64,000 nt of DNA from Lactobacillus sp. Lineage in GTDB: Bacteria > Bacillota > Bacilli > Lactobacillales > Lactobacillaceae. Below, one piece after another: positions 1 to 64,000 of this stretch. A program made the position numbers and the translations under genes. The stretch is from positions 42,120-106,119 of the forward strand of contig JALCDX010000001.1 in NCBI GenBank assembly GCA_022641965.1, written 5' to 3'. Each line of letters begins with the position of its first letter. Position 1 is the first letter of the stretch. The notes beneath the pieces were generated by a model. It made no database searches and was not told where the DNA came from. It worked only from the letters and a program-made list of their open reading frames with translations.

Positions 1-177
1 AGCAAGCAATTCGTCTAACCCGTCCTGTTCACAATCAACTTGAACCAAATCATCGTTTTTAAACTGTGGTTCATGGCAATAAGCGCTAGCGACGTAATCA
101 TTAAGCAAAGCTTCTGGGCCAGTAATCAGCACCGCCCTGCTAGGTTTTGCTTGCCCAAAAACTGATAAAATCGTCAT
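1..177 (-). CDS. holA: DNA polymerase III subunit delta, N-terminal part (runs off window edge)
   Basis: Reverse complement reads MTILSVFGQAKPSRAVLITGPEALLNDYVASAYCHEPQFKNDDLVQVDCEQDGLDELLA; downstream of comEC as usual in Firmicutes; overlaps comEC stop (ATGA). Confidence 0.75.
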   Translation of the reverse strand, partial: MTILSVFGQAKPSRAVLITGPEALLNDYVASAYCHEPQFKNDDLVQVDCEQDGLDELLA

Positions 178-2432
178 GAAGTTGGCTCCTTTAACTGATA
201 AGAAAATTTGTCCTGCTGAAAAGCACTGTATGTCCAGCTAATCATACCACATTCTGCTGTATTATCAGCTGACAGACCTAGCTGCTGCAAGGTTTTAATC
301 GTTTCTGGGTGCGGGTGTCCATAACGATTATTAACCCCAGCAGAAATAAACACTCGGCGCGGATGCACCGTTTTTAAAAATTGGGGATCTGAAGCAGTTT
401 TGCTGCCATGATGTCCTAGTTTAAGATAGTCAGCCGCTACTCCAGAATTAGCCAAGACACGCTCATGTGCTTGATCCAAATCTCCAGTAAAGAGCCAAGT
501 CCTATGCGGAAATTTAGCCAGCAAACATAAAGAATCCTCATTGCTGCCGGGTCCAGGCTTTCGCGGCCACAAAACCTGCATTTGCAACTCTTTGCTTAAC
601 TGCAAATGATCACCGGCTAACAATGGATGAAGCTGTGTAGATGAATGCAAACCAACAAGTTTTCGCCTGAAAGCCGGATTTTTGTCCAACCCAGCGCCAA
701 AATACATATGATCAACCGGTATTGCCTTAAGCAACTCTCGCAAATCACCGATATGATCAGCATCTTGATGAGACAAAAAGACTCCGTCCAGTTTAGCGAT
801 GCCTTGGGCTTTAAGATAAGGCAGAGTCGTCTGCAGCACTTGTGCAGAGCGCTTTTTACGCTTGCCAAAATTAAGACGTCCGCCAGTATCGATTAAATAT
901 GCTTTGCGCCGACCAGGGGTGGTGAGCAAAATGCTGTCACCTTGTCCAACGTCAATAAAAGTTACTTGTCCATTCACTGGAAAATGCAAATTTAAAAAGC
1001 AGAGCACATAAAGCAGCCAGGGCCATCGCCAGTATTTATGCTTAACTGGCAGCTGCCAAAGCAGCCAATACACTGTTAGCCCCGTTAACAAGGCCGTCTG
1101 CCACCAATTAATTTGTCCAAAGGCTAGCCAGCCCAGCTGCGTTTTGGCCAATTCGGCCAGCAAAGCCTCACTGCCAGCTAACAGCCACTCACACCAGGGC
1201 ATTAAAAATGGCAGAAGCCCCAAAAAAGTTAGCGGCATTACCCAATAATTAAAATATGGCACGATCATTAGGTTAAACAGGCAAGTTAGAAAATTCAGGC
1301 CATAGAAATTGGCTAATAAAACTGGAGCGATGAGCAAATTAAGACAGATGCCCCGCTGCCACTTAGGCAGCTGCTCTACCAATTGCAATCCCCAAGTCAG
1401 CAAATATGATAGCTGCGCGCCAACATTCAAAAATAAGCGGGGCTGCAGCAGCAAATGCAAGCAAAGCGTTAGTCCCAACAAATCACAAGCCGGCAGCGTC
1501 CACCGCCGAAAACGGCTGATTTTTTTCAAGCCATAGCTAATACCTGCTCGAACAAAGCCGGGCTGCCAGCCGCTTAAAAAGATGCCTGCTGCTAACCAAC
1601 AAACACAAACACCAGTAACTTCTTCTTCGGTAAAATGCAGGCGGTACCCTACTGCAGAAATAAGCAGGCAATACAAACTCACATGCAATCCGGATAAGCT
1701 TAACAGATGCACCACGCCTAACTGGCGATAATTATCCTTAACCGCCAGTTCATCATCAGCTTTAGCTAGCAATAATTCACTAGCAAAAAAGCGCAAGTAA
1801 TTCGGCAGCTTTTGCAAATATTGCTGCAAATTAAATTTAAGTCGATGTGGCCAAGGATAATTTACTGCTAATATTTGCGCATTGCTTAATTTAACCTGCG
1901 TTTTAATATTTTGTCCTAAGCTATAACGCTGATAATCGAACTGGCCACGATTTCGCGGAGGAGCGATTGGCGATATTTCACCTTCCCACGTTGGCAGACA
2001 AACTGCTCCCTTTTTTAGCATTCGCTGCGTACGCTGATCCGCCTGACCATAAACACGCACTTTCACCCCGTTTTGATGGGCCAACCCGCGCATAAAGTTG
2101 TCTTCAACTGCAATTTCATCGGGATAAATCAACAGCGGCTGGTTCTGTTGCAGATCCCCGAGCTGATTAAATTGAAAACTGCCTAACACGAGCAAGCAGC
2201 TAATAATGAGCCAAGGATGCTTAAATTTCAGCCAAGCAAAAACAATCGCCACTAAACAAAGCAGGCAGCTAAAAAACCACTGCTGCCAGCTGCCAACTCT
2301 TAAAAAAGCAAATGAAACAAGTCCGCTGCTCAATCCAGACCAAAAAAGCAGCCCAGGTTTATAACGCCAATTGGTCTTTGAAACCGGCGAAAGTTTTCTC
2401 GCCAATGCCTGAAACTTCGGTGATTTCTTCAA
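174..2432 (-). CDS. comEC: DNA internalization-related competence protein ComEC/Rec2
   Basis: 752 aa; competence membrane domain plus metallo-beta-lactamase C-terminus (FIDVGQGDSILL, LSHQDADHIGD, KLGHHGSKTAS); next to comEA. Confidence 0.95.
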   Translation of the reverse strand: MKKSPKFQALARKLSPVSKTNWRYKPGLLFWSGLSSGLVSFAFLRVGSWQQWFFSCLLCLVAIVFAWLKFKHPWLIISCLLVLGSFQFNQLGDLQQNQPLLIYPDEIAVEDNFMRGLAHQNGVKVRVYGQADQRTQRMLKKGAVCLPTWEGEISPIAPPRNRGQFDYQRYSLGQNIKTQVKLSNAQILAVNYPWPHRLKFNLQQYLQKLPNYLRFFASELLLAKADDELAVKDNYRQLGVVHLLSLSGLHVSLYCLLISAVGYRLHFTEEEVTGVCVCWLAAGIFLSGWQPGFVRAGISYGLKKISRFRRWTLPACDLLGLTLCLHLLLQPRLFLNVGAQLSYLLTWGLQLVEQLPKWQRGICLNLLIAPVLLANFYGLNFLTCLFNLMIVPYFNYWVMPLTFLGLLPFLMPWCEWLLAGSEALLAELAKTQLGWLAFGQINWWQTALLTGLTVYWLLWQLPVKHKYWRWPWLLYVLCFLNLHFPVNGQVTFIDVGQGDSILLTTPGRRKAYLIDTGGRLNFGKRKKRSAQVLQTTLPYLKAQGIAKLDGVFLSHQDADHIGDLRELLKAIPVDHMYFGAGLDKNPAFRRKLVGLHSSTQLHPLLAGDHLQLSKELQMQVLWPRKPGPGSNEDSLCLLAKFPHRTWLFTGDLDQAHERVLANSGVAADYLKLGHHGSKTASDPQFLKTVHPRRVFISAGVNNRYGHPHPETIKTLQQLGLSADNTAECGMISWTYSAFQQDKFSYQLKEPTS

Positions 2433-3021
2433 TTTTCTTAAAACCGCCCTTTTGCTCGCGATAGCTAATAATTTGCTCCGCTTTCTTTTCGCCGATACCA
2501 GTTAATTTTTGCAGCTCTTCTTTGCTAGCACTATTTAAATGCACCTTTCCAGTTTCTCCGCTGGTAGCAGAGCTGGCGTTGGCCGAGGAAGATTGATTGG
2601 AATTTACGACTGTGCTTGCGTTAGTGTCAGCTTCCTTCTCCCCTTGATAAGGAATGTAAATCTTATCTTGATCTCGTAAAACAACAGAGCGATTGATAGC
2701 TTTTAGTGCGGCTTTTTGATCTAAACCTCCTGCTGCTTCGATCAAATCGGACATTCTAGCCCCTTTTTTCAAAGTATAAACACCTTGATCCTTAACTGCT
2801 CCGGCTATATCGCAAGTTACGTATGGTCTAGTTTTTGTTTGATGAGACGTTTTTTTAGTTGTCCGCATTTGCGGCTGCTGCGTAATAACTGGTTCTCTCT
2901 TTGCTTGCCGAACAGAACGCTGATTGAACATCCAGCCAACCAGCAAAAACAAACCTAAGCCAGCAATCATTAACCAGCTGCGATGTTCCAGCACCCAATT
3001 TTTTCCTTTTTCAAAATTCAT
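2359..3021 (-). CDS. comEA: Competence protein ComEA (SLBB plus helix-hairpin-helix DNA-binding)
   Basis: 220 aa; N-terminal TM, VTCDIAGAVKDQGVY SLBB, VHLNSASKEELQKLTGIGEKKAEQII HhH. Confidence 0.95.
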   Translation of the reverse strand: MNFEKGKNWVLEHRSWLMIAGLGLFLLVGWMFNQRSVRQAKREPVITQQPQMRTTKKTSHQTKTRPYVTCDIAGAVKDQGVYTLKKGARMSDLIEAAGGLDQKAALKAINRSVVLRDQDKIYIPYQGEKEADTNASTVVNSNQSSSANASSATSGETGKVHLNSASKEELQKLTGIGEKKAEQIISYREQKGGFKKIEEITEVSGIGEKTFAGFKDQLAL

Positions 3022-3053
3022 AGCAATTAATCCCTCCTAACTTTATATACGCA

Positions 3054-3082
3054 AAAAGCCTCAGCATTTAACTGAGGCTTTT
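3054..3082 (-). terminator. Rho-independent terminator downstream of sepM, before comEA
   Basis: AAAAGCCTCAG-catttaa-CTGAGGCTTTT perfect hairpin. Confidence 0.85.
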
Positions 3083-3103
3083 GAAATTTATTGCTTTTAT
3101 TCC

Positions 3104-4132
3104 CTACTTTTCTAAATAGGCAACTGCATCTTCAAATTTTGCCACTGGCACAATTTTCATCTTACTGTGAATTCGACGGGCAGTCCGCTTAGCTTCCGCA
3201 TAGTTGGTGGCTTTTTTCTTCATGCCAGGCAATTTTTGAGTTGGGGCAAAGAAAATCTTAGCTCCTGCCCGATCAGCAGCAATTACCTTTTTATCAACGC
3301 CGCCGATAATGCCCACTTTTCCTTGAGCATCAATCGTACCTGTACCCGCAACTTTACGCCCGCGGGTCAAGTTTTTGCCGGTTAGCGATTGGTAAGCAGT
3401 CAGCGAAAACATTAATCCAGCTGAAGGGCCACCAATACTGCCCGCGTTGATTTTAATCTTAGGCGTAAATGTCACCTGGGTCCGATCGACTAATTCAACC
3501 CCTAAACCAGGCTTGCCTGTACTTTTTACCTTGCAGATCTTGCCAGTCGCTTGTTTTGTTTTACCGTGATGCCAATATGTAATCGAAACTTTATCTCCAA
3601 TTTTTTGCTTGCGCAAATATGACATCATTGCTGGCGTCGATTTGAAGTGCTGACCATTGATTTTAATAATGGTATCGCCAACGCTCAATTTATGTTTAAA
3701 ACTTGAGCCCGCCAGCAAATCCAGCACGTAAATGCCCAAGTATTTCATTTTTAGATGACGACCGGCCTTTTTAGCTGCATAATACAAAGCATTATTTTGA
3801 CTAGTGGTCATGTAATAGTGCTGCAAAAGTTCATAGCTTTTAGTTGATTGCCCTGCTAACAGTTCTTGCTTGCTAACCCGGCTTTCATCCGAGCGTAAAA
3901 AGCTGAGACCATAATCAAGCAAACCTGCAGGGCGCTCTGCGACCGTGAGCATATAAAAATGAGAATCTGGCTTGCCTGCTTTGCTAGTCATCAATTCGCT
4001 GACCTTTTGAGCAGTTCCTGGCGATTCAATATAATAATTAGTTGGCCAAACAGAAATGATGATGACTGCTAGCACAATTAAGAGCCAAACTAACCAGCGT
4101 TTGCGTTTAACTGAATGTTTTTCTTTATTCAA
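3104..4132 (-). CDS. sepM: SepM/YlbL family PDZ and Lon-type serine protease
   Basis: 342 aa; TM, PDZ segment (LSVGDTIIKINGQ), Lon-like GPSAGLMFSL and GTGTIDAQGKVGIIGGVDKKVIAA. Confidence 0.9.
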   Translation of the reverse strand: MNKEKHSVKRKRWLVWLLIVLAVIIISVWPTNYYIESPGTAQKVSELMTSKAGKPDSHFYMLTVAERPAGLLDYGLSFLRSDESRVSKQELLAGQSTKSYELLQHYYMTTSQNNALYYAAKKAGRHLKMKYLGIYVLDLLAGSSFKHKLSVGDTIIKINGQHFKSTPAMMSYLRKQKIGDKVSITYWHHGKTKQATGKICKVKSTGKPGLGVELVDRTQVTFTPKIKINAGSIGGPSAGLMFSLTAYQSLTGKNLTRGRKVAGTGTIDAQGKVGIIGGVDKKVIAADRAGAKIFFAPTQKLPGMKKKATNYAEAKRTARRIHSKMKIVPVAKFEDAVAYLEK

Positions 4133-4133
4133 G

Positions 4134-4691
4134 CTAATCAGCTCCTTGATAGCGGTAGAACCACAGCTGCGTCCGTCCTAATTGATGGTGCAAAACTAGC
4201 GAGAATCCATCTGGGGTTGTCAAATTGGTCCCCTGATCAGTTTCACCAACTACAATTGCGCTAGCTTTTAGCAGCTGCAAAGAATTAAGCAGTTCCAAGA
4301 TTTGGCTGATTTGCTGCTTAGCATAAGGCGGGTCCAAAAAAACCAAATTGAATTGCTCTGAGCGAGCCTGTAGCAGTTTTAAGGCCTGCCGATCACGCAA
4401 ATTAAGCACTGTAAAACGATCAGCTTCGTTAGTTAGTGCCACATTTTTTTTGATTATTCGACAAGCAGCGCGGCTTAAATCAACCAATACAGCTTGATCC
4501 ATTCCTCGAGAAACTGCTTCAATGCCTAAAGCTCCACTGCCTGCATATAAATCAAGCACTTGACCACCTTGAAAAAATTGACCTAAAGAATTAAATAGCG
4601 ACTCCTTGACTTTGTCGCTGGTCGGACGAGTTGCCTGACTATTTAACGTAGCTAGACGGCGTTTAGCATATTTGCCTGCAATAATTCTCAA
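4134..4691 (-). CDS. rsmD: 16S rRNA (guanine(966)-N(2))-methyltransferase
   Basis: 185 aa; MRIIAGKYAKRRL, VLDLYAGSGALGIEAVSRG, FLDPPY. Confidence 0.95.
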   Translation of the reverse strand: MRIIAGKYAKRRLATLNSQATRPTSDKVKESLFNSLGQFFQGGQVLDLYAGSGALGIEAVSRGMDQAVLVDLSRAACRIIKKNVALTNEADRFTVLNLRDRQALKLLQARSEQFNLVFLDPPYAKQQISQILELLNSLQLLKASAIVVGETDQGTNLTTPDGFSLVLHHQLGRTQLWFYRYQGAD

Positions 4692-5023
4692 ACTCGCAAA
4701 TCCTCGTTTTCTGCTCGTAAGCGCTCAGCTTCTTGGGCTAGCGACTGCATCATCTTTGTTTGATAATCAGCTTCAAAGTGCAAATCATCACGTTTGGACA
4801 CAATTGCTTTCTTCACAAATGGCAAATGATTTACTTCTTGGCAAATGTGTTCAGCATCTGTTTGATTAACGTACATAATCAAGTAATGCTGGCGCGTTGA
4901 ATAATACACAATGTCGCCGAACTTGCGCAGCCGCCGCTGATCGCCGCCACGATTTAGCCAAACAATTAAATCAATCCGTCTGGTTAGACCAGCCGCGGAA
5001 AATTGTTCATTAACTTTGCTCAT
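4688..5023 (-). CDS. YlbG family protein (DUF2129)
   Basis: 111 aa between ftsW and rsmD; VWLNRGGDQRRLRKFGDIVYYSTRQHYLIMYVN. Confidence 0.85.
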   Translation of the reverse strand: MSKVNEQFSAAGLTRRIDLIVWLNRGGDQRRLRKFGDIVYYSTRQHYLIMYVNQTDAEHICQEVNHLPFVKKAIVSKRDDLHFEADYQTKMMQSLAQEAERLRAENEDLRV

Positions 5024-6213
5024 CCTACCAGACCTTTCTCAAATACTAGCCGCCGCTCATTGGCAGCGATATTCAAAACCAGCGCAACGCCAGCCGTCAG
5101 CACAATCATAGACGAACCGCCATAGCTGATAAATGGCAACGTAACCCCTGTTATTGGCAGCAAACCTAAAACACCGCCGATGTTGAACAAAGCTTCCGTG
5201 AAAATCATGGTAGCTACGCCAAAACAAACTAAAGCGTCAAATTGGTCAACCGCGTGAACGCCAACTTCAGTAATCCGCCAAATCATGAAAAACAGCAAGC
5301 CGATTACGCCAATTGCTCCGACAGAGCCCATTTCCTCAGAAATGATCGATAAAATAAAGTCGGTATAAGGTTCAGGCAAATAGCCACGCTTTTGCATGCT
5401 GTTGCCAATCCCCAAACCAAAGAGCTTACCATTGTGAATTGCATAGTACGAATTAACCAGCTGGGCCCCGCCACTGCGCTCCAATTTAAATGGGTGTGCG
5501 AACGCCAGTAAGCGCCGAAATTGGTATGAACTTTGCAAAAATTTAGGGTTCCAGGCCAAAACAATGGCTACTAAGCCAAATACTAGCAAGGTTAAAATCA
5601 GCAGCCAAGGCAAAACAATGCGGCTTGGAATACCAGATACGGAATACATCACAACGACAATCATGAACAAAATGGCGGACCCGCCAAAGTCAGGTTCCAG
5701 AATAACCAGTAAAATTGTCACTGCGCAAATAATTGTGGGGCCTGACAGGTTCTGCCAAATCTGGCCCGGAACAAATTTGCCATCCCGTCGCGACAGGACA
5801 AAAGCCAGGTAGGTTACCAAAGAAAGCTTCGCTACTTCCAGCGGCTGAATATTAATAAAACCCAAGTTAATCCAGCCAACAGCCCCGTTAACGGCAGCAG
5901 CATTGCCGCGAAGCAGCTTGACAATGACCAAATACAGGAGCATTAAAGTCGTGAAAAGCAGAAAGAAGAAGGCAAAGCGGCGATTTTTGAAGACATCCAA
6001 TTTCAGGGCAAAGATGGGAATCCCGAAAATTAAGACCGCGGCCACCACATAAATACCTTGTCTGATTGCATAAGTGGCAGGAGAAAAGCCATTAACTTGC
6101 AAAATATTTGAAGAGGCCGAATAAACCATAATGATGCCTAAGATCACCAGCACCAGGTATGGGATTAAAATACCGTAATCTAACAATTGAAGCTTTTTGC
6201 GCACTGTCTTCAT
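5020..6213 (-). CDS. ftsW: FtsW/RodA/SpoVE family peptidoglycan glycosyltransferase
   Basis: 397 aa polytopic; FINIQPLEVAKLS, GGAQLVNSYYAIHNGKLFGLGIGNS, LPEPYTDFILSIISEE. Confidence 0.9.
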   Translation of the reverse strand: MKTVRKKLQLLDYGILIPYLVLVILGIIMVYSASSNILQVNGFSPATYAIRQGIYVVAAVLIFGIPIFALKLDVFKNRRFAFFFLLFTTLMLLYLVIVKLLRGNAAAVNGAVGWINLGFINIQPLEVAKLSLVTYLAFVLSRRDGKFVPGQIWQNLSGPTIICAVTILLVILEPDFGGSAILFMIVVVMYSVSGIPSRIVLPWLLILTLLVFGLVAIVLAWNPKFLQSSYQFRRLLAFAHPFKLERSGGAQLVNSYYAIHNGKLFGLGIGNSMQKRGYLPEPYTDFILSIISEEMGSVGAIGVIGLLFFMIWRITEVGVHAVDQFDALVCFGVATMIFTEALFNIGGVLGLLPITGVTLPFISYGGSSMIVLTAGVALVLNIAANERRLVFEKGLVG

Positions 6214-6265
6214 CCATCCTATATGTTATTAAACGTTCTTATTATAGCACGTGCGCCAACAAAAA

Positions 6266-6293
6266 AAGCCCGCTCACCAAAGTGATTGGGCTT
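6266..6293 (-). terminator. Rho-independent terminator of typA
   Basis: AAGCCCgCTCAC-caaa-GTGATTGGGCTT with U-run in minus direction. Confidence 0.8.
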
Positions 6294-6301
6294 AAAATTC
6301 A

Positions 6302-8146
6302 TTAATTTTCTGTCCGAGCGCGACGCTTGTCGGCTTTCTTTCGTTGAGAAGTGTTCAAAATCTTCTTCCGTAGCCGTAAGCTTTTTGGAGTAACTTCACA
6401 GTACTCGTCATCATTCAAAAATTCAATTGCTTCTTCCAAGGTTAACGTCTTTGGCGTCTTGATGGCAGCGGCATGATCTTTACCAGCAGCCCGCGTGTTG
6501 GTCAGGTTCTTGCCTTTAGTAACGTTAACGGCGATATCGCGTTCACGTGAAGACTCGCCCACGATCATGCCTTCATAGACTTCAACCCCAGCACCAATAA
6601 ACAACTGACCACGCTGTTCAACTGATTGCAAAGAGTAAGTTGTTGATTGGCCTTGGTTGATCGAAACTAGCGCACCATTGCGACGACCAGCTGACCAGTT
6701 TTTGACAACTGGCTTGTATGAATCAAAAGTATGGTTCATGATACCATAGCCACCGGTTTGTGACATAAACTCATTGTTGTAGCCGATCAAACCACGTGTT
6801 GGCACCAAAAAGTCAATTCTCGTTTCCCCATTGCCGTTAGGCGTCATGTTCTGCATTTCGCCTTTGCGTTGGGACAGGGAATCAATGACTGAACCAACAT
6901 ATTCGTCTGGCACATCAACTTGCACGTTTTCAAATGGTTCGCACTGCTTGCCATCGATTTCTCGATAGATAACCTTTGGACGAGACAATTGCAGTTCAAA
7001 GCCTTCACGGCGCAATTCTTCAACCAAAATTGACAAGTGCAATTCACCACGGCCTGAAACGGTCCAAGCATTTAATTGGTCTGTTGGCTCAACTTTCAGT
7101 GAAACATCAGTCCGCGTTTGCCGTACTAAGCGATCTTCCAGCTTCTTCGGGGTAACTTTATCGCCTTCACGACCAGCAAATGGTGAATCATTAGCAACAA
7201 AGTCCATTTGCAAAGTTGGCGGATCAATATGCAGCGGCGGCAAAGCTTCTGGGTGCTCAGCGCTGGCAATAGTTTCGCCAACGAAAATGTCATTAATGCC
7301 AGAAATAGCAATGATATCTCCAGCCTTAGCTTCTTTAATTTCGTTGCGCTTCAAGCCAAAGTAACCGAACAGTTTCGTAACCCGAAAGTTTTGTTTGGAA
7401 CCATCCAGCTTCATCACGGTAATGTTGTCGCCAACTTTTACTTGGCCACGGTAAATCCGGCCAACCCCAATTCGGCCAACATAGTCATCCCAGTCCAGCA
7501 TGGTAATTTGGAATTGCAGCGGTTCATCTGAGTTATCAACTGGTGCAGGAATATTTTTGACAATGGTGTCAAAAATTGGCTTCATTGTGTGTTCTTGACT
7601 AGCCGGATCGTCATCGTAGCTGGAAGTACCATTCAAGGCACTAGCATAAACAACTGGGAAGTCCAGCTGCTCGTCATCGGCACCTAATTCGATGAATAAT
7701 TCCAAAACTTCATCCAAAACTTCAGCTGGACGAGCACCAGGACGATCGATTTTGTTGATGACAACGATTGGCTTAACGCCTGCTTCCAAAGCTTTCTTTA
7801 AAACAAAGCGTGTCTGCGGCATCGTACCTTCATAAGCATCGACCAACAGCAATGCGCCATCAACCATATGCATGATCCGTTCAACTTCACCGCCGAAGTC
7901 GGCGTGGCCTGGGGTATCCAAGATATTAATCGTTGTATCGCCATATTTAACGGCCGTGTTCTTGGACAAAATAGTAATGCCCCGTTCACGCTCAATTGCA
8001 TTTGAGTCCATGGCCCGATCTTGAATTTCCATGTGCTCTGGCAAAGTATCAGATTGTTCTAGCAATTGGTTAACTAACGTTGTCTTACCATGGTCGACGT
8101 GCGCGATAATGGCAATATTTCTAATATCCTCTCTTCTCTTTGGCAA
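6302..8146 (-). CDS. typA: GTP-binding protein TypA/BipA
   Basis: [40 protein letters not shown]. Start placed at TTG (8146-8144, [10 protein letters not shown]) 7 nt after GGGGAGGAA rather than the track ATG at 8188. Confidence 0.93.
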
Positions 8147-8172
8147 GAAAGATTCCTCCCCATAGCTAAAAA

Positions 8173-8190
8173 CTGTGACTTCGGTCACAG
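8173..8190 (-). repeat. Perfect inverted repeat in the typA 5' region
   Basis: CTGTGAC-TTCG-GTCACAG, 7-bp stem. Confidence 0.75.
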
Positions 8191-8330
8191 TCGTGTTTCT
8201 GCTGCCAATGAAGCCACTTAATTACATTCAAGGAATTTTAGCAAAAAAACCTGTGCAGGTCAATCATCATCCTACTTAAGTCATATGCTATGATAAATTG
8301 TGAATTTACCTAATTAAAAGGAGCAAAAAA

Positions 8331-8885
8331 ATGATTTTAATGCATGATATTGTGCGGGACGGCGATCCTGTCCTCAGAAAAGTTGCTAAACCGCTCACTT
8401 TTCCTTTGTCTGAACATTACCAACAGCTAGCTAAAGATATGATGGAATATCTAGTCAATTCGCAAGACCCGCAAATTGCTAAAAAGCATCAATTACGCGC
8501 TGGCGTGGGCTTAGCCGCCCCGCAAGTTGGCGAAAGCGTGCAGATGGCTGCCTTGCTAGTTCCGGATGATAAAGGCAATATCATTTTCAAGGATGTTTAT
8601 GTTAACCCAACGATCGAAGCCGAATCGGTTAGACAGGCTTGCCTTGAAGAAGGCGAAGGCTGCTTGAGCGTTGACAAGGTCATTGATGGTTTCGTGCCGC
8701 GGCCTGACAAGCTGACTATCCACTATTACACAGTTGATGGCCAAGAAAAAACCATCAAGTTAAAAGATTACCCAGCGATTGTTTCCTCTCACGAAATTGA
8801 CCACTTGCAAGGACATTTATTCTACGATCGCATCAATGCAAGCGATCCTTTCGATTTGCCAGAAAATACAGTGGTTATTTCCTAA
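8331..8885 (+). CDS. def: Peptide deformylase
   Basis: 184 aa; [27 protein letters not shown]. Confidence 0.97.
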
Positions 8886-8913
8886 AAAAGCTAAAACTAT
8901 TTATTTTTATCAT

Positions 8914-8938
8914 AGCCGATCAACCGAGCGGCTTTTTA
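8914..8938 (+). terminator. Rho-independent terminator of def
   Basis: AGCCG-atcaaccgag-CGGCT followed by TTTTTA. Confidence 0.7.
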
Positions 8939-9057
8939 TATTATCAACCAGCCTTGAATATGTTAAAATTTTGTTTAGCTTTAGAATAAATTTGTTTATT
9001 CTGTTTTGTTCGTTTTTATTCCGACAAAAATTAATTTTTAAAAAGGAGTTACAATTT

Positions 9058-9300
9058 ATGATCTACAAAGTTTTGTACCAAGAAAACAAAATTGTTAACC
9101 CGCGTCGTGAAACCACGAAGACCTTATTTATGGAGGCTGACAACGTGGTCGAAGCACGGACCTTGGTTGAAGACAATACCCCCTACAACATCGAACTGAT
9201 CCAAGAATTGACTGGCAATTCTTTGGAATATGAAAAGGAACACGCTGATTTCAAATTAACCGAGTTCCCAAAAGATAAGAAGTCCAATAGTGAAGATTAA
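9058..9300 (+). CDS. rpoY: DNA-dependent RNA polymerase epsilon subunit RpoY (DUF1447)
   Basis: [61 protein letters not shown] before ATG 9058; overlaps RNase J1 start. Confidence 0.92.
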
Positions 9301-10978
9301 AAATGATGAAGTTGCCATTTACGCCATCGGGGGGTTAGGCGAAATTGGCAAAAACATGTATTGCGTGCAGTTCCAGGATGAAATTATCATTATGGACTGC
9401 GGCATCAAATTCCCAGAAGATGGGATGATGGGGATCAACTACGTTATCTCTGATTACTCATACCTGATTAAAAATCGGTCAAAGATCAAAGCTTTAGTTG
9501 TTTCCCATGGTCATGAGGACCACATTGGCGGTATTCCTTTCCTGCTAGAAAAGATTCCAGAAATTCCAGTTTATGCGACGCCATTCGCCCTAGCTTTAAT
9601 TAAAAGCAAGCTGGAAGAACATGGCATTTTAAACCGAACCGAGTTGCATGAAGAGCAGGAAGATACTGTTTTGCGCTTTAAAAAGCTATCAGTTTCTTTC
9701 TTCAGAACCACCCACTCAATTCCTGATACTTTAGGGATCGCGGTTCACACCCCGCTAGGTGCGGTTTTATTTACAGGTGACTTTAAATTTGACTTAACGC
9801 CAGTCATGAACCAGCCAGCACCCAACTTTAACCGCATGGCTAAGTTAGGCGATGAAGGCGTTTTGGCCTTGCTAGCTGACTCAACTAACGCTGAAGTCAG
9901 TAAATTTACCAAATCAGAACGGTTTGTAGCTAAATCTTTGCACAACATCATCAGCAATATTGATGGTCGAATTATTTTTGCAACGTTTGCTTCCAACTTG
10001 TACCGGGTGTCGACTGCTATTCAAGCAGCCATTGATACTGGCCGCAAAGTAGCTATTTTCGGCCGCTCAATGGAAAACGGCGTCCAAAACGGAATTGATT
10101 TAGGCTATTTGCACGTTCCTGATGATTTAATTGTTGATGCCAAGACTATCAACCATACACCACCAGAAAAAGCGATGATTCTTTGTACCGGGTCACAAGG
10201 CGAGCCTTTAGCTGCCCTTTCGCGCATTGCCAATGGCACTCACCGACAAATTAAGATTCAACCTGGCGATACGGTTATCTTTTCTTCTAACCCAATTCCT
10301 GGCAATACTATTTCTGTCAATAATTTAATCAATAAACTGGATGAAGCTGGTGCCAGCGTAGTTCACGGACGGATCAACAACGTCCATACATCTGGTCACG
10401 GCGGACAAGAAGAATTGCGGCTAATGGTGCGCTTATCAAAGCCGAAGTATATGATTCCTGTGCACGGCGAATACCGGATGCAAGTTATTCATACTCATTT
10501 GGCCCAAGAAGCAGGCGTACCTGCTAAGAATACTTTCGTCCTAGAAAACGGACAGGTTTTGGTTATTTCCGCTAATGGTGCCCGTATTGCTGGCCGCATC
10601 CCAGCCGGTGATGTGTTTGTCGATACTTCAGGTGCTGCCGATGTCGGCAATGTCGTTGTGCGCGACCGGCAAATTTTAGCTGATGATGGAGTAGTAGTCG
10701 TTGTCGCCACTGTTGATTACAAGCATAAGCGAGTATTAGCAGGACCAGACATTCTCAGCCGCGGATTTGTTTACATGCGTGAATCAGGCGATTTAATCAA
10801 TCAAGCCCAAAAGCATGTCTACCACATCCTGCGCTACCAGATGTCTAAATACCAGCATCCGCGTGAAAGCTCTCTGCAACGAGCAATTATCGAAAATCTG
10901 CAAGATTTCTTGTACTCTCGCACAGAAAGACGGCCAATGATTTTAGTTATGATCATTGACAAAAACCAAAAAAAGTAA
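9290..10978 (+). CDS. rnjA: Ribonuclease J1
   Basis: 562 aa; [28 protein letters not shown], beta-CASP motifs, PVHGEYRM. Confidence 0.96.
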
Positions 10979-10999
10979 AATATTAACGAACAAATTTAA

Positions 11000-11028
11000 A
11001 AATCCTCCCTTTGCTAGGAGGATTTTTT
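11000..11028 (+). terminator. Rho-independent terminator of rnjA
   Basis: AATCCTCC-ctttgcta-GGAGGATTTTTT. Confidence 0.9.
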
Positions 11029-11039
11029 AAGAGAAGCCT

Positions 11040-11957
11040 ATGAGAGTACATTTATTAGTTAATTTGCTAGCTGGATCTGGCCGGGCTAGAAAAGCATTTG
11101 AAAAAACCGAACGGCTACTAGCGGCTAGCCAAATCCCCTATTCTGTCAAAATTTCCAATTATGCTGGCGAAATGGTATCAATGGCGCAAGTCACTAGTGA
11201 CTTATTGATTGACCGGCCAGATGAGCACTTGGTTGTAATTGGTGGTGATGGTTCTTTAAACCAGGCCCTGAATGGCGTTAAATTATCAAAAAATCCCGAT
11301 CAACCGATTTGCTATTTGCCATCCGGCACCGGTAATGATTTTGCTCGGGGAGCCAATCTCAGCACTGAACCGGCCAGAATAGTGGCTGCCCTGCAAACGC
11401 CGCGGGTACAGCCTACTGATTGCATCTATTACGAAAATTTAAAAACCGGCACCAGCGGTTATTTTGTCAATAATCTGGGCATTGGCTTTGATGCTTATGT
11501 AGTGCAAAAAAGCAATCACTCACCACTGAAAAAAGAATTAGGGCACCTGATTTATGGTGTCAACGTGCTGTCAGCTTTGAAACACCAGCATACCTTCCCA
11601 GTCAAGGTCATCGAAAATGGCCACAGTCATGAGTTTGATGACGCTTTTTTGCTCACAACGACCAATCACCCCTTCTTTGGCGGCGGCGTGAGGATTTTGC
11701 CGCAGACCAATCCCTTTAATCGTAAAATTGCCGTCATCGTGATTCAAAAACCTAAGGCTGGCATGTTTATGCGTGCTGCCGGGCATTTAGTGACAGATGG
11801 GCAGCATGTTAAATATCCATTCTTCCACTACTATTTTGCCGATGAAGTGCAAGTTGCCAATGGCAAACATGAATTCGGACAACTGGATGGCGAAGAATTA
11901 GGACAGCATGCTTTCGAGTTCAAATTCAAGATCAGCAAATTCAATTTGTTAGTTTAG
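11040..11957 (+). CDS. Diacylglycerol/lipid kinase family protein (YegS/DagK-like)
   Basis: 305 aa; GGDGSLNQALNG, LPSGTGNDFARG, GIGFDAYV. Confidence 0.9.
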   Translation: MRVHLLVNLLAGSGRARKAFEKTERLLAASQIPYSVKISNYAGEMVSMAQVTSDLLIDRPDEHLVVIGGDGSLNQALNGVKLSKNPDQPICYLPSGTGNDFARGANLSTEPARIVAALQTPRVQPTDCIYYENLKTGTSGYFVNNLGIGFDAYVVQKSNHSPLKKELGHLIYGVNVLSALKHQHTFPVKVIENGHSHEFDDAFLLTTTNHPFFGGGVRILPQTNPFNRKIAVIVIQKPKAGMFMRAAGHLVTDGQHVKYPFFHYYFADEVQVANGKHEFGQLDGEELGQHAFEFKFKISKFNLLV

Positions 11958-11966
11958 TTTTTTATT

Positions 11967-11994
11967 AAGCCTAGCGTCAATTGACGCTAGGCTT
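11967..11994 (+). terminator. Rho-independent terminator
   Basis: AAGCCTAGCGTCAATTGACGCTAGGCTT, a fully self-complementary hairpin, then TTTT. Confidence 0.75.
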
Positions 11995-12061
11995 TTGCTT
12001 TCGCGCCATAAATATCGAATAATAATTTTAAGACAATCCGATCTTTCTAAAGGAGCAAGCA

Positions 12062-12766
12062 ATGACTGCTTATATTGAGGTCAAACACAATACCAAAATC
12101 TACCATTCTGGCAATGAAACTATCTATGCCAATCATGATGTTTCTTTTCAAGTTCAGCGCGGACAACTCGTCATCATTTTAGGCGAATCCGGAGCTGGCA
12201 AATCGACTTTGTTAAACATCCTGGGCGGAATGGACAACAATACTAGTGGTGATGTCATTATCGATGGAAAAAATATCGCTAAAATGAATAAACATCAGCT
12301 AACTGCCTATCGGCGGCTAGACATTGGCTTTGTATTTCAATTTTACAATTTAATTCCTAACTTAACTGCAAAAGAAAATGTTGAACTGGCAGCTGAAATT
12401 GTCCCTCATCCACTTCCTGCAACGGAAGCTTTAGCAAAAGTCGGACTTAGCCAGCGGTCAAATAATTTTCCTGCTCAATTATCCGGCGGCGAGCAGCAAC
12501 GGGTAGCAATTGCGCGGGCAATTGCCAAACGTCCCAAATTGCTGCTTTGCGATGAACCTACAGGGGCTCTAGATTATCTAACAGGCAAAAGAATTCTCCA
12601 GCTTTTGCAAGACATGAGCAGACAAGAACAAGCAACCGTTATCATCGTTACGCATAATTCGGCTATTGCTCCAATTGCCGACCAAGTTATTCGCATGCAT
12701 GATCGCTCTGTGCAAATGCAGCACACCAACTCGCAGCCAGCTAGCATTGCTGATTTAGAATGGTAG
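12062..12766 (+). CDS. ABC transporter ATP-binding protein (LolD/MacB-like)
   Basis: 234 aa; [42 protein letters not shown]. Confidence 0.95.
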
Positions 12767-14527
12767 GTGACTAGCCTGCAGGCAAAAATGCTGTGGAAAG
12801 ATGCTGGACAAGCAATTCTGCACTCTCTTGGCCGTTACCTAGCGATCATCGCTTTAATTGCTTTAGGCACCTTTTCCTATGTTGGCTTGAAAATGGCTGG
12901 GCCTGACATGAGGACAACCGGCCGTGATTTTTTTACTGCCCATCATATAGCTGATTTAACTGTGACTGCCAATATTGGATTGGATACACAAGACAAACAA
13001 AGCATTAGTAATTTTTACGGCATCAAAAGTGCGGAATACGGTTATTTTCAAGACACCACAGTCAAAGGCACAAACACCACGCTACGTATTTTTTCCGCGC
13101 CTAAACAACTATCCAGCTATGCAGTTATTAAAGGCCGCCTGCCCCGCAAGCAAAACGAAATTGCCCTATCCTATTTGCTAGCCAATAACTTTAAACTAAA
13201 TCAGCAGATTCAGCTGCAGCAGGCTAGCTATTTAAAAAAACGAAATTTTAAAATTGTTGGTTTTGTTAAATCTAGCGAATACTTAGATAAAAAGCAGATT
13301 GGGCAAACTAAATTAGGCAATGGCCAATTAACCGGCATTGCAGTTGCTGACATCACCGCTTTCAACTCCCCTGTTCATCAAATTTGCCGGTTAACTTTTA
13401 AAAACACAAGTGGGCTAAGTCCTTTCAGCAAGAGCTATCGCAATCGTTCTTACCACAATCGGCAGCGATTGCAAAAAAAGCTTGACCGGCTTGCTAAAGC
13501 AAAAGCCATTAAACTGCAGCGGGCAATGCAACTGCAGAATTTAAACCGTCAGTTTGCTTATCCGCACTATACGGTTAGCAGCCGTGAAGACAACCTGGGC
13601 TACGCAACTTATCGAGCCGATTCTGAAAAAGTCGAAATTTTAGCTAGCGTGTTCCCAGTTTTTCTTTATGCAGTGGCTGCTCTAGTGTGTTTGTCAACCA
13701 TGACTCGCTTCGTGGAAGAAGAACGCATCAAAATTGGCACCTTGAAGGCCCTGGGTTATAGCAATGCTGCTGTCGGCTTAAAATTCACCTTATACAGTAC
13801 TAGTGCTGCCCTCTTGGGAGTACTGCTGGGAGCATGTCTTGGCTATACTTTTTTGCCAAGCATGATCATTAAGGCCTATTTGTCTAATTCGACGCTAGGT
13901 ACTAATTTTGAATTAAATTTTGCTTGGCGGCCGCTTCTGATTTCACTGGCAGTTGCCCTGGGATCGACCACAATCGTAACTTGGCTGACGCTTTCGACTA
14001 CTTTAAGACAGCGTCCAGCGGCTTTGCTGCTGCCTAAGCCGCCTAAAAATGGGGCACGTATTTTATTAGAGCGCATTACCCATCTATGGAAGCGCCTCTC
14101 TTTCTCAGCCAAAGTTACAGCTCGGAATGCTGTTCGCTACAAGAGCCGCATGCTCATGACCATTCTAGGCGTAGCAGGTTGTACCGGTCTGCTAGTCATG
14201 GGTTTTGGCATCCGCGATTCTTTACAGGGAATTGGTCAAATTCAATATAATCAAATTGAAAAAAATGATCTAATTGCTTTGCAGCAGCCGGCCGCCAGTC
14301 AATCGCAAACACATGCTCTCCAAAGCTTTTTAAAAGGTTCCGCCATTAAAAACAGCTTGCCTATTCACTATGAGCAGCTATCAAAACACCAGTCAAAAAC
14401 TGGAGCTACTCAAGCTGTAACCATGATCGTCCCTCAAAAGCCACAAGATCTGCGGCAGTTTATTAATTTGCGGCAGCGATCCAATCATCAACAGTTAACT
14501 TTGCCAAAAAATGGAGCGGTTATTTGA
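12767..14527 (+). CDS. FtsX-like ABC transporter permease, N-terminal portion of a split gene
   Basis: GTG start at the end of the ATPase gene; one N-terminal TM, extracellular domain, FtsX-type TMs (VFLYAVAALVCLSTMTRFVEEERIKIGTLKALGYS), second TM; stops at NGAVI*. Confidence 0.8.
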   Translation: MTSLQAKMLWKDAGQAILHSLGRYLAIIALIALGTFSYVGLKMAGPDMRTTGRDFFTAHHIADLTVTANIGLDTQDKQSISNFYGIKSAEYGYFQDTTVKGTNTTLRIFSAPKQLSSYAVIKGRLPRKQNEIALSYLLANNFKLNQQIQLQQASYLKKRNFKIVGFVKSSEYLDKKQIGQTKLGNGQLTGIAVADITAFNSPVHQICRLTFKNTSGLSPFSKSYRNRSYHNRQRLQKKLDRLAKAKAIKLQRAMQLQNLNRQFAYPHYTVSSREDNLGYATYRADSEKVEILASVFPVFLYAVAALVCLSTMTRFVEEERIKIGTLKALGYSNAAVGLKFTLYSTSAALLGVLLGACLGYTFLPSMIIKAYLSNSTLGTNFELNFAWRPLLISLAVALGSTTIVTWLTLSTTLRQRPAALLLPKPPKNGARILLERITHLWKRLSFSAKVTARNAVRYKSRMLMTILGVAGCTGLLVMGFGIRDSLQGIGQIQYNQIEKNDLIALQQPAASQSQTHALQSFLKGSAIKNSLPIHYEQLSKHQSKTGATQAVTMIVPQKPQDLRQFINLRQRSNHQQLTLPKNGAVI

Positions 14528-15051
14528 TCACGATGCAATCTCATCAGCAAATTGATAGCTGCAGCAGACAACTAATTAAACTAGCCGGAGTACAAACAAT
14601 CATTGCCAATTCTGCGAACCGTCAATTTCTAAATTCATACACCAAGAGCATTGATTTGGTGATTGTTATCTTAATCTTAATAGCTGCTTTACTAGCTGTC
14701 GTTGTGATTTACAACTTAACAAATATTAATGTCGCCGAGCGTGTGCGAGAGTTATCTACGATCAAAGTACTCGGCTTTTACGACCGAGAAGTTACTTTAT
14801 ACATCTATCGCGAAACGATTGTGCTCTCTTTAATCGGCATCCTGGTAGGTTTCATTTTTGGATGGTGGCTGCATCAATTCATTATTCTGAATTTGCCACC
14901 TGATCAGGCTATGTTTGATCCCGGCATGCATCCGCTAAACTTTTTGCTATCAGCTGCAATCCCCGCCATCATTACTGGTCTGATGGCCATTTGGGTTCAT
15001 CAGCATTTGAAGAAGATCAACATGCTCGATGCTTTAGCTTCATTAGATTAA
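14524..15051 (+). CDS. FtsX-like ABC transporter permease, C-terminal portion (-1 frame relative to the upstream ORF)
   Basis: Second FtsX domain: NLTNINVAERVRELSTIKVLGFYDREVTLYIYRE. Confidence 0.75.
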   Translation: MITMQSHQQIDSCSRQLIKLAGVQTIIANSANRQFLNSYTKSIDLVIVILILIAALLAVVVIYNLTNINVAERVRELSTIKVLGFYDREVTLYIYRETIVLSLIGILVGFIFGWWLHQFIILNLPPDQAMFDPGMHPLNFLLSAAIPAIITGLMAIWVHQHLKKINMLDALASLD

Positions 15052-15064
15052 CGACAGTAAAAAA

Positions 15065-15084
15065 AAGAGGCTGTTATGCCTCTT
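15065..15084. terminator. Bidirectional terminator between ABC permease and recD2
   Basis: AAGAGGC-tgttat-GCCTCTT flanked by A-run and T-run; overlaps recD2 stop. Confidence 0.8.
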
Positions 15085-17395
15085 CTTTTTGGTGGCTCAA
15101 TTTTATACCATCCATTCCAATCATGGGATCGATTGTTCCAGCTTTAATTTTAGCTGGCGTTAAAACATAAGCTTCATCGTCAGCCGTCTCCTCTGCGGGC
15201 TCAGCCTGCAAAAGCCGCCGAATTTGAGCTACTAATCCAGTTTGTCTAGCATTGCCAGGCGTTTTAACTGCTAAAGCAAACGCTTGTGGATCCCCGACCA
15301 AGACCAAAATTTGCTCTGCTCGGGTAATGCCCGTGTACAACAAATTGCGGCGCAGCATGATGTAATTTTGCATGGTTAAAGCCAAAATCACCACTGGAAA
15401 TTCTGATCCTTGCGCCTTATGAATCGTAATGGCATAAGCATGAGTTATGTCAAACAGATCATTTTTGCTTAAGCTAACCTGCCGACCATCAAAATCGACA
15501 GTCGCGGTTTCTTGCTTATTCTCGGGTTGCAAACCAATGATTTGGCCAATTTGGCCATTATAAATATCTTTTGTCGGATTATTTTGCAGCTGTAAAACCC
15601 TATCACCGATCCAAAAAGTTTCGTCATGAACTTCCACCGATTTAGCATCGGCTTTAACCGGATTCATAATCGCTCTTAACTCACGATTCAGTTTAATAAT
15701 GCCACCTGGGCCGCGGTACATCGCTGTTAGTACTTGCAAATCACCTTTTTGAAACTTTTTGAGGGCAATTTTGATAATTTTACCAATCGCATCTTCGACT
15801 TGCTCAGGGCGCGCAGGAATGAACGAATAATTAGCCGTTTTTTGAAACATCGCAGCGGTTTCTTCGCCTCGATTAACCGCATGGGCTAAAGAAATAATGC
15901 TTGAATCATTCTCTTGTCGGTGAATTTTGGTTAACTTAGTTGTTGGAAATGCTCCGGTTCTAATGAGATCAGCAAAGACATTACCTGGTCCAACTGAAGG
16001 CAGCTGATCTTGGTCGCCAACAAAGACAATATGCTTGGTCCCAGCAATAGCTGACAGGAGCTGCTTGAATAAGAACATGTCAACCATCGACATTTCATCA
16101 ACGATCAAGATTTCTCCATTTAATTCATTCAAGTCTTCCGCCGCTGTCTCGCCAATTCCTAAGCCCAGCAAACGGTGAATCGTTTGGGCATTTAAACCTG
16201 TGACTTCGCTCATCCGCTTAGCTGCCCTGCCAGTAGGTGCAGCCAGCAAAAATGGTGAATCTTCACTATACAAAACAGCACTAGGAATTTCAGCTAATTT
16301 ACGCAAGCATTGCAAAATTCCATTAATGATCGTCGTCTTCCCGGTCCCCGGACCACCAGTAATAATAGAAATTGGGTGCGTCAAAGCATTAATGATTGCT
16401 TGCTGTTGAGTAGGATCATACTCAATTTGCTGGGCTGAGGTTAAATCAGCCAAGGCATTTTTAATTTGCTTAGAGCTATACTCGGCCTGATCAGCTCTAG
16501 CAGTCTGTAGACGCTGCAGCTGCCGAGCAATGTCTTGTTCGGTTTGAAAAGAGTTAGCTAAAAATATTAGTCGATCCTGGACAACTATTTGACCCTGTTC
16601 TTGCAAATGATTGATTGCAGCAGCTAGCTGTTCAAAGTCATCCATGTCCAGCAAGTCCGCTGCTGCTTGCAGCAATTCGCGATCTGCCAGACAAGTGTTG
16701 CCGTCTTCCAGTAAATTTTTGCGCAAAACCTGTTTAATTGCTCCACCGATCCTCCGCTGATCTGTCAGTCCGATTTGCAGATCTTGCCCAATTCGGTCAG
16801 CCGTTGCGAAGCCATAACCTGGAATTTTACCTACTGCTTCATATGGATCGGCTTTGATTTTAGTCAAAGCATCCCCATGATATTCATGATAAAACTGTTC
16901 ACTAACCCGCTTGTTCAAACCTAACCGTGCTAATTTGAGCATCAGTTCCGAATAAGAGTCCATTTGCGACAAGCCCGTCAGCAAACTATCTTTTTGACGC
17001 CGTGTTAAGGACAAAGTCGCGATTTTGGCTGGATTTTCTTTCAAAATCGATAAAGCATCCAGGCCAAGTTCAGCAATGATTTTTTCAGCAGCCTTTTGCC
17101 CAATTCCAGGAAATTTTTTCCCGCTTAAATAAGACTTCAAACTGCCCTCTTCTCGTGGCAGCACTGCCTGGTAGCTGCTGGCTTTAAATTGCCAGCCGAA
17201 TTTTTCATGCAGAACCAGTTGACCTTGAAACCGAAAAGTATCCCCAGCCTTAATTTCGGCAAAACTGCCAGTCACGCGAATAGAATCGCGATCGTATTTT
17301 GGCAGACTGCCAATAATTTTTACGTCAATAATTTTGAACTGATCAGAACTGCTTTCAAAGACTAGATCTACCACTTGTCCAGTTAATTCGGTCAT
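15074..17395 (-). CDS. recD2: RecD-like ATP-dependent DNA helicase
   Basis: 773 aa; GGPGTGKTTIINGI, DEMSMVD, VGDQDQLPSVGPG, AITIHKAQGSEFPVV. Confidence 0.96.
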   Translation of the reverse strand: MTELTGQVVDLVFESSSDQFKIIDVKIIGSLPKYDRDSIRVTGSFAEIKAGDTFRFQGQLVLHEKFGWQFKASSYQAVLPREEGSLKSYLSGKKFPGIGQKAAEKIIAELGLDALSILKENPAKIATLSLTRRQKDSLLTGLSQMDSYSELMLKLARLGLNKRVSEQFYHEYHGDALTKIKADPYEAVGKIPGYGFATADRIGQDLQIGLTDQRRIGGAIKQVLRKNLLEDGNTCLADRELLQAAADLLDMDDFEQLAAAINHLQEQGQIVVQDRLIFLANSFQTEQDIARQLQRLQTARADQAEYSSKQIKNALADLTSAQQIEYDPTQQQAIINALTHPISIITGGPGTGKTTIINGILQCLRKLAEIPSAVLYSEDSPFLLAAPTGRAAKRMSEVTGLNAQTIHRLLGLGIGETAAEDLNELNGEILIVDEMSMVDMFLFKQLLSAIAGTKHIVFVGDQDQLPSVGPGNVFADLIRTGAFPTTKLTKIHRQENDSSIISLAHAVNRGEETAAMFQKTANYSFIPARPEQVEDAIGKIIKIALKKFQKGDLQVLTAMYRGPGGIIKLNRELRAIMNPVKADAKSVEVHDETFWIGDRVLQLQNNPTKDIYNGQIGQIIGLQPENKQETATVDFDGRQVSLSKNDLFDITHAYAITIHKAQGSEFPVVILALTMQNYIMLRRNLLYTGITRAEQILVLVGDPQAFALAVKTPGNARQTGLVAQIRRLLQAEPAEETADDEAYVLTPAKIKAGTIDPMIGMDGIKLSHQKEEA

Positions 17396-18045
17396 GGCTG
17401 CTGCTCCTGCTTGCTCTTAACCGCCTGAATGATCGTCTGATATTGTTGCAGTGCCCGCTGGTAATACTTGGCATCAAGCTGTTTGCTATGCTGCCAAGCA
17501 GCCTCTGCTTGCACGCGATCAGCCGGAAGAAGTGCTACTCCTAGCAAGAACCATACTTTTGCCGTTCGCTGGGTCGGCGCAATCTTTGCAAAGCTGCTGC
17601 TGGCTTGTTTAGTGTCACCAAGATTTAACCACAAATCGCCAAGCAGTTCCCAAGTCCGGTCATCAGGCTGCTTAATCGTCAAGGCATAGGCTAAGCCCCG
17701 TTCTGGCTGACCCAATTTCAAAAATACCAGTGCTTTTTGATATAAAGCAGGATCAGTGTTAGGAAGCTCATCCAAAATTGCCAGTGCCTGTTTAAATTCT
17801 CCTTGCATATAGTAGCAAATCGCTAAATTGTACAAGAGTTCGCGGGGCTTTTTAACCAAATGCTGGGCTTGCTCTAGTAGCTGCTGTGCTTGCTGGGCAC
17901 TGCCCTGCTCAAGCAAATAGGTTGACAACTGCAGATAATTATTGATTTCTTGCGGATGCGCATCAATTGCTTGCACCAGCAAATGAATTGCTTTGTCTGT
18001 TTGACCAGCCTGGTAGAGCTGATCGATTTTCCGATTAAGTGCCAT
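17392..18045 (-). CDS. Tetratricopeptide repeat protein
   Basis: 217 aa of TPR-like repeats; 4-nt overlap with recD2. Confidence 0.85.
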   Translation of the reverse strand: MALNRKIDQLYQAGQTDKAIHLLVQAIDAHPQEINNYLQLSTYLLEQGSAQQAQQLLEQAQHLVKKPRELLYNLAICYYMQGEFKQALAILDELPNTDPALYQKALVFLKLGQPERGLAYALTIKQPDDRTWELLGDLWLNLGDTKQASSSFAKIAPTQRTAKVWFLLGVALLPADRVQAEAAWQHSKQLDAKYYQRALQQYQTIIQAVKSKQEQQP

Positions 18046-18704
18046 TATAGTAAATCCGTGGCCGACAATTTGCGGCCCAAATAATCCGTCTTATTCCATA
18101 CTACTTTCTGAAAGCTGCGGCCTTGATCAGTCGTTGATAAAATGGTCAGGCTGGTATTGCCTAACCCGCCATGTTTGCGCAGATCTGCCAATGGGTAGCC
18201 AAGCAGTCCTCCCATAATTGCGCACAGCGCCGCCCCATGACTGACCGCCAGCACTTTGTCGTCTTGATTAGGGAACTTGCTAGCAACTGACTGAGCAAAG
18301 CTTTTTCCGCGAGCAATGATGTGCGGGTAAGATTCACCGGATAGTTCTGTTGGATCATATTTATCAGGTGCATCCCAAAAGTTCTTAACCTGGACTGGAT
18401 ACTTTTCGGCGGCAGCCTTAAAGGTCATCCCCTCCAGTTTGCCTAAATTAAACTCACGCAATCGTTCATCCTTAATGACAGGCAATTGACTGCCCATTGC
18501 ATCGCGAATACCGCAGGCAGTTTGGTAGGCACGTGTTAACGGACTAGCGTAAATTGCTGAAAATTTAGTGCCACGCAGATAGTTGCCAAGCTTCTTAATA
18601 TCAGCTAAGCTTTGCGGCAATAGTGGCGAATCGCCATGACCGCCTTGAAAGCGTCCAGCTAGGTTCCACTCTGTCTTGCCATGACGCACAAAATAAATTT
18701 CCAT
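18045..18704 (-). CDS. Histidine phosphatase family protein
   Basis: 219 aa; IYFVRHGKTEWNLAGRFQGG, ASPLTRAYQTA, AVSHGAALCA. Confidence 0.93.
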   Translation of the reverse strand: MEIYFVRHGKTEWNLAGRFQGGHGDSPLLPQSLADIKKLGNYLRGTKFSAIYASPLTRAYQTACGIRDAMGSQLPVIKDERLREFNLGKLEGMTFKAAAEKYPVQVKNFWDAPDKYDPTELSGESYPHIIARGKSFAQSVASKFPNQDDKVLAVSHGAALCAIMGGLLGYPLADLRKHGGLGNTSLTILSTTDQGRSFQKVVWNKTDYLGRKLSATDLL

Positions 18705-18741
18705 GCCTTCTCCTTCTTTCTGCCACTAATCATAACAAAAA

Positions 18742-18763
18742 AACTAGTGCTTTCGCACTAGTT
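18742..18763 (-). terminator. Rho-independent terminator of mnmA
   Basis: AACTAGTGC-tttc-GCACTAGTT with U-run in minus direction. Confidence 0.85.
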
Positions 18764-18773
18764 AAAACAATTG

Positions 18774-19907
<1,134 letters not shown>

Positions 19908-20249
19908 TCAATCCTTTACCTCAGTCAGAATTTTTCGCTCGATTAAATCTTTTAGAATATAGTTCAGCAATTCCACAGTCGGTGCTAATTGCTTATTTTT
20001 GAAAATATTGACCTTTTGCAAACCATTACGATCAGTTACAACCATTGTCAATGTTTCCATATCTGCCCGCAGAGTGATCTTCAGCTTGGTCGGTGCATTA
20101 TATGGTGAATCATTGTAGAGCTGATGCTCATACACATAATTGCCCCGCTGAGTTTGTTTAAAACCAGCATCAATCAACGCGTATTTTTTCAAATCCGCAT
20201 TAACCATAAATTGCCGATTATCGCCGTTAATTTTCACTTTGTTAGCCAT
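19908..20249 (-). CDS. DUF1831 (PF08866) family protein
   Basis: 113 aa between nifS and mnmA; family recognised from sequence and Lactobacillaceae synteny. Confidence 0.75.
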   Translation of the reverse strand: MANKVKINGDNRQFMVNADLKKYALIDAGFKQTQRGNYVYEHQLYNDSPYNAPTKLKITLRADMETLTMVVTDRNGLQKVNIFKNKQLAPTVELLNYILKDLIERKILTEVKD

Positions 20250-20297
20250 TTTCGAGCCTCACTAACTAATAATAAGTAAACAACTTGCCAAAAGCAA

Positions 20298-21449
20298 CTA
20301 TTTGCTCTGCAGTTCTGCTACCAATTTGCTTAAAGCCTGAGCAAAGGCTGCAACCTCTGCTTGCGTGGTAAAGCGGCCAAAACTAATCCGAATAGAATCG
20401 CCCAGCCGCGGCGAATCTGCTCCATACATCGCTGCTAGCACATGTGACGGGGTTAGCGAACCTGCAGTACAAGCAGACCCACCAGACACAGCAAAGCCGG
20501 CCAAATCTAACCGGGTTAATAGCACATAGGTACTGATGCCAGGAAAACTTAAGTTCAAGACATGATGGGAAACTGGCCCCGTTAAGCTGCCATTAACATC
20601 AAATTCAATCTGAGCTTTTTTTAATTGGGACAAAATTAATGTTTGGAATTTTTGATATTTAGCTTGCAGGGCTGTCTTATCAATTTCACCCAATTCACGC
20701 ACAGCTTCTCCAAAGCCAGCAATAGCTGGCACATTTTCAGTACCTGCACGCCGCTTATGTTCCTGCTCGCCGCCCAGGACAAAGCTAGGCAGCGACAGGT
20801 TTGGATTTTCATACAAAAAGCCTAAAAACTTTGGACCATTAATTTTGTGAGCCGATGTCGATAGCAAATCAATCTGCATTGCTTGCACGTCCAAATCAAT
20901 ATTGCCTAGTCCTTGCACCGCATCAACATGAAAATACGCTTGCGTTGGCCGAACCAGTTTGCCAATCTCCGCTAGCGGCATAATGCTGCCGACTTCGTTA
21001 TTGACTGCCATAATTGAAACCAAGATTGTTTCAGGCGTCAATGCTTTTTTTAATTGGTCCAGGGAAATGTGTCCGCTCTGATCAACATCAAGGTAGACAA
21101 TATCAAAGCCCTCTTGAGCCAGCCGCTTGAGCGGATTGAGAATTGAAGGATGCTCAATCTTGGTCGTAATAATGCGCTTGCCTACTTGCTGACGACTGCG
21201 GGCAACTTCCATTAAGGCAGTATTGTTGCTTTCGCTGCCCCCACTGGTAAAAATAATGCCATCCGGATCTGCATTGATGCTATCAGCAATTAACTTGCGG
21301 GCACGTTCAACGGTTTGCCGCGCTTGGCGGCCAATCGCATGCGTACTAGAGGCATTGCCAAAATCGTGCTCCATTTCACCGGTCATGACTTTGACAACCC
21401 CAGCAGACATTGGCGTCGTGGCCGCATTATCCAAATAAATCTCTTGCAT
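20298..21449 (-). CDS. Cysteine desulfurase (NifS/IscS-like, paired with MnmA)
   Basis: 383 aa; IYLDNAATTPMS, TSGGSESNN, FHVDAVQGLG, STSAHKINGPK, SGGSACTAGS. Confidence 0.95.
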   Translation of the reverse strand: MQEIYLDNAATTPMSAGVVKVMTGEMEHDFGNASSTHAIGRQARQTVERARKLIADSINADPDGIIFTSGGSESNNTALMEVARSRQQVGKRIITTKIEHPSILNPLKRLAQEGFDIVYLDVDQSGHISLDQLKKALTPETILVSIMAVNNEVGSIMPLAEIGKLVRPTQAYFHVDAVQGLGNIDLDVQAMQIDLLSTSAHKINGPKFLGFLYENPNLSLPSFVLGGEQEHKRRAGTENVPAIAGFGEAVRELGEIDKTALQAKYQKFQTLILSQLKKAQIEFDVNGSLTGPVSHHVLNLSFPGISTYVLLTRLDLAGFAVSGGSACTAGSLTPSHVLAAMYGADSPRLGDSIRISFGRFTTQAEVAAFAQALSKLVAELQSK

Positions 21450-21451
21450 TC

Positions 21452-22150
21452 CTAATCAGCTTTGCTTTCTAAATAATCAACCACTAACTTAGCCGCTTTT
21501 TGACCAACTTCGGCAACAAATTGGTCAAAGTTGAAATTGGCATCTTGATCGCCATTATCAGAGATTGCCCGCAAGACCAGCAGCGGCGTTTTAAAGTGAT
21601 AAGCCACTTGCGCAAAAGCAGCGCCTTCCATTTCTGCAGCCAGTGCTTGCGGAAAACCTGCTTTAATGACTTGTTTATCTGCCTCACTAGCTAAAAAGCT
21701 GTCGCCAGTTACGACTAAGCCGGTCTTATAGGCAATCTGCTTGGCCTTTAAGAAGTCCGCAAAATCATCATAAGCCGGTCCAGTTAAAGCAAATTGGGCC
21801 GGTTCATGTGGAATTTGACCTAATTGATAATCGCCAGCTGCTTGACAATGAACATCATAATAGGCAAAGGCTTTGACCAACAATAGATCTTTTAGTTTAA
21901 TGCTTGCTTGCAAAGAACCAGCAGAGCCGGTGACGATCACTAGATCAATCGGCTGACAAGCCAAAAGACTGGCCAGATTCATGGCAGCTTGGACCTTTCC
22001 AATTCCCGATAAGCCCAGGAAAATTTCATTCTTGCCAATTTTAAAGACCCGATAGTTTGCTACTCCGTACGTAACAGTTTTTTCAACTGAAAAATGCCGC
22101 AAATAAAATTGTGCTTCAATTTCCATCGGGACGATAATGGCAATCTTCAT
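21452..22150 (-). CDS. mtnN: 5'-methylthioadenosine/S-adenosylhomocysteine nucleosidase
   Basis: 232 aa; IAIIVPMEIEAQFYL, SGIGKVQAAMN, VTGSAGSL, AEMEGAAFAQVAY. Confidence 0.95.
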   Translation of the reverse strand: MKIAIIVPMEIEAQFYLRHFSVEKTVTYGVANYRVFKIGKNEIFLGLSGIGKVQAAMNLASLLACQPIDLVIVTGSAGSLQASIKLKDLLLVKAFAYYDVHCQAAGDYQLGQIPHEPAQFALTGPAYDDFADFLKAKQIAYKTGLVVTGDSFLASEADKQVIKAGFPQALAAEMEGAAFAQVAYHFKTPLLVLRAISDNGDQDANFNFDQFVAEVGQKAAKLVVDYLESKAD

Positions 22151-22161
22151 GTCAACTTCTC

Positions 22162-22341
22162 CTACAATTTAAACAAAATAAACAGAACTAAGACCAGCAG
22201 CAGTAAAACAATTCCAATCGCTAGATCAAGCCTTTTTTTAAGCAGATCGCTACGCTCAGATCTATCCTGTTCATGCTGCTGGCGGGCATAATCCGCACGT
22301 GTTTGCGGTTGGTCTTCTGAGGCATCCTGTTTTCTACTCAT
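22162..22341 (-). CDS. Small C-terminal single-TM hypothetical protein (59 aa)
   Basis: Not in ORF track: MSRKQDASEDQPQTRADYARQQHEQDRSERSDLLKKRLDLAIGIVLLLLVLVLFILFKL; overlaps end of NUDIX gene. Confidence 0.75.
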   Translation of the reverse strand: MSRKQDASEDQPQTRADYARQQHEQDRSERSDLLKKRLDLAIGIVLLLLVLVLFILFKL

Positions 22342-22894
22342 GCTGCTTTCCTTGGAGCAGCATGTTGCTCCACATTGTAATTGCTAAAATCGTTTTTGCA
22401 TCCACAATTTTGCCTTGCGAAAGCAGCTGCTGCAGCTCATCCAAACTGTACCAAGCCCGGGTTAAAAATTCATCATCATCGAGCGGGCGTTTGTTTTCAA
22501 GCTTAGTTAAGGTATCGCAGTAGAACAGGTACAGCTTTTCATCACAGAAGCCAGCCGATGAATAAAATTCTGTGACTTTTTCCCAGTAAGCCGCTGAATA
22601 GCCGCCCTCTTCATTGAGTTCACGTTTCATAGCTTCCAGTGGCGTAGCATCAGTTGGATCAATCAAGCCTGCTGGAATTTCAAGCGTGACTTGTTTGATC
22701 GGCTCGCGCCATTGTTTGACCAGCAGCATTTTTTTCTCATCGTTAACGGCAATAACGCCGCTAGCATTAGGATGGTGAACTACTTCTCTGGTTGCAGTTT
22801 CCTCATTTGGCAAAGAAACCGTTTCAACGTTTAAATCAATCAGTCTTCCTTGAAAAATCTGCTTGGTGGAGAGTGCTTTTTCTTCTAAGTTCAT
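22334..22894 (-). CDS. NUDIX hydrolase (ADP-ribose pyrophosphatase-like)
   Basis: NUDIX box-like GLIDPTDATPLEAMKRELNEEGGYSA; start at MNLEEKALS after AAAGGGAC rather than track start 22930. Confidence 0.92.
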   Translation of the reverse strand: MNLEEKALSTKQIFQGRLIDLNVETVSLPNEETATREVVHHPNASGVIAVNDEKKMLLVKQWREPIKQVTLEIPAGLIDPTDATPLEAMKRELNEEGGYSAAYWEKVTEFYSSAGFCDEKLYLFYCDTLTKLENKRPLDDDEFLTRAWYSLDELQQLLSQGKIVDAKTILAITMWSNMLLQGKQHE

Positions 22895-22905
22895 ATAGTC
22901 CCTTT

Positions 22906-23109
22906 CTAATCCAAGTAGACATTGACGCATTGCAAGCCGCGTTTGCCTTGGGCTAATTGAAAACGAACCCGCTGACCGACTTGCAGCCGCTGCTGCTCTT
23001 CATCTTGAATAGCAGTTCGAAACACAAAATATTTTGCATGGGTCAAATCATCTTTGATAAAGCCGTAGCTTTTGTCTTGATCAAATTGATCAACTACACC
23101 GTGGCGCAT
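22906..23109 (-). CDS. Divergent cold-shock-domain protein
   Basis: 67 aa; GVVDQFDQDKSYGFIKDD (RNP1-like), GQRVRFQLAQGKRGLQCVNV. Confidence 0.8.
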   Translation of the reverse strand: MRHGVVDQFDQDKSYGFIKDDLTHAKYFVFRTAIQDEEQQRLQVGQRVRFQLAQGKRGLQCVNVYLD

Positions 23110-25898
23110 TATTGTTCCAACCCTTCCGTCAAAGCAGCTGGATAATTAGCAGCCACAATGCCAGCGCACCGGCCACACAACATTGGGAAGCGATCGTCGC
23201 TGCCAATATCTGTCTTCAGCATACGGCAGCGAGGGCAAACTTCACCATTAGCATGCTCGACTTTCATCGCACCACTGGCAAATTTTTCTGCCTCTGCTGG
23301 TGCTGGCTCATTAGCAATCTGCAATTGTGAGACGATTAGAATTTGCCGCACATTAGCTGCTAATTGATCTAAAACGGTTTTTACTTCAGCGGTCGGATAC
23401 AGCGTTAATTTAGCTTCAAAAGACTTGCCGATTAATTTTTGATCCCGTGCTTCTTCCAGCGCCTTGAGCACGTCACTGCGCAAATTCATAAAGACTGCCC
23501 AGTTAGCTTTCAATTCTTCAGCTTGCGGATAAGTCTCAACTTGCGGCATATCGGACAATTGTGCGTAGGCTTCAGGTTCATGCAAGTATGACCAAACTTC
23601 TTCCATGGTATGCGGCAAGATTGGTGTGAGCAATTTAGTCAGTTTAACTAAAGCCGCATAAATCACTGTTTGCATGGACCGACGGCTGCGTGAATTTGCA
23701 GCATCAATATACAGAACATCTTTAGCAAAGTCTAAATAGAAGGCTGATAAATCATTCGACAAGAAACTGAAGACTTGTTTATAAACAGAAGTAAAATCAA
23801 AGCGATCATAAGCAGCTTCACAAACAGCTACCAAATCATTGAGCTTAACCAGCATGTATTGATCAACGCTGCTTAAATCTGCAAAGGCCACACTATTAGC
23901 CTGCGGATCAAAATCACTGGTATTAGCCAGCATATACCGCATCGTATTACGGATTTTACGATAAGCTTCGGCAGCCTGCTGCAAAATTTTATGCGAAACA
24001 GCAACATCTGAGGTGGTATCAGCTGAAGCGACCCAAAGACGGACAATTTCAGCACCCATTTGCTTAATTACGTCATTTGGTGCAATGACATTGCCCAAAG
24101 ACTTAGACATCTTGTGTCCTTTATCATCTAAAACAAAGCCTTGCGACAGAACCTGCTTATAAGGTGCTTTGCCAGTCGTAGCCACTGCGGTAATCAAACT
24201 TGAATTGAACCAGCCGCGATATTGATCGCTGCCTTCCAGATATAAGTCTGCTGGAAATTCTAGGCCGGCTCGCTTGCGCATGACGCCTGCCCAGGAAGTA
24301 CCAGAATCGAACCAAACATCCAAAATGTCAGTTTCTTTCTTAAATTCACCGTGAGGAGAATGTTCAGAAGTAAAGCCAGCTGGCAGCAGCTCTTGCGCGG
24401 TGTGAGTGTACCAAGCATTGGTTCCCTCTTTTTCGACAATAGCTGCTACATGGTCGACAATTTCTTTATTAACAATGGCCGTTCCATCTTCAGCGTAGAA
24501 AATCGGCAGTGGCACGCCCCAAGCCCGCTGACGAGAAATTACCCAGTCGCCGCGGTCTTTGATCATATTGTAGAGGCGTGTTTTGCCCCAAGCAGGAATA
24601 AAACTGTCTTGCTCAATTTGCGCTAAAATTTGCTCACGAATTTTAGCAATAGAAGCAAACCACTGTGTGGTAGCCCGGTAAATAACTGGTTTCTTCGTCC
24701 GCCAATCATGTGGGTAAGAGTGAGTGAAAAAGCTTAATTTAAGCAGAGCACCAGCTTTTTTCAGCTTCTCACTGACAATCTTGTTGGCATCATCATAAAA
24801 GACCCCAACCAAGTCTGGATCAGGGATGTCTTTGGTAAATTTGCCTTGAGCATCCATTGGGCTAAAGACAGGCAAGCCATATCGTTGGGCAACGTTATAG
24901 TCGTCCTCACCAAAGCCAGAAGCCGTATGAACTAATTCGGTACCGTCATCATCGGTAACGTGCATCGCATTCATGACTAAACTATCTTGATCATAAAGCG
25001 GATGCTTGGCAACCATCCGGTCCATCTCGGAGCCTTTCAGATGTTTGACCGTATGATAGTTTTCCCAGCCTAGAGCTTCAGCAACCGCTGGCAAACGGTT
25101 AGTTCCAACAACATATTTTTTATCGCCTAATTGAACAACCGAATAATCAAATTTCGGGTTAACCGTGATCCCCTGATTAGAAGGAATTGTCCACGGCGTA
25201 GTAGTCCAAATAACGAAATAAGTGTCTTGTGGGTCCAATAAGCCTTTGCCATCTTTAACTGGGAAAGCAATGTAGATGGATGGTGATTTGACATCATGGT
25301 ATTCAACTTCCGCTTCAGCCAAAGTGGATTCGCTGGACCATGACCAATAAACAGGCTTTTTGCCCTTATAGATCAAGCCTTTATCATACATTTCACCAAA
25401 AATACGCAGCTCTTCTGCTTCGAATTCTGGTTGCAGAGTAATATAAGGATGAGCCCAATCGCCCATGACTCCTAAGCGCTTAAAATCATTCCGCTGCTTA
25501 TTGATCTGCTCAACTGCATACTGACGGCATAATTCCCGGTATTTAGCCCGGTCCATTGTTTTGCGGTCAACGCCTTGTTTAGCTAACTGTTGCTCAACTG
25601 GCAACCCGTGAGTATCCCAACCAGGTACATAAGGTGCGTAATAGCCATCCATATTTTTATAGCGCACAATGATATCTTTTGAAATTTTATTTAAGGCATG
25701 GCCCATATGAATGTTGCCATTGGCAAATGGCGGCCCATCATGCAGCATAAAGGTTTTCTTACCCTTATTTTTCTTTAAAACTTGCTGGTAAACTTGATCA
25801 TCAGCCCATTGTTTTTGCCATTCTGGTTCACGCTGCGGCAAATTGCCCCGCATGCGGAATTTTGTTTTTCCTAAATTTAAAGTATCTTTGATTCTCAT
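23109..25898 (-). CDS. ileS: Isoleucine--tRNA ligase
   Basis: 929 aa; [28 protein letters not shown]-terminal CPRC/CGRC zinc motif. Confidence 0.98.
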
Positions 25899-25904
25899 AG
25901 ATTG

Positions 25905-26105
25905 CCTCTAGAAAACAAAAACAGCTCGTCCGATAGGACGAAGCTGTTTCGCGGTACCACCTAACTTGAATGAGCCTAAGCTCATTCCTCTTAGCAAGCT
26001 GCTTAACGAGCAGCAAACGTTTAAGTCTATGATGTCAGCCGATCAACCCATCGCGGCCTTGCTAATCTTCCACCAACATTAGCTCGCTGTTAGCCTTGGT
26101 TCTAC
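25905..26105 (-). promoter_or_regulatory. T-box leader of ileS
   Basis: Minus strand AGGTGGTACCGCG (25950-25962) followed by terminator AAACAGCTTCGTCC-tatc-GGACGAGCTGTTT (25919-25949) and U-run; candidate ATC specifier in GCTGACATCATAGAC. Confidence 0.93.
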
Positions 26106-26118
26106 TGACAACTTAAAA

Positions 26119-26826
26119 TTAATCGTGATCTTTGTAATTATCTGGAAAGACAACCGTTGGTCCAACTTGAGGTTGCGGTTGTGTTTCTGGTTGCGGACCA
26201 GCAGTTTCATGGCTCGGACTATCCCCTGCCATAATTTGCGGCTGATCACCTTGGTTAGAGTTTACTTCAGGCTTTGGCTCATTGTCAACTGAAGAAGTTT
26301 GAATTTCATCAGTTGGAATCGGCTCACCACCATCAGCTGGATACAAGCGACTGCGGCCATAGTACTTATCAAGGTAATATTGCCATTCATCGTCATCCAG
26401 TTCTTTAACTTGCTGCTCCAGCAGATGCTTAGTTTGATTACGGAATTCTTCAACTTTATTCTTCAGCAATTCATAATCATTTTGCAAACTATCATGCTGT
26501 CTTTGCAGTTCAGCATTTTGCTTTTCAGCATCGGCTTTGCCTTTGGCCATTAAGGCATCCGCATTCTTTTTAGCTTCTGCCTTAACTTGCTTAGCCGTGC
26601 GCTGTGCTTCAATTAAAGAATCATTGAGTGAATCTTTGATTTTGGCGTATTTATCAACTTGTGCTTTTAATTCTTGATTGCTATTTTTTAAATCGACAAC
26701 CTTGTCCAAGGCATCGCCATAAGCATCAACAATTCTGTCCAAAAATGCATCAACTTGTTCAGCATCATAGCCGCGCATTTTCTTATCGAATTGCTTATTA
26801 TGGATGTCCATCGGCGTTAAAGTCAT
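26119..26826 (-). CDS. divIVA: Cell division protein DivIVA
   Basis: 235 aa; LTPMDIHNKQFDKKMRGYDAEQVDAFLD plus coiled coil. Confidence 0.96.
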   Translation of the reverse strand: MTLTPMDIHNKQFDKKMRGYDAEQVDAFLDRIVDAYGDALDKVVDLKNSNQELKAQVDKYAKIKDSLNDSLIEAQRTAKQVKAEAKKNADALMAKGKADAEKQNAELQRQHDSLQNDYELLKNKVEEFRNQTKHLLEQQVKELDDDEWQYYLDKYYGRSRLYPADGGEPIPTDEIQTSSVDNEPKPEVNSNQGDQPQIMAGDSPSHETAGPQPETQPQPQVGPTVVFPDNYKDHD

Positions 26827-26898
26827 TGTATCAGTCCTTTGCTCCTCTACAGTTTTACTAACTTATTATAGCCAAAAATTGACGTTGGTGCTACTTAA

Positions 26899-27669
26899 TC
26901 AGTGATGCGATGCCCATAAATAATATTCCAAGCGATAGCGGCCTTTACGCGTTGGCTGCGCAGAGAGCAATTTAATTCGGCCAAAATGTCGCCAGCTGAT
27001 AATTTGTCCAGGTTCAACTGCTGTTTCTAAACGCTGGGGCAGCATAAAATCGACTTGCACCTCTCCAGCCGTGATAGCTGTTTGCACCTCTTTTCGACTT
27101 TGCTTGCCAATTTTTGCCAGTACTGCGTCTAAGCGCAAAGAATTGGCAACTGCAGAAGCTTCAAGGTGATCATCGCTTTGGTCAACCAGGTCTTGCCAGC
27201 TGACAAGCTGAACTTTAACACTAGCACGCCCTACCCGCTGAATCTGTTGGCAAAAGAAAGCCGCCAATTCCTTTTGGACAATTACTTGCCAACAGCCATT
27301 TCCATCTGTCACGATGTCGCCAAAAGTGTCTAGTTCAACGCCCAGATGCGTTAAAACACCCAGAATTTGACTGTGCGTCAGTTGGTTGAAACGCTGATTG
27401 TAGTCGAATTGCAGCAGCGCCAACCGAAAATCAATTGATCCTTGCGGATTAATAATTGCCCGCTGCTTTTCGCTATTTGCAAAACCGCCGCTGCTAATTA
27501 AAGGAACCTCATTACCAAGGACTGCTTTAAGCAAGGCTAACTCATGCGGGTTCAAAAAACCGGTTAAAATTTGCGTTTGCTGGTAAAGTGCTTCTTTATA
27601 CCAGCCAATATATTTATCCAGATTCGGACTAGGGCCAAATCTACGAAGATACCATTCTTTATTTTGCAT
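26899..27669 (-). CDS. ylmH: YlmH family S4-domain RNA-binding protein
   Basis: RLDAVLAKIGKQSRKEVQTAITAGEVQVDF S4 domain; start set at MQNKEWYLRRFG (27669), not the track start 27870 inside yggT. Confidence 0.9.
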   Translation of the reverse strand: MQNKEWYLRRFGPSPNLDKYIGWYKEALYQQTQILTGFLNPHELALLKAVLGNEVPLISSGGFANSEKQRAIINPQGSIDFRLALLQFDYNQRFNQLTHSQILGVLTHLGVELDTFGDIVTDGNGCWQVIVQKELAAFFCQQIQRVGRASVKVQLVSWQDLVDQSDDHLEASAVANSLRLDAVLAKIGKQSRKEVQTAITAGEVQVDFMLPQRLETAVEPGQIISWRHFGRIKLLSAQPTRKGRYRLEYYLWASHH

Positions 27670-27684
27670 TTTTATCTCAAACAA

Positions 27685-27709
27685 AAAACGAGGTATTCTC
27701 CCTCGTTTT
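27685..27709 (-). terminator. Hairpin terminator between yggT and ylmH
   Basis: AAAACGAGG-tattctc-CCTCGTTTT, U-run in minus direction; overlaps yggT stop. Confidence 0.75.
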
Positions 27710-27995
27710 AATAGCCTAATAATTTGAATAAGGCTAGAAACAGCCAGCGTAAAGCATAATTTTGCACCAAATAAAGCAAAAGCAAAGCTAGCACTGGCGA
27801 AAAGTCTATTCCCCAAAAGGCTGGCAAATGGAAAATACGCAGATATGGTACTACTATTCTTCCTAACCATTCACCCAACTTAGAATCACGTAAAGCTGGC
27901 ACCCAGGAAAATAAACAGTAAATGACAATGACTAGACTATATAGATAAATTAGCCAACTTAACAATCGGTAAAGCGCTAATAAAAAAGTCGTCAT
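27708..27995 (-). CDS. YggT/YlmG family membrane protein
   Basis: 95 aa, hydrophobic, between sepF and ylmH. Confidence 0.88.
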   Translation of the reverse strand: MTTFLLALYRLLSWLIYLYSLVIVIYCLFSWVPALRDSKLGEWLGRIVVPYLRIFHLPAFWGIDFSPVLALLLLYLVQNYALRWLFLALFKLLGY

Positions 27996-28429
27996 TAATC
28001 AAGGTTATCTTTCTTTTCAACTAATTCAGAAACTTTGCCATCAGTTTCAAATTTTGGTGGCGTAGCTAAGAAAATCTTATCGCCAACTCGTTGGATTTCG
28101 CCACTTAAGGCATAAACAGTCCCGGTAATAAAGTCAACAATCCGGCGGGCTGAGGCATCATCCATGCGGCTGAAATTAATAATAATTGCCTTATTGTTCA
28201 GCAAATTTTGCGCTACTTCTTTTGCATCAGAATAAACGCGTGGTTCATAAATCACAATTTTGCTGGTTGGCGTTAAGCCTGATTGGATCGATACCACATT
28301 GTGCCCCCGATGATTGCTTTCTTGTCCATTATCTACTGCTGGAACTGAAGTTCCATCTTCTAATTCGGTCTGATCTGCTTCGTCATCTTCAGAGATACCG
28401 AAAAATCTCCCTAATTTATCTAATGCCAT
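27995..28429 (-). CDS. sepF: Cell division protein SepF
   Basis: 144 aa; IVIYEPRVYSDAKEVAQNLLNNKAIIINFSRMDDASARRIVDFITG. Confidence 0.96.
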   Translation of the reverse strand: MALDKLGRFFGISEDDEADQTELEDGTSVPAVDNGQESNHRGHNVVSIQSGLTPTSKIVIYEPRVYSDAKEVAQNLLNNKAIIINFSRMDDASARRIVDFITGTVYALSGEIQRVGDKIFLATPPKFETDGKVSELVEKKDNLD

Positions 28430-28451
28430 ATTATTACCTCCTGCCTAACGC

Positions 28452-29780
28452 TTATTTGCGATGCTTGAAGAACGGCACGTCCTCGTCATCATCGTCGCTA
28501 GCGCTAGTTTCAATTTGTGAAATTCCTGCTTTATCATTGTCTAATGAATCATAGGAAGTTTGTGCTTGTTTTGGTTGTGCAGTGTTGCGGCGGCTAGGAT
28601 GCTTATCGCCAAGGTCCCAAACGCTGGTTGGATCAACCATTGTTTCAGTCTTTGGCTTATCAGCTGCCGATGCTTGCTCTGCAGGCGCGGCTTTTGAAGC
28701 GGCTGGCCGATCAGCTGCTGGTGCAGCCTGGCTTGAAGTGTTCATTGGAGCCGGTTTGGGCTGTTGTTGCACATGCACTTGTTGGCCCCGGCCAGGCAGC
28801 TTTTTAGAAGCCTCCTCTTCAGCTTTTGAATCAATGCCAGTAGCAATGACTGTGACTACCACTTCGTCGCCTAAGTTAGGATTAATTGAGGTACCAAAGA
28901 TAATGTTCACGCCATCACCAGCTGCCTTGCTGACAATTTCAGAAGCATCCTGTGCTTCGAACAGAGTCAGGTCTGGACCACCAGTAATGTTCAAAAGAAC
29001 TTGTTTAGCGCCGTCAATTGAAACTTCTAGTAAAGGTGAAGAAATAGCAGCCTTGGTTGCTTCAACCGTCCGGTTTTCACCATTAGCACGACCAATGCCC
29101 ATTAAAGCTGAGCCTTGGTTCTGCATTACAGTTTTAACATCGGCAAAGTCCAAGTTGACATAGTCGGTTGAGGTGATCAAATCCGAAATGCCTTGGACAC
29201 CCTGCCGCAAAACATTGTCTGCTTCTTTAAAGGCATCCATCATTGGTGTCTTCTTATCGACCATCTCCAGCAAACGATTGTTGGCGATAATCACAAGCGT
29301 ATCAACGTATTGTTTTAATTTTGCAATTCCTTCTGCCGCATTTTTAGAACGCTTTGGTCCTTCAAAAGTGAATGGGCGGGTGACAACTCCCACCGTCAAA
29401 GCGCCGCTTTCACGAGCAATTTTGGCAATCACTGGTGCTGCACCAGTACCAGTTCCGCCGCCCATGCCGGCAGTAATAAAAATCATATCTGCACCTTTAA
29501 GTGCATCTTCAATGGTTTGCTGACTCTCTTCAGCAGCCTTTTGGCCAACTTCAGGATGAGAACCAGCGCCCAAGCCACGTGTCAATTTTGGCCCAAGCTG
29601 AATTTTGTTTTCGGCTTTGCTGGAATTCAAAGCTTGCACATCAGTGTTAGCTGCAATAAACGAGACGCCTTGAACGCCATCGTCAATCATTCTGTTAACT
29701 GCATTGCCGCCAGCTCCGCCGACACCGATTACTTTGATCACAGCATTTTTGTTGTCGTCTGAATCAAATGTAAAATCCAT
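28452..29780 (-). CDS. ftsZ: Cell division protein FtsZ
   Basis: [30 protein letters not shown]; start at [12 protein letters not shown]. Confidence 0.98.
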
Positions 29781-29795
29781 TAATGTCACCCTAAC

Positions 29796-31160
29796 TTAAT
29801 CAAAGAACTTCTTAAAGAAATCTCTGATTCCCTTTTTATGCTGATCAGCTTGATGCTGAACACGGTGAGCTGTTTCCTCAGGGGAAGCCACCTCTTGTTT
29901 ATTATAATCTTCTTCGCTATCGATTTCATCATCCCGGCTGTGCCTTTTGAAAAATTTAAGGTTGCTGCCAGAATCAGCTGGCGTCGATGTTTCTGCCGTG
30001 CCATAGATAACGCTATTGACCAAGTAATCAATATCAGCCAATTCATAAGCATAAGAAACAACGCCATAGGCTGCGGCAAACATGGCATTGTGCAGACCCA
30101 TTTGATCAGGCTGATAAATGCGGACTTTGACACCGTAATCATTGTTGATTAAGTCTGCAATTCCCTGCAAGTTGCTGGCTCCGCCAGTTACAACGATCCC
30201 ACCTGGAACTTGGAAGCTATTATTTTTGGATAGCCCTTTGCCAATCCGACTGAAAATCTGTTGCAAACGAGCATTAATAATCTCGCTTAAATAATGTTCA
30301 TCAATTAATTGCGGTTCAGATTCACCAACAACGCTGATTGGGAACTTATCGTCTTCGGAAGTCAAAGATGGTTCGGCAAAACCAAAGTCCAGCTTGACTT
30401 GCTCAGCATCTTTCTTAGAAGTATTTAAGGCTACAGAAATATCATGAGTAATATTTTCGCCGCCTTCTGCATCAACCCGGGCATAAGTAATCTTATTATC
30501 TCGAATAACGGTTGCTGTTGAAGTGCCACCGCCAAGATCTAAAATAATAGCGCCAAAAGTTGCTTCGGCCTCTTGTAAAGCTACCCGAGCAATGGCCAAT
30601 GGGGCCGGCACAAAGAAGTTGTTTTGATAACCTGCTCGTTCAATCGCCTTACGGATATTATGCAAATCATTAGCCGGAACAGTCAGCAAAATTCCGCTGA
30701 CTTGCAAAGAATGAGCCAGCATATTGCGCGGATCGTGGACGTCAGTTTTACCATCGATCAGAAACCGGTTTGGCAGAAAGGCAATCGCAGCCTTGCCCTC
30801 TTGCAAGCTGTCATTGATGGCTTTTGCCAACACTTTTTTAACATCTTGATCGCTGATTTCTCGACCTTGATCAGAAATATTAATCTGTGCACTAGCTGTT
30901 TGCAGCTGCAGCAAACCAACAGGAATGCCAGTTACCACGCGATAAATTTTTGAATTGGTCTTTTGAGCCAGGTTTTTCAGCGTACGGCTAATGCTAGCTG
31001 CTGTTTGATCAATATCGACAATTTTGCCGTGCCGCATGCCATTGGTAGGCTCACTAACTGCTCCAATGACTTGCATGCCTTGCGTGCCAGTATCGGCTAC
31101 GACTGCTTTAATTCTGGTAGTGCCAATATCCAGCCCGACCAGCAAATTTGAGTTATCCAA
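29796..31160 (-). CDS. ftsA: Cell division protein FtsA
   Basis: 454 aa; VGLDIGTTRIKAVV, AIILDLGGGTS, VVTGGASNLQGI. Confidence 0.97.
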   Translation of the reverse strand: MDNSNLLVGLDIGTTRIKAVVADTGTQGMQVIGAVSEPTNGMRHGKIVDIDQTAASISRTLKNLAQKTNSKIYRVVTGIPVGLLQLQTASAQINISDQGREISDQDVKKVLAKAINDSLQEGKAAIAFLPNRFLIDGKTDVHDPRNMLAHSLQVSGILLTVPANDLHNIRKAIERAGYQNNFFVPAPLAIARVALQEAEATFGAIILDLGGGTSTATVIRDNKITYARVDAEGGENITHDISVALNTSKKDAEQVKLDFGFAEPSLTSEDDKFPISVVGESEPQLIDEHYLSEIINARLQQIFSRIGKGLSKNNSFQVPGGIVVTGGASNLQGIADLINNDYGVKVRIYQPDQMGLHNAMFAAAYGVVSYAYELADIDYLVNSVIYGTAETSTPADSGSNLKFFKRHSRDDEIDSEEDYNKQEVASPEETAHRVQHQADQHKKGIRDFFKKFFD

Positions 31161-31209
31161 AATTGTGCCTCCACCTTTTTATTTCCATTAAAATCATACC
31201 ATACTGGAC

Positions 31210-32067
31210 TTATTGCGAGATCCCGTACTTTATTTTTTCCGACTGTGTCAATTGCCGGCTATAAGCGCCAATTTCAAAATCAATGACTGATTCGCCTTTC
31301 AGCGTTGGTTTGATTTGGTCGTAATATTTCATCTTGTCTTTAATAGTGCGAATATTGCCAATAACCACGTTCTTGTCTTTCATCACAAAAATGATTTGCG
31401 TTGGGCGCTCAGTCTCACCGCTCATTATCTTAATCCGGCTTTGAATACTAGTTGGCAAAGAAAAAAATACGTCCAAATCCTCTTTTAAGGAAGTCTTTTT
31501 ATTATAGCCAACAAAAATCGGCTTGCCTTTTTCAATCATGCTTAATGGCAAAGCCTGCAGTCCAACCTTGCCATTAGACATGATCATATGGCAGCTATTG
31601 CCTGTACGGACGTAGCCGATCACCTTTTTTTGCTTCAGAATCAGGTTAATTCGGTTGCCGTCATAAAAATTAATACGCGTTGCTGCCAATTCTGGAAAAT
31701 GTTTCACCAAACGCTGGTTGATTTGCTGACGGTGGAACATGACGCTGACAACTTTATCTTTGGCTGTTAAACCACTAGCTTTGACTACTTGCTCCCGTGG
31801 CAACTGCGTGGCGCCTTTGACGCGCACGCTGCAGATACTAGCCTTGGGAGAAATGTAATAGCCACTAGCCAGCAGCAAGCATAACGATATGAAAATCAAA
31901 ATTCCCAACCGACCCAGCAGCGATTTGCGTCTTTCATGATTCAGCTGCTTCAAAGAGGCTGAAACCTTAGGCTGGCTCTTTTTAGCAGGCTTGTCCTTAA
32001 AATTCAGCCAGCCCGAAAGCTCGGCTTGCGGGTCTTTTCTGGTCATTTTCTTTTTTGCCATTGTCAT
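31210..32067 (-). CDS. divIB: Cell division protein DivIB/FtsQ
   Basis: 285 aa; TM plus POTRA-like region, between murG and ftsA. Confidence 0.92.
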   Translation of the reverse strand: MTMAKKKMTRKDPQAELSGWLNFKDKPAKKSQPKVSASLKQLNHERRKSLLGRLGILIFISLCLLLASGYYISPKASICSVRVKGATQLPREQVVKASGLTAKDKVVSVMFHRQQINQRLVKHFPELAATRINFYDGNRINLILKQKKVIGYVRTGNSCHMIMSNGKVGLQALPLSMIEKGKPIFVGYNKKTSLKEDLDVFFSLPTSIQSRIKIMSGETERPTQIIFVMKDKNVVIGNIRTIKDKMKYYDQIKPTLKGESVIDFEIGAYSRQLTQSEKIKYGISQ

Positions 32068-32112
32068 ATCACCTCTTTGCCAAATTTTTAGCCCAACATT
32101 ACTTGACTTGCC

Positions 32113-33225
32113 TTACTTTTGCTTGCAAATATCCAGCATTACTTTAATAACCCGATCTGAAGAATTAGGTACTCCTAAGCTTTTAGAAGCAGCACTCATC
32201 GTTTGGGCATAGCTCTTATCAAGCAAAATGTGGTCAATTGAGCCAACAAAATTGTTTGGATGCAAATCATTTTCTGGAATTACCAAGGCCGCACCAGCTT
32301 TTTCCAAGTCCAACGCATTCTTCATCTGGTGGTTGTGAGTTACGTTAGGACTTGGAATCAAAATTGCTGGACAGCCTAAAGCGGTAAATTCTGAAATGCT
32401 GGTAGCGCCAGAACGAGCCACAACACAAGTCATTTCTGGCAATAATCCTGGCATATTATCAATATAAGGAACAATCTTCATATTCGTTGGTTCTGGTCGG
32501 CCATGCAAGTATTCTTTGACTCGGCCATAATACAACTGGCCTGTTGCCCAGATAATTTGGTAAGGCTTTTCAGCCAAAATCTGCAGTGATTTTTCCATGA
32601 TTTCATTCAGGGCCAAGGCTCCTCGCGAGCCACCGAAAACCAAAACTGTCGGTAAATTATTGTCTAGTCCCCATTTTTGATTTAAATCGATTTTTTTGGC
32701 ATTTAGGCCGAGAATTTGTTGTGAACGCGGATTGCCAGTTTTAACCAATTTTTTCTTTTCAGAAAATTCATTAGCCGCATTATCAAATGAATAGCAAATT
32801 TTATCTACGTAGTGACCTAAAAACTTATTGGCTAAACCAACCACCGAATTTGATTCATGGATCATGGTCGGAATATGCAATTTAGCCGCTTCATAAACAA
32901 TTGCTCCGCTAACATAGCCACCAGTTCCGACTACAACATCAGGCTTGAATTCTTTCAGCAAAGCCCGAGCCTGTTTGGTCGCTTGCAAAAATAATTCAAT
33001 GGTTTTGAAGTTTCGCAAAGGATGGCGCCGATTAAAGCCAACAATTTCAAGTGTTTTAAATGGCACTCCAGCTGCTGGCACAATTTTAGATTCCAGTCCA
33101 CGCTTGGTGCCAACAAACAAAATATCATCAAGAGTGCATAAATTGCGTTCTTGCAAACGTTCAATCAGGGCCATAATTGGGTAAATGTGGCCGCCCGTGC
33201 CGCCACCAGTGAATATTACACGCAT
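32113..33225 (-). CDS. murG: MurG N-acetylglucosaminyltransferase
   Basis: 370 aa; FTGGGTGGHIYPIMAL, FGGSRGALALNE, ARSGATSISEF. Confidence 0.98.
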   Translation of the reverse strand: MRVIFTGGGTGGHIYPIMALIERLQERNLCTLDDILFVGTKRGLESKIVPAAGVPFKTLEIVGFNRRHPLRNFKTIELFLQATKQARALLKEFKPDVVVGTGGYVSGAIVYEAAKLHIPTMIHESNSVVGLANKFLGHYVDKICYSFDNAANEFSEKKKLVKTGNPRSQQILGLNAKKIDLNQKWGLDNNLPTVLVFGGSRGALALNEIMEKSLQILAEKPYQIIWATGQLYYGRVKEYLHGRPEPTNMKIVPYIDNMPGLLPEMTCVVARSGATSISEFTALGCPAILIPSPNVTHNHQMKNALDLEKAGAALVIPENDLHPNNFVGSIDHILLDKSYAQTMSAASKSLGVPNSSDRVIKVMLDICKQK

Positions 33226-33226
33226 T

Positions 33227-34603
33227 TTATTTCCAATAATCCTTTACATAATCGACAAAGTAATGTCCGCGCTGCTCAAATGTTTTGAATTGATCCCAAG
33301 AAGCGCAAGCCGGCGAAAACAACAGCACATCTCCTGGTTTAGTTTCCTTAAAAGCAGCTGGTACCGCTTCTTTAAGATGGTCAACAATCACAATCCGTTT
33401 AACGCCAGCCTTTCGAGCAGCCTCTGCCAGCAAATAACGAGTTTCGCCATACAGCACGATTGCTTTGACGTGCTTTTTAAATAAGTCAATCAAGGCATCA
33501 AACACAAAACCGCGATCCAAGCCGCCTGCAATTAAAACTTCTGGCTGTTTAAAAGCACCGATCGCTACAGTTGCTGCTTCAATATTTGTTGACTTGGAAT
33601 CATTGTAAACCTTAATGCCATTATATTCACCGATGTACTGGAGACGATGCTCAGCGCCAGTGAAAGTGCTTAAGACGGCATACAAATCATCTTTGCCTGC
33701 TCCGAGCAAGGTGGAAATTGCGGAAGCAACCAAACAATTTTGCAAATTATGCAAGCCTGGCAGCTTAATATCTTTAATTGGCATCAGCTGCTCAGTTTGG
33801 CTGCATAAGTAATCATCCGTCAAGTAAAAATCAGCTTGGTTTGAAAATTCGCTGAATGTTTTTATTTTGGCAGGTGAGGCTGCTTGCTCTTTAGCCAAAA
33901 TATCTTTTTGATCAAAGTTTGCTAAGAAATAATCGCTAGCTTGCTGGGTCCGCGTTACATTCAATTTAGCATTAACGTAATTAGCAAAAGTTTTGTGATA
34001 GTCCAAGTGCACGCGGTCATAAATGTCGACAATGGCAGCCACTTTTGGATCAATATCCGTGACGCCTAGTAATTGAAAGCTGGAAATTTCAACAACTAGC
34101 AAATCAGCTTTAGCTGCTTTCGGAGCTACCTCGGAGATTGGCACGCCGATATTGCCAACTGCATAAGCGTGATGCCCGCTTTTTTGCAAATAGTGATCCA
34201 TAATGCGCTGAGTTAGCATCACTGTCGTGGTTTTCCCATTAGAGCCAGTCACGCAAACGTATGGTGCTTCACTAACGGCTAGTGCGATCTCCGGCTCGGT
34301 AATCACCGGGATTTGCTTGTCGATGGCCGCTTTAACCATCGGATTTTCATAAACAATGCCTGGATTTTTGACTAGGTAATCAAATTTTTCTTGATCAAAC
34401 AATTCAACTGGGTGATGTCCGCCAATCACGCGCACTCCAAGCTTTGCTAGTTCTTGCGCATGGGGATTGCTGCTTAAATCAGCTTTATCATTAACAGTCA
34501 CCTTGGCGCCTAATTTAAGCAGCAGCTTGCTGACAGCAAACCCACTTTTGCCAAGGCCTAAAACCAGCATATTTTTGCCCTGATACTTTGTAATATGTTT
34601 CAT
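33227..34603 (-). CDS. murD: UDP-N-acetylmuramoylalanine--D-glutamate ligase
   Basis: 458 aa; VTGSNGKTTTVML, YNDSKSTNIEAA, IAGGLDRG. Confidence 0.98.
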   Translation of the reverse strand: MKHITKYQGKNMLVLGLGKSGFAVSKLLLKLGAKVTVNDKADLSSNPHAQELAKLGVRVIGGHHPVELFDQEKFDYLVKNPGIVYENPMVKAAIDKQIPVITEPEIALAVSEAPYVCVTGSNGKTTTVMLTQRIMDHYLQKSGHHAYAVGNIGVPISEVAPKAAKADLLVVEISSFQLLGVTDIDPKVAAIVDIYDRVHLDYHKTFANYVNAKLNVTRTQQASDYFLANFDQKDILAKEQAASPAKIKTFSEFSNQADFYLTDDYLCSQTEQLMPIKDIKLPGLHNLQNCLVASAISTLLGAGKDDLYAVLSTFTGAEHRLQYIGEYNGIKVYNDSKSTNIEAATVAIGAFKQPEVLIAGGLDRGFVFDALIDLFKKHVKAIVLYGETRYLLAEAARKAGVKRIVIVDHLKEAVPAAFKETKPGDVLLFSPACASWDQFKTFEQRGHYFVDYVKDYWK

Positions 34604-34609
34604 TGAAAA

Positions 34610-35569
34610 TTAGCCCCAAATCCATAAATAAATAATTGCGCCGACCAAGCCTGTTAGCCAAAAGACAATATCCACTTTCCATTCTGACCAGCCAAGCATT
34701 TCAAAGTGGTGGTGAATCGGTGTCATCTTAAAGATGCGCTTGCCAGTAGTCTGGAAAGAAATAACCTGCAAAATAACACTTAAAGTTTCGCAAACGAAAA
34801 CAATGCCGACAAGCAGCAGCGACCATGGCCGCTGCAGCATAATACTAAGTGCTGCCAGACCGCCGCCTAAAGCGAGCGAACCTGCGTCGCCCATGAAGAT
34901 TTTAGCGGGTTTATGATTAAAAATAAAGAAGCCTAGCAGACCGCCAATAACGGCCATTGCGAAAGCAAGCGCAACTTGATTGCCTGTCTGCCATGCTAAA
35001 TAAGCATAAGTACCATAAGCGATAATCGACAAACCAGTAGCTAATCCGTCTAAGCCATCGGACAGGTTGACAGCATTTGAGTAACCAACCAGCCAAAAAA
35101 CGACAAAACAAATAAAGAAAACTAAGTTCGTTACTCGGCCAAAGAATGGGACGAAAATACCGTAATCAAAATGATCGCTTAGCGCCAAAGCAATAATAAT
35201 GGCAGCGATAATGATCTGCCCCAGCAGCTTTTGCCAAGCGCGCAAGCCCAAGTTGCGTTTGTAAAACAATTTCAGACCATCGTCTAAGAAGCCGATAATT
35301 GCATAGCCTAGCAAAGCAGCTAACAAAATCCATAAAGTTTTGTTGATCTTCCCTTGCCAAGCTAAAACCCAGATCGAAGAAATGACAGTCGCTAAAATGA
35401 ACACAACCCCGCCCATGGTTGGCGTGCCTGATTTTTTAGCATGCCATTTGGGCCCTTCTTCTCTGATCTGCTGTCCTTCATGCTTCATTCTCATCCAGCC
35501 GATGAAAAGAGGCAAACAGATAACTGTAATCGCAAATGAACTAATTAATGGGATTAAGGAAAATTCCAA
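34610..35569 (-). CDS. mraY: Phospho-N-acetylmuramoyl-pentapeptide-transferase
   Basis: 319 aa; [45 protein letters not shown]. Confidence 0.98.
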
Positions 35570-35572
35570 TGG

Positions 35573-37741
35573 TTACTCCTCCAGTTCAACCTTTAATTGT
35601 GACCCGCTGGTAATAGTTGCACCAGCCTTGATGCTCTGCTTTTTGACAGAACCTGTACCAGTAAATTGTACTTGCAAGCCAGTCAGCTTGCTTAGCGCTG
35701 TAACTTCTGCTTTGGTCCAGCCTATGATATTAGGCATTTTTAGTTTGCCGCCAGTATTTAGCAGCAGTTTGCTGCCAGCCGTTGTTTTTTGACCTGAGGA
35801 AAGCGATTGATTAGTAATCGTCTTGCCAGTGCCTAAAACTACTGGGGTCAAACTAGCCGCACTGGCTGCTGCTTCAGCTTCGCTGACCTTTTTGCCAGCT
35901 ACACTCGGCACGGTTGTTGTCGATGCACTAGTGCTGCTATTGTGTTTAGAGGCCGTCAAAATAATCCGGCTCATCATTGGCTTAAAAATTGAAGCCAAGA
36001 TCGTTTCAGCAGCAGCGGTCATTTTTTGCGGTTGCTTCATAGTAATGTAAATGCAGTAGCGCTGGTTATTTAGCGGTGTGACGCCGACAACTGAGAAAAT
36101 ATAATTATTATTCCCCGTCATGTAGCCGCCGCCTTTAGGATTGGCAATTTGCGCGGTCCCGGTCTTAACGCCGATGCTTTGACCAGGCATATTGTAAGCA
36201 CTACCGGTTCCATATTCTGGATTAAGAACATTTTTCATATTTTGCAAAATGACCTTGGTTGTGGCAGCTGAATAAACTGGCTTTCCAACTTTTTCAGTTT
36301 TGTACTTGCGCACCGTTTTGCCATTTGGACTGACGATTTTATTGACAAATTGCGGCTTAACCATTTGGCCATTATTGCCCAAACTGCTAAACGCCTGCAT
36401 CATTTGCATGGTTGTCACGTTAACGCCCTGTCCAAAAGAAGTCACCGCTTGGTCAGTGCTGGTCTTGAATGACAAAATTCCAGGTACTTCTCCCGGCAGA
36501 GTCACACCGGTATTTTTGCCAATATGAAAGGCATCCAGATATTGCCGCCAAACTTTAGCGCCCATCTTTTGCTCCAAGGTTGCCATCCCAACGTTGCTAG
36601 ACCGCGGAAATGCTTGCGAGAACGGAATCACGCCCCAACCGGAGTTGTTCCAGTCGTGGATTGTTGACCCGCCGATTGTAATTGAACCGGACCGGTAAGT
36701 GGCATTTGGATTGTAATTGCCGCTTTGAATCGCTGCAGCTAAAGACAAGACTTTGAAAACAGAACCTGGTTCATATGAATCTTGCACCAACATATCACGC
36801 CAAGATCCGCTTAGTCCCTTTTTTGTCTGCGGATTAAAGGTTGGCCGCTGCGACGCTGCCAAAACTTTACCAGTCTTGATATCTTCAACAACGGCGGTCA
36901 AACTGACTGGTTTATATTTTGTCTGTACCTGCGACATTAGCTGCTCCAAATAGCTTTGCATTTGAAAATCTAATGTCAAATACAGGCTGTCGCCATTCAC
37001 AGGCTGCTTGCCATTAGTTTTGCCATTAGGCAGCTGTTCGTTTTCACCGTCAACAAATGATTCACGGTAGCCATCTTTGCCTGACAGCTGTTTGTTGAAG
37101 TACTGCTCTAGCCCCATTGTGCCAACCAGCGTACTGTTTTGTGTCTTATGGTTGGTACGAGATTGAGCGAGGCCAACAACATGGGAAGCAAAATTGCCAT
37201 TAGGATAGAGCCGCGACGGAGTTTCAATGAATTTAATCCCTGATAAGTGGAACGATTCAATCTTGTGCCGCTGCCTAATAGTTAAGCCGCTACCGCCCGA
37301 ACCAAATTCAACCTGGTAGCTTTTCTTCTTGGGATTCAAATATTTTAATATCCGTTCCTTGCTTAGCGGAAGAACTTCAGCTAATTTCTCAGCAGTTTTT
37401 TCTTTATTGACTACATACTGCGGCTTATTGTGATAGTCAATCGCTGAGTGGTCTAGGACGGCATACACAGTATAAACATGGGAATCTTCTGCAATTGCAA
37501 TCCCATTGCGGTCGTAGATCGTCCCGCGCGTAGCTTTGAGAGTTTGATTTTTGCGGTACAACTGATTTGTTCGTTCAGTCAAATTCTCGCCAGCAACGGT
37601 TTTCGAAATGCTGATGTATAAAAATCTTCCTGCAAAAACAAGAAAAACCAAAGCCAAGACTATTTGGAGAATTCTCCCCACCGTAAAGCGGTAGCCGTGG
37701 GCTTTGGATTTATTTTTCCTTAAATTATTAAGCTGTTTCAT
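35573..37741 (-). CDS. pbp2X: Penicillin-binding protein 2X-like transpeptidase (FtsI/PbpB) with PASTA domains
   Basis: 722 aa; RGTIYDRNGIAIAED, YEPGSVFKVLS, SSNVGMA, VKTGTAQIA; C-terminal PASTA repeats. Confidence 0.95.
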   Translation of the reverse strand: MKQLNNLRKNKSKAHGYRFTVGRILQIVLALVFLVFAGRFLYISISKTVAGENLTERTNQLYRKNQTLKATRGTIYDRNGIAIAEDSHVYTVYAVLDHSAIDYHNKPQYVVNKEKTAEKLAEVLPLSKERILKYLNPKKKSYQVEFGSGGSGLTIRQRHKIESFHLSGIKFIETPSRLYPNGNFASHVVGLAQSRTNHKTQNSTLVGTMGLEQYFNKQLSGKDGYRESFVDGENEQLPNGKTNGKQPVNGDSLYLTLDFQMQSYLEQLMSQVQTKYKPVSLTAVVEDIKTGKVLAASQRPTFNPQTKKGLSGSWRDMLVQDSYEPGSVFKVLSLAAAIQSGNYNPNATYRSGSITIGGSTIHDWNNSGWGVIPFSQAFPRSSNVGMATLEQKMGAKVWRQYLDAFHIGKNTGVTLPGEVPGILSFKTSTDQAVTSFGQGVNVTTMQMMQAFSSLGNNGQMVKPQFVNKIVSPNGKTVRKYKTEKVGKPVYSAATTKVILQNMKNVLNPEYGTGSAYNMPGQSIGVKTGTAQIANPKGGGYMTGNNNYIFSVVGVTPLNNQRYCIYITMKQPQKMTAAAETILASIFKPMMSRIILTASKHNSSTSASTTTVPSVAGKKVSEAEAAASAASLTPVVLGTGKTITNQSLSSGQKTTAGSKLLLNTGGKLKMPNIIGWTKAEVTALSKLTGLQVQFTGTGSVKKQSIKAGATITSGSQLKVELEE

Positions 37742-38112
37742 TAGCGAATATTCCTAATGTTGCTTTCAATCAACGTCAAGCCCTGCTGTTTTGCAACTTT
37801 ATTCAGATTAGAGCTTGAACTCAACTCACCGATTTCTTGTTTTAAATCGGCATTGCTATTTTGCTTGCTGGTAACTATCTTTTCTTCGTTAGCCAGCTTT
37901 TCTTGCGCGCTGGTAGCTGACGTACTGGTCGCAACCAGCATGGCCATGAGGCAAAAAGTAATTAGCGTTCCAGCTATTACCAAGAACTTCTCCATCTTGG
38001 TCCAGGCGACTTTGCCCGGATTTAAGATGATCGTCGTTTGTTTAGCCTTGGCCTGATCTGGTTGTTCATATCCTAGGTTTCTTGCTGAACTATCTGCCAT
38101 GCTTTTCCTCAT
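37741..38112 (-). CDS. ftsL: Cell division protein FtsL
   Basis: 123 aa; single TM plus coiled coil, between pbp2X and rsmH. Confidence 0.92.
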   Translation of the reverse strand: MRKSMADSSARNLGYEQPDQAKAKQTTIILNPGKVAWTKMEKFLVIAGTLITFCLMAMLVATSTSATSAQEKLANEEKIVTSKQNSNADLKQEIGELSSSSNLNKVAKQQGLTLIESNIRNIR

Positions 38113-39056
38113 ACCTTTTCTGCAACTCTCAGCTTGGCACTGTGTGAGCGGTAGTTTCTCGTTAATTCTGACTCTTGAGCTATGATTGGCTTGTGAGTCA
38201 CTAACCGCAGTGTTGGCTTCATCTCAGCCGGAATAGCTGGCATCCCTCTTGGAAGCTGAATTTCAGAATTTGCTTTAAACAATTTCTTGACGATTTTGTC
38301 CTCATTAGATTCAAAACTAATGACGCAAATTCTTCCGCCTGGTCGCAGCAAGCTAATTGCCTCAGTCAGCGAGCGTTCAAGTACGCCCAATTCATCATTG
38401 ACTGCTACCCGAATGGCCTGGAAGCTTTTTTTAGCCGGATGTCCCCCGTGTCTGCGAGCAGCTGCGGGAATTGCATCTTTAATGCAAGCTACTAAGTCAA
38501 ACGTAGTCACAATCGGTTTTTCTTGCCGAGTGAGCACAATCTTGCGTGCGATCTGACGGGCAAATTTTTCACCACCATATTGGTAGAGAATACGAGCCAA
38601 GTCACTCTGTGACCAAGTATTGACGATTTGATAAGCGTCTAAAGCCTGAGCTTGATTCATTCTCATATCAAGCCGGCTATTAAAGCGATAAGAGAATCCT
38701 CGTTCAGCCTGATCAAATTGTGGTGACGAAACTCCCAAGTCATAGTAAATGCCATCAATTCCGCTCGTGAAGCCTAGCTGAACCAGATCTTCTTGCAAAT
38801 TGGAAAAGTTGTCATGCACCAACCAAAGTCGCGGTTGACTAGCTGCTTGCAGCTGATCCGCGAAATTTGTCTTGGCCGCCGAAATGGCATATTCGTCTTG
38901 ATCAAAGCCAATGACGTTTCCTTGCGCTAACTTGCTCAACAGATAATGCGCGTGGCCGCCTCCACCAAAGGTAGCGTCAACATAAATGCCGCCATCTCGA
39001 GCTTTTAAATTATCTATCGTTTCGTTCAAAAGCACACTTGTATGCTTGAATTCCAT
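38109..39056 (-). CDS. rsmH: 16S rRNA (cytosine(1402)-N(4))-methyltransferase
   Basis: 315 aa; HTSVLLNETIDNL, YVDATFGGGGHAHYLL, YDLGVSSPQFD. Confidence 0.98.
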   Translation of the reverse strand: MEFKHTSVLLNETIDNLKARDGGIYVDATFGGGGHAHYLLSKLAQGNVIGFDQDEYAISAAKTNFADQLQAASQPRLWLVHDNFSNLQEDLVQLGFTSGIDGIYYDLGVSSPQFDQAERGFSYRFNSRLDMRMNQAQALDAYQIVNTWSQSDLARILYQYGGEKFARQIARKIVLTRQEKPIVTTFDLVACIKDAIPAAARRHGGHPAKKSFQAIRVAVNDELGVLERSLTEAISLLRPGGRICVISFESNEDKIVKKLFKANSEIQLPRGMPAIPAEMKPTLRLVTHKPIIAQESELTRNYRSHSAKLRVAEKV

Positions 39057-39058
39057 GG

Positions 39059-39490
39059 TTAAAACTCCATGTCATCCAAATCTTCAGCGATGTCATCGTA
39101 GTTTTCATTGGCTTCGGCCTCATAAGATTCCCATCGCTGCTGCGACCAAATCTCAATTCGGTTGTAAACGCCAACAATTACACACTCTTTTTCGAGTTCG
39201 GCATGCTTTTTTAATGTCGTGGTCAAATTGACACGTCCCTGCTTGTCGAATTCGCTTTCCATCGCTCCAGAGTAAAACAGACGCGTAAACTTACGCGCTG
39301 ATCTCTTGGTGAGTGGAAGGTTCGCTAAACGAGCTTCAATTTTATCCCATTCTGCTTCAGAATAGCCAAAAATACAGCCTTCCATCCCACGAGTGAATAC
39401 CATTTTAGTGCCAACCTGGTCACGAAATTTAGCCGGAATAATTAACCGGCCTTTTGCGTCCAAGTTGTGATGATATTCGCCCATGAACAT
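39059..39490 (-). CDS. mraZ: Transcriptional regulator/division protein MraZ
   Basis: 143 aa; MFMGEYHHNLDAKGRLIIPAKFRD. Confidence 0.97.
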   Translation of the reverse strand: MFMGEYHHNLDAKGRLIIPAKFRDQVGTKMVFTRGMEGCIFGYSEAEWDKIEARLANLPLTKRSARKFTRLFYSGAMESEFDKQGRVNLTTTLKKHAELEKECVIVGVYNRIEIWSQQRWESYEAEANENYDDIAEDLDDMEF

Positions 39491-39516
39491 GGTCTAGCCC
39501 CCTTCCAATAATTAAT

Positions 39517-39546
39517 TTACCACACTTACCCACTTTCCACCACATT
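39517..39546 (-). promoter_or_regulatory. Putative MraZ operator: three 10-bp tandem repeats
   Basis: Minus strand AATGTGGTGG/AAAGTGGGTA/AGTGTGGTAA; GTGG core every 10 bp, about 30-60 bp upstream of the mraZ ATG. Confidence 0.75.
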
Positions 39547-39582
39547 ATGTCCAAAAGTTTCAAAACTTATCACACAATAAAA

Positions 39583-39607
39583 AAGCCGACTAGCAAAAGT
39601 CAGCTTT
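39583..39607 (-). terminator. Terminator of the DUF3397 gene
   Basis: AAGCCGACT-agcaaa-AGTCAGCTT with U-run in minus direction. Confidence 0.8.
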
Positions 39608-39642
39608 CCGTAAAATTTAATAACGAAATTAATAAACTTATT

Positions 39643-39972
39643 TTAAATAAAAACGATAATCAGCAAGCCTAAGAACCAGAGAACAGAGCACAGCGACAGG
39701 TAATCAGACAATTGCAGCAAGGTTTTGCCTAAAGAAATATTCTTATTGTGAATTGCCAAACTCAAACTAACAATAATCACTAAAATAAAAAAGCAGAAGA
39801 AGCCATATGGCAGAAAAGATGGCAGCTGGCGGCTGTGCGTCAATAACTGACAAGCCGGCAAAAAGAACAAAGGCAAGATAATAGTGGCATTAAATTGAGC
39901 TCTAGGAAAAATTTTTGCCAGCAGCCAAGTGAAAAATAAGCCAATTAATGGCAATAAAATTATATTTAACAT
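39643..39972 (-). CDS. DUF3397 family membrane protein
   Basis: 109 aa, hydrophobic, upstream of mraZ as in other lactobacilli. Confidence 0.75.
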   Translation of the reverse strand: MLNIILLPLIGLFFTWLLAKIFPRAQFNATIILPLFFLPACQLLTHSRQLPSFLPYGFFCFFILVIIVSLSLAIHNKNISLGKTLLQLSDYLSLCSVLWFLGLLIIVFI

Positions 39973-40088
39973 CTGCGTCCTCGACTTTCTGTGTTAATTC
40001 TACTTTTTAACTCTAATCAGCTCAACAAGAATTGTATTTTTCTTGATTAGTAGTTTAAAATGAAAGGGTATTTGAAGGAGGTTGGATT

Positions 40089-40202
40089 ATGGCCCATAAA
40101 AAGAAGAAGTCATCATTTCAAAAATTAACGATTGTCATGGCGGTCATAATGGCCGTTATTACGTTAGCAGGCGTCCTTCTGCCCGTTTTAATTCATAATT
40201 AA
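40089..40202 (+). CDS. DUF4044 family small membrane protein (37 aa)
   Basis: Not in ORF track: MAHKKKKSSFQKLTIVMAVIMAVITLAGVLLPVLIHN; RBS GAAGGAGG. Confidence 0.85.
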   Translation: MAHKKKKSSFQKLTIVMAVIMAVITLAGVLLPVLIHN

Positions 40203-40227
40203 AAAACTGCCTGACGGCAGTTTTTTT
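40203..40227 (+). terminator. Terminator of the DUF4044 gene
   Basis: AAAACTGCC-tgac-GGCAGTTTTTTT. Confidence 0.9.
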
Positions 40228-40245
40228 GTGCGCTCATTTATTCTA

Positions 40246-40773
40246 TTAATACAAATCAGCTTGACTTGGCAAAAATGGAAAGTTTTGTGCCAATTTGCGC
40301 CAAGCCCAAAAAGTCAAAACAGTCCAAACGATGCCGCTTAAAAGGCTAGACCCAAGTCCTTGCCAGAAAGCAGATCGGCCAGTATCACTCAAATTAAACA
40401 TTGCTAAGACTAAGAAAAGATAGAGATACTGAAGCAAATACATCAGTACGACAACAATCATTTTCGGCAGAGCTAATTCTGGTACATAGCGAGCAATTTT
40501 CTGGGCTAAAAATGTCAAAGCCGGAAATGCCACTAAACAAACACCGACAAAACCCAGATAAAACCAGTCGCAAATAAGGCCCAGCAAACCCGCCAGCCAC
40601 AGCAGATTGTAGTTGTCTTCATCGTACAAAGCCAAGGTAACCAAACCAATCAGAGTTAAGCCAAAGCTAACTCGCCCCCACATTACAGGGTGCAAAAACA
40701 TAGCCAAACTACCTGACAGAATGGCAACGACTAGCAAAATGATAGCAGCCAACCAGCGTTTAACTTCCGTCAT
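40246..40773 (-). CDS. mreD: Rod shape-determining protein MreD
   Basis: 175 aa polytopic, downstream of mreC. Confidence 0.88.
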   Translation of the reverse strand: MTEVKRWLAAIILLVVAILSGSLAMFLHPVMWGRVSFGLTLIGLVTLALYDEDNYNLLWLAGLLGLICDWFYLGFVGVCLVAFPALTFLAQKIARYVPELALPKMIVVVLMYLLQYLYLFLVLAMFNLSDTGRSAFWQGLGSSLLSGIVWTVLTFWAWRKLAQNFPFLPSQADLY

Positions 40774-40774
40774 C

Positions 40775-41644
40775 CTAGTCAGCTTCCTTTCGTTGCACTA
40801 CCGTTACTACTGACGGACTAGTCAACTCACCAGCGGGCTTGATCGTAATCACGTCGGACAAGCCATAGCTGTCCTTGGTCGTTTTAGAAACTTTGCCGAT
40901 CAGCAGCCCTTGCGGTGAATTGCCACCCATCCCGCTAGTATAAACTTTCGTGCCAGTCTTCAGCTTATGACCATTGTTGACTTGCGTGAAGCTCAATTGA
41001 CCATTAGTAGCTGAAATGACCCCATGCACCATCTTGACTGAAGAGCTTTTAGCCTGCACGGCAAAACGATTAGCCTGCTTATCGCTAGTTGTTAAAAGCT
41101 CAACTTTAGCAGTTGTTTGATCAACTTCAATGATCCGGCCGATAACGCCGCCGCCAGACATAACCGCCATATTTTTGCGCACGCCAGAACTAGAGCCACG
41201 ATCAATAATCAAAATATCTGACCAAGTTTCTGGTGAACGGCTGATAACAGAGCCATTGATTAAGTGGTAATCAGTCAAAGAGCTTTTCAGCTTCAGGGCT
41301 TTTTTCAACTGAGCATTTTCTGATTCTAAGCTGGCATTGCGGGCTTTGGTCTGCGCCAAACTGTCGACTTGCTTTTTCAAATGGTCGTTTTCCGATTCAG
41401 CCTGCATGATATCGTGAACGCTGTTAGCGCCTCCACTAATCAAAGCCAACGGCCAGTTTAACAAGTGCGACCCAATCGCCATTGTTTCGTTGCCAACCTT
41501 TTGAACAAATAAAGGACCTGACCGGCGTTGGCGAGCATGAACTGAAACAGTCAACAAACTTAAAATCAGCACGACAATCACAAAAATAGTGATAATTTTT
41601 TTATTTTGAAAAAATTTTTTCATGCAATCAATCCAGAAATACAA
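40775..41644 (-). CDS. mreC: Rod shape-determining protein MreC
   Basis: 289 aa; TM, coiled coil, VISRSPETWSDILIIDRGSSSGVRKNMAVMSGGGVIGRI. Confidence 0.96.
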   Translation of the reverse strand: MYFWIDCMKKFFQNKKIITIFVIVVLILSLLTVSVHARQRRSGPLFVQKVGNETMAIGSHLLNWPLALISGGANSVHDIMQAESENDHLKKQVDSLAQTKARNASLESENAQLKKALKLKSSLTDYHLINGSVISRSPETWSDILIIDRGSSSGVRKNMAVMSGGGVIGRIIEVDQTTAKVELLTTSDKQANRFAVQAKSSSVKMVHGVISATNGQLSFTQVNNGHKLKTGTKVYTSGMGGNSPQGLLIGKVSKTTKDSYGLSDVITIKPAGELTSPSVVTVVQRKEAD

Positions 41645-41645
41645 A

Positions 41646-41663
41646 AACCGGCTTTCGCCGGTT
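41646..41663 (-). terminator. Hairpin terminator between mreB and mreC
   Basis: AACCGGC-tttc-GCCGGTT with U5 in minus direction. Confidence 0.75.
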
Positions 41664-41667
41664 CTTT

Positions 41668-42669
41668 TTAATGACGTTTACGCATAACTTCAATGTTCTT
41701 TAGCGAATCGCCGGTACCGATCGCTACACAGTCAAGCGGGTCTTGTGCAATAAAGACTGGAACTTTAGTAGCGTCTGAAATGATCTCTGGCAAGTTCTTT
41801 AGCAAAGCACCGCCGCCAGTTAGCACAATTCCGTGATCGATCACGTCAGCAGCAATTTCAGGGGATGTTTCTTCCAGGGTATCTTTGATAGCAACAATGA
41901 TATCTTGAACAACTTCTTGAATTGCCTTGGCAACATCAACGGCAGAAATGTCAATTGACTTTGGCAGACCAGTTACTAAATCGCGACCTCGAATATTCAT
42001 TGCTTCAATTTCTTTAGCCTTCTCAACTGAAGCCGAACCAATTTGAATCTTAATATCTTCTGCGGTCCGTTCACCAATCAGCAAGTTGTAATTTTGGTGA
42101 ATATAACTGGCAATTGCACTATTGAAGCGGTCACCAGCGCTGCGAGTTGAGCGTGACGAAACAATGCCGCCTAAAGAAATAGTAGCTACATCGGTCGTCC
42201 CGCCACCGATATCAACAACCATTGACCCGGTTGGGTCCATAACCGGCAGCCCTGCGCCAATAGCGGCTGCAAATGGTTCTTCAATTACATAAGCTTCACG
42301 GGCCCCTGCCACGCGAGAAGCATCAATTACAGCTCTTTTTTCGACTTCAGTTACGCCTGATGGGACTGAAATCATAGCAGCTGGTTTTGAGTTGCCTGCA
42401 GTTTTTTCAATAAAATACTTCAGCATAGCAGCAGTCGTATCATAATCAGCAATGACGCCATCTTTCATTGGGCGAATAGCCACAATTGAACCAGGCGTAC
42501 GGCCGATCATTTCTTTGGCTTCCGAACCAACAGCAATTACTTCATTGGTCTTTGTATTTTTGGCCACTACAGAAGGCTCACGCAAAACAATGCCTTTGCC
42601 TTCCATGTAGACCAGTGTATTGGCGGTACCGAGATCGATACCTATATTTTTACTACCGAATCCAAACAC
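41668..42669 (-). CDS. mreB: Rod shape-determining protein MreB
   Basis: 333 aa; [29 protein letters not shown], upstream of mreCD. Confidence 0.97.
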
Positions 42670-42754
42670 GAAAATTTCTCCTTCAGTTCGCTCTTAATCT
42701 TGAATTATTATATAGCAACCTTCCAAGCTTTGCCAACTGTCAGACTAGAATTAA

Positions 42755-43384
42755 TCAAGACTTAATAAGATAGCCTTGTTCGCGAAAACTTAAATAAGAT
42801 TGTTCGGCCACAATAAAATGGTCCCAAAATTTGATTCCCATTTCTCCGCTCAGAGCGAGCAACTTTTGCGAAAAGCGCAAATCCTGCTGGGATGGACTCA
42901 AATGTCCACTTGGATGATTATGAGCAACAATCATGCCCGTACAGTTGTAAACAACGGCCCAGCGAAAAACGTCACGCGGATGCGCTAAAGCCTTATCAGC
43001 CGTTCCTAGGGAAATTGCTCTTTGCCCTAGCAGTTGATTTTTAGCATCGAGATACAAAACCAGCAGCTGTTCTTGCAACAAGCTGCCTAATTGATCACAC
43101 AAGTAAAGACCAACTTGCCCGCTAGAAGAAAATTCTTCTAGACTGTGCAATTTAACCTGCTTGCAGCGAACAATCAGCAGCTGCCACAGCCAAGCTAAGT
43201 TGTCAGCCGAATCCTGCTGGCTCAAAAACGATTGGACGGCTTGCAAATCAGTTAATCCTAGTCTCAGCAACTTAGTTCTCAAATCTGCCCAATTTGAGTA
43301 GCCGGCCGCTTGCAAATTTTGCAGCAGGCAATCCACTAAAGACCAGTCATTGCTCAGATCATAATGGTGTTGAAATTCTTTCAT
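42755..43384 (-). CDS. radC: RadC family protein (JAB/MPN domain)
   Basis: MIVAHNHPSGHLSPSQQD; start at MKEFQHHYDL after GGAGGG. Confidence 0.93.
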   Translation of the reverse strand: MKEFQHHYDLSNDWSLVDCLLQNLQAAGYSNWADLRTKLLRLGLTDLQAVQSFLSQQDSADNLAWLWQLLIVRCKQVKLHSLEEFSSSGQVGLYLCDQLGSLLQEQLLVLYLDAKNQLLGQRAISLGTADKALAHPRDVFRWAVVYNCTGMIVAHNHPSGHLSPSQQDLRFSQKLLALSGEMGIKFWDHFIVAEQSYLSFREQGYLIKS

Positions 43385-43422
43385 ATTGTTTCCCTCCACC
43401 ATTAATTACGCAAAAGCAGGCC

Positions 43423-44103
43423 TTATTTAGCTAATTTTAAAAATTTTTCAAAATTAGGAACAATCAAACTAGCTCGCTCAAAATCAGCCGGCACTGGTTT
43501 CTTCAAGTCAGGGATCATCACAGCCTCAATGCCAGCACGCCAAGCTGCCTCTATTCCATTGCTAGAATCTTCAAAGATCAGCAATTCATCTTTAGGCAGA
43601 TTGATTTCCGCGGCTGCGCGCAAATAAATATCTGGAGCTGGTTTAGGCTGCACATTTTCTTTTTCCAAATCCACATCGCTTAAACAAAAATCAAAATATT
43701 GTCTAATTCCAGTTACCCATAAATTGTGATCAATCACTTTTTTATAATTGCTGGAAGCAATGCCCATCCGCAGGCCAAGTTTTTGGAAATAATCAAGGGC
43801 CGCTTGAACGCCAGGCTGCAATTTGAGCTTTCCTGCATCAGTCCACTGCCACATCAATTCATCAGTTCGCTTAACGAAAAATTGCTGGGCCGCTTCAGAT
43901 TTAAAATAGTGGTGAAAAAATTGTTTAGTATAGGCAACAGAAGCACCATTAAGCCGCAAATATGTATCCTTTGGCAAAGCTAAATGCTCTTCAGCAGCAG
44001 CCTGAATATTAGCTTGCCAATATAAACGCTCGGAATTAACGAGCAAGCCATCCATATCAAAAATCAATCCTCGATAGTTGCCAGTTAAGCCATCAACATG
44101 CAT
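43423..44103 (-). CDS. HAD family hydrolase (beta-phosphoglucomutase-like)
   Basis: 226 aa; GLIFDMDGLLVNSE, IFEDSSNGIEAA. Confidence 0.93.
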   Translation of the reverse strand: MHVDGLTGNYRGLIFDMDGLLVNSERLYWQANIQAAAEEHLALPKDTYLRLNGASVAYTKQFFHHYFKSEAAQQFFVKRTDELMWQWTDAGKLKLQPGVQAALDYFQKLGLRMGIASSNYKKVIDHNLWVTGIRQYFDFCLSDVDLEKENVQPKPAPDIYLRAAAEINLPKDELLIFEDSSNGIEAAWRAGIEAVMIPDLKKPVPADFERASLIVPNFEKFLKLAK

Positions 44104-44106
44104 GCG

Positions 44107-45294
44107 TCACACCCGCTTTCTATCTTTTAAAACAGCTCCAACTAAATAAAAGGAGCCTGTAATCAAAATAATGTCATCAGCTTGGGCCGATCTCTTGGCA
44201 GCAGCTAGCGCTTGTCGATAATCCTCATAATACGGATAGCGTGCTTGGGCCCAAGCAGGAAAATCAGCTAATTTGGCAGCCCGCGGATAATTAATCCGCG
44301 TTAAAAAAATCCGCTCAGCTGGTTTAAACAAACGCAAAACCTGCTCCAAATCTTTGTCTTTCATCATCCCTAAAACAACTAACAAACGCCTATAAGCACG
44401 GCCCCTAACAGTCGCTAGCAAGCTGGTCATTGCTTGAGCATTGTGAGCTCCGTCAGCAATGACTAACGGATGATGAGCCAAGATTTGAAAACGTCCCGGT
44501 ACGGTGGTTTGCTGCAAGGCCTGTCTTTGCTGAGCAGAAGACAATTGCAAAGGCAATTGCTGAAAGGCTGCTAGCGCGCAAGCTGCATCAATTTGCTCAA
44601 CTAAAGGTACTTTCAAACAGCTAATTGGTGAAAAATCATGCCCCAGCTGGCAAACAACCGCTTTTTCTGCTCGTGCTTTAGCCAATAAAATCGGTAAAAC
44701 TTCTGCAGGCACATTGCCGAGAACGACTGGTTTGCCCGGTTTGATAATGCCGCTTTTTTCGCGAGCAATATCAGCCAAAGTCGGCCCGATAATTTGTTCA
44801 TGGTCCATTCCTACGGTCGTAATAATGCTGACTTGGGGTGTAAAAACATTGGTTTTATCATGTTCACCGCCGATGCCTACCTCAATCACCGCATAATCAC
44901 AATGTTCATGCCAAAAAGTCCAAAAAGCCATGCACGTTTCCAATTCAAAAGTTGTTAATTCAAATGGCAACTGATCAACAGTCTGTTTGACTGCCTGAAA
45001 GGACGCCAGCAAAAGTTCATCACTGATCATCTGGCCATTAATTTGGATTCGCTCATTAAAGTCAATTACGTAAGGGGAAACAAACAGGCCGGTCTTTTGA
45101 CCAGCCTGTCTGAGCAAAGCACTCAAATAATAGCAAGTTGATCCCTTGCCATTAGTCCCTGTCACATGAATGGCAGGCGTCTTATCTTGCGGATTGCCTA
45201 AAGCGCCTAATGCAGTTTTTATGAATGATAAATCATTGCGAGGATGCATGCGTGGCAATTGATACAAGTAAGCAATTGCTTCATTTTTATTCAT
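44107..45294 (-). CDS. folC: Folylpolyglutamate synthase/dihydrofolate synthase
   Basis: 395 aa; HVTGTNGKGSTCYYL, EVGIGGEHDKTNV. Confidence 0.96.
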   Translation of the reverse strand: MNKNEAIAYLYQLPRMHPRNDLSFIKTALGALGNPQDKTPAIHVTGTNGKGSTCYYLSALLRQAGQKTGLFVSPYVIDFNERIQINGQMISDELLLASFQAVKQTVDQLPFELTTFELETCMAFWTFWHEHCDYAVIEVGIGGEHDKTNVFTPQVSIITTVGMDHEQIIGPTLADIAREKSGIIKPGKPVVLGNVPAEVLPILLAKARAEKAVVCQLGHDFSPISCLKVPLVEQIDAACALAAFQQLPLQLSSAQQRQALQQTTVPGRFQILAHHPLVIADGAHNAQAMTSLLATVRGRAYRRLLVVLGMMKDKDLEQVLRLFKPAERIFLTRINYPRAAKLADFPAWAQARYPYYEDYRQALAAAKRSAQADDIILITGSFYLVGAVLKDRKRV

Positions 45295-47933
45295 TATTTG
45301 CTAGCCTGCAGTTCTTTGATTCTTGCTTGCACGCCTGCCAGTTGACTTTCATAATCAGCTTTTTTGGCTTTTTCTTTATCAACGACAGCTGCTGGCGCAT
45401 GAGCGATAAAGCCTTGGTTGGACAATTTCTTGTCTGAGCGAGCGACTTCGCTTTGCAACCGGGCCTCTTCTTTTTGCATGCGTTTCAGTTCATCATCCAC
45501 ATTGACAAGTTCCGTCAAAGGCACGAAGATTTGTGCACCCGGAATAACTGCCGTCTTAGACAATTTAGGAGCTTCAATTTTAGCAGCAATTGTTAAGTTC
45601 TTTGGATGCAAGAAGTTTTCAACGTAGCTAGCATTATTGTCTAAAATTTGCTTATCAGCCAAATCACCCAATTGGATCATGATATCAATCGATGATGACA
45701 TTGGTGCGTTGACTTCCATGCGAATATTTCTAACGGCTTTGATGATTTCGATTAAGAAAGCCATTTTCTGATCAGCAGCCGCATTTTCAAATTCAGGATG
45801 AGTCGTTGGATAATCAGCAACCATGATTGACTTGCCTGCATGCGGCATTGACAGCCATAGTTTTTCAGTTACAAATGGCATAATTGGATGCAGCAGCCGC
45901 AAGATCTGGTCTAAAATCCAGACTAAATAAGTTTGCTTGCGAGCCTTAAGCGCTTGATCGTCGCCATTTAAAGCAACCTTAGCGATCTCAATATACCAGT
46001 CGCAGAAATCATTCCAAATAAAGTTGTAAAGCTCACGCCCTGCTTCACCAAATTTGTATTCATCAAATAGGCGGACTACTTCACCAACTGTATGATTCAA
46101 GCGGTCAAAAATCCACTTATCAGCTAAATCAAACTGGCCAGCATCTGGCAAACTTGCTGGTTTAGCATCTTGCGGCAAGTTCATAATTACAAATCGTGCC
46201 GCATTCCAAATTTTATTAATAAAGTTCCAAGCTGCGCTTAACTTAGTTGGATCATAGCGGGTATCTTGGCCAGGAGCAGTCCCGTTCAGCAAAAACCAAC
46301 GCAGAGCATCGGCACCATACTTATCGACCACATACATCGGGTCGACGCCATTGCCTAAGGACTTGCTCATCTTACGGCCTTGTGGATCCCGCATTAAACC
46401 ATGCAAAACAACGTCTTTAAACGGACGCTCGTCAGTAAAGTGCAGGCTTTGGAAAATCATCCGGGAAACCCAGAAGAAAATGATGTCATAGCCAGTTACT
46501 AAGGCATTGGTTGGGAAATAGCGCTTAAAATCAGCTGCATCTGTATCCGGCCAGCCTAAGGTTGAAAATGGCCATAAAGCGCTAGAGAACCAGGTATCAA
46601 GCACGTCTGGGTCTTGACGCCAGTTCTCAATATCTTTTGGCGCTTCTTCGCCTACATAAACTTCACCGCTTTGCTTGTTGTACCAAGCTGGAATGCGGTG
46701 ACCCCACCAGAGCTGACGAGAAATAACCCAGTCATGCACGTTTTCCATCCAGTGATCTAAAGTTTTTTCAAAACGAGGTGGGACAAAGTTGACCTTGCCA
46801 GCCGTTTTTTGGTTGGCTAACACTTTCTCAGCTAATGGCTTCATCTTAACAAACCATTGCGTAGACAAACGCGGCTCTACTTGCACGCCTGATCGCTCGG
46901 AGTGGCCAACTGAGTGCACAATTGGCTTAACATCAACCAAGTAGCCAGCAGCTTTTAAGTCTTTAACCAGCGCTTTTCGGCAGTCAAAGCGGTCCATGCC
47001 TTCATACTTGCCAGCATTTGCGTTCATTGTGCCATCATCGTTCATAACGTTGATTCGTTCCAAGTTGTGACGATTGCCAACAGCAAAGTCATTCGGATCG
47101 TGAGCCGGCGTGATTTTTACCAAACCAGTTCCAAATTCTGGATCAACATGCTGGTCTTCAATAATTGGAATATGGCGGCCAACGAGCGGCAAAATTAATT
47201 CTTTGCCCACCAGATCTTTATATCTTGAATCACCAGGAGCAACGGCTACCGCAGTATCACCAAACATGGTTTCAGGACGGGTAGTCGCAATTTCAACTGA
47301 ACCAGGTCCATCAGCAAATGGATAATTAATATGGTAAAAGGCGCCATGATCATCTTTGTGAATAACTTCAATGTCAGATAAAGCCGTCTCAAGCTTCGGA
47401 TCCCAGTTGATAATATACTGCCCGCGATAAATCAGGCCCTCGTTGTACAATTGAACGAAGACTTTGCGCACGGCTTTTGACAAGCCCTTGTCTAAGGTAA
47501 AGCGTTCGCGGGAATAATCAAGCGACAAGCCCATTTTGGCCCATTGTCCCTTGATAATGTTGGCATATTCATCTTTCCAGTCCCAAACTTGCTTTAAGAA
47601 TTTCTCTCGACCTAATTGGTGGCGATCAATTCCTTGCTCGCGCAGACGAGCTTCGACTTTAGCCTGAGTAGCAATCCCAGCATGATCCATCCCAGGCAAA
47701 TATAAAGTATCATAGCCCTGCATCCGCTTAAAACGAATCAAAGTGTCTTGAATAGCAGTATCCCAGGCATGACCCAAGTGCAGTTTGCCAGTAACATTTG
47801 GGGGCGGGATGACGATCGAATAAGGATGGGCTTTTTTATCACCAGATGGCTTGAATAAATCTTGGTCTAGCCATGTTTGGTAACGACCTTTTTCAACCTC
47901 ATTAGGGTTGTATTTAGGTGCTAAATCTGTCAT
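45294..47933 (-). CDS. valS: Valine--tRNA ligase
   Basis: 879 aa; [26 protein letters not shown]-terminal coiled coil. Confidence 0.98.
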
Positions 47934-47949
47934 TAAAATTCCTCCAATA

Positions 47950-48185
47950 AAAAAGTCCTAGACATCTTTGTCTAGGACGATTTATCAACCGCGGTACCAC
48001 CTATGGTTAAACGCATTAAGCATGCGTTTCTCTTAAAAGTGATAACGGCACTGACCGGATTAACCTACTTTTTATTTTTCAATTAATCAGCAATCAAGCT
48101 ACAAGCTACCTTCAAAGGTCTTTCAGCATCTTGACCATTCTCTGTATTAGGAAGGTGCAACTCTTGATTATTGCTATGTGCAAGA
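47950..48185 (-). promoter_or_regulatory. T-box leader of valS
   Basis: Minus strand AGGTGGTACCGCGG (47989-48002) then terminator GTCCTAGACA-aaga-TGTCTAGGAC (47955-47978) and U-run; candidate GTA (Val) specifier in TTTGAAGGTAGCTTG. Confidence 0.93.
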
Positions 48186-48293
48186 TTATAGCATGAAACT
48201 CGTTGGGAAAAAAGCTGCAGCTGTTGTCTTACTGGATAGCAGTTTCAAAGCCCAGCTTAGTAATTAGAATTTTACAATCATCAAAAAATTGGT

Positions 48294-49511
48294 TTAGAGC
48301 AAATCCTTATCTGCCTGTGCTTGATCATCCAGGAATTTTTGATTTGGACGTATTGGCGTAATCTGAATGCCATCAATCGCGCGCTGCAGCAAGCCTTCAA
48401 CATCTAGTTCTGCTTCAAGCTCACGCGCAATTTCAAGTTTAGGCTTAGTTTTTGGACGAGGTGGGGCAAAAATCGTGCAGCAATCTTCAAATGGTTTGAT
48501 AGATAAATCAAAAGTGCCAATTTTTTCCGCTAAACTGATGATTTCCGTTTTATCCATTGTTGCCACTGGACGAATGACCGGTGTGGCAGTGACATCGTTA
48601 ATGGCTGCCATTGACTGCAAAGTTTGCGAAGCAACCTGTCCAACTGACTCGCCATTGAAAATAGCCAGGCCGCCGCGCATGGCCCTAATTCTATCTGCCA
48701 ATTGCAGCATCATGCGCCGCTGAATCGTCATTAAGTAGCCTTCTGGCAGCTTTTCTTTAATCGTTTCTTGAATTTCAGCAAATGGCACGGCAATAAAGTT
48801 AATTTTGCCAGCGTATTGAGCCAAAATCCCAGTCAGTTCTTGCGCTTTCGCTAAAGCTTTAGCCGTTGTATAAGGCGGGCTGAAAAAGTGAACCATTTCT
48901 ATTTCAACGCCGCGCTTCATTGCTAGGTATGAAGCAACTGGAGAATCAATCCCGCCCGACAGCATCATCATGGCTTTGCCGGCGGTGCCGACTGGCATCC
49001 CGCCTGCGCCTTTGATTAATTCGCTGGACAAATAAACTGCATCTTGACGTACTTCAATCCGCAGCACTAAATCAGGATGCTTCATTTCAGCTTTAAGACC
49101 AGCCAAATGGTCAAACAAATAGTCGCCCACCAGTTTATTCAGCTGGTTAGTATCATATTCAAACTTATGATCACTGCGCTTAGTGTTGACCTTAAATGTT
49201 TGGCCTGGCTGCCAAGTTGACTGCATTAGTTCCAAACTGGTTTGCTCAATTGCAGCTAGCGTTTTAGGAATTCTCACGCTGGGAGAATAAGTTTGGATCC
49301 CAAAAACCAGCCGCAAGCGCTGGTCAATCTCCTTAAATGGTGCGCCATTCAAAACGATATGCAAGCGATCATGCTTGGGATGAATCTTGACTTGCGGATA
49401 TTCTTGCAACACTTTTTGCACATTGCCAGCAAGCCGGCCAATGAAGTCGCGTCGGTTTTTTCCTTTCGTAGATAATTCGCCATAGCGAACCATAATTTCA
49501 GTATATTGCAT
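48294..49511 (-). CDS. thiI: tRNA 4-thiouridine synthetase ThiI
   Basis: 405 aa; THUMP domain, [20 protein letters not shown]. Confidence 0.97.
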
Positions 49512-50674
49512 TAATTTTCCTGTCCTAAATGATTTACTTTCGCAAAATGCCGATAAATTTTGTCAAAAACACTGATAAACTGATCAGCTTCTTCTAGAGT
49601 ATTGTGCTCATCAAAACTCAGTCGGATCGCGCTCGTTGCCAGATCATCATCAACGTGCATAGCATGCAGCGTACCAGATTCTTCGCCGCTTCTAGATGAG
49701 CACGCACTGGTGGTCGAAGCAAAAATGTCTTGTGCTTCTAAAGTATGCACCAAAGTTTCCCCACGAATGCCAGCTAAACTAAAACACAAAATATGCGGTG
49801 CAAAGTCATGAGCAACCGGTGAGAAGATCGTAACCCCAGGCTTGTCCTGCAAATATTCAACAATCCGCTGCTTAATAGCCTGCTGCTTAGCGGCTTTGGC
49901 TGGCTCATCTGTCAAATAGAGCCGCATAGCTTTTGCCATTGCTGCAATCGCTGGCAGGTTCTCAGTGCCTGAGCGCAAGCCTTTTTCTTGTCCGCCGCCA
50001 TCGTGGAGTGGCCGCAAACTGCGCCCTGCTTTTTTATACAGCAAGCCAATTCCCCGCGGAGCGTGGAATTTATGTGCTGAAAAGCTCATCAGATCGACTC
50101 GTGGACAATAAACTTGATTCCAAATGCCCTTACCTAGAGCCTGCACATTATCAACATGGAAGTGCACCCCAGGATAATTATCCAAAATTTCACCAATTTC
50201 GGGGATCGGCTGAATTGCTCCGATTTCATTATTAACGCCCATAATCGAAACTAAAATAGTGTCAGAATCAAGGGCATGTTTTAAATCAGCTGGGTTAACC
50301 TGTCCGCGTTTGTCGACCGGCAAAACCGTAATTCGGTAGCCTAAATCCTCTAAAGATCTAACCGCATTGCCAACAGCAGCATGTTCAACGCTGCTAGTGA
50401 TAATGTGTCGGCCGAATTCGCGCTTAGCTAACGCCGTGCCTTTAATTGCCCAGTTATCTGATTCAGTTCCGCCAGAGGTAAAGAAAAGCTCATATGGTTT
50501 AACGCCCAAAAGGTCCGCACACTGTTTTCGTGCTGCTTCTAACAGCTGATGAGCCCGATCGCCTAAACGATGCAAACTAGATGGGTTGCCCCAGATGCTT
50601 TTGACTACTTCTTCATAAGTGGTCAACGCCGCTGGCGACATTTTAGTCGTGGCGCTGTTATCAAAATAAATCAT
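49511..50674 (-). CDS. Cysteine desulfurase (NifZ/IscS-like, paired with ThiI)
   Basis: 387 aa; [47 protein letters not shown]. Confidence 0.95.
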
Positions 50675-50692
50675 GCAAAACTTCCTCTAAAA

Positions 50693-50717
50693 AACGGCCC
50701 CTGAAACAGGTGCCGTT
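50693..50717 (-). terminator. Terminator of ezrA
   Basis: AACGGCcCCTG-aaa-CAGGtGCCGTT with U-run in minus direction. Confidence 0.8.
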
Positions 50718-50740
50718 AAAAAATACGTTTTTAGTATAGC

Positions 50741-52471
50741 TTATCCTTGCTCTGAGTTCAAAGATTTTCGCTCATCGTAATAGCTTTTTTCAATTCGATT
50801 ATATGAGCCAGGCTCAACATGTTCTAAGGCGGTTGCAATAGCATCCAAAGCATCTTTATAATTAAACTCATTTTGATAGAGCTTCATGGCTTTGGCACGT
50901 GCCTTCTTAATTTCGCCGTAATTCAAGTATTTATTGGAATATTGCATTGCCCGCTCAACCAAATCAGCCGAGCTAATAATACTATCAGCTTCACGGTGGA
51001 GGCGGTCAACATCTTCTTGGATTTGAATCAATTCTTGCGAGATTTTTTCCATATTAATGCGGACCTGGCTTAATTCTTCATCAGTTTTGCCGATTTCATT
51101 AACAACCAAGGTGTACATCTGTACAAAGCTTTCCGGCTTGCCGGGCAGCTGCCGGCGTTGTACCCGCCGATACAGCAGCGACACGTCTTGTTTAAAACGG
51201 TCGATTGAATCATGGGCAATCTTTTCAGCATCAAATAATCCATCAACGTCTTGTGACAAAGTCTTTTCACGGTTCTCAATTTCGCCCAGATCTTGCGTGA
51301 TCTTCATCCAATTGCTCTTAATTTCAGAATAGACACCTGTACCATCGGCCATCGCTTGTACATCTTTAGTGTAAGCATCATTAGCCTGGTTGACCCGTTC
51401 GGCTAACTGTCTGGCTTCATCTAGTTCTCCATGCGTTAATTCATAACTTTCGTCAATATGCTTCAGTTTATCAATCAGTTGTTTAGAAGCTGAAGCCAAA
51501 CTAGTCAAAATTTGAATCAGCTTATCCCGATTTTGTTTAACAAATGGACGAGCATGATATTCTTTAGCCAAAATATCATATAAAGAGTTGATCTTGTCAG
51601 CAATAGCCTGATTTTTAGTGGCTAAACCCTGTTCGTCCATTTTAGTCAGCAGCTCTTTGCTAGCATCGACTTCAGAGTGCAGCTGTTTGATTTCTTTAGG
51701 AAAATCAACTTCTTTAATGCAATACTTTTCGCCTACCATTTGCTTATAAGCTGAAGAAAGTTCATCCAGCTGCGCAGGAAAAACCTGTTGCAATTCATGC
51801 CAGCCATCTTTTAATTGCGGTAGTTTAGATTGCAAAGTTGCCAAATTTTCGCTGATTCGGCTTAAAACCCGTTTGGCTTCAACATGGTCGCCCTGGTTAG
51901 ACAAATTCTTCGCGCCGGCAAAATCTTTTTCCATGGTTGATAGCTGTTCTTCGATCTTGGGCATAGCAGTCCCGTAATCAAAAGATTTAGCCAGCACCTC
52001 TTTGCGCAGCTCATGGTAAGTTTTAAGCAAAGAATCATATTGAATTTGGTTGTCACGATTAGACTCAAGCAGCTGTTTAAAAACGGCTTTAGCATCTGAC
52101 AAGTCTTCTCTAGCCTGATCAACGGCTGTTGTCGCAGCCTTTATCTCACGGTTGCCAGCAAATAATTTGTATTTATTAACCAATTCGGCCGCACTAGTTA
52201 GCTGCTTTTTAAAAGCCGTTCTTTTCGTTGACGACAATTCTTGATAAGTTTTGCGCCACTTGACAAAAGTATCTAAACTTTCTCCAGCCAGTTCCATTTT
52301 TTCTAAACGGCTAATCGCATCAGCGGCAGCAATGTCCTGCAGCCCATCAACATGCTTGTCAAGCTCGCCTAACAAGTGGATCAGATGCTTTTGCGTTAGC
52401 CACACAGCGGCAACTGCAACAATGATCAAATAAAAGATGCCGATAACCAGCATCGATGGAAATGAAGACAT
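50741..52471 (-). CDS. ezrA: Septation ring formation regulator EzrA
   Basis: 576 aa; N-terminal TM plus long coiled coil, EKMELAGESLDTFVKWRKTY. Confidence 0.96.
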   Translation of the reverse strand: MSSFPSMLVIGIFYLIIVAVAAVWLTQKHLIHLLGELDKHVDGLQDIAAADAISRLEKMELAGESLDTFVKWRKTYQELSSTKRTAFKKQLTSAAELVNKYKLFAGNREIKAATTAVDQAREDLSDAKAVFKQLLESNRDNQIQYDSLLKTYHELRKEVLAKSFDYGTAMPKIEEQLSTMEKDFAGAKNLSNQGDHVEAKRVLSRISENLATLQSKLPQLKDGWHELQQVFPAQLDELSSAYKQMVGEKYCIKEVDFPKEIKQLHSEVDASKELLTKMDEQGLATKNQAIADKINSLYDILAKEYHARPFVKQNRDKLIQILTSLASASKQLIDKLKHIDESYELTHGELDEARQLAERVNQANDAYTKDVQAMADGTGVYSEIKSNWMKITQDLGEIENREKTLSQDVDGLFDAEKIAHDSIDRFKQDVSLLYRRVQRRQLPGKPESFVQMYTLVVNEIGKTDEELSQVRINMEKISQELIQIQEDVDRLHREADSIISSADLVERAMQYSNKYLNYGEIKKARAKAMKLYQNEFNYKDALDAIATALEHVEPGSYNRIEKSYYDERKSLNSEQG

Positions 52472-52536
52472 TTTTTCCTCCCGCTTTTCTCACTGTCACC
52501 ATTATAACAAAGATAGTTTGCCCCGTAACTTAAGCC

Positions 52537-52565
52537 TTGCTTTTTTCTAGGCGGGAACGTACAAT
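52537..52565 (+). promoter_or_regulatory. Putative rpsD promoter
   Basis: TTGCTT-17 nt-TACAAT. Confidence 0.55.
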
Positions 52566-52604
52566 ATTCTTCGTGTAAAATATTTGCAGCAATAAGTGAC
52601 AAGA

Positions 52605-52690
52605 ACGTCAACATTTCAAGACGTCAAGTGAACAAGTAGCCAGTGCTGCACTGAGTGAAACCTGCAACTTGAGATGCACGAATGTTGAAC
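52605..52690 (+). promoter_or_regulatory. Structured rpsD 5' leader (candidate S4 autoregulatory element)
   Basis: Nested stems CAACATT (52609-52615)/AATGTTG (52681-52687), TCAAGT (52624-52629)/ACTTGA (52667-52672), CAGTG (52641-52645)/CACTG (52649-52653). Confidence 0.7.
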
Positions 52691-52744
52691 TTATGCCTCA
52701 TATTTTACTCCAAAAATACTTATATTTTATGGAGGATTTTTTTT

Positions 52745-53356
52745 ATGTCAAGATATACTGGTCCAAATTGGAAACGTTCAAGACGTTTAGGCATTTCTTT
52801 ATCAGGTACTGGTAAAGAATTAGCACGCCGTAACTACACACCTGGCGATCATGGTCCAAACCATCGCGGTCGTTTATCCGAATACGGTCAACAATTGCAC
52901 GAAAAGCAAAAGCTGCGCTGGATGTTTGGCTTGAACGAACGTCAATTTAGAAACTTGTTCTTGCGTGCCGGCAAGATTCGTGAAGGCCAACACGGCGTTA
53001 ACTTCATGAGATTGCTTGAATCACGTTTAGACAGCATTGTTTACCGTTTAGGCTTTGCTACTACTAGAGAACAAGCTCGGCAATTGGTCAACCACGGCCA
53101 CATTACCGTTGACGGCAAGCGCGTTGACATTCCTTCATACGAAGTTAAAGTTGGTCAAACTATTGGCCTGAAGGAAAAGTCAAAGAACCTGCAACAAGTC
53201 AAAGACGCTTTGGATGCTGTAGTTTCACGTCCCCCATTTGTTTCATTTGATGACAACAAGTTAACTGGTACTTTAGTTCGTTTGCCAGAACGCGACGAAA
53301 TGGAACCAGAAATCGACGAATCATTAGTCGTTGAATGGTACAACAAGCTGCTGTAA
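52745..53356 (+). CDS. rpsD: 30S ribosomal protein S4
   Basis: [34 protein letters not shown] upstream; track start 52682 is a spurious extension. Confidence 0.98.
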
Positions 53357-53375
53357 TTTTTCAGTCAGCTGGAAA

Positions 53376-53406
53376 AAGTCCTTCCCTTGCGGTAAGGCTT
53401 TTTATT
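53376..53406 (+). terminator. Terminator of rpsD
   Basis: AAGtCCTT-cccttgcggt-AAGGCTTTTT. Confidence 0.65.
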
Positions 53407-53443
53407 TTAACCAGACAAAGTTGCTGGGAAAGGAGCCCTAGCT

Positions 53444-53908
53444 ATGGCCGAAGACTTGAACAAACGATTAGAAATGAAAGCTCAGGGCATCACGCCCCAA
53501 ACTCGCCCTGACGAACGCAGGCGATACTTAGGATCTTTGCGCGAACGCGTTTACGTCCGCCTAACCGTGGCAGAAACTCAAGACAAAGCCACTGGCAATT
53601 TATTTTTGCAGCACTTTGCTGATTTTAAAGACTATGAAGTGCTCATCAACGGTCGTATGCCGCAAAGCCAATTGGTTGATCAAGTGATTGCCAAATGCGG
53701 ACAAACCAATACTTCTTTTCGTTTGATTAACGATCAAACAGCTCAGACGGATCCAGCTTCTACTGGTATTTTAGTGGTGGCTAAAACTGCCCTCAACCGC
53801 CCTCGCATCGAAATTAAGCAAGTTTACGCGCCTGAGGCTCCTAAAGAAGAGTTAAGCAGTTCAGCTAAGCCAAGTCTGTGGCAGCGAATCTTTCACAAAA
53901 ACGGCTAG
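53444..53908 (+). CDS. YueI family protein (DUF1694)
   Basis: 154 aa; YLGSLRERVYVRLTVAETQD; RBS AAAGGAG. Confidence 0.85.
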   Translation: MAEDLNKRLEMKAQGITPQTRPDERRRYLGSLRERVYVRLTVAETQDKATGNLFLQHFADFKDYEVLINGRMPQSQLVDQVIAKCGQTNTSFRLINDQTAQTDPASTGILVVAKTALNRPRIEIKQVYAPEAPKEELSSSAKPSLWQRIFHKNG

Positions 53909-53953
53909 TCGCGCAAGCCTACTCCTGTCTCAATGAAAGCGATCCCAAAAAGT

Positions 53954-53981
53954 TTGACATTGCGGCGGAATTTGTTACTAT
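53954..53981 (+). promoter_or_regulatory. Promoter of the 6S-like RNA
   Basis: TTGACA (53954-53959), 16 nt, TACTAT (53976-53981); predicted start coincides with the 5' arm of the closing stem. Confidence 0.75.
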
Positions 53982-53988
53982 ATAGTTG

Positions 53989-54166
53989 ATTCGAGTTGAT
54001 CGTTATCAATAATTGTAATGTTGACCGATCAAACCATACGACGTTAGAGTTTGTAAGTAACTACTGAATCGGAAGACTCTTCGTGAGGATCCATATTCAC
54101 TGCGATACAGGCTCATTATTTGAACACTGCGGGTTCAACAACGTCATTATTCATATCAACTCGAAT
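53989..54166 (+). ncRNA. 6S RNA-like structured RNA (candidate SsrS / Lacto-usp-type element)
   Basis: 12-bp terminal helix ATTCGAGTTGAT/ATCAACTCGAAT (53989-54000/54155-54166), inner helix GTTGACCG/CGGgtTCAAC, central bubble, apical arm GAGTTTGTA/TACAGGCTC (54047-54055/54106-54114); ~178 nt. Confidence 0.8.
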
Positions 54167-54182
54167 TATTCTGAATTTTCAG

Positions 54183-54208
54183 AGCGACTGCTTAGCAGTC
54201 GCTTTTTT
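54183..54208 (+). terminator. Terminator after the 6S-like RNA
   Basis: AGCGACTGC-tta-GCAGTCGCTTTTTT. Confidence 0.9.
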
Positions 54209-54226
54209 CTTGAATTGAGGTCATTT

Positions 54227-54502
54227 ATGCTCATCAAAATTCTGATGGCTGTTTTCATTGCCCTTTTGCTCCTAACGGCCTTTTTCTTATTAGGACACCA
54301 GCAGGCCATGCTGGAAGCGTTAGGACAAGAAACAAGCCCACACAAACTTGCTGTTGTTAAATACTCCGCTTATGCTCTTTTAGCAGTTAGCTTGCTCGGC
54401 ATCATTATTGTCCTTGCCTGTCCGCCGCTTTGGAATGTGTTAACGCTAGTCATTGCTTGTCTGATTATTTTAGTCTTCAGTCAATTAATTATGTCAAAGT
54501 AG
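54227..54502 (+). CDS. Small hydrophobic membrane protein (91 aa) upstream of usp
   Basis: MLIKILMAVFIALLLLTAFFLLGHQQAML...; start at 54227; the track's N-terminal extension covers the ncRNA and terminator. Confidence 0.75.
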   Translation: MLIKILMAVFIALLLLTAFFLLGHQQAMLEALGQETSPHKLAVVKYSAYALLAVSLLGIIIVLACPPLWNVLTLVIACLIILVFSQLIMSK

Positions 54503-54540
54503 CCTCAAATTGGTAAAATATAAGTGAAGAGGTGAACAAC

Positions 54541-54987
54541 ATGTTATCACAATACAAACACATTCTGGTTTCTGTCGATGGCTCCAAAGAAGCCGATCGT
54601 GCCTTCAGCAAAGCCGTAGCCGTAGCTGCCCGCAACCAAGCCACGCTAGATATTTTGCATGTCATTGATACGCGTGCTTTTCAAAACGTTTCAAGTTTTG
54701 ACTCAGCCATGGTCGAACAAATTTCAGGCGATGCCAAAACCAAGATGGAGGATTATGCCGATCGTGCTCGTAAGGCTGGCATTAACGAAGTTCATTATGC
54801 AATTGAATTTGGTTCGCCAAAGAGCATTATCAGTCATGATTATCCAAGCAAACATCAAACTGATTTAATTATTCTAGGAGCAACCGGTCTAAATGCAGTT
54901 GAACGGATGCTAATCGGTAGCGTTACCGAATATGTTACTCGCACAGCCGATTGTGACGTCATGGTAATTAGAACGCCATTATCTTAA
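54541..54987 (+). CDS. Universal stress protein (UspA family)
   Basis: YKHILVSVDGSKEADRAFSKAV, LIILGATGLNAVERMLIGSVTEYVTR; start MLSQYK after AGAGGTG. Confidence 0.95.
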   Translation: MLSQYKHILVSVDGSKEADRAFSKAVAVAARNQATLDILHVIDTRAFQNVSSFDSAMVEQISGDAKTKMEDYADRARKAGINEVHYAIEFGSPKSIISHDYPSKHQTDLIILGATGLNAVERMLIGSVTEYVTRTADCDVMVIRTPLS

Positions 54988-54997
54988 TTAAAAAGTT

Positions 54998-55027
54998 AAA
55001 CATTGGGGCTAGTTGTCCTAATGTTTT
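54998..55027 (+). terminator. Terminator of usp
   Basis: AACATTGGG...CCTAATGTTTTTTT. Confidence 0.75.
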
Positions 55028-55056
55028 TTTGTACCCTAAAATAAGGAAATCCTAAC

Positions 55057-56202
55057 ATGAAAATTGTTTTAGCACCTGATTCATTTAAAGAAAGTTTAAC
55101 AGCAGCTCAAGTTTGCCAAGCAATGGCACAAGGAATTAGGCAAGTATCTCAGCAGGTAGAGATAAAATCCATTCCAATGGCAGATGGCGGCGATGGAACA
55201 ATGGATGCGTTAGTTGCGGCAACTGCTGGACAAGTTATTTCCGTCCCTGTCACTGACCCATTAGGAAATACAGTTGCAGCCAACTTTGGTATGCTGCCTG
55301 ATCAGCAAACAGCTGTGATTGAAATGGCACAGGCTAGCGGATTAGACTACGTCGCCTTTGATCAGCGAACTCCGGAAAGTATTCTGCGAGCCACAACTTA
55401 CGGAACGGGAGAACTAATCGAAGCAGCCCTAGATCATGGCGCTAAAAAATTGATTATTGGTTTGGGCGGCAGCGCAACCAATGATGGCGGCGCAGGCTTA
55501 GCACAAGCCTTAGGAGTTATCTTCTTTGATGAGCAGGGACAGGCCCTAAAAAATAAACTTGGAGGCGGAGATTTAGCGGCCATTGCCAGCTTAAGTATTA
55601 AAAAACTTGATCCTCGCTTAGCCAAGACCGAAATACTATTGGCTAGCGATGTAACTTCTCCCCTCGTCGGCCCAACGGGCGCAAGTTTTATGTTTGGTAG
55701 ACAAAAAGGTGCCGATAAAATTACCCAACAAGTACTTGATGATAATTTGCGCCACTACGCAAAAGTTATTGAAACAGCTTTAGGCAAACAAGTTTCTTCC
55801 CTGCCCGGCAGCGGAGCAGCTGGCGGATTGGGAGCTGGTTTATTGGCTTTTACGCAAGCCGAACTAGTCCCTGGTTTTACTGTTATCGCAGAAGAAGTTC
55901 ACTTGGCTGAATACATCAAGCAAGCCGATTTAGTCTTAACTGGTGAGGGCGGCACGGATGGACAAACCAAATTTGGCAAAACCCCATTTGGGGTAGCACA
56001 ACTGGCCAAGAAAGCAAATGTACCAGTTATTTCTTTAGCCGGAAATTTGGGAGCTGGCTATCAAGATTTGTATTCCGCCGGTTTTACTGCCTTCTTTTCA
56101 ATCTTGCCAGGTCCAAGATCATTAACACAGGCCCTGCAGGCTGCTAGCGATAATGTCGCGCAAACAACGGCCAACATTATGAGGCTTTGGCTAGCAAAAT
56201 AG
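55057..56202 (+). CDS. Glycerate kinase
   Basis: 381 aa; KIVLAPDSFKESLTAAQVCQAMAQG, MADGGDGTMDAL, GLGGSATNDGGAG. Confidence 0.96.
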   Translation: MKIVLAPDSFKESLTAAQVCQAMAQGIRQVSQQVEIKSIPMADGGDGTMDALVAATAGQVISVPVTDPLGNTVAANFGMLPDQQTAVIEMAQASGLDYVAFDQRTPESILRATTYGTGELIEAALDHGAKKLIIGLGGSATNDGGAGLAQALGVIFFDEQGQALKNKLGGGDLAAIASLSIKKLDPRLAKTEILLASDVTSPLVGPTGASFMFGRQKGADKITQQVLDDNLRHYAKVIETALGKQVSSLPGSGAAGGLGAGLLAFTQAELVPGFTVIAEEVHLAEYIKQADLVLTGEGGTDGQTKFGKTPFGVAQLAKKANVPVISLAGNLGAGYQDLYSAGFTAFFSILPGPRSLTQALQAASDNVAQTTANIMRLWLAK

Positions 56203-56213
56203 ATTTTTAACGC

Positions 56214-56256
56214 AAAAACAGGGTAGCAAGTAGATTAGTCTTGCTACCCTGTTTTT
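56214..56256. terminator. Bidirectional terminator between glycerate kinase and rodA
   Basis: AAAACAGGGTAGCAAG-tagattagt-CTTGCTACCCTGTTTT. Confidence 0.9.
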
Positions 56257-56272
56257 TATCAGTTTTAATTGT

Positions 56273-57463
56273 TTAAAAGTCGCCAGCTGTACTGAAAATA
56301 TAATCCTTGTGGTGATATTTCATGGAAAGGATCAACCCGATTCCAATCATGTTTCCTAACAAAGCAGAACCACCCTGCGAAACAAAAGGCAAAGGAATAC
56401 CAGTTAATGGCAATAAATCAATGCTCATCCCAATATTTTCAAACACGTGGAATAAGATCATCATGATAATTCCAGTTGAAATGTAGGAATAAAAATTATT
56501 CTTGGTTTCAAAAGTAATCTTAACCATTTGGAAAATAAGGCAAGTGTAAATCAAAATCAGAAAAACGCTGCCAATAAAGCCAAATGATTCAGCGATAACT
56601 GAGAAGACCATGTCAGAGGTTCTAACTGGCACATAAACTGAAATATGACCAAAGCCTTTGCCAAATAGCTGACCTGAGCCAACCGCCTTCATGCTTTGCC
56701 AAAGCTGATATGCTCCCTGGGAAGTATCCCCAGATGGATCCAGCCAAGAATTAATTCGTTCAAACTGATACGCCCGGAAGAAATTGCCTAGCAAAGCTTG
56801 CCCCCAGGAAGTAGTAACCAGCATAATTGCGATTACCCCTAGCGCAATTACAACGCCATAAACGGGGATAATTATTTTCCAGGAGATACCAGAAACTAGA
56901 ACCATCCCAGCAACAATCGCAATGAATACCAACAAGGTACCAAAGTCGTTCTGCATCCGCAATAAAACGGCAACTGGCGCCAGCCAAAGAATGATTTTGC
57001 CCAGCAGCAGCCAGTCATTGCGAAAACTATGGCCGTATTTATCGTTATGATCGCGAATTACTCGCGCCAGCATAAGTACAAAGGCCGGCTTCATAATTTC
57101 GGATGGCTGAAAGCTAATTGGACCTAAACTGAACCAGCTTTTAGCACCGGTTTTGTCAAACATTGTACGGCTATAAAGAAAGAGCACGGCAACCAGGAAA
57201 ATAATGCCCACTGCGTACGCATAGGGGGCAATTTTAAATAGCTGTTCGGCATCAAATTGCATAACAACAATGACAATCCCAATTGTAATCACGTACCAAG
57301 CCGCTTGCACAATTACTAACCGAGTTGGATTGCCCAAATTGCTGTCATCGCGAGCAGCGACCCAGATGCAATACAGGCTGATTATAGCCAACAGCAAAAC
57401 TGAGCCGACCACGCCCCAAGCGATTCGGTCGACCCAATTGGTTTTATTTTCTGCCTGTGGCAT
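56273..57463 (-). CDS. rodA: Rod shape-determining protein RodA (SEDS family)
   Basis: 396 aa; FQPSEIMKPAFVLMLAR, GSGQLFGKGFGHISVYVPVRTSDMVFSVIAE. Confidence 0.94.
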   Translation of the reverse strand: MPQAENKTNWVDRIAWGVVGSVLLLAIISLYCIWVAARDDSNLGNPTRLVIVQAAWYVITIGIVIVVMQFDAEQLFKIAPYAYAVGIIFLVAVLFLYSRTMFDKTGAKSWFSLGPISFQPSEIMKPAFVLMLARVIRDHNDKYGHSFRNDWLLLGKIILWLAPVAVLLRMQNDFGTLLVFIAIVAGMVLVSGISWKIIIPVYGVVIALGVIAIMLVTTSWGQALLGNFFRAYQFERINSWLDPSGDTSQGAYQLWQSMKAVGSGQLFGKGFGHISVYVPVRTSDMVFSVIAESFGFIGSVFLILIYTCLIFQMVKITFETKNNFYSYISTGIIMMILFHVFENIGMSIDLLPLTGIPLPFVSQGGSALLGNMIGIGLILSMKYHHKDYIFSTAGDF

Positions 57464-57480
57464 TTATTTCACCAGCCCCT

Positions 57481-57708
57481 TTACTTTTCATGCAAAGCAA
57501 AGTAAGACAACAGGTCATTGATCGCACTCTCCAAAGATTTTGAATAAAGCGTATGCTTATCTTTTGAAGTCGTCACGCGAAAACGCGTAGTCATATTTTC
57601 GATGACGCCAATTGTCTGCTTGCCGGGAATGACGACTTCCCAGGCTGGATGTGACAGCCCTTTGCGTTCATTTACTTCAACTTCAATATTGTTTAATCTT
57701 TTTGACAT
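57481..57708 (-). CDS. DUF2969 family protein
   Basis: 75 aa, between yidD and rodA as in other lactobacilli. Confidence 0.75.
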   Translation of the reverse strand: MSKRLNNIEVEVNERKGLSHPAWEVVIPGKQTIGVIENMTTRFRVTTSKDKHTLYSKSLESAINDLLSYFALHEK

Positions 57709-57717
57709 AAATAACTC

Positions 57718-58014
57718 CTATTTTTTGGCCCCTGGGTGAAAGGCAGCAGCAATAATTTCATCTTCATACCTTTCTGGATGCGGGTTCCGGCGCAAAGTAA
57801 AGTTGTCAGGCACGGGATCAACCCCGCCTTTAACCAAGGGATTGCACCGGATAATTCGCGCTAGACCCATAATCAGTCCACCTAAACACCCATGCTTTTC
57901 AATTGCTGACACCATATAGGCCGAACAAGTTGGATAATAGCGGCAAGTAGGTGGGAATAGCGGTGAAATAAACTTTTGATAGCCATGAACCAAAAATATT
58001 AAAACTTTTTTCAT
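57718..58014 (-). CDS. yidD: Membrane protein insertion efficiency factor YidD
   Basis: 98 aa; [21 protein letters not shown]. Confidence 0.95.
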
Positions 58015-58193
58015 CAGCTAATAAATTGAAATAAATGCAGCCAGCTGCTTGGAAAGAAAATTGCGAATGGATTACCGCTCGCAATCCCGCAACCAATAAA
58101 CGCGCCGATCACAATCATCAAAATCAGCCAGCCACACAAGCGAAAGAATTTCTGAATTTTAGCTTTAACAATTGCTTGATTAAACAATTTCAT
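58014..58193 (-). CDS. EpuA-like (PF11772) small membrane protein, often mislabelled RNA polymerase subunit beta
   Basis: Not in ORF track: [63 protein letters not shown] overlap with yidD. Confidence 0.75.
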
Positions 58194-58195
58194 AA

Positions 58196-59200
58196 TTAAT
58201 GCTTCTTATGGGCGGCAATGTTTTTGAGCAACACACCAGTGCCTAAAGCAACAGCTTCTAGCGGCTGATCTGCGGTCAAAACTGGAACTTGCAGGTAATA
58301 TTGAATCAATTTATCAATATTCTTAAGCAATGCTCCCCCACCGGTCAGCATAATTCCGCGGTCAACAATATCGGCCGACAATTCTGGCGGAGTTTGCTCC
58401 AGCACTTGCTTAGTAGCAGCAATGATTGACATCAAGCCATCGTGCAAAGCTGATTGAATTTGCGGAGCTGTGACAGTCGTTTGTTTTGGCAAGCCATCAA
58501 CTAAATCACGTCCACGAACGGTAATGGTTTCATCTTCTTTGGCATCGAAAGCAAAACCAATTTGCATTTTAATCTGTTCAGCCGTTCTTTGCCCAATCAG
58601 CAAATTGCTATTGTTCTTCAAAAAGTTGATAACAGCTTGGTTCATTTCGTCACCAGCCCATCGCAAAGAGCGGGACGTAACGATTTCGCCCATTGATAAG
58701 ACCGCAATATCAGTTGTACCGCCACCGATATCAATAACCATGTTGCCTTGTGGTTTAAAGATATCCAATCCGGCACCGACAGCAGCAACTTTCGGCTCAA
58801 AGTCTAAGTAAACATTGCCACCGCCAGATTTTTCAGCAGCCTGTATAATGGCTTTCTGCTCAATCGAAGTCACGCCAGTTGGCGCGCAAATCAAGATATT
58901 TGGTTTAGACAAAAAGCCTTTGACATTCAGCTTATTAATAAAATAGCTCAGCATAGCTTCAGTAATGTCAAAGTCGGCGATGACGCCATTTTTCAGGGGG
59001 CGGATTACTCGAATGTTTCCAGGAGTACGCCCCACCATTTTGTAGGCTTCTGTTCCTACGGCAACAACTTTGTTGTTGGTAGTATCAACCGCAACGACTG
59101 AGGGCTCGTTCAAGACAATGCCTTTGCCTGAAAGATTAATCAATACGTTAGCAGTTCCTAAATCTATTCCTATATCTCTTGCCAATCTTGGAACCTCCAT
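58196..59200 (-). CDS. mbl: MreB/Mbl family rod shape-determining protein (second paralog)
   Basis: 334 aa; [53 protein letters not shown]. Confidence 0.93.
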   Translation of the reverse strand: MEVPRLARDIGIDLGTANVLINLSGKGIVLNEPSVVAVDTTNNKVVAVGTEAYKMVGRTPGNIRVIRPLKNGVIADFDITEAMLSYFINKLNVKGFLSKPNILICAPTGVTSIEQKAIIQAAEKSGGGNVYLDFEPKVAAVGAGLDIFKPQGNMVIDIGGGTTDIAVLSMGEIVTSRSLRWAGDEMNQAVINFLKNNSNLLIGQRTAEQIKMQIGFAFDAKEDETITVRGRDLVDGLPKQTTVTAPQIQSALHDGLMSIIAATKQVLEQTPPELSADIVDRGIMLTGGGALLKNIDKLIQYYLQVPVLTADQPLEAVALGTGVLLKNIAAHKKH

Positions 59201-59254
59201 CTTTTTATCAGATGAAATTATACCATAAAAATGTCTACAATTTATTTGGTCAGT

Positions 59255-59491
59255 CTAGTCTTTAAAAAGATATAACAAAGCTTGTGATTGATCAACCAGC
59301 ATCAGTAAAAATTGACCAACTAAAAAGCCTAAGGCAATTGCCAAAAACAAAGCTAGCACTTGTGCTTCAAAAACATGCCCCTTGCGCACGTATTTTTCAA
59401 CATGCACGGCCATAACTGCTTTGAAAGACAAACCGCAAGTTAGCAAATATGTAACCAGACTAACAACAGCGTGGATTCCTAAATTTTTCAT
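59255..59491 (-). CDS. DUF1146 family membrane protein
   Basis: 78 aa from MKNLGIHAVVSLVTYLL; between atpC and mbl. Confidence 0.8.
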   Translation of the reverse strand: MKNLGIHAVVSLVTYLLTCGLSFKAVMAVHVEKYVRKGHVFEAQVLALFLAIALGFLVGQFLLMLVDQSQALLYLFKD

Positions 59492-59511
59492 TGCATCTTT
59501 CCTAATAAAAA

Positions 59512-59535
59512 ACGACAGCCTTGGCAGGCTGCCGT
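59512..59535 (-). terminator. Terminator of the atp operon
   Basis: ACGGCAGCC-tgccaa-GGCTGTCGTTTTTT (minus strand), after atpC. Confidence 0.85.
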
Positions 59536-59558
59536 AAAATAATAAGCTCAAAATCGGC

Positions 59559-59999
59559 TTATTGATTGCGATCATTATACACGTTGATTCGGTTCATTGC
59601 ACGCCGCAGAGCAATTTGAGCCCGAGCATAAGTCACTTGATCATGCTTTTGCTGAGCTTCAGTCAGCAGACGCTGAGCACGCTCACGTGCTGATTGGGCA
59701 CGCTTAACGTCAATGTTGCGTTCACGTTCAGCTGAATCAGCAATAATTGTTGCATGATTATTCAAGAATTCTATATAACCACCATTAACGGCCAATAAAT
59801 CAATTCGGTCATTCATGGCATGTTTGCGTTTGACTTTAACCTCACCAATGGACAAAGGGGTGATTAAAGGCGCGTGGTTGTATAGAAAGCCCCGCTGACC
59901 GTCAATTGCTTCAATTTGCAAATAGGCACTATTGTGATCATAAACAATGCCAGTCGGCGTGATCACTGTTACCTTAAAAAGCTTTTCCTTCTCTGCCAT
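59559..59999 (-). CDS. atpC: F0F1 ATP synthase subunit epsilon
   Basis: 146 aa; [39 protein letters not shown]. Confidence 0.96.
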
Positions 60000-60010
60000 G
60001 GCGCATCACC

Positions 60011-62436
<2,426 letters not shown>

Positions 62437-62447
62437 ATAGCTACCTC

Positions 62448-64000
<1,553 letters not shown>

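Follow-up and report, generated by a model that had tools for sequence, protein, structure and literature searches.

Comparative evidence for the Lacto-usp RNA of a Lactobacillus species as its probable 6S RNA

That the Lacto-usp motif might be a 6S RNA was reportedly suggested as early as 2010. The motif was published in that year for Lactobacillales (Weinberg et al. 2010, PMC2864571; Rfam RF01710), and in the literature searched this was the only paper to use the name. The 6S RNAs of lactic acid bacteria, which are of the 6S-1 type (Rfam RF00013), were surveyed by Cataldo et al. (2021, PMC8414754), who reported that more than 91% of the genomes of these bacteria contain 6S, described rarA-6S-usp as the general 6S locus of these bacteria, identified an abundant 210-nt non-coding RNA of L. 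delbrueckii as 6S and flagged one Lactobacillus group with a non-canonical consensus structure. According to the same survey, lactic acid bacteria possess one 6S RNA as opposed to the two of Bacillus subtilis. The motif has therefore been known since 2010 and the location of lactic acid bacterial 6S at this locus, including that of L. delbrueckii, since 2021; new here are this species' copy of a known RNA and an explicit bridge between two Rfam families.

The window (i.e., the whole 64,000-nt stretch of DNA that was analysed) came from an 807-kb assembly that is 67.5% complete, and relatives with the same RNA, among them L. delbrueckii, L. johnsonii, L. jensenii and L. kefiranofaciens, placed its source in Lactobacillus in the narrow sense. 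An initial annotation had described here a transcription unit with a near-consensus promoter, a perfect 12-bp helix joining its ends, a second helix, a 9-bp apical stem with two G-U pairs, an alternative fold in the 3' side of the bubble and a strong terminator, followed by a hypothetical gene and usp in the setting of the Lacto-usp motif, and had inferred a 6S identity. All of these features were found where they had been placed (Table 1), the apical stem being formed by positions 54047-54055 and 54106-54114 and the alternative hairpin by TTGAAC (54120-54125) and GTTCAA (54133-54138). The transcript probably starts near 53988, 7 nt after the -10 element; TTGAC and the -10 were aligned in all congeners.

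Table 1. Positions, in the 64,000-nt window, of the RNA element, its predicted signals and the genes downstream.
Feature	Position	Strand	Remarks
Cre-like site TGAAAGCGATCCCA (CcpA)	53934..53947	+	6 nt upstream of -35; 10/11 informative positions; 0/300 shuffles as good
Sigma-A type promoter TTGACA-16-TACTAT	53954..53981	+	10/12 consensus; TGn before -10
Whole transcription unit, primary transcript ~220 nt	53988..54208	+	promoter and terminator scans, fold z = -4.59; predicted start
Closing stem P1, 5' strand ATTCGAGTTGAT	53989..54000	+	pairs with 54155-54166; 99.6% of cells paired, 43 orthologues
Predicted pRNA template	54016..54030	+	predicted pRNA 5'-GATCGGTCAACATTA, opposite C54030 (RNA nt 43)
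Helix P2, 5' strand GTTGACCG	54020..54027	+	pairs with 54130-54132 and 54135-54139
Rfam RF01710 Lacto-usp match	54027..54114	+	74.2 bits, gathering cut-off 50
Central bubble, 5' side	54028..54046	+	unpaired between P2 and apical arm in tested structure
Apical arm	54047..54114	+	changes on both sides at all 9 basal-stem pairs
Central bubble, 3' side	54115..54129	+	holds 5' half of alternative hairpin 54120-54125/54133-54138
Helix P2, 3' strand CGGgtTCAAC = CGGGTTCAAC	54130..54139	+	GCGGGTTCAA common to canonical 6S of other genera
Closing stem P1, 3' strand ATCAACTCGAAT	54155..54166	+	perfect 12-bp helix with 53989-54000
Intrinsic terminator	54181..54205	+	11 pairs, 6 G-C, then T-run
Small hydrophobic (membrane) protein gene	54227..54502	+	~90 aa; conserved neighbour between RNA and usp in Lactobacillus
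usp, universal stress protein	54541..54987	+	PF00582, E = 3.7e-34

The 219-nt transcript folded at -63.8 kcal/mol compared with a mean of -44.25 for shuffled sequences, none of 200 of which did as well (z = -4.59), and the element had the rod form of 6S RNA, with a closing stem, a large central bubble and an apical arm within about 180-200 nt. When the full element, from closing stem to closing stem, was aligned for 43 distinct Lactobacillus loci, RNAalifold recovered the closing stem and the apical arm unaided. Standard pairs occupied 98.5% of the pair cells of P1, P2 and the apical arm in these orthologues, a proportion that dropped to 25-44% when one side was slid by 1-3 columns. Changes on both sides were noted at 16 of 40 pairs, most of them in the apical arm, and at 3 of the 11 pairs of P1. 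Compensatory changes in orthologous loci were evident in the apical arm and, more thinly, in the closing stem. P2 was invariant within the genus and so was neither supported nor contradicted there; outside the genus, canonical 6S RNAs of Lactobacillaceae kept the pairing with changed letters, as in TTGCCT/AGGTCAA and TCTTCC/GGGTTAGA (judged by eye). The alternative hairpin was kept in 89.9% of cells, and the alternative state that joins it to a helix between 54040-54045 and 54140-54145 in 83-90%. This state may be a refolded form of the RNA, as the collapse helix of B. subtilis 6S-1 (PMC8876501) would suggest by analogy.

The scans with Rfam models that had been proposed for this locus gave a divided result. 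The Lacto-usp model confirmed the identity of the motif, matching over all 90 of its positions (1-90) with E = 7.1e-11 over the 64-kb window, and this was the only Rfam match at gathering threshold in the whole window; matches to MicF and Hrs13 in a permissive scan were below gathering score, driven by the terminator, and were rejected. The RNA of Weinberg et al. (2010, PMC2864571) is the same as that found here, the difference being one of extent. The 90-position model spans only the 5' bubble and apical arm and omits the closing stem, the full template and P2 of the longer RNA at this locus. The 6S model, RF00013, gave no match here even when a 1.2-kb segment was searched with E values up to 5 allowed. 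This is unsurprising, as only 27 of 151 family genomes yielded an RF00013 match above the cut-off of the model. RF00013 was also absent from the rest of the assembly; a clear 6S RNA elsewhere in the genome, which had been named beforehand as counting against the annotation, was not encountered in the 67.5% of the genome that the assembly covers.

The two families excluded each other across genomes. RF01710 was present in 35 of 37 Lactobacillus genomes and in none of 24 genomes of other Lactobacillales, whereas RF00013 was present in 0/37 and 23/24, respectively, of the same 61 genomes. The two Lactobacillus genomes without RF01710 were 76% and 79% complete, and RF01710 without RF00013 was the pattern in each of the 28 congeners that were 90% or more complete. 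Among 151 genomes of the family, none contained both. In a genome of another genus of the family (G086, genus g44; loci L101/L112), a diverged RNA of the Lacto-usp type was noted between rarA and usp, with scores of 50.1 bits for RF01710 and 118 bits for R2, a covariance model built only from Lactobacillus Lacto-usp sequences.

Both families also occupied the same chromosomal slot. In Lactobacillus, usp was downstream of the Lacto-usp RNA at 30/30 loci and the RNA directly followed a full, intact rarA at 25/30; the L. delbrueckii locus (L077) carries the same RNA downstream of rarA. At 30 loci of canonical 6S in other genera, rarA was immediately upstream in 30 and usp downstream on the same strand in 29. 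The present species had usp downstream of the RNA and no rarA upstream; the support from synteny therefore comes from usp alone in this species and from both genes in its congeners. In place of rarA, the neighbour in nearly all Lactobacillaceae examined, the window held DUF1694 (yueI) and rpsD (52682-53988). No rarA was found in the assembly, which is incomplete (67.5%); the genome of a close relative (L076) carried rarA-type genes at other sites.

Several further observations were made at these loci. The small ORF ahead of usp matched no Pfam family, and a similar small hydrophobic ORF was also noted downstream of canonical 6S in several other genera. In genome G001, rarA (L029, 269-1350) was seemingly broken, with an alignment of only 173 residues and the C-terminal domain in a separate frame of 220 aa; a sequencing error may account for this break. 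Under the title Faecalicatena absiana YH-C36a, a contig (JAEDAG010000001.1, L072) contained a Lactobacillus rarA/Lacto-usp locus close in sequence to that of L. delbrueckii, and that assembly is likely mislabelled or contaminated.

Some features would also suit a cis-acting leader, i.e., an attenuator of the membrane-protein/usp operon in which alternative folds act on the terminator and so control how much transcription continues into usp. The RNA is always found ahead of usp, alternative pairings exist, about 20 nt separate a strong terminator from the first ORF, and in this interval the promoter scan listed no plus-strand candidate that reached its threshold. However, the terminator hairpin is separate from P1, a conserved antiterminator pairing was not seen in the structures examined, and the features that are conserved (i.e., closing stem, template and bubble) are those of 6S. 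Moreover, each near-complete congener has this RNA in place of 6S, and a monocistronic 6S transcript in most lactic acid bacteria is indicated by RNA-seq results (PMC8414754). Attenuation of usp by such a leader was consequently judged unlikely, to the point of retaining little credibility.

A function as 6S RNA was further indicated by the predicted template for product RNA (pRNA), situated in the 5' bubble with a start at nt 43, near the expected nt 40-44; the pRNA start of B. subtilis 6S-1 is nt 40 (PMC8876501). The longest conserved block of the 43-locus alignment, GTTGACCG(A/G)TCAAAC at 54020-54034, overlapped this template and was found in all 43 sequences. The predicted pRNA agreed with the measured pRNA of B. 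subtilis 6S-1, GUUCGGUCAAAACUA (PMC12005410), at 12 of 15 positions, a level reached anywhere in the RNA by 54 of 20,000 Markov controls. It also carried GG at positions 5/6 and AA at 9/10, with an A immediately preceding the start; all of these are marks reported for lactic acid bacterial 6S (PMC8414754). Other likenesses to B. subtilis 6S-1 are the pRNA start near nt 40-43 and a possible small hairpin in the 3' bubble, while the stem sequences differ.

Compared with the lactic acid bacterial RNAs of Cataldo et al. (2021, PMC8414754), the RNA described here has the same rarA-usp locus, rod architecture, template GTTGACCGATCAA, 3' GCGGGTTCAA, pRNA marks and cre site at the promoter. It differs in the hairpin opposite the template, which is TTGAAC/GTTCAA in Lactobacillus as opposed to CCTGC/GCGGG in the lactic acid bacterial 6S RNAs, in its lack of a match to RF00013 and in an apical arm that is distinct and more constrained in sequence. 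The departure of this arm from canonical forms counts against a 6S identity. Invariant apical segments such as ATCGGAA and ATCCA, which are unlike canonical arms, together with the missing RF00013 match, could point to a descendant of 6S in which the arm has diverged too far for the standard polymerase decoy and the RNA serves another role. This is most improbable, however, in view of the high conservation of the functionally relevant part (i.e., template, P2, bubble and closing stem) and of in vitro results with truncated B. subtilis 6S-1, which still completes its cycle without extended arms (PMC8876501).

Homology with canonical 6S RNAs was evident from comparisons of profiles and covariance models, which were used because nhmmer searches with sequence-only HMMs, of canonical 6S against Lacto-usp loci and in reverse, gave mostly E > 0.01, although many of the reverse matches were at the correct place. 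For nine canonical 6S RNAs, model R2 gave an end-to-end alignment at the positions assigned by RF00013, with E values from 6.3e-5 (best) to 0.089 (weakest). Searched genome-wide, it matched the RF00013 position itself in one genome (G110, E = 2.2e-4) and a site inside the RF00013 match in another (G170), and it found loci adjoining rarA and/or usp in related genomes where RF00013 had missed them. Alignment of the two profiles from the 5' end through GCGGGTTCAA scored 31.2 (z = 9.2), compared with 13.3 +/- 1.9 and a maximum of 19.7 for 120 block-shuffled profiles. The converse model, R1, which was built from a default alignment of canonical 6S RNAs of the family with the template of one subgroup misaligned, recovered the whole of the present locus with a weak score (12.9 bits, E = 0.039), second to a stray match of 13.6 bits. 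Cross-family E values for single sequences were thus modest, 1e-4 to 1e-5 at best, yet exact as to locus. Another genus, g32, provided possible intermediates: in four of its genomes (loci L113, L114, L116 and L117), R2 found 6S-like RNAs with rarA and/or usp adjacent that RF00013 did not report at E <= 0.001.

Next to no probability was assigned to a trans-acting antisense sRNA, unrelated to 6S and present in the rarA-usp slot by chance, since, although Rfam types RF01710 simply as sRNA and the abundant non-coding RNA of L. delbrueckii was at first suspected to be antisense (reported in PMC8414754), the sequence homology to accepted 6S RNAs, the match to the pRNA template and the mutual exclusion with RF00013 all speak against it. 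In contrast, the 6S identity put forward in the initial annotation was borne out by that mutual exclusion, the rarA-usp slot, the covariance-model matches, the profile-profile score and the pRNA signature. Well supported by architecture, covariation, homology, locus, mutual exclusion and conserved template, the element very probably encodes the 6S RNA, of the 6S-1 type, of this Lactobacillus species, and RF01710 amounts to a description of an internal part of Lactobacillus 6S RNA.

The cre-like site ahead of the promoter was matched perfectly (11/11) in L010 and in the close relative L076, and about a third of the congeners scanned had their best cre match 4-6 nt ahead of the -35. Since cre sites have likewise been reported at about a third of lactic acid bacterial 6S promoters (PMC8414754), carbon catabolite control of the promoter of this RNA is likely, as judged from sequence.

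For this species, we infer transcription, polymerase binding, pRNA synthesis, release and CcpA control, the polymerase cycle by analogy with B. subtilis 6S-1. The sigma-A promoter would give rise to an RNA of roughly 220 nt, ended by its own terminator, and CcpA bound at the cre site just upstream of the -35 would probably damp this promoter. Folded as a rod of closing stem P1, helix P2, open central bubble and apical arm, the RNA would present itself to sigma-A RNA polymerase as an open promoter and hold the enzyme during stationary phase. When nutrients return, the polymerase would copy the 5' bubble from C54030 into a short pRNA, 5'-GATCGGTCAACA..., the predicted 5' end of this antisense product being GATCGGTCAA; the pRNA would then open or invade P2, the RNA would refold and the enzyme would be freed. 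A more speculative proposal, and one that is rather doubtful, is that Lactobacillus carries a remodelled 6S-1 with a sequence-specific apical arm (invariant ATCGGAA, ATCCA and TGCG segments), which would imply that the -35-like contact with sigma-A has changed or that the RNA has gained a binding partner not shared by canonical 6S.

The question of a 6S identity has been open since 2010, and comparative evidence is now available that RF01710 is not a separate class of sRNA. Exact pRNA sequences are also now available to be sought in existing small-RNA libraries. Annotation based on RF00013 finds no 6S RNA in the genus Lactobacillus; merging RF01710 with RF00013 would put the annotation right for several dozen species, dairy and human-associated lactobacilli among them.
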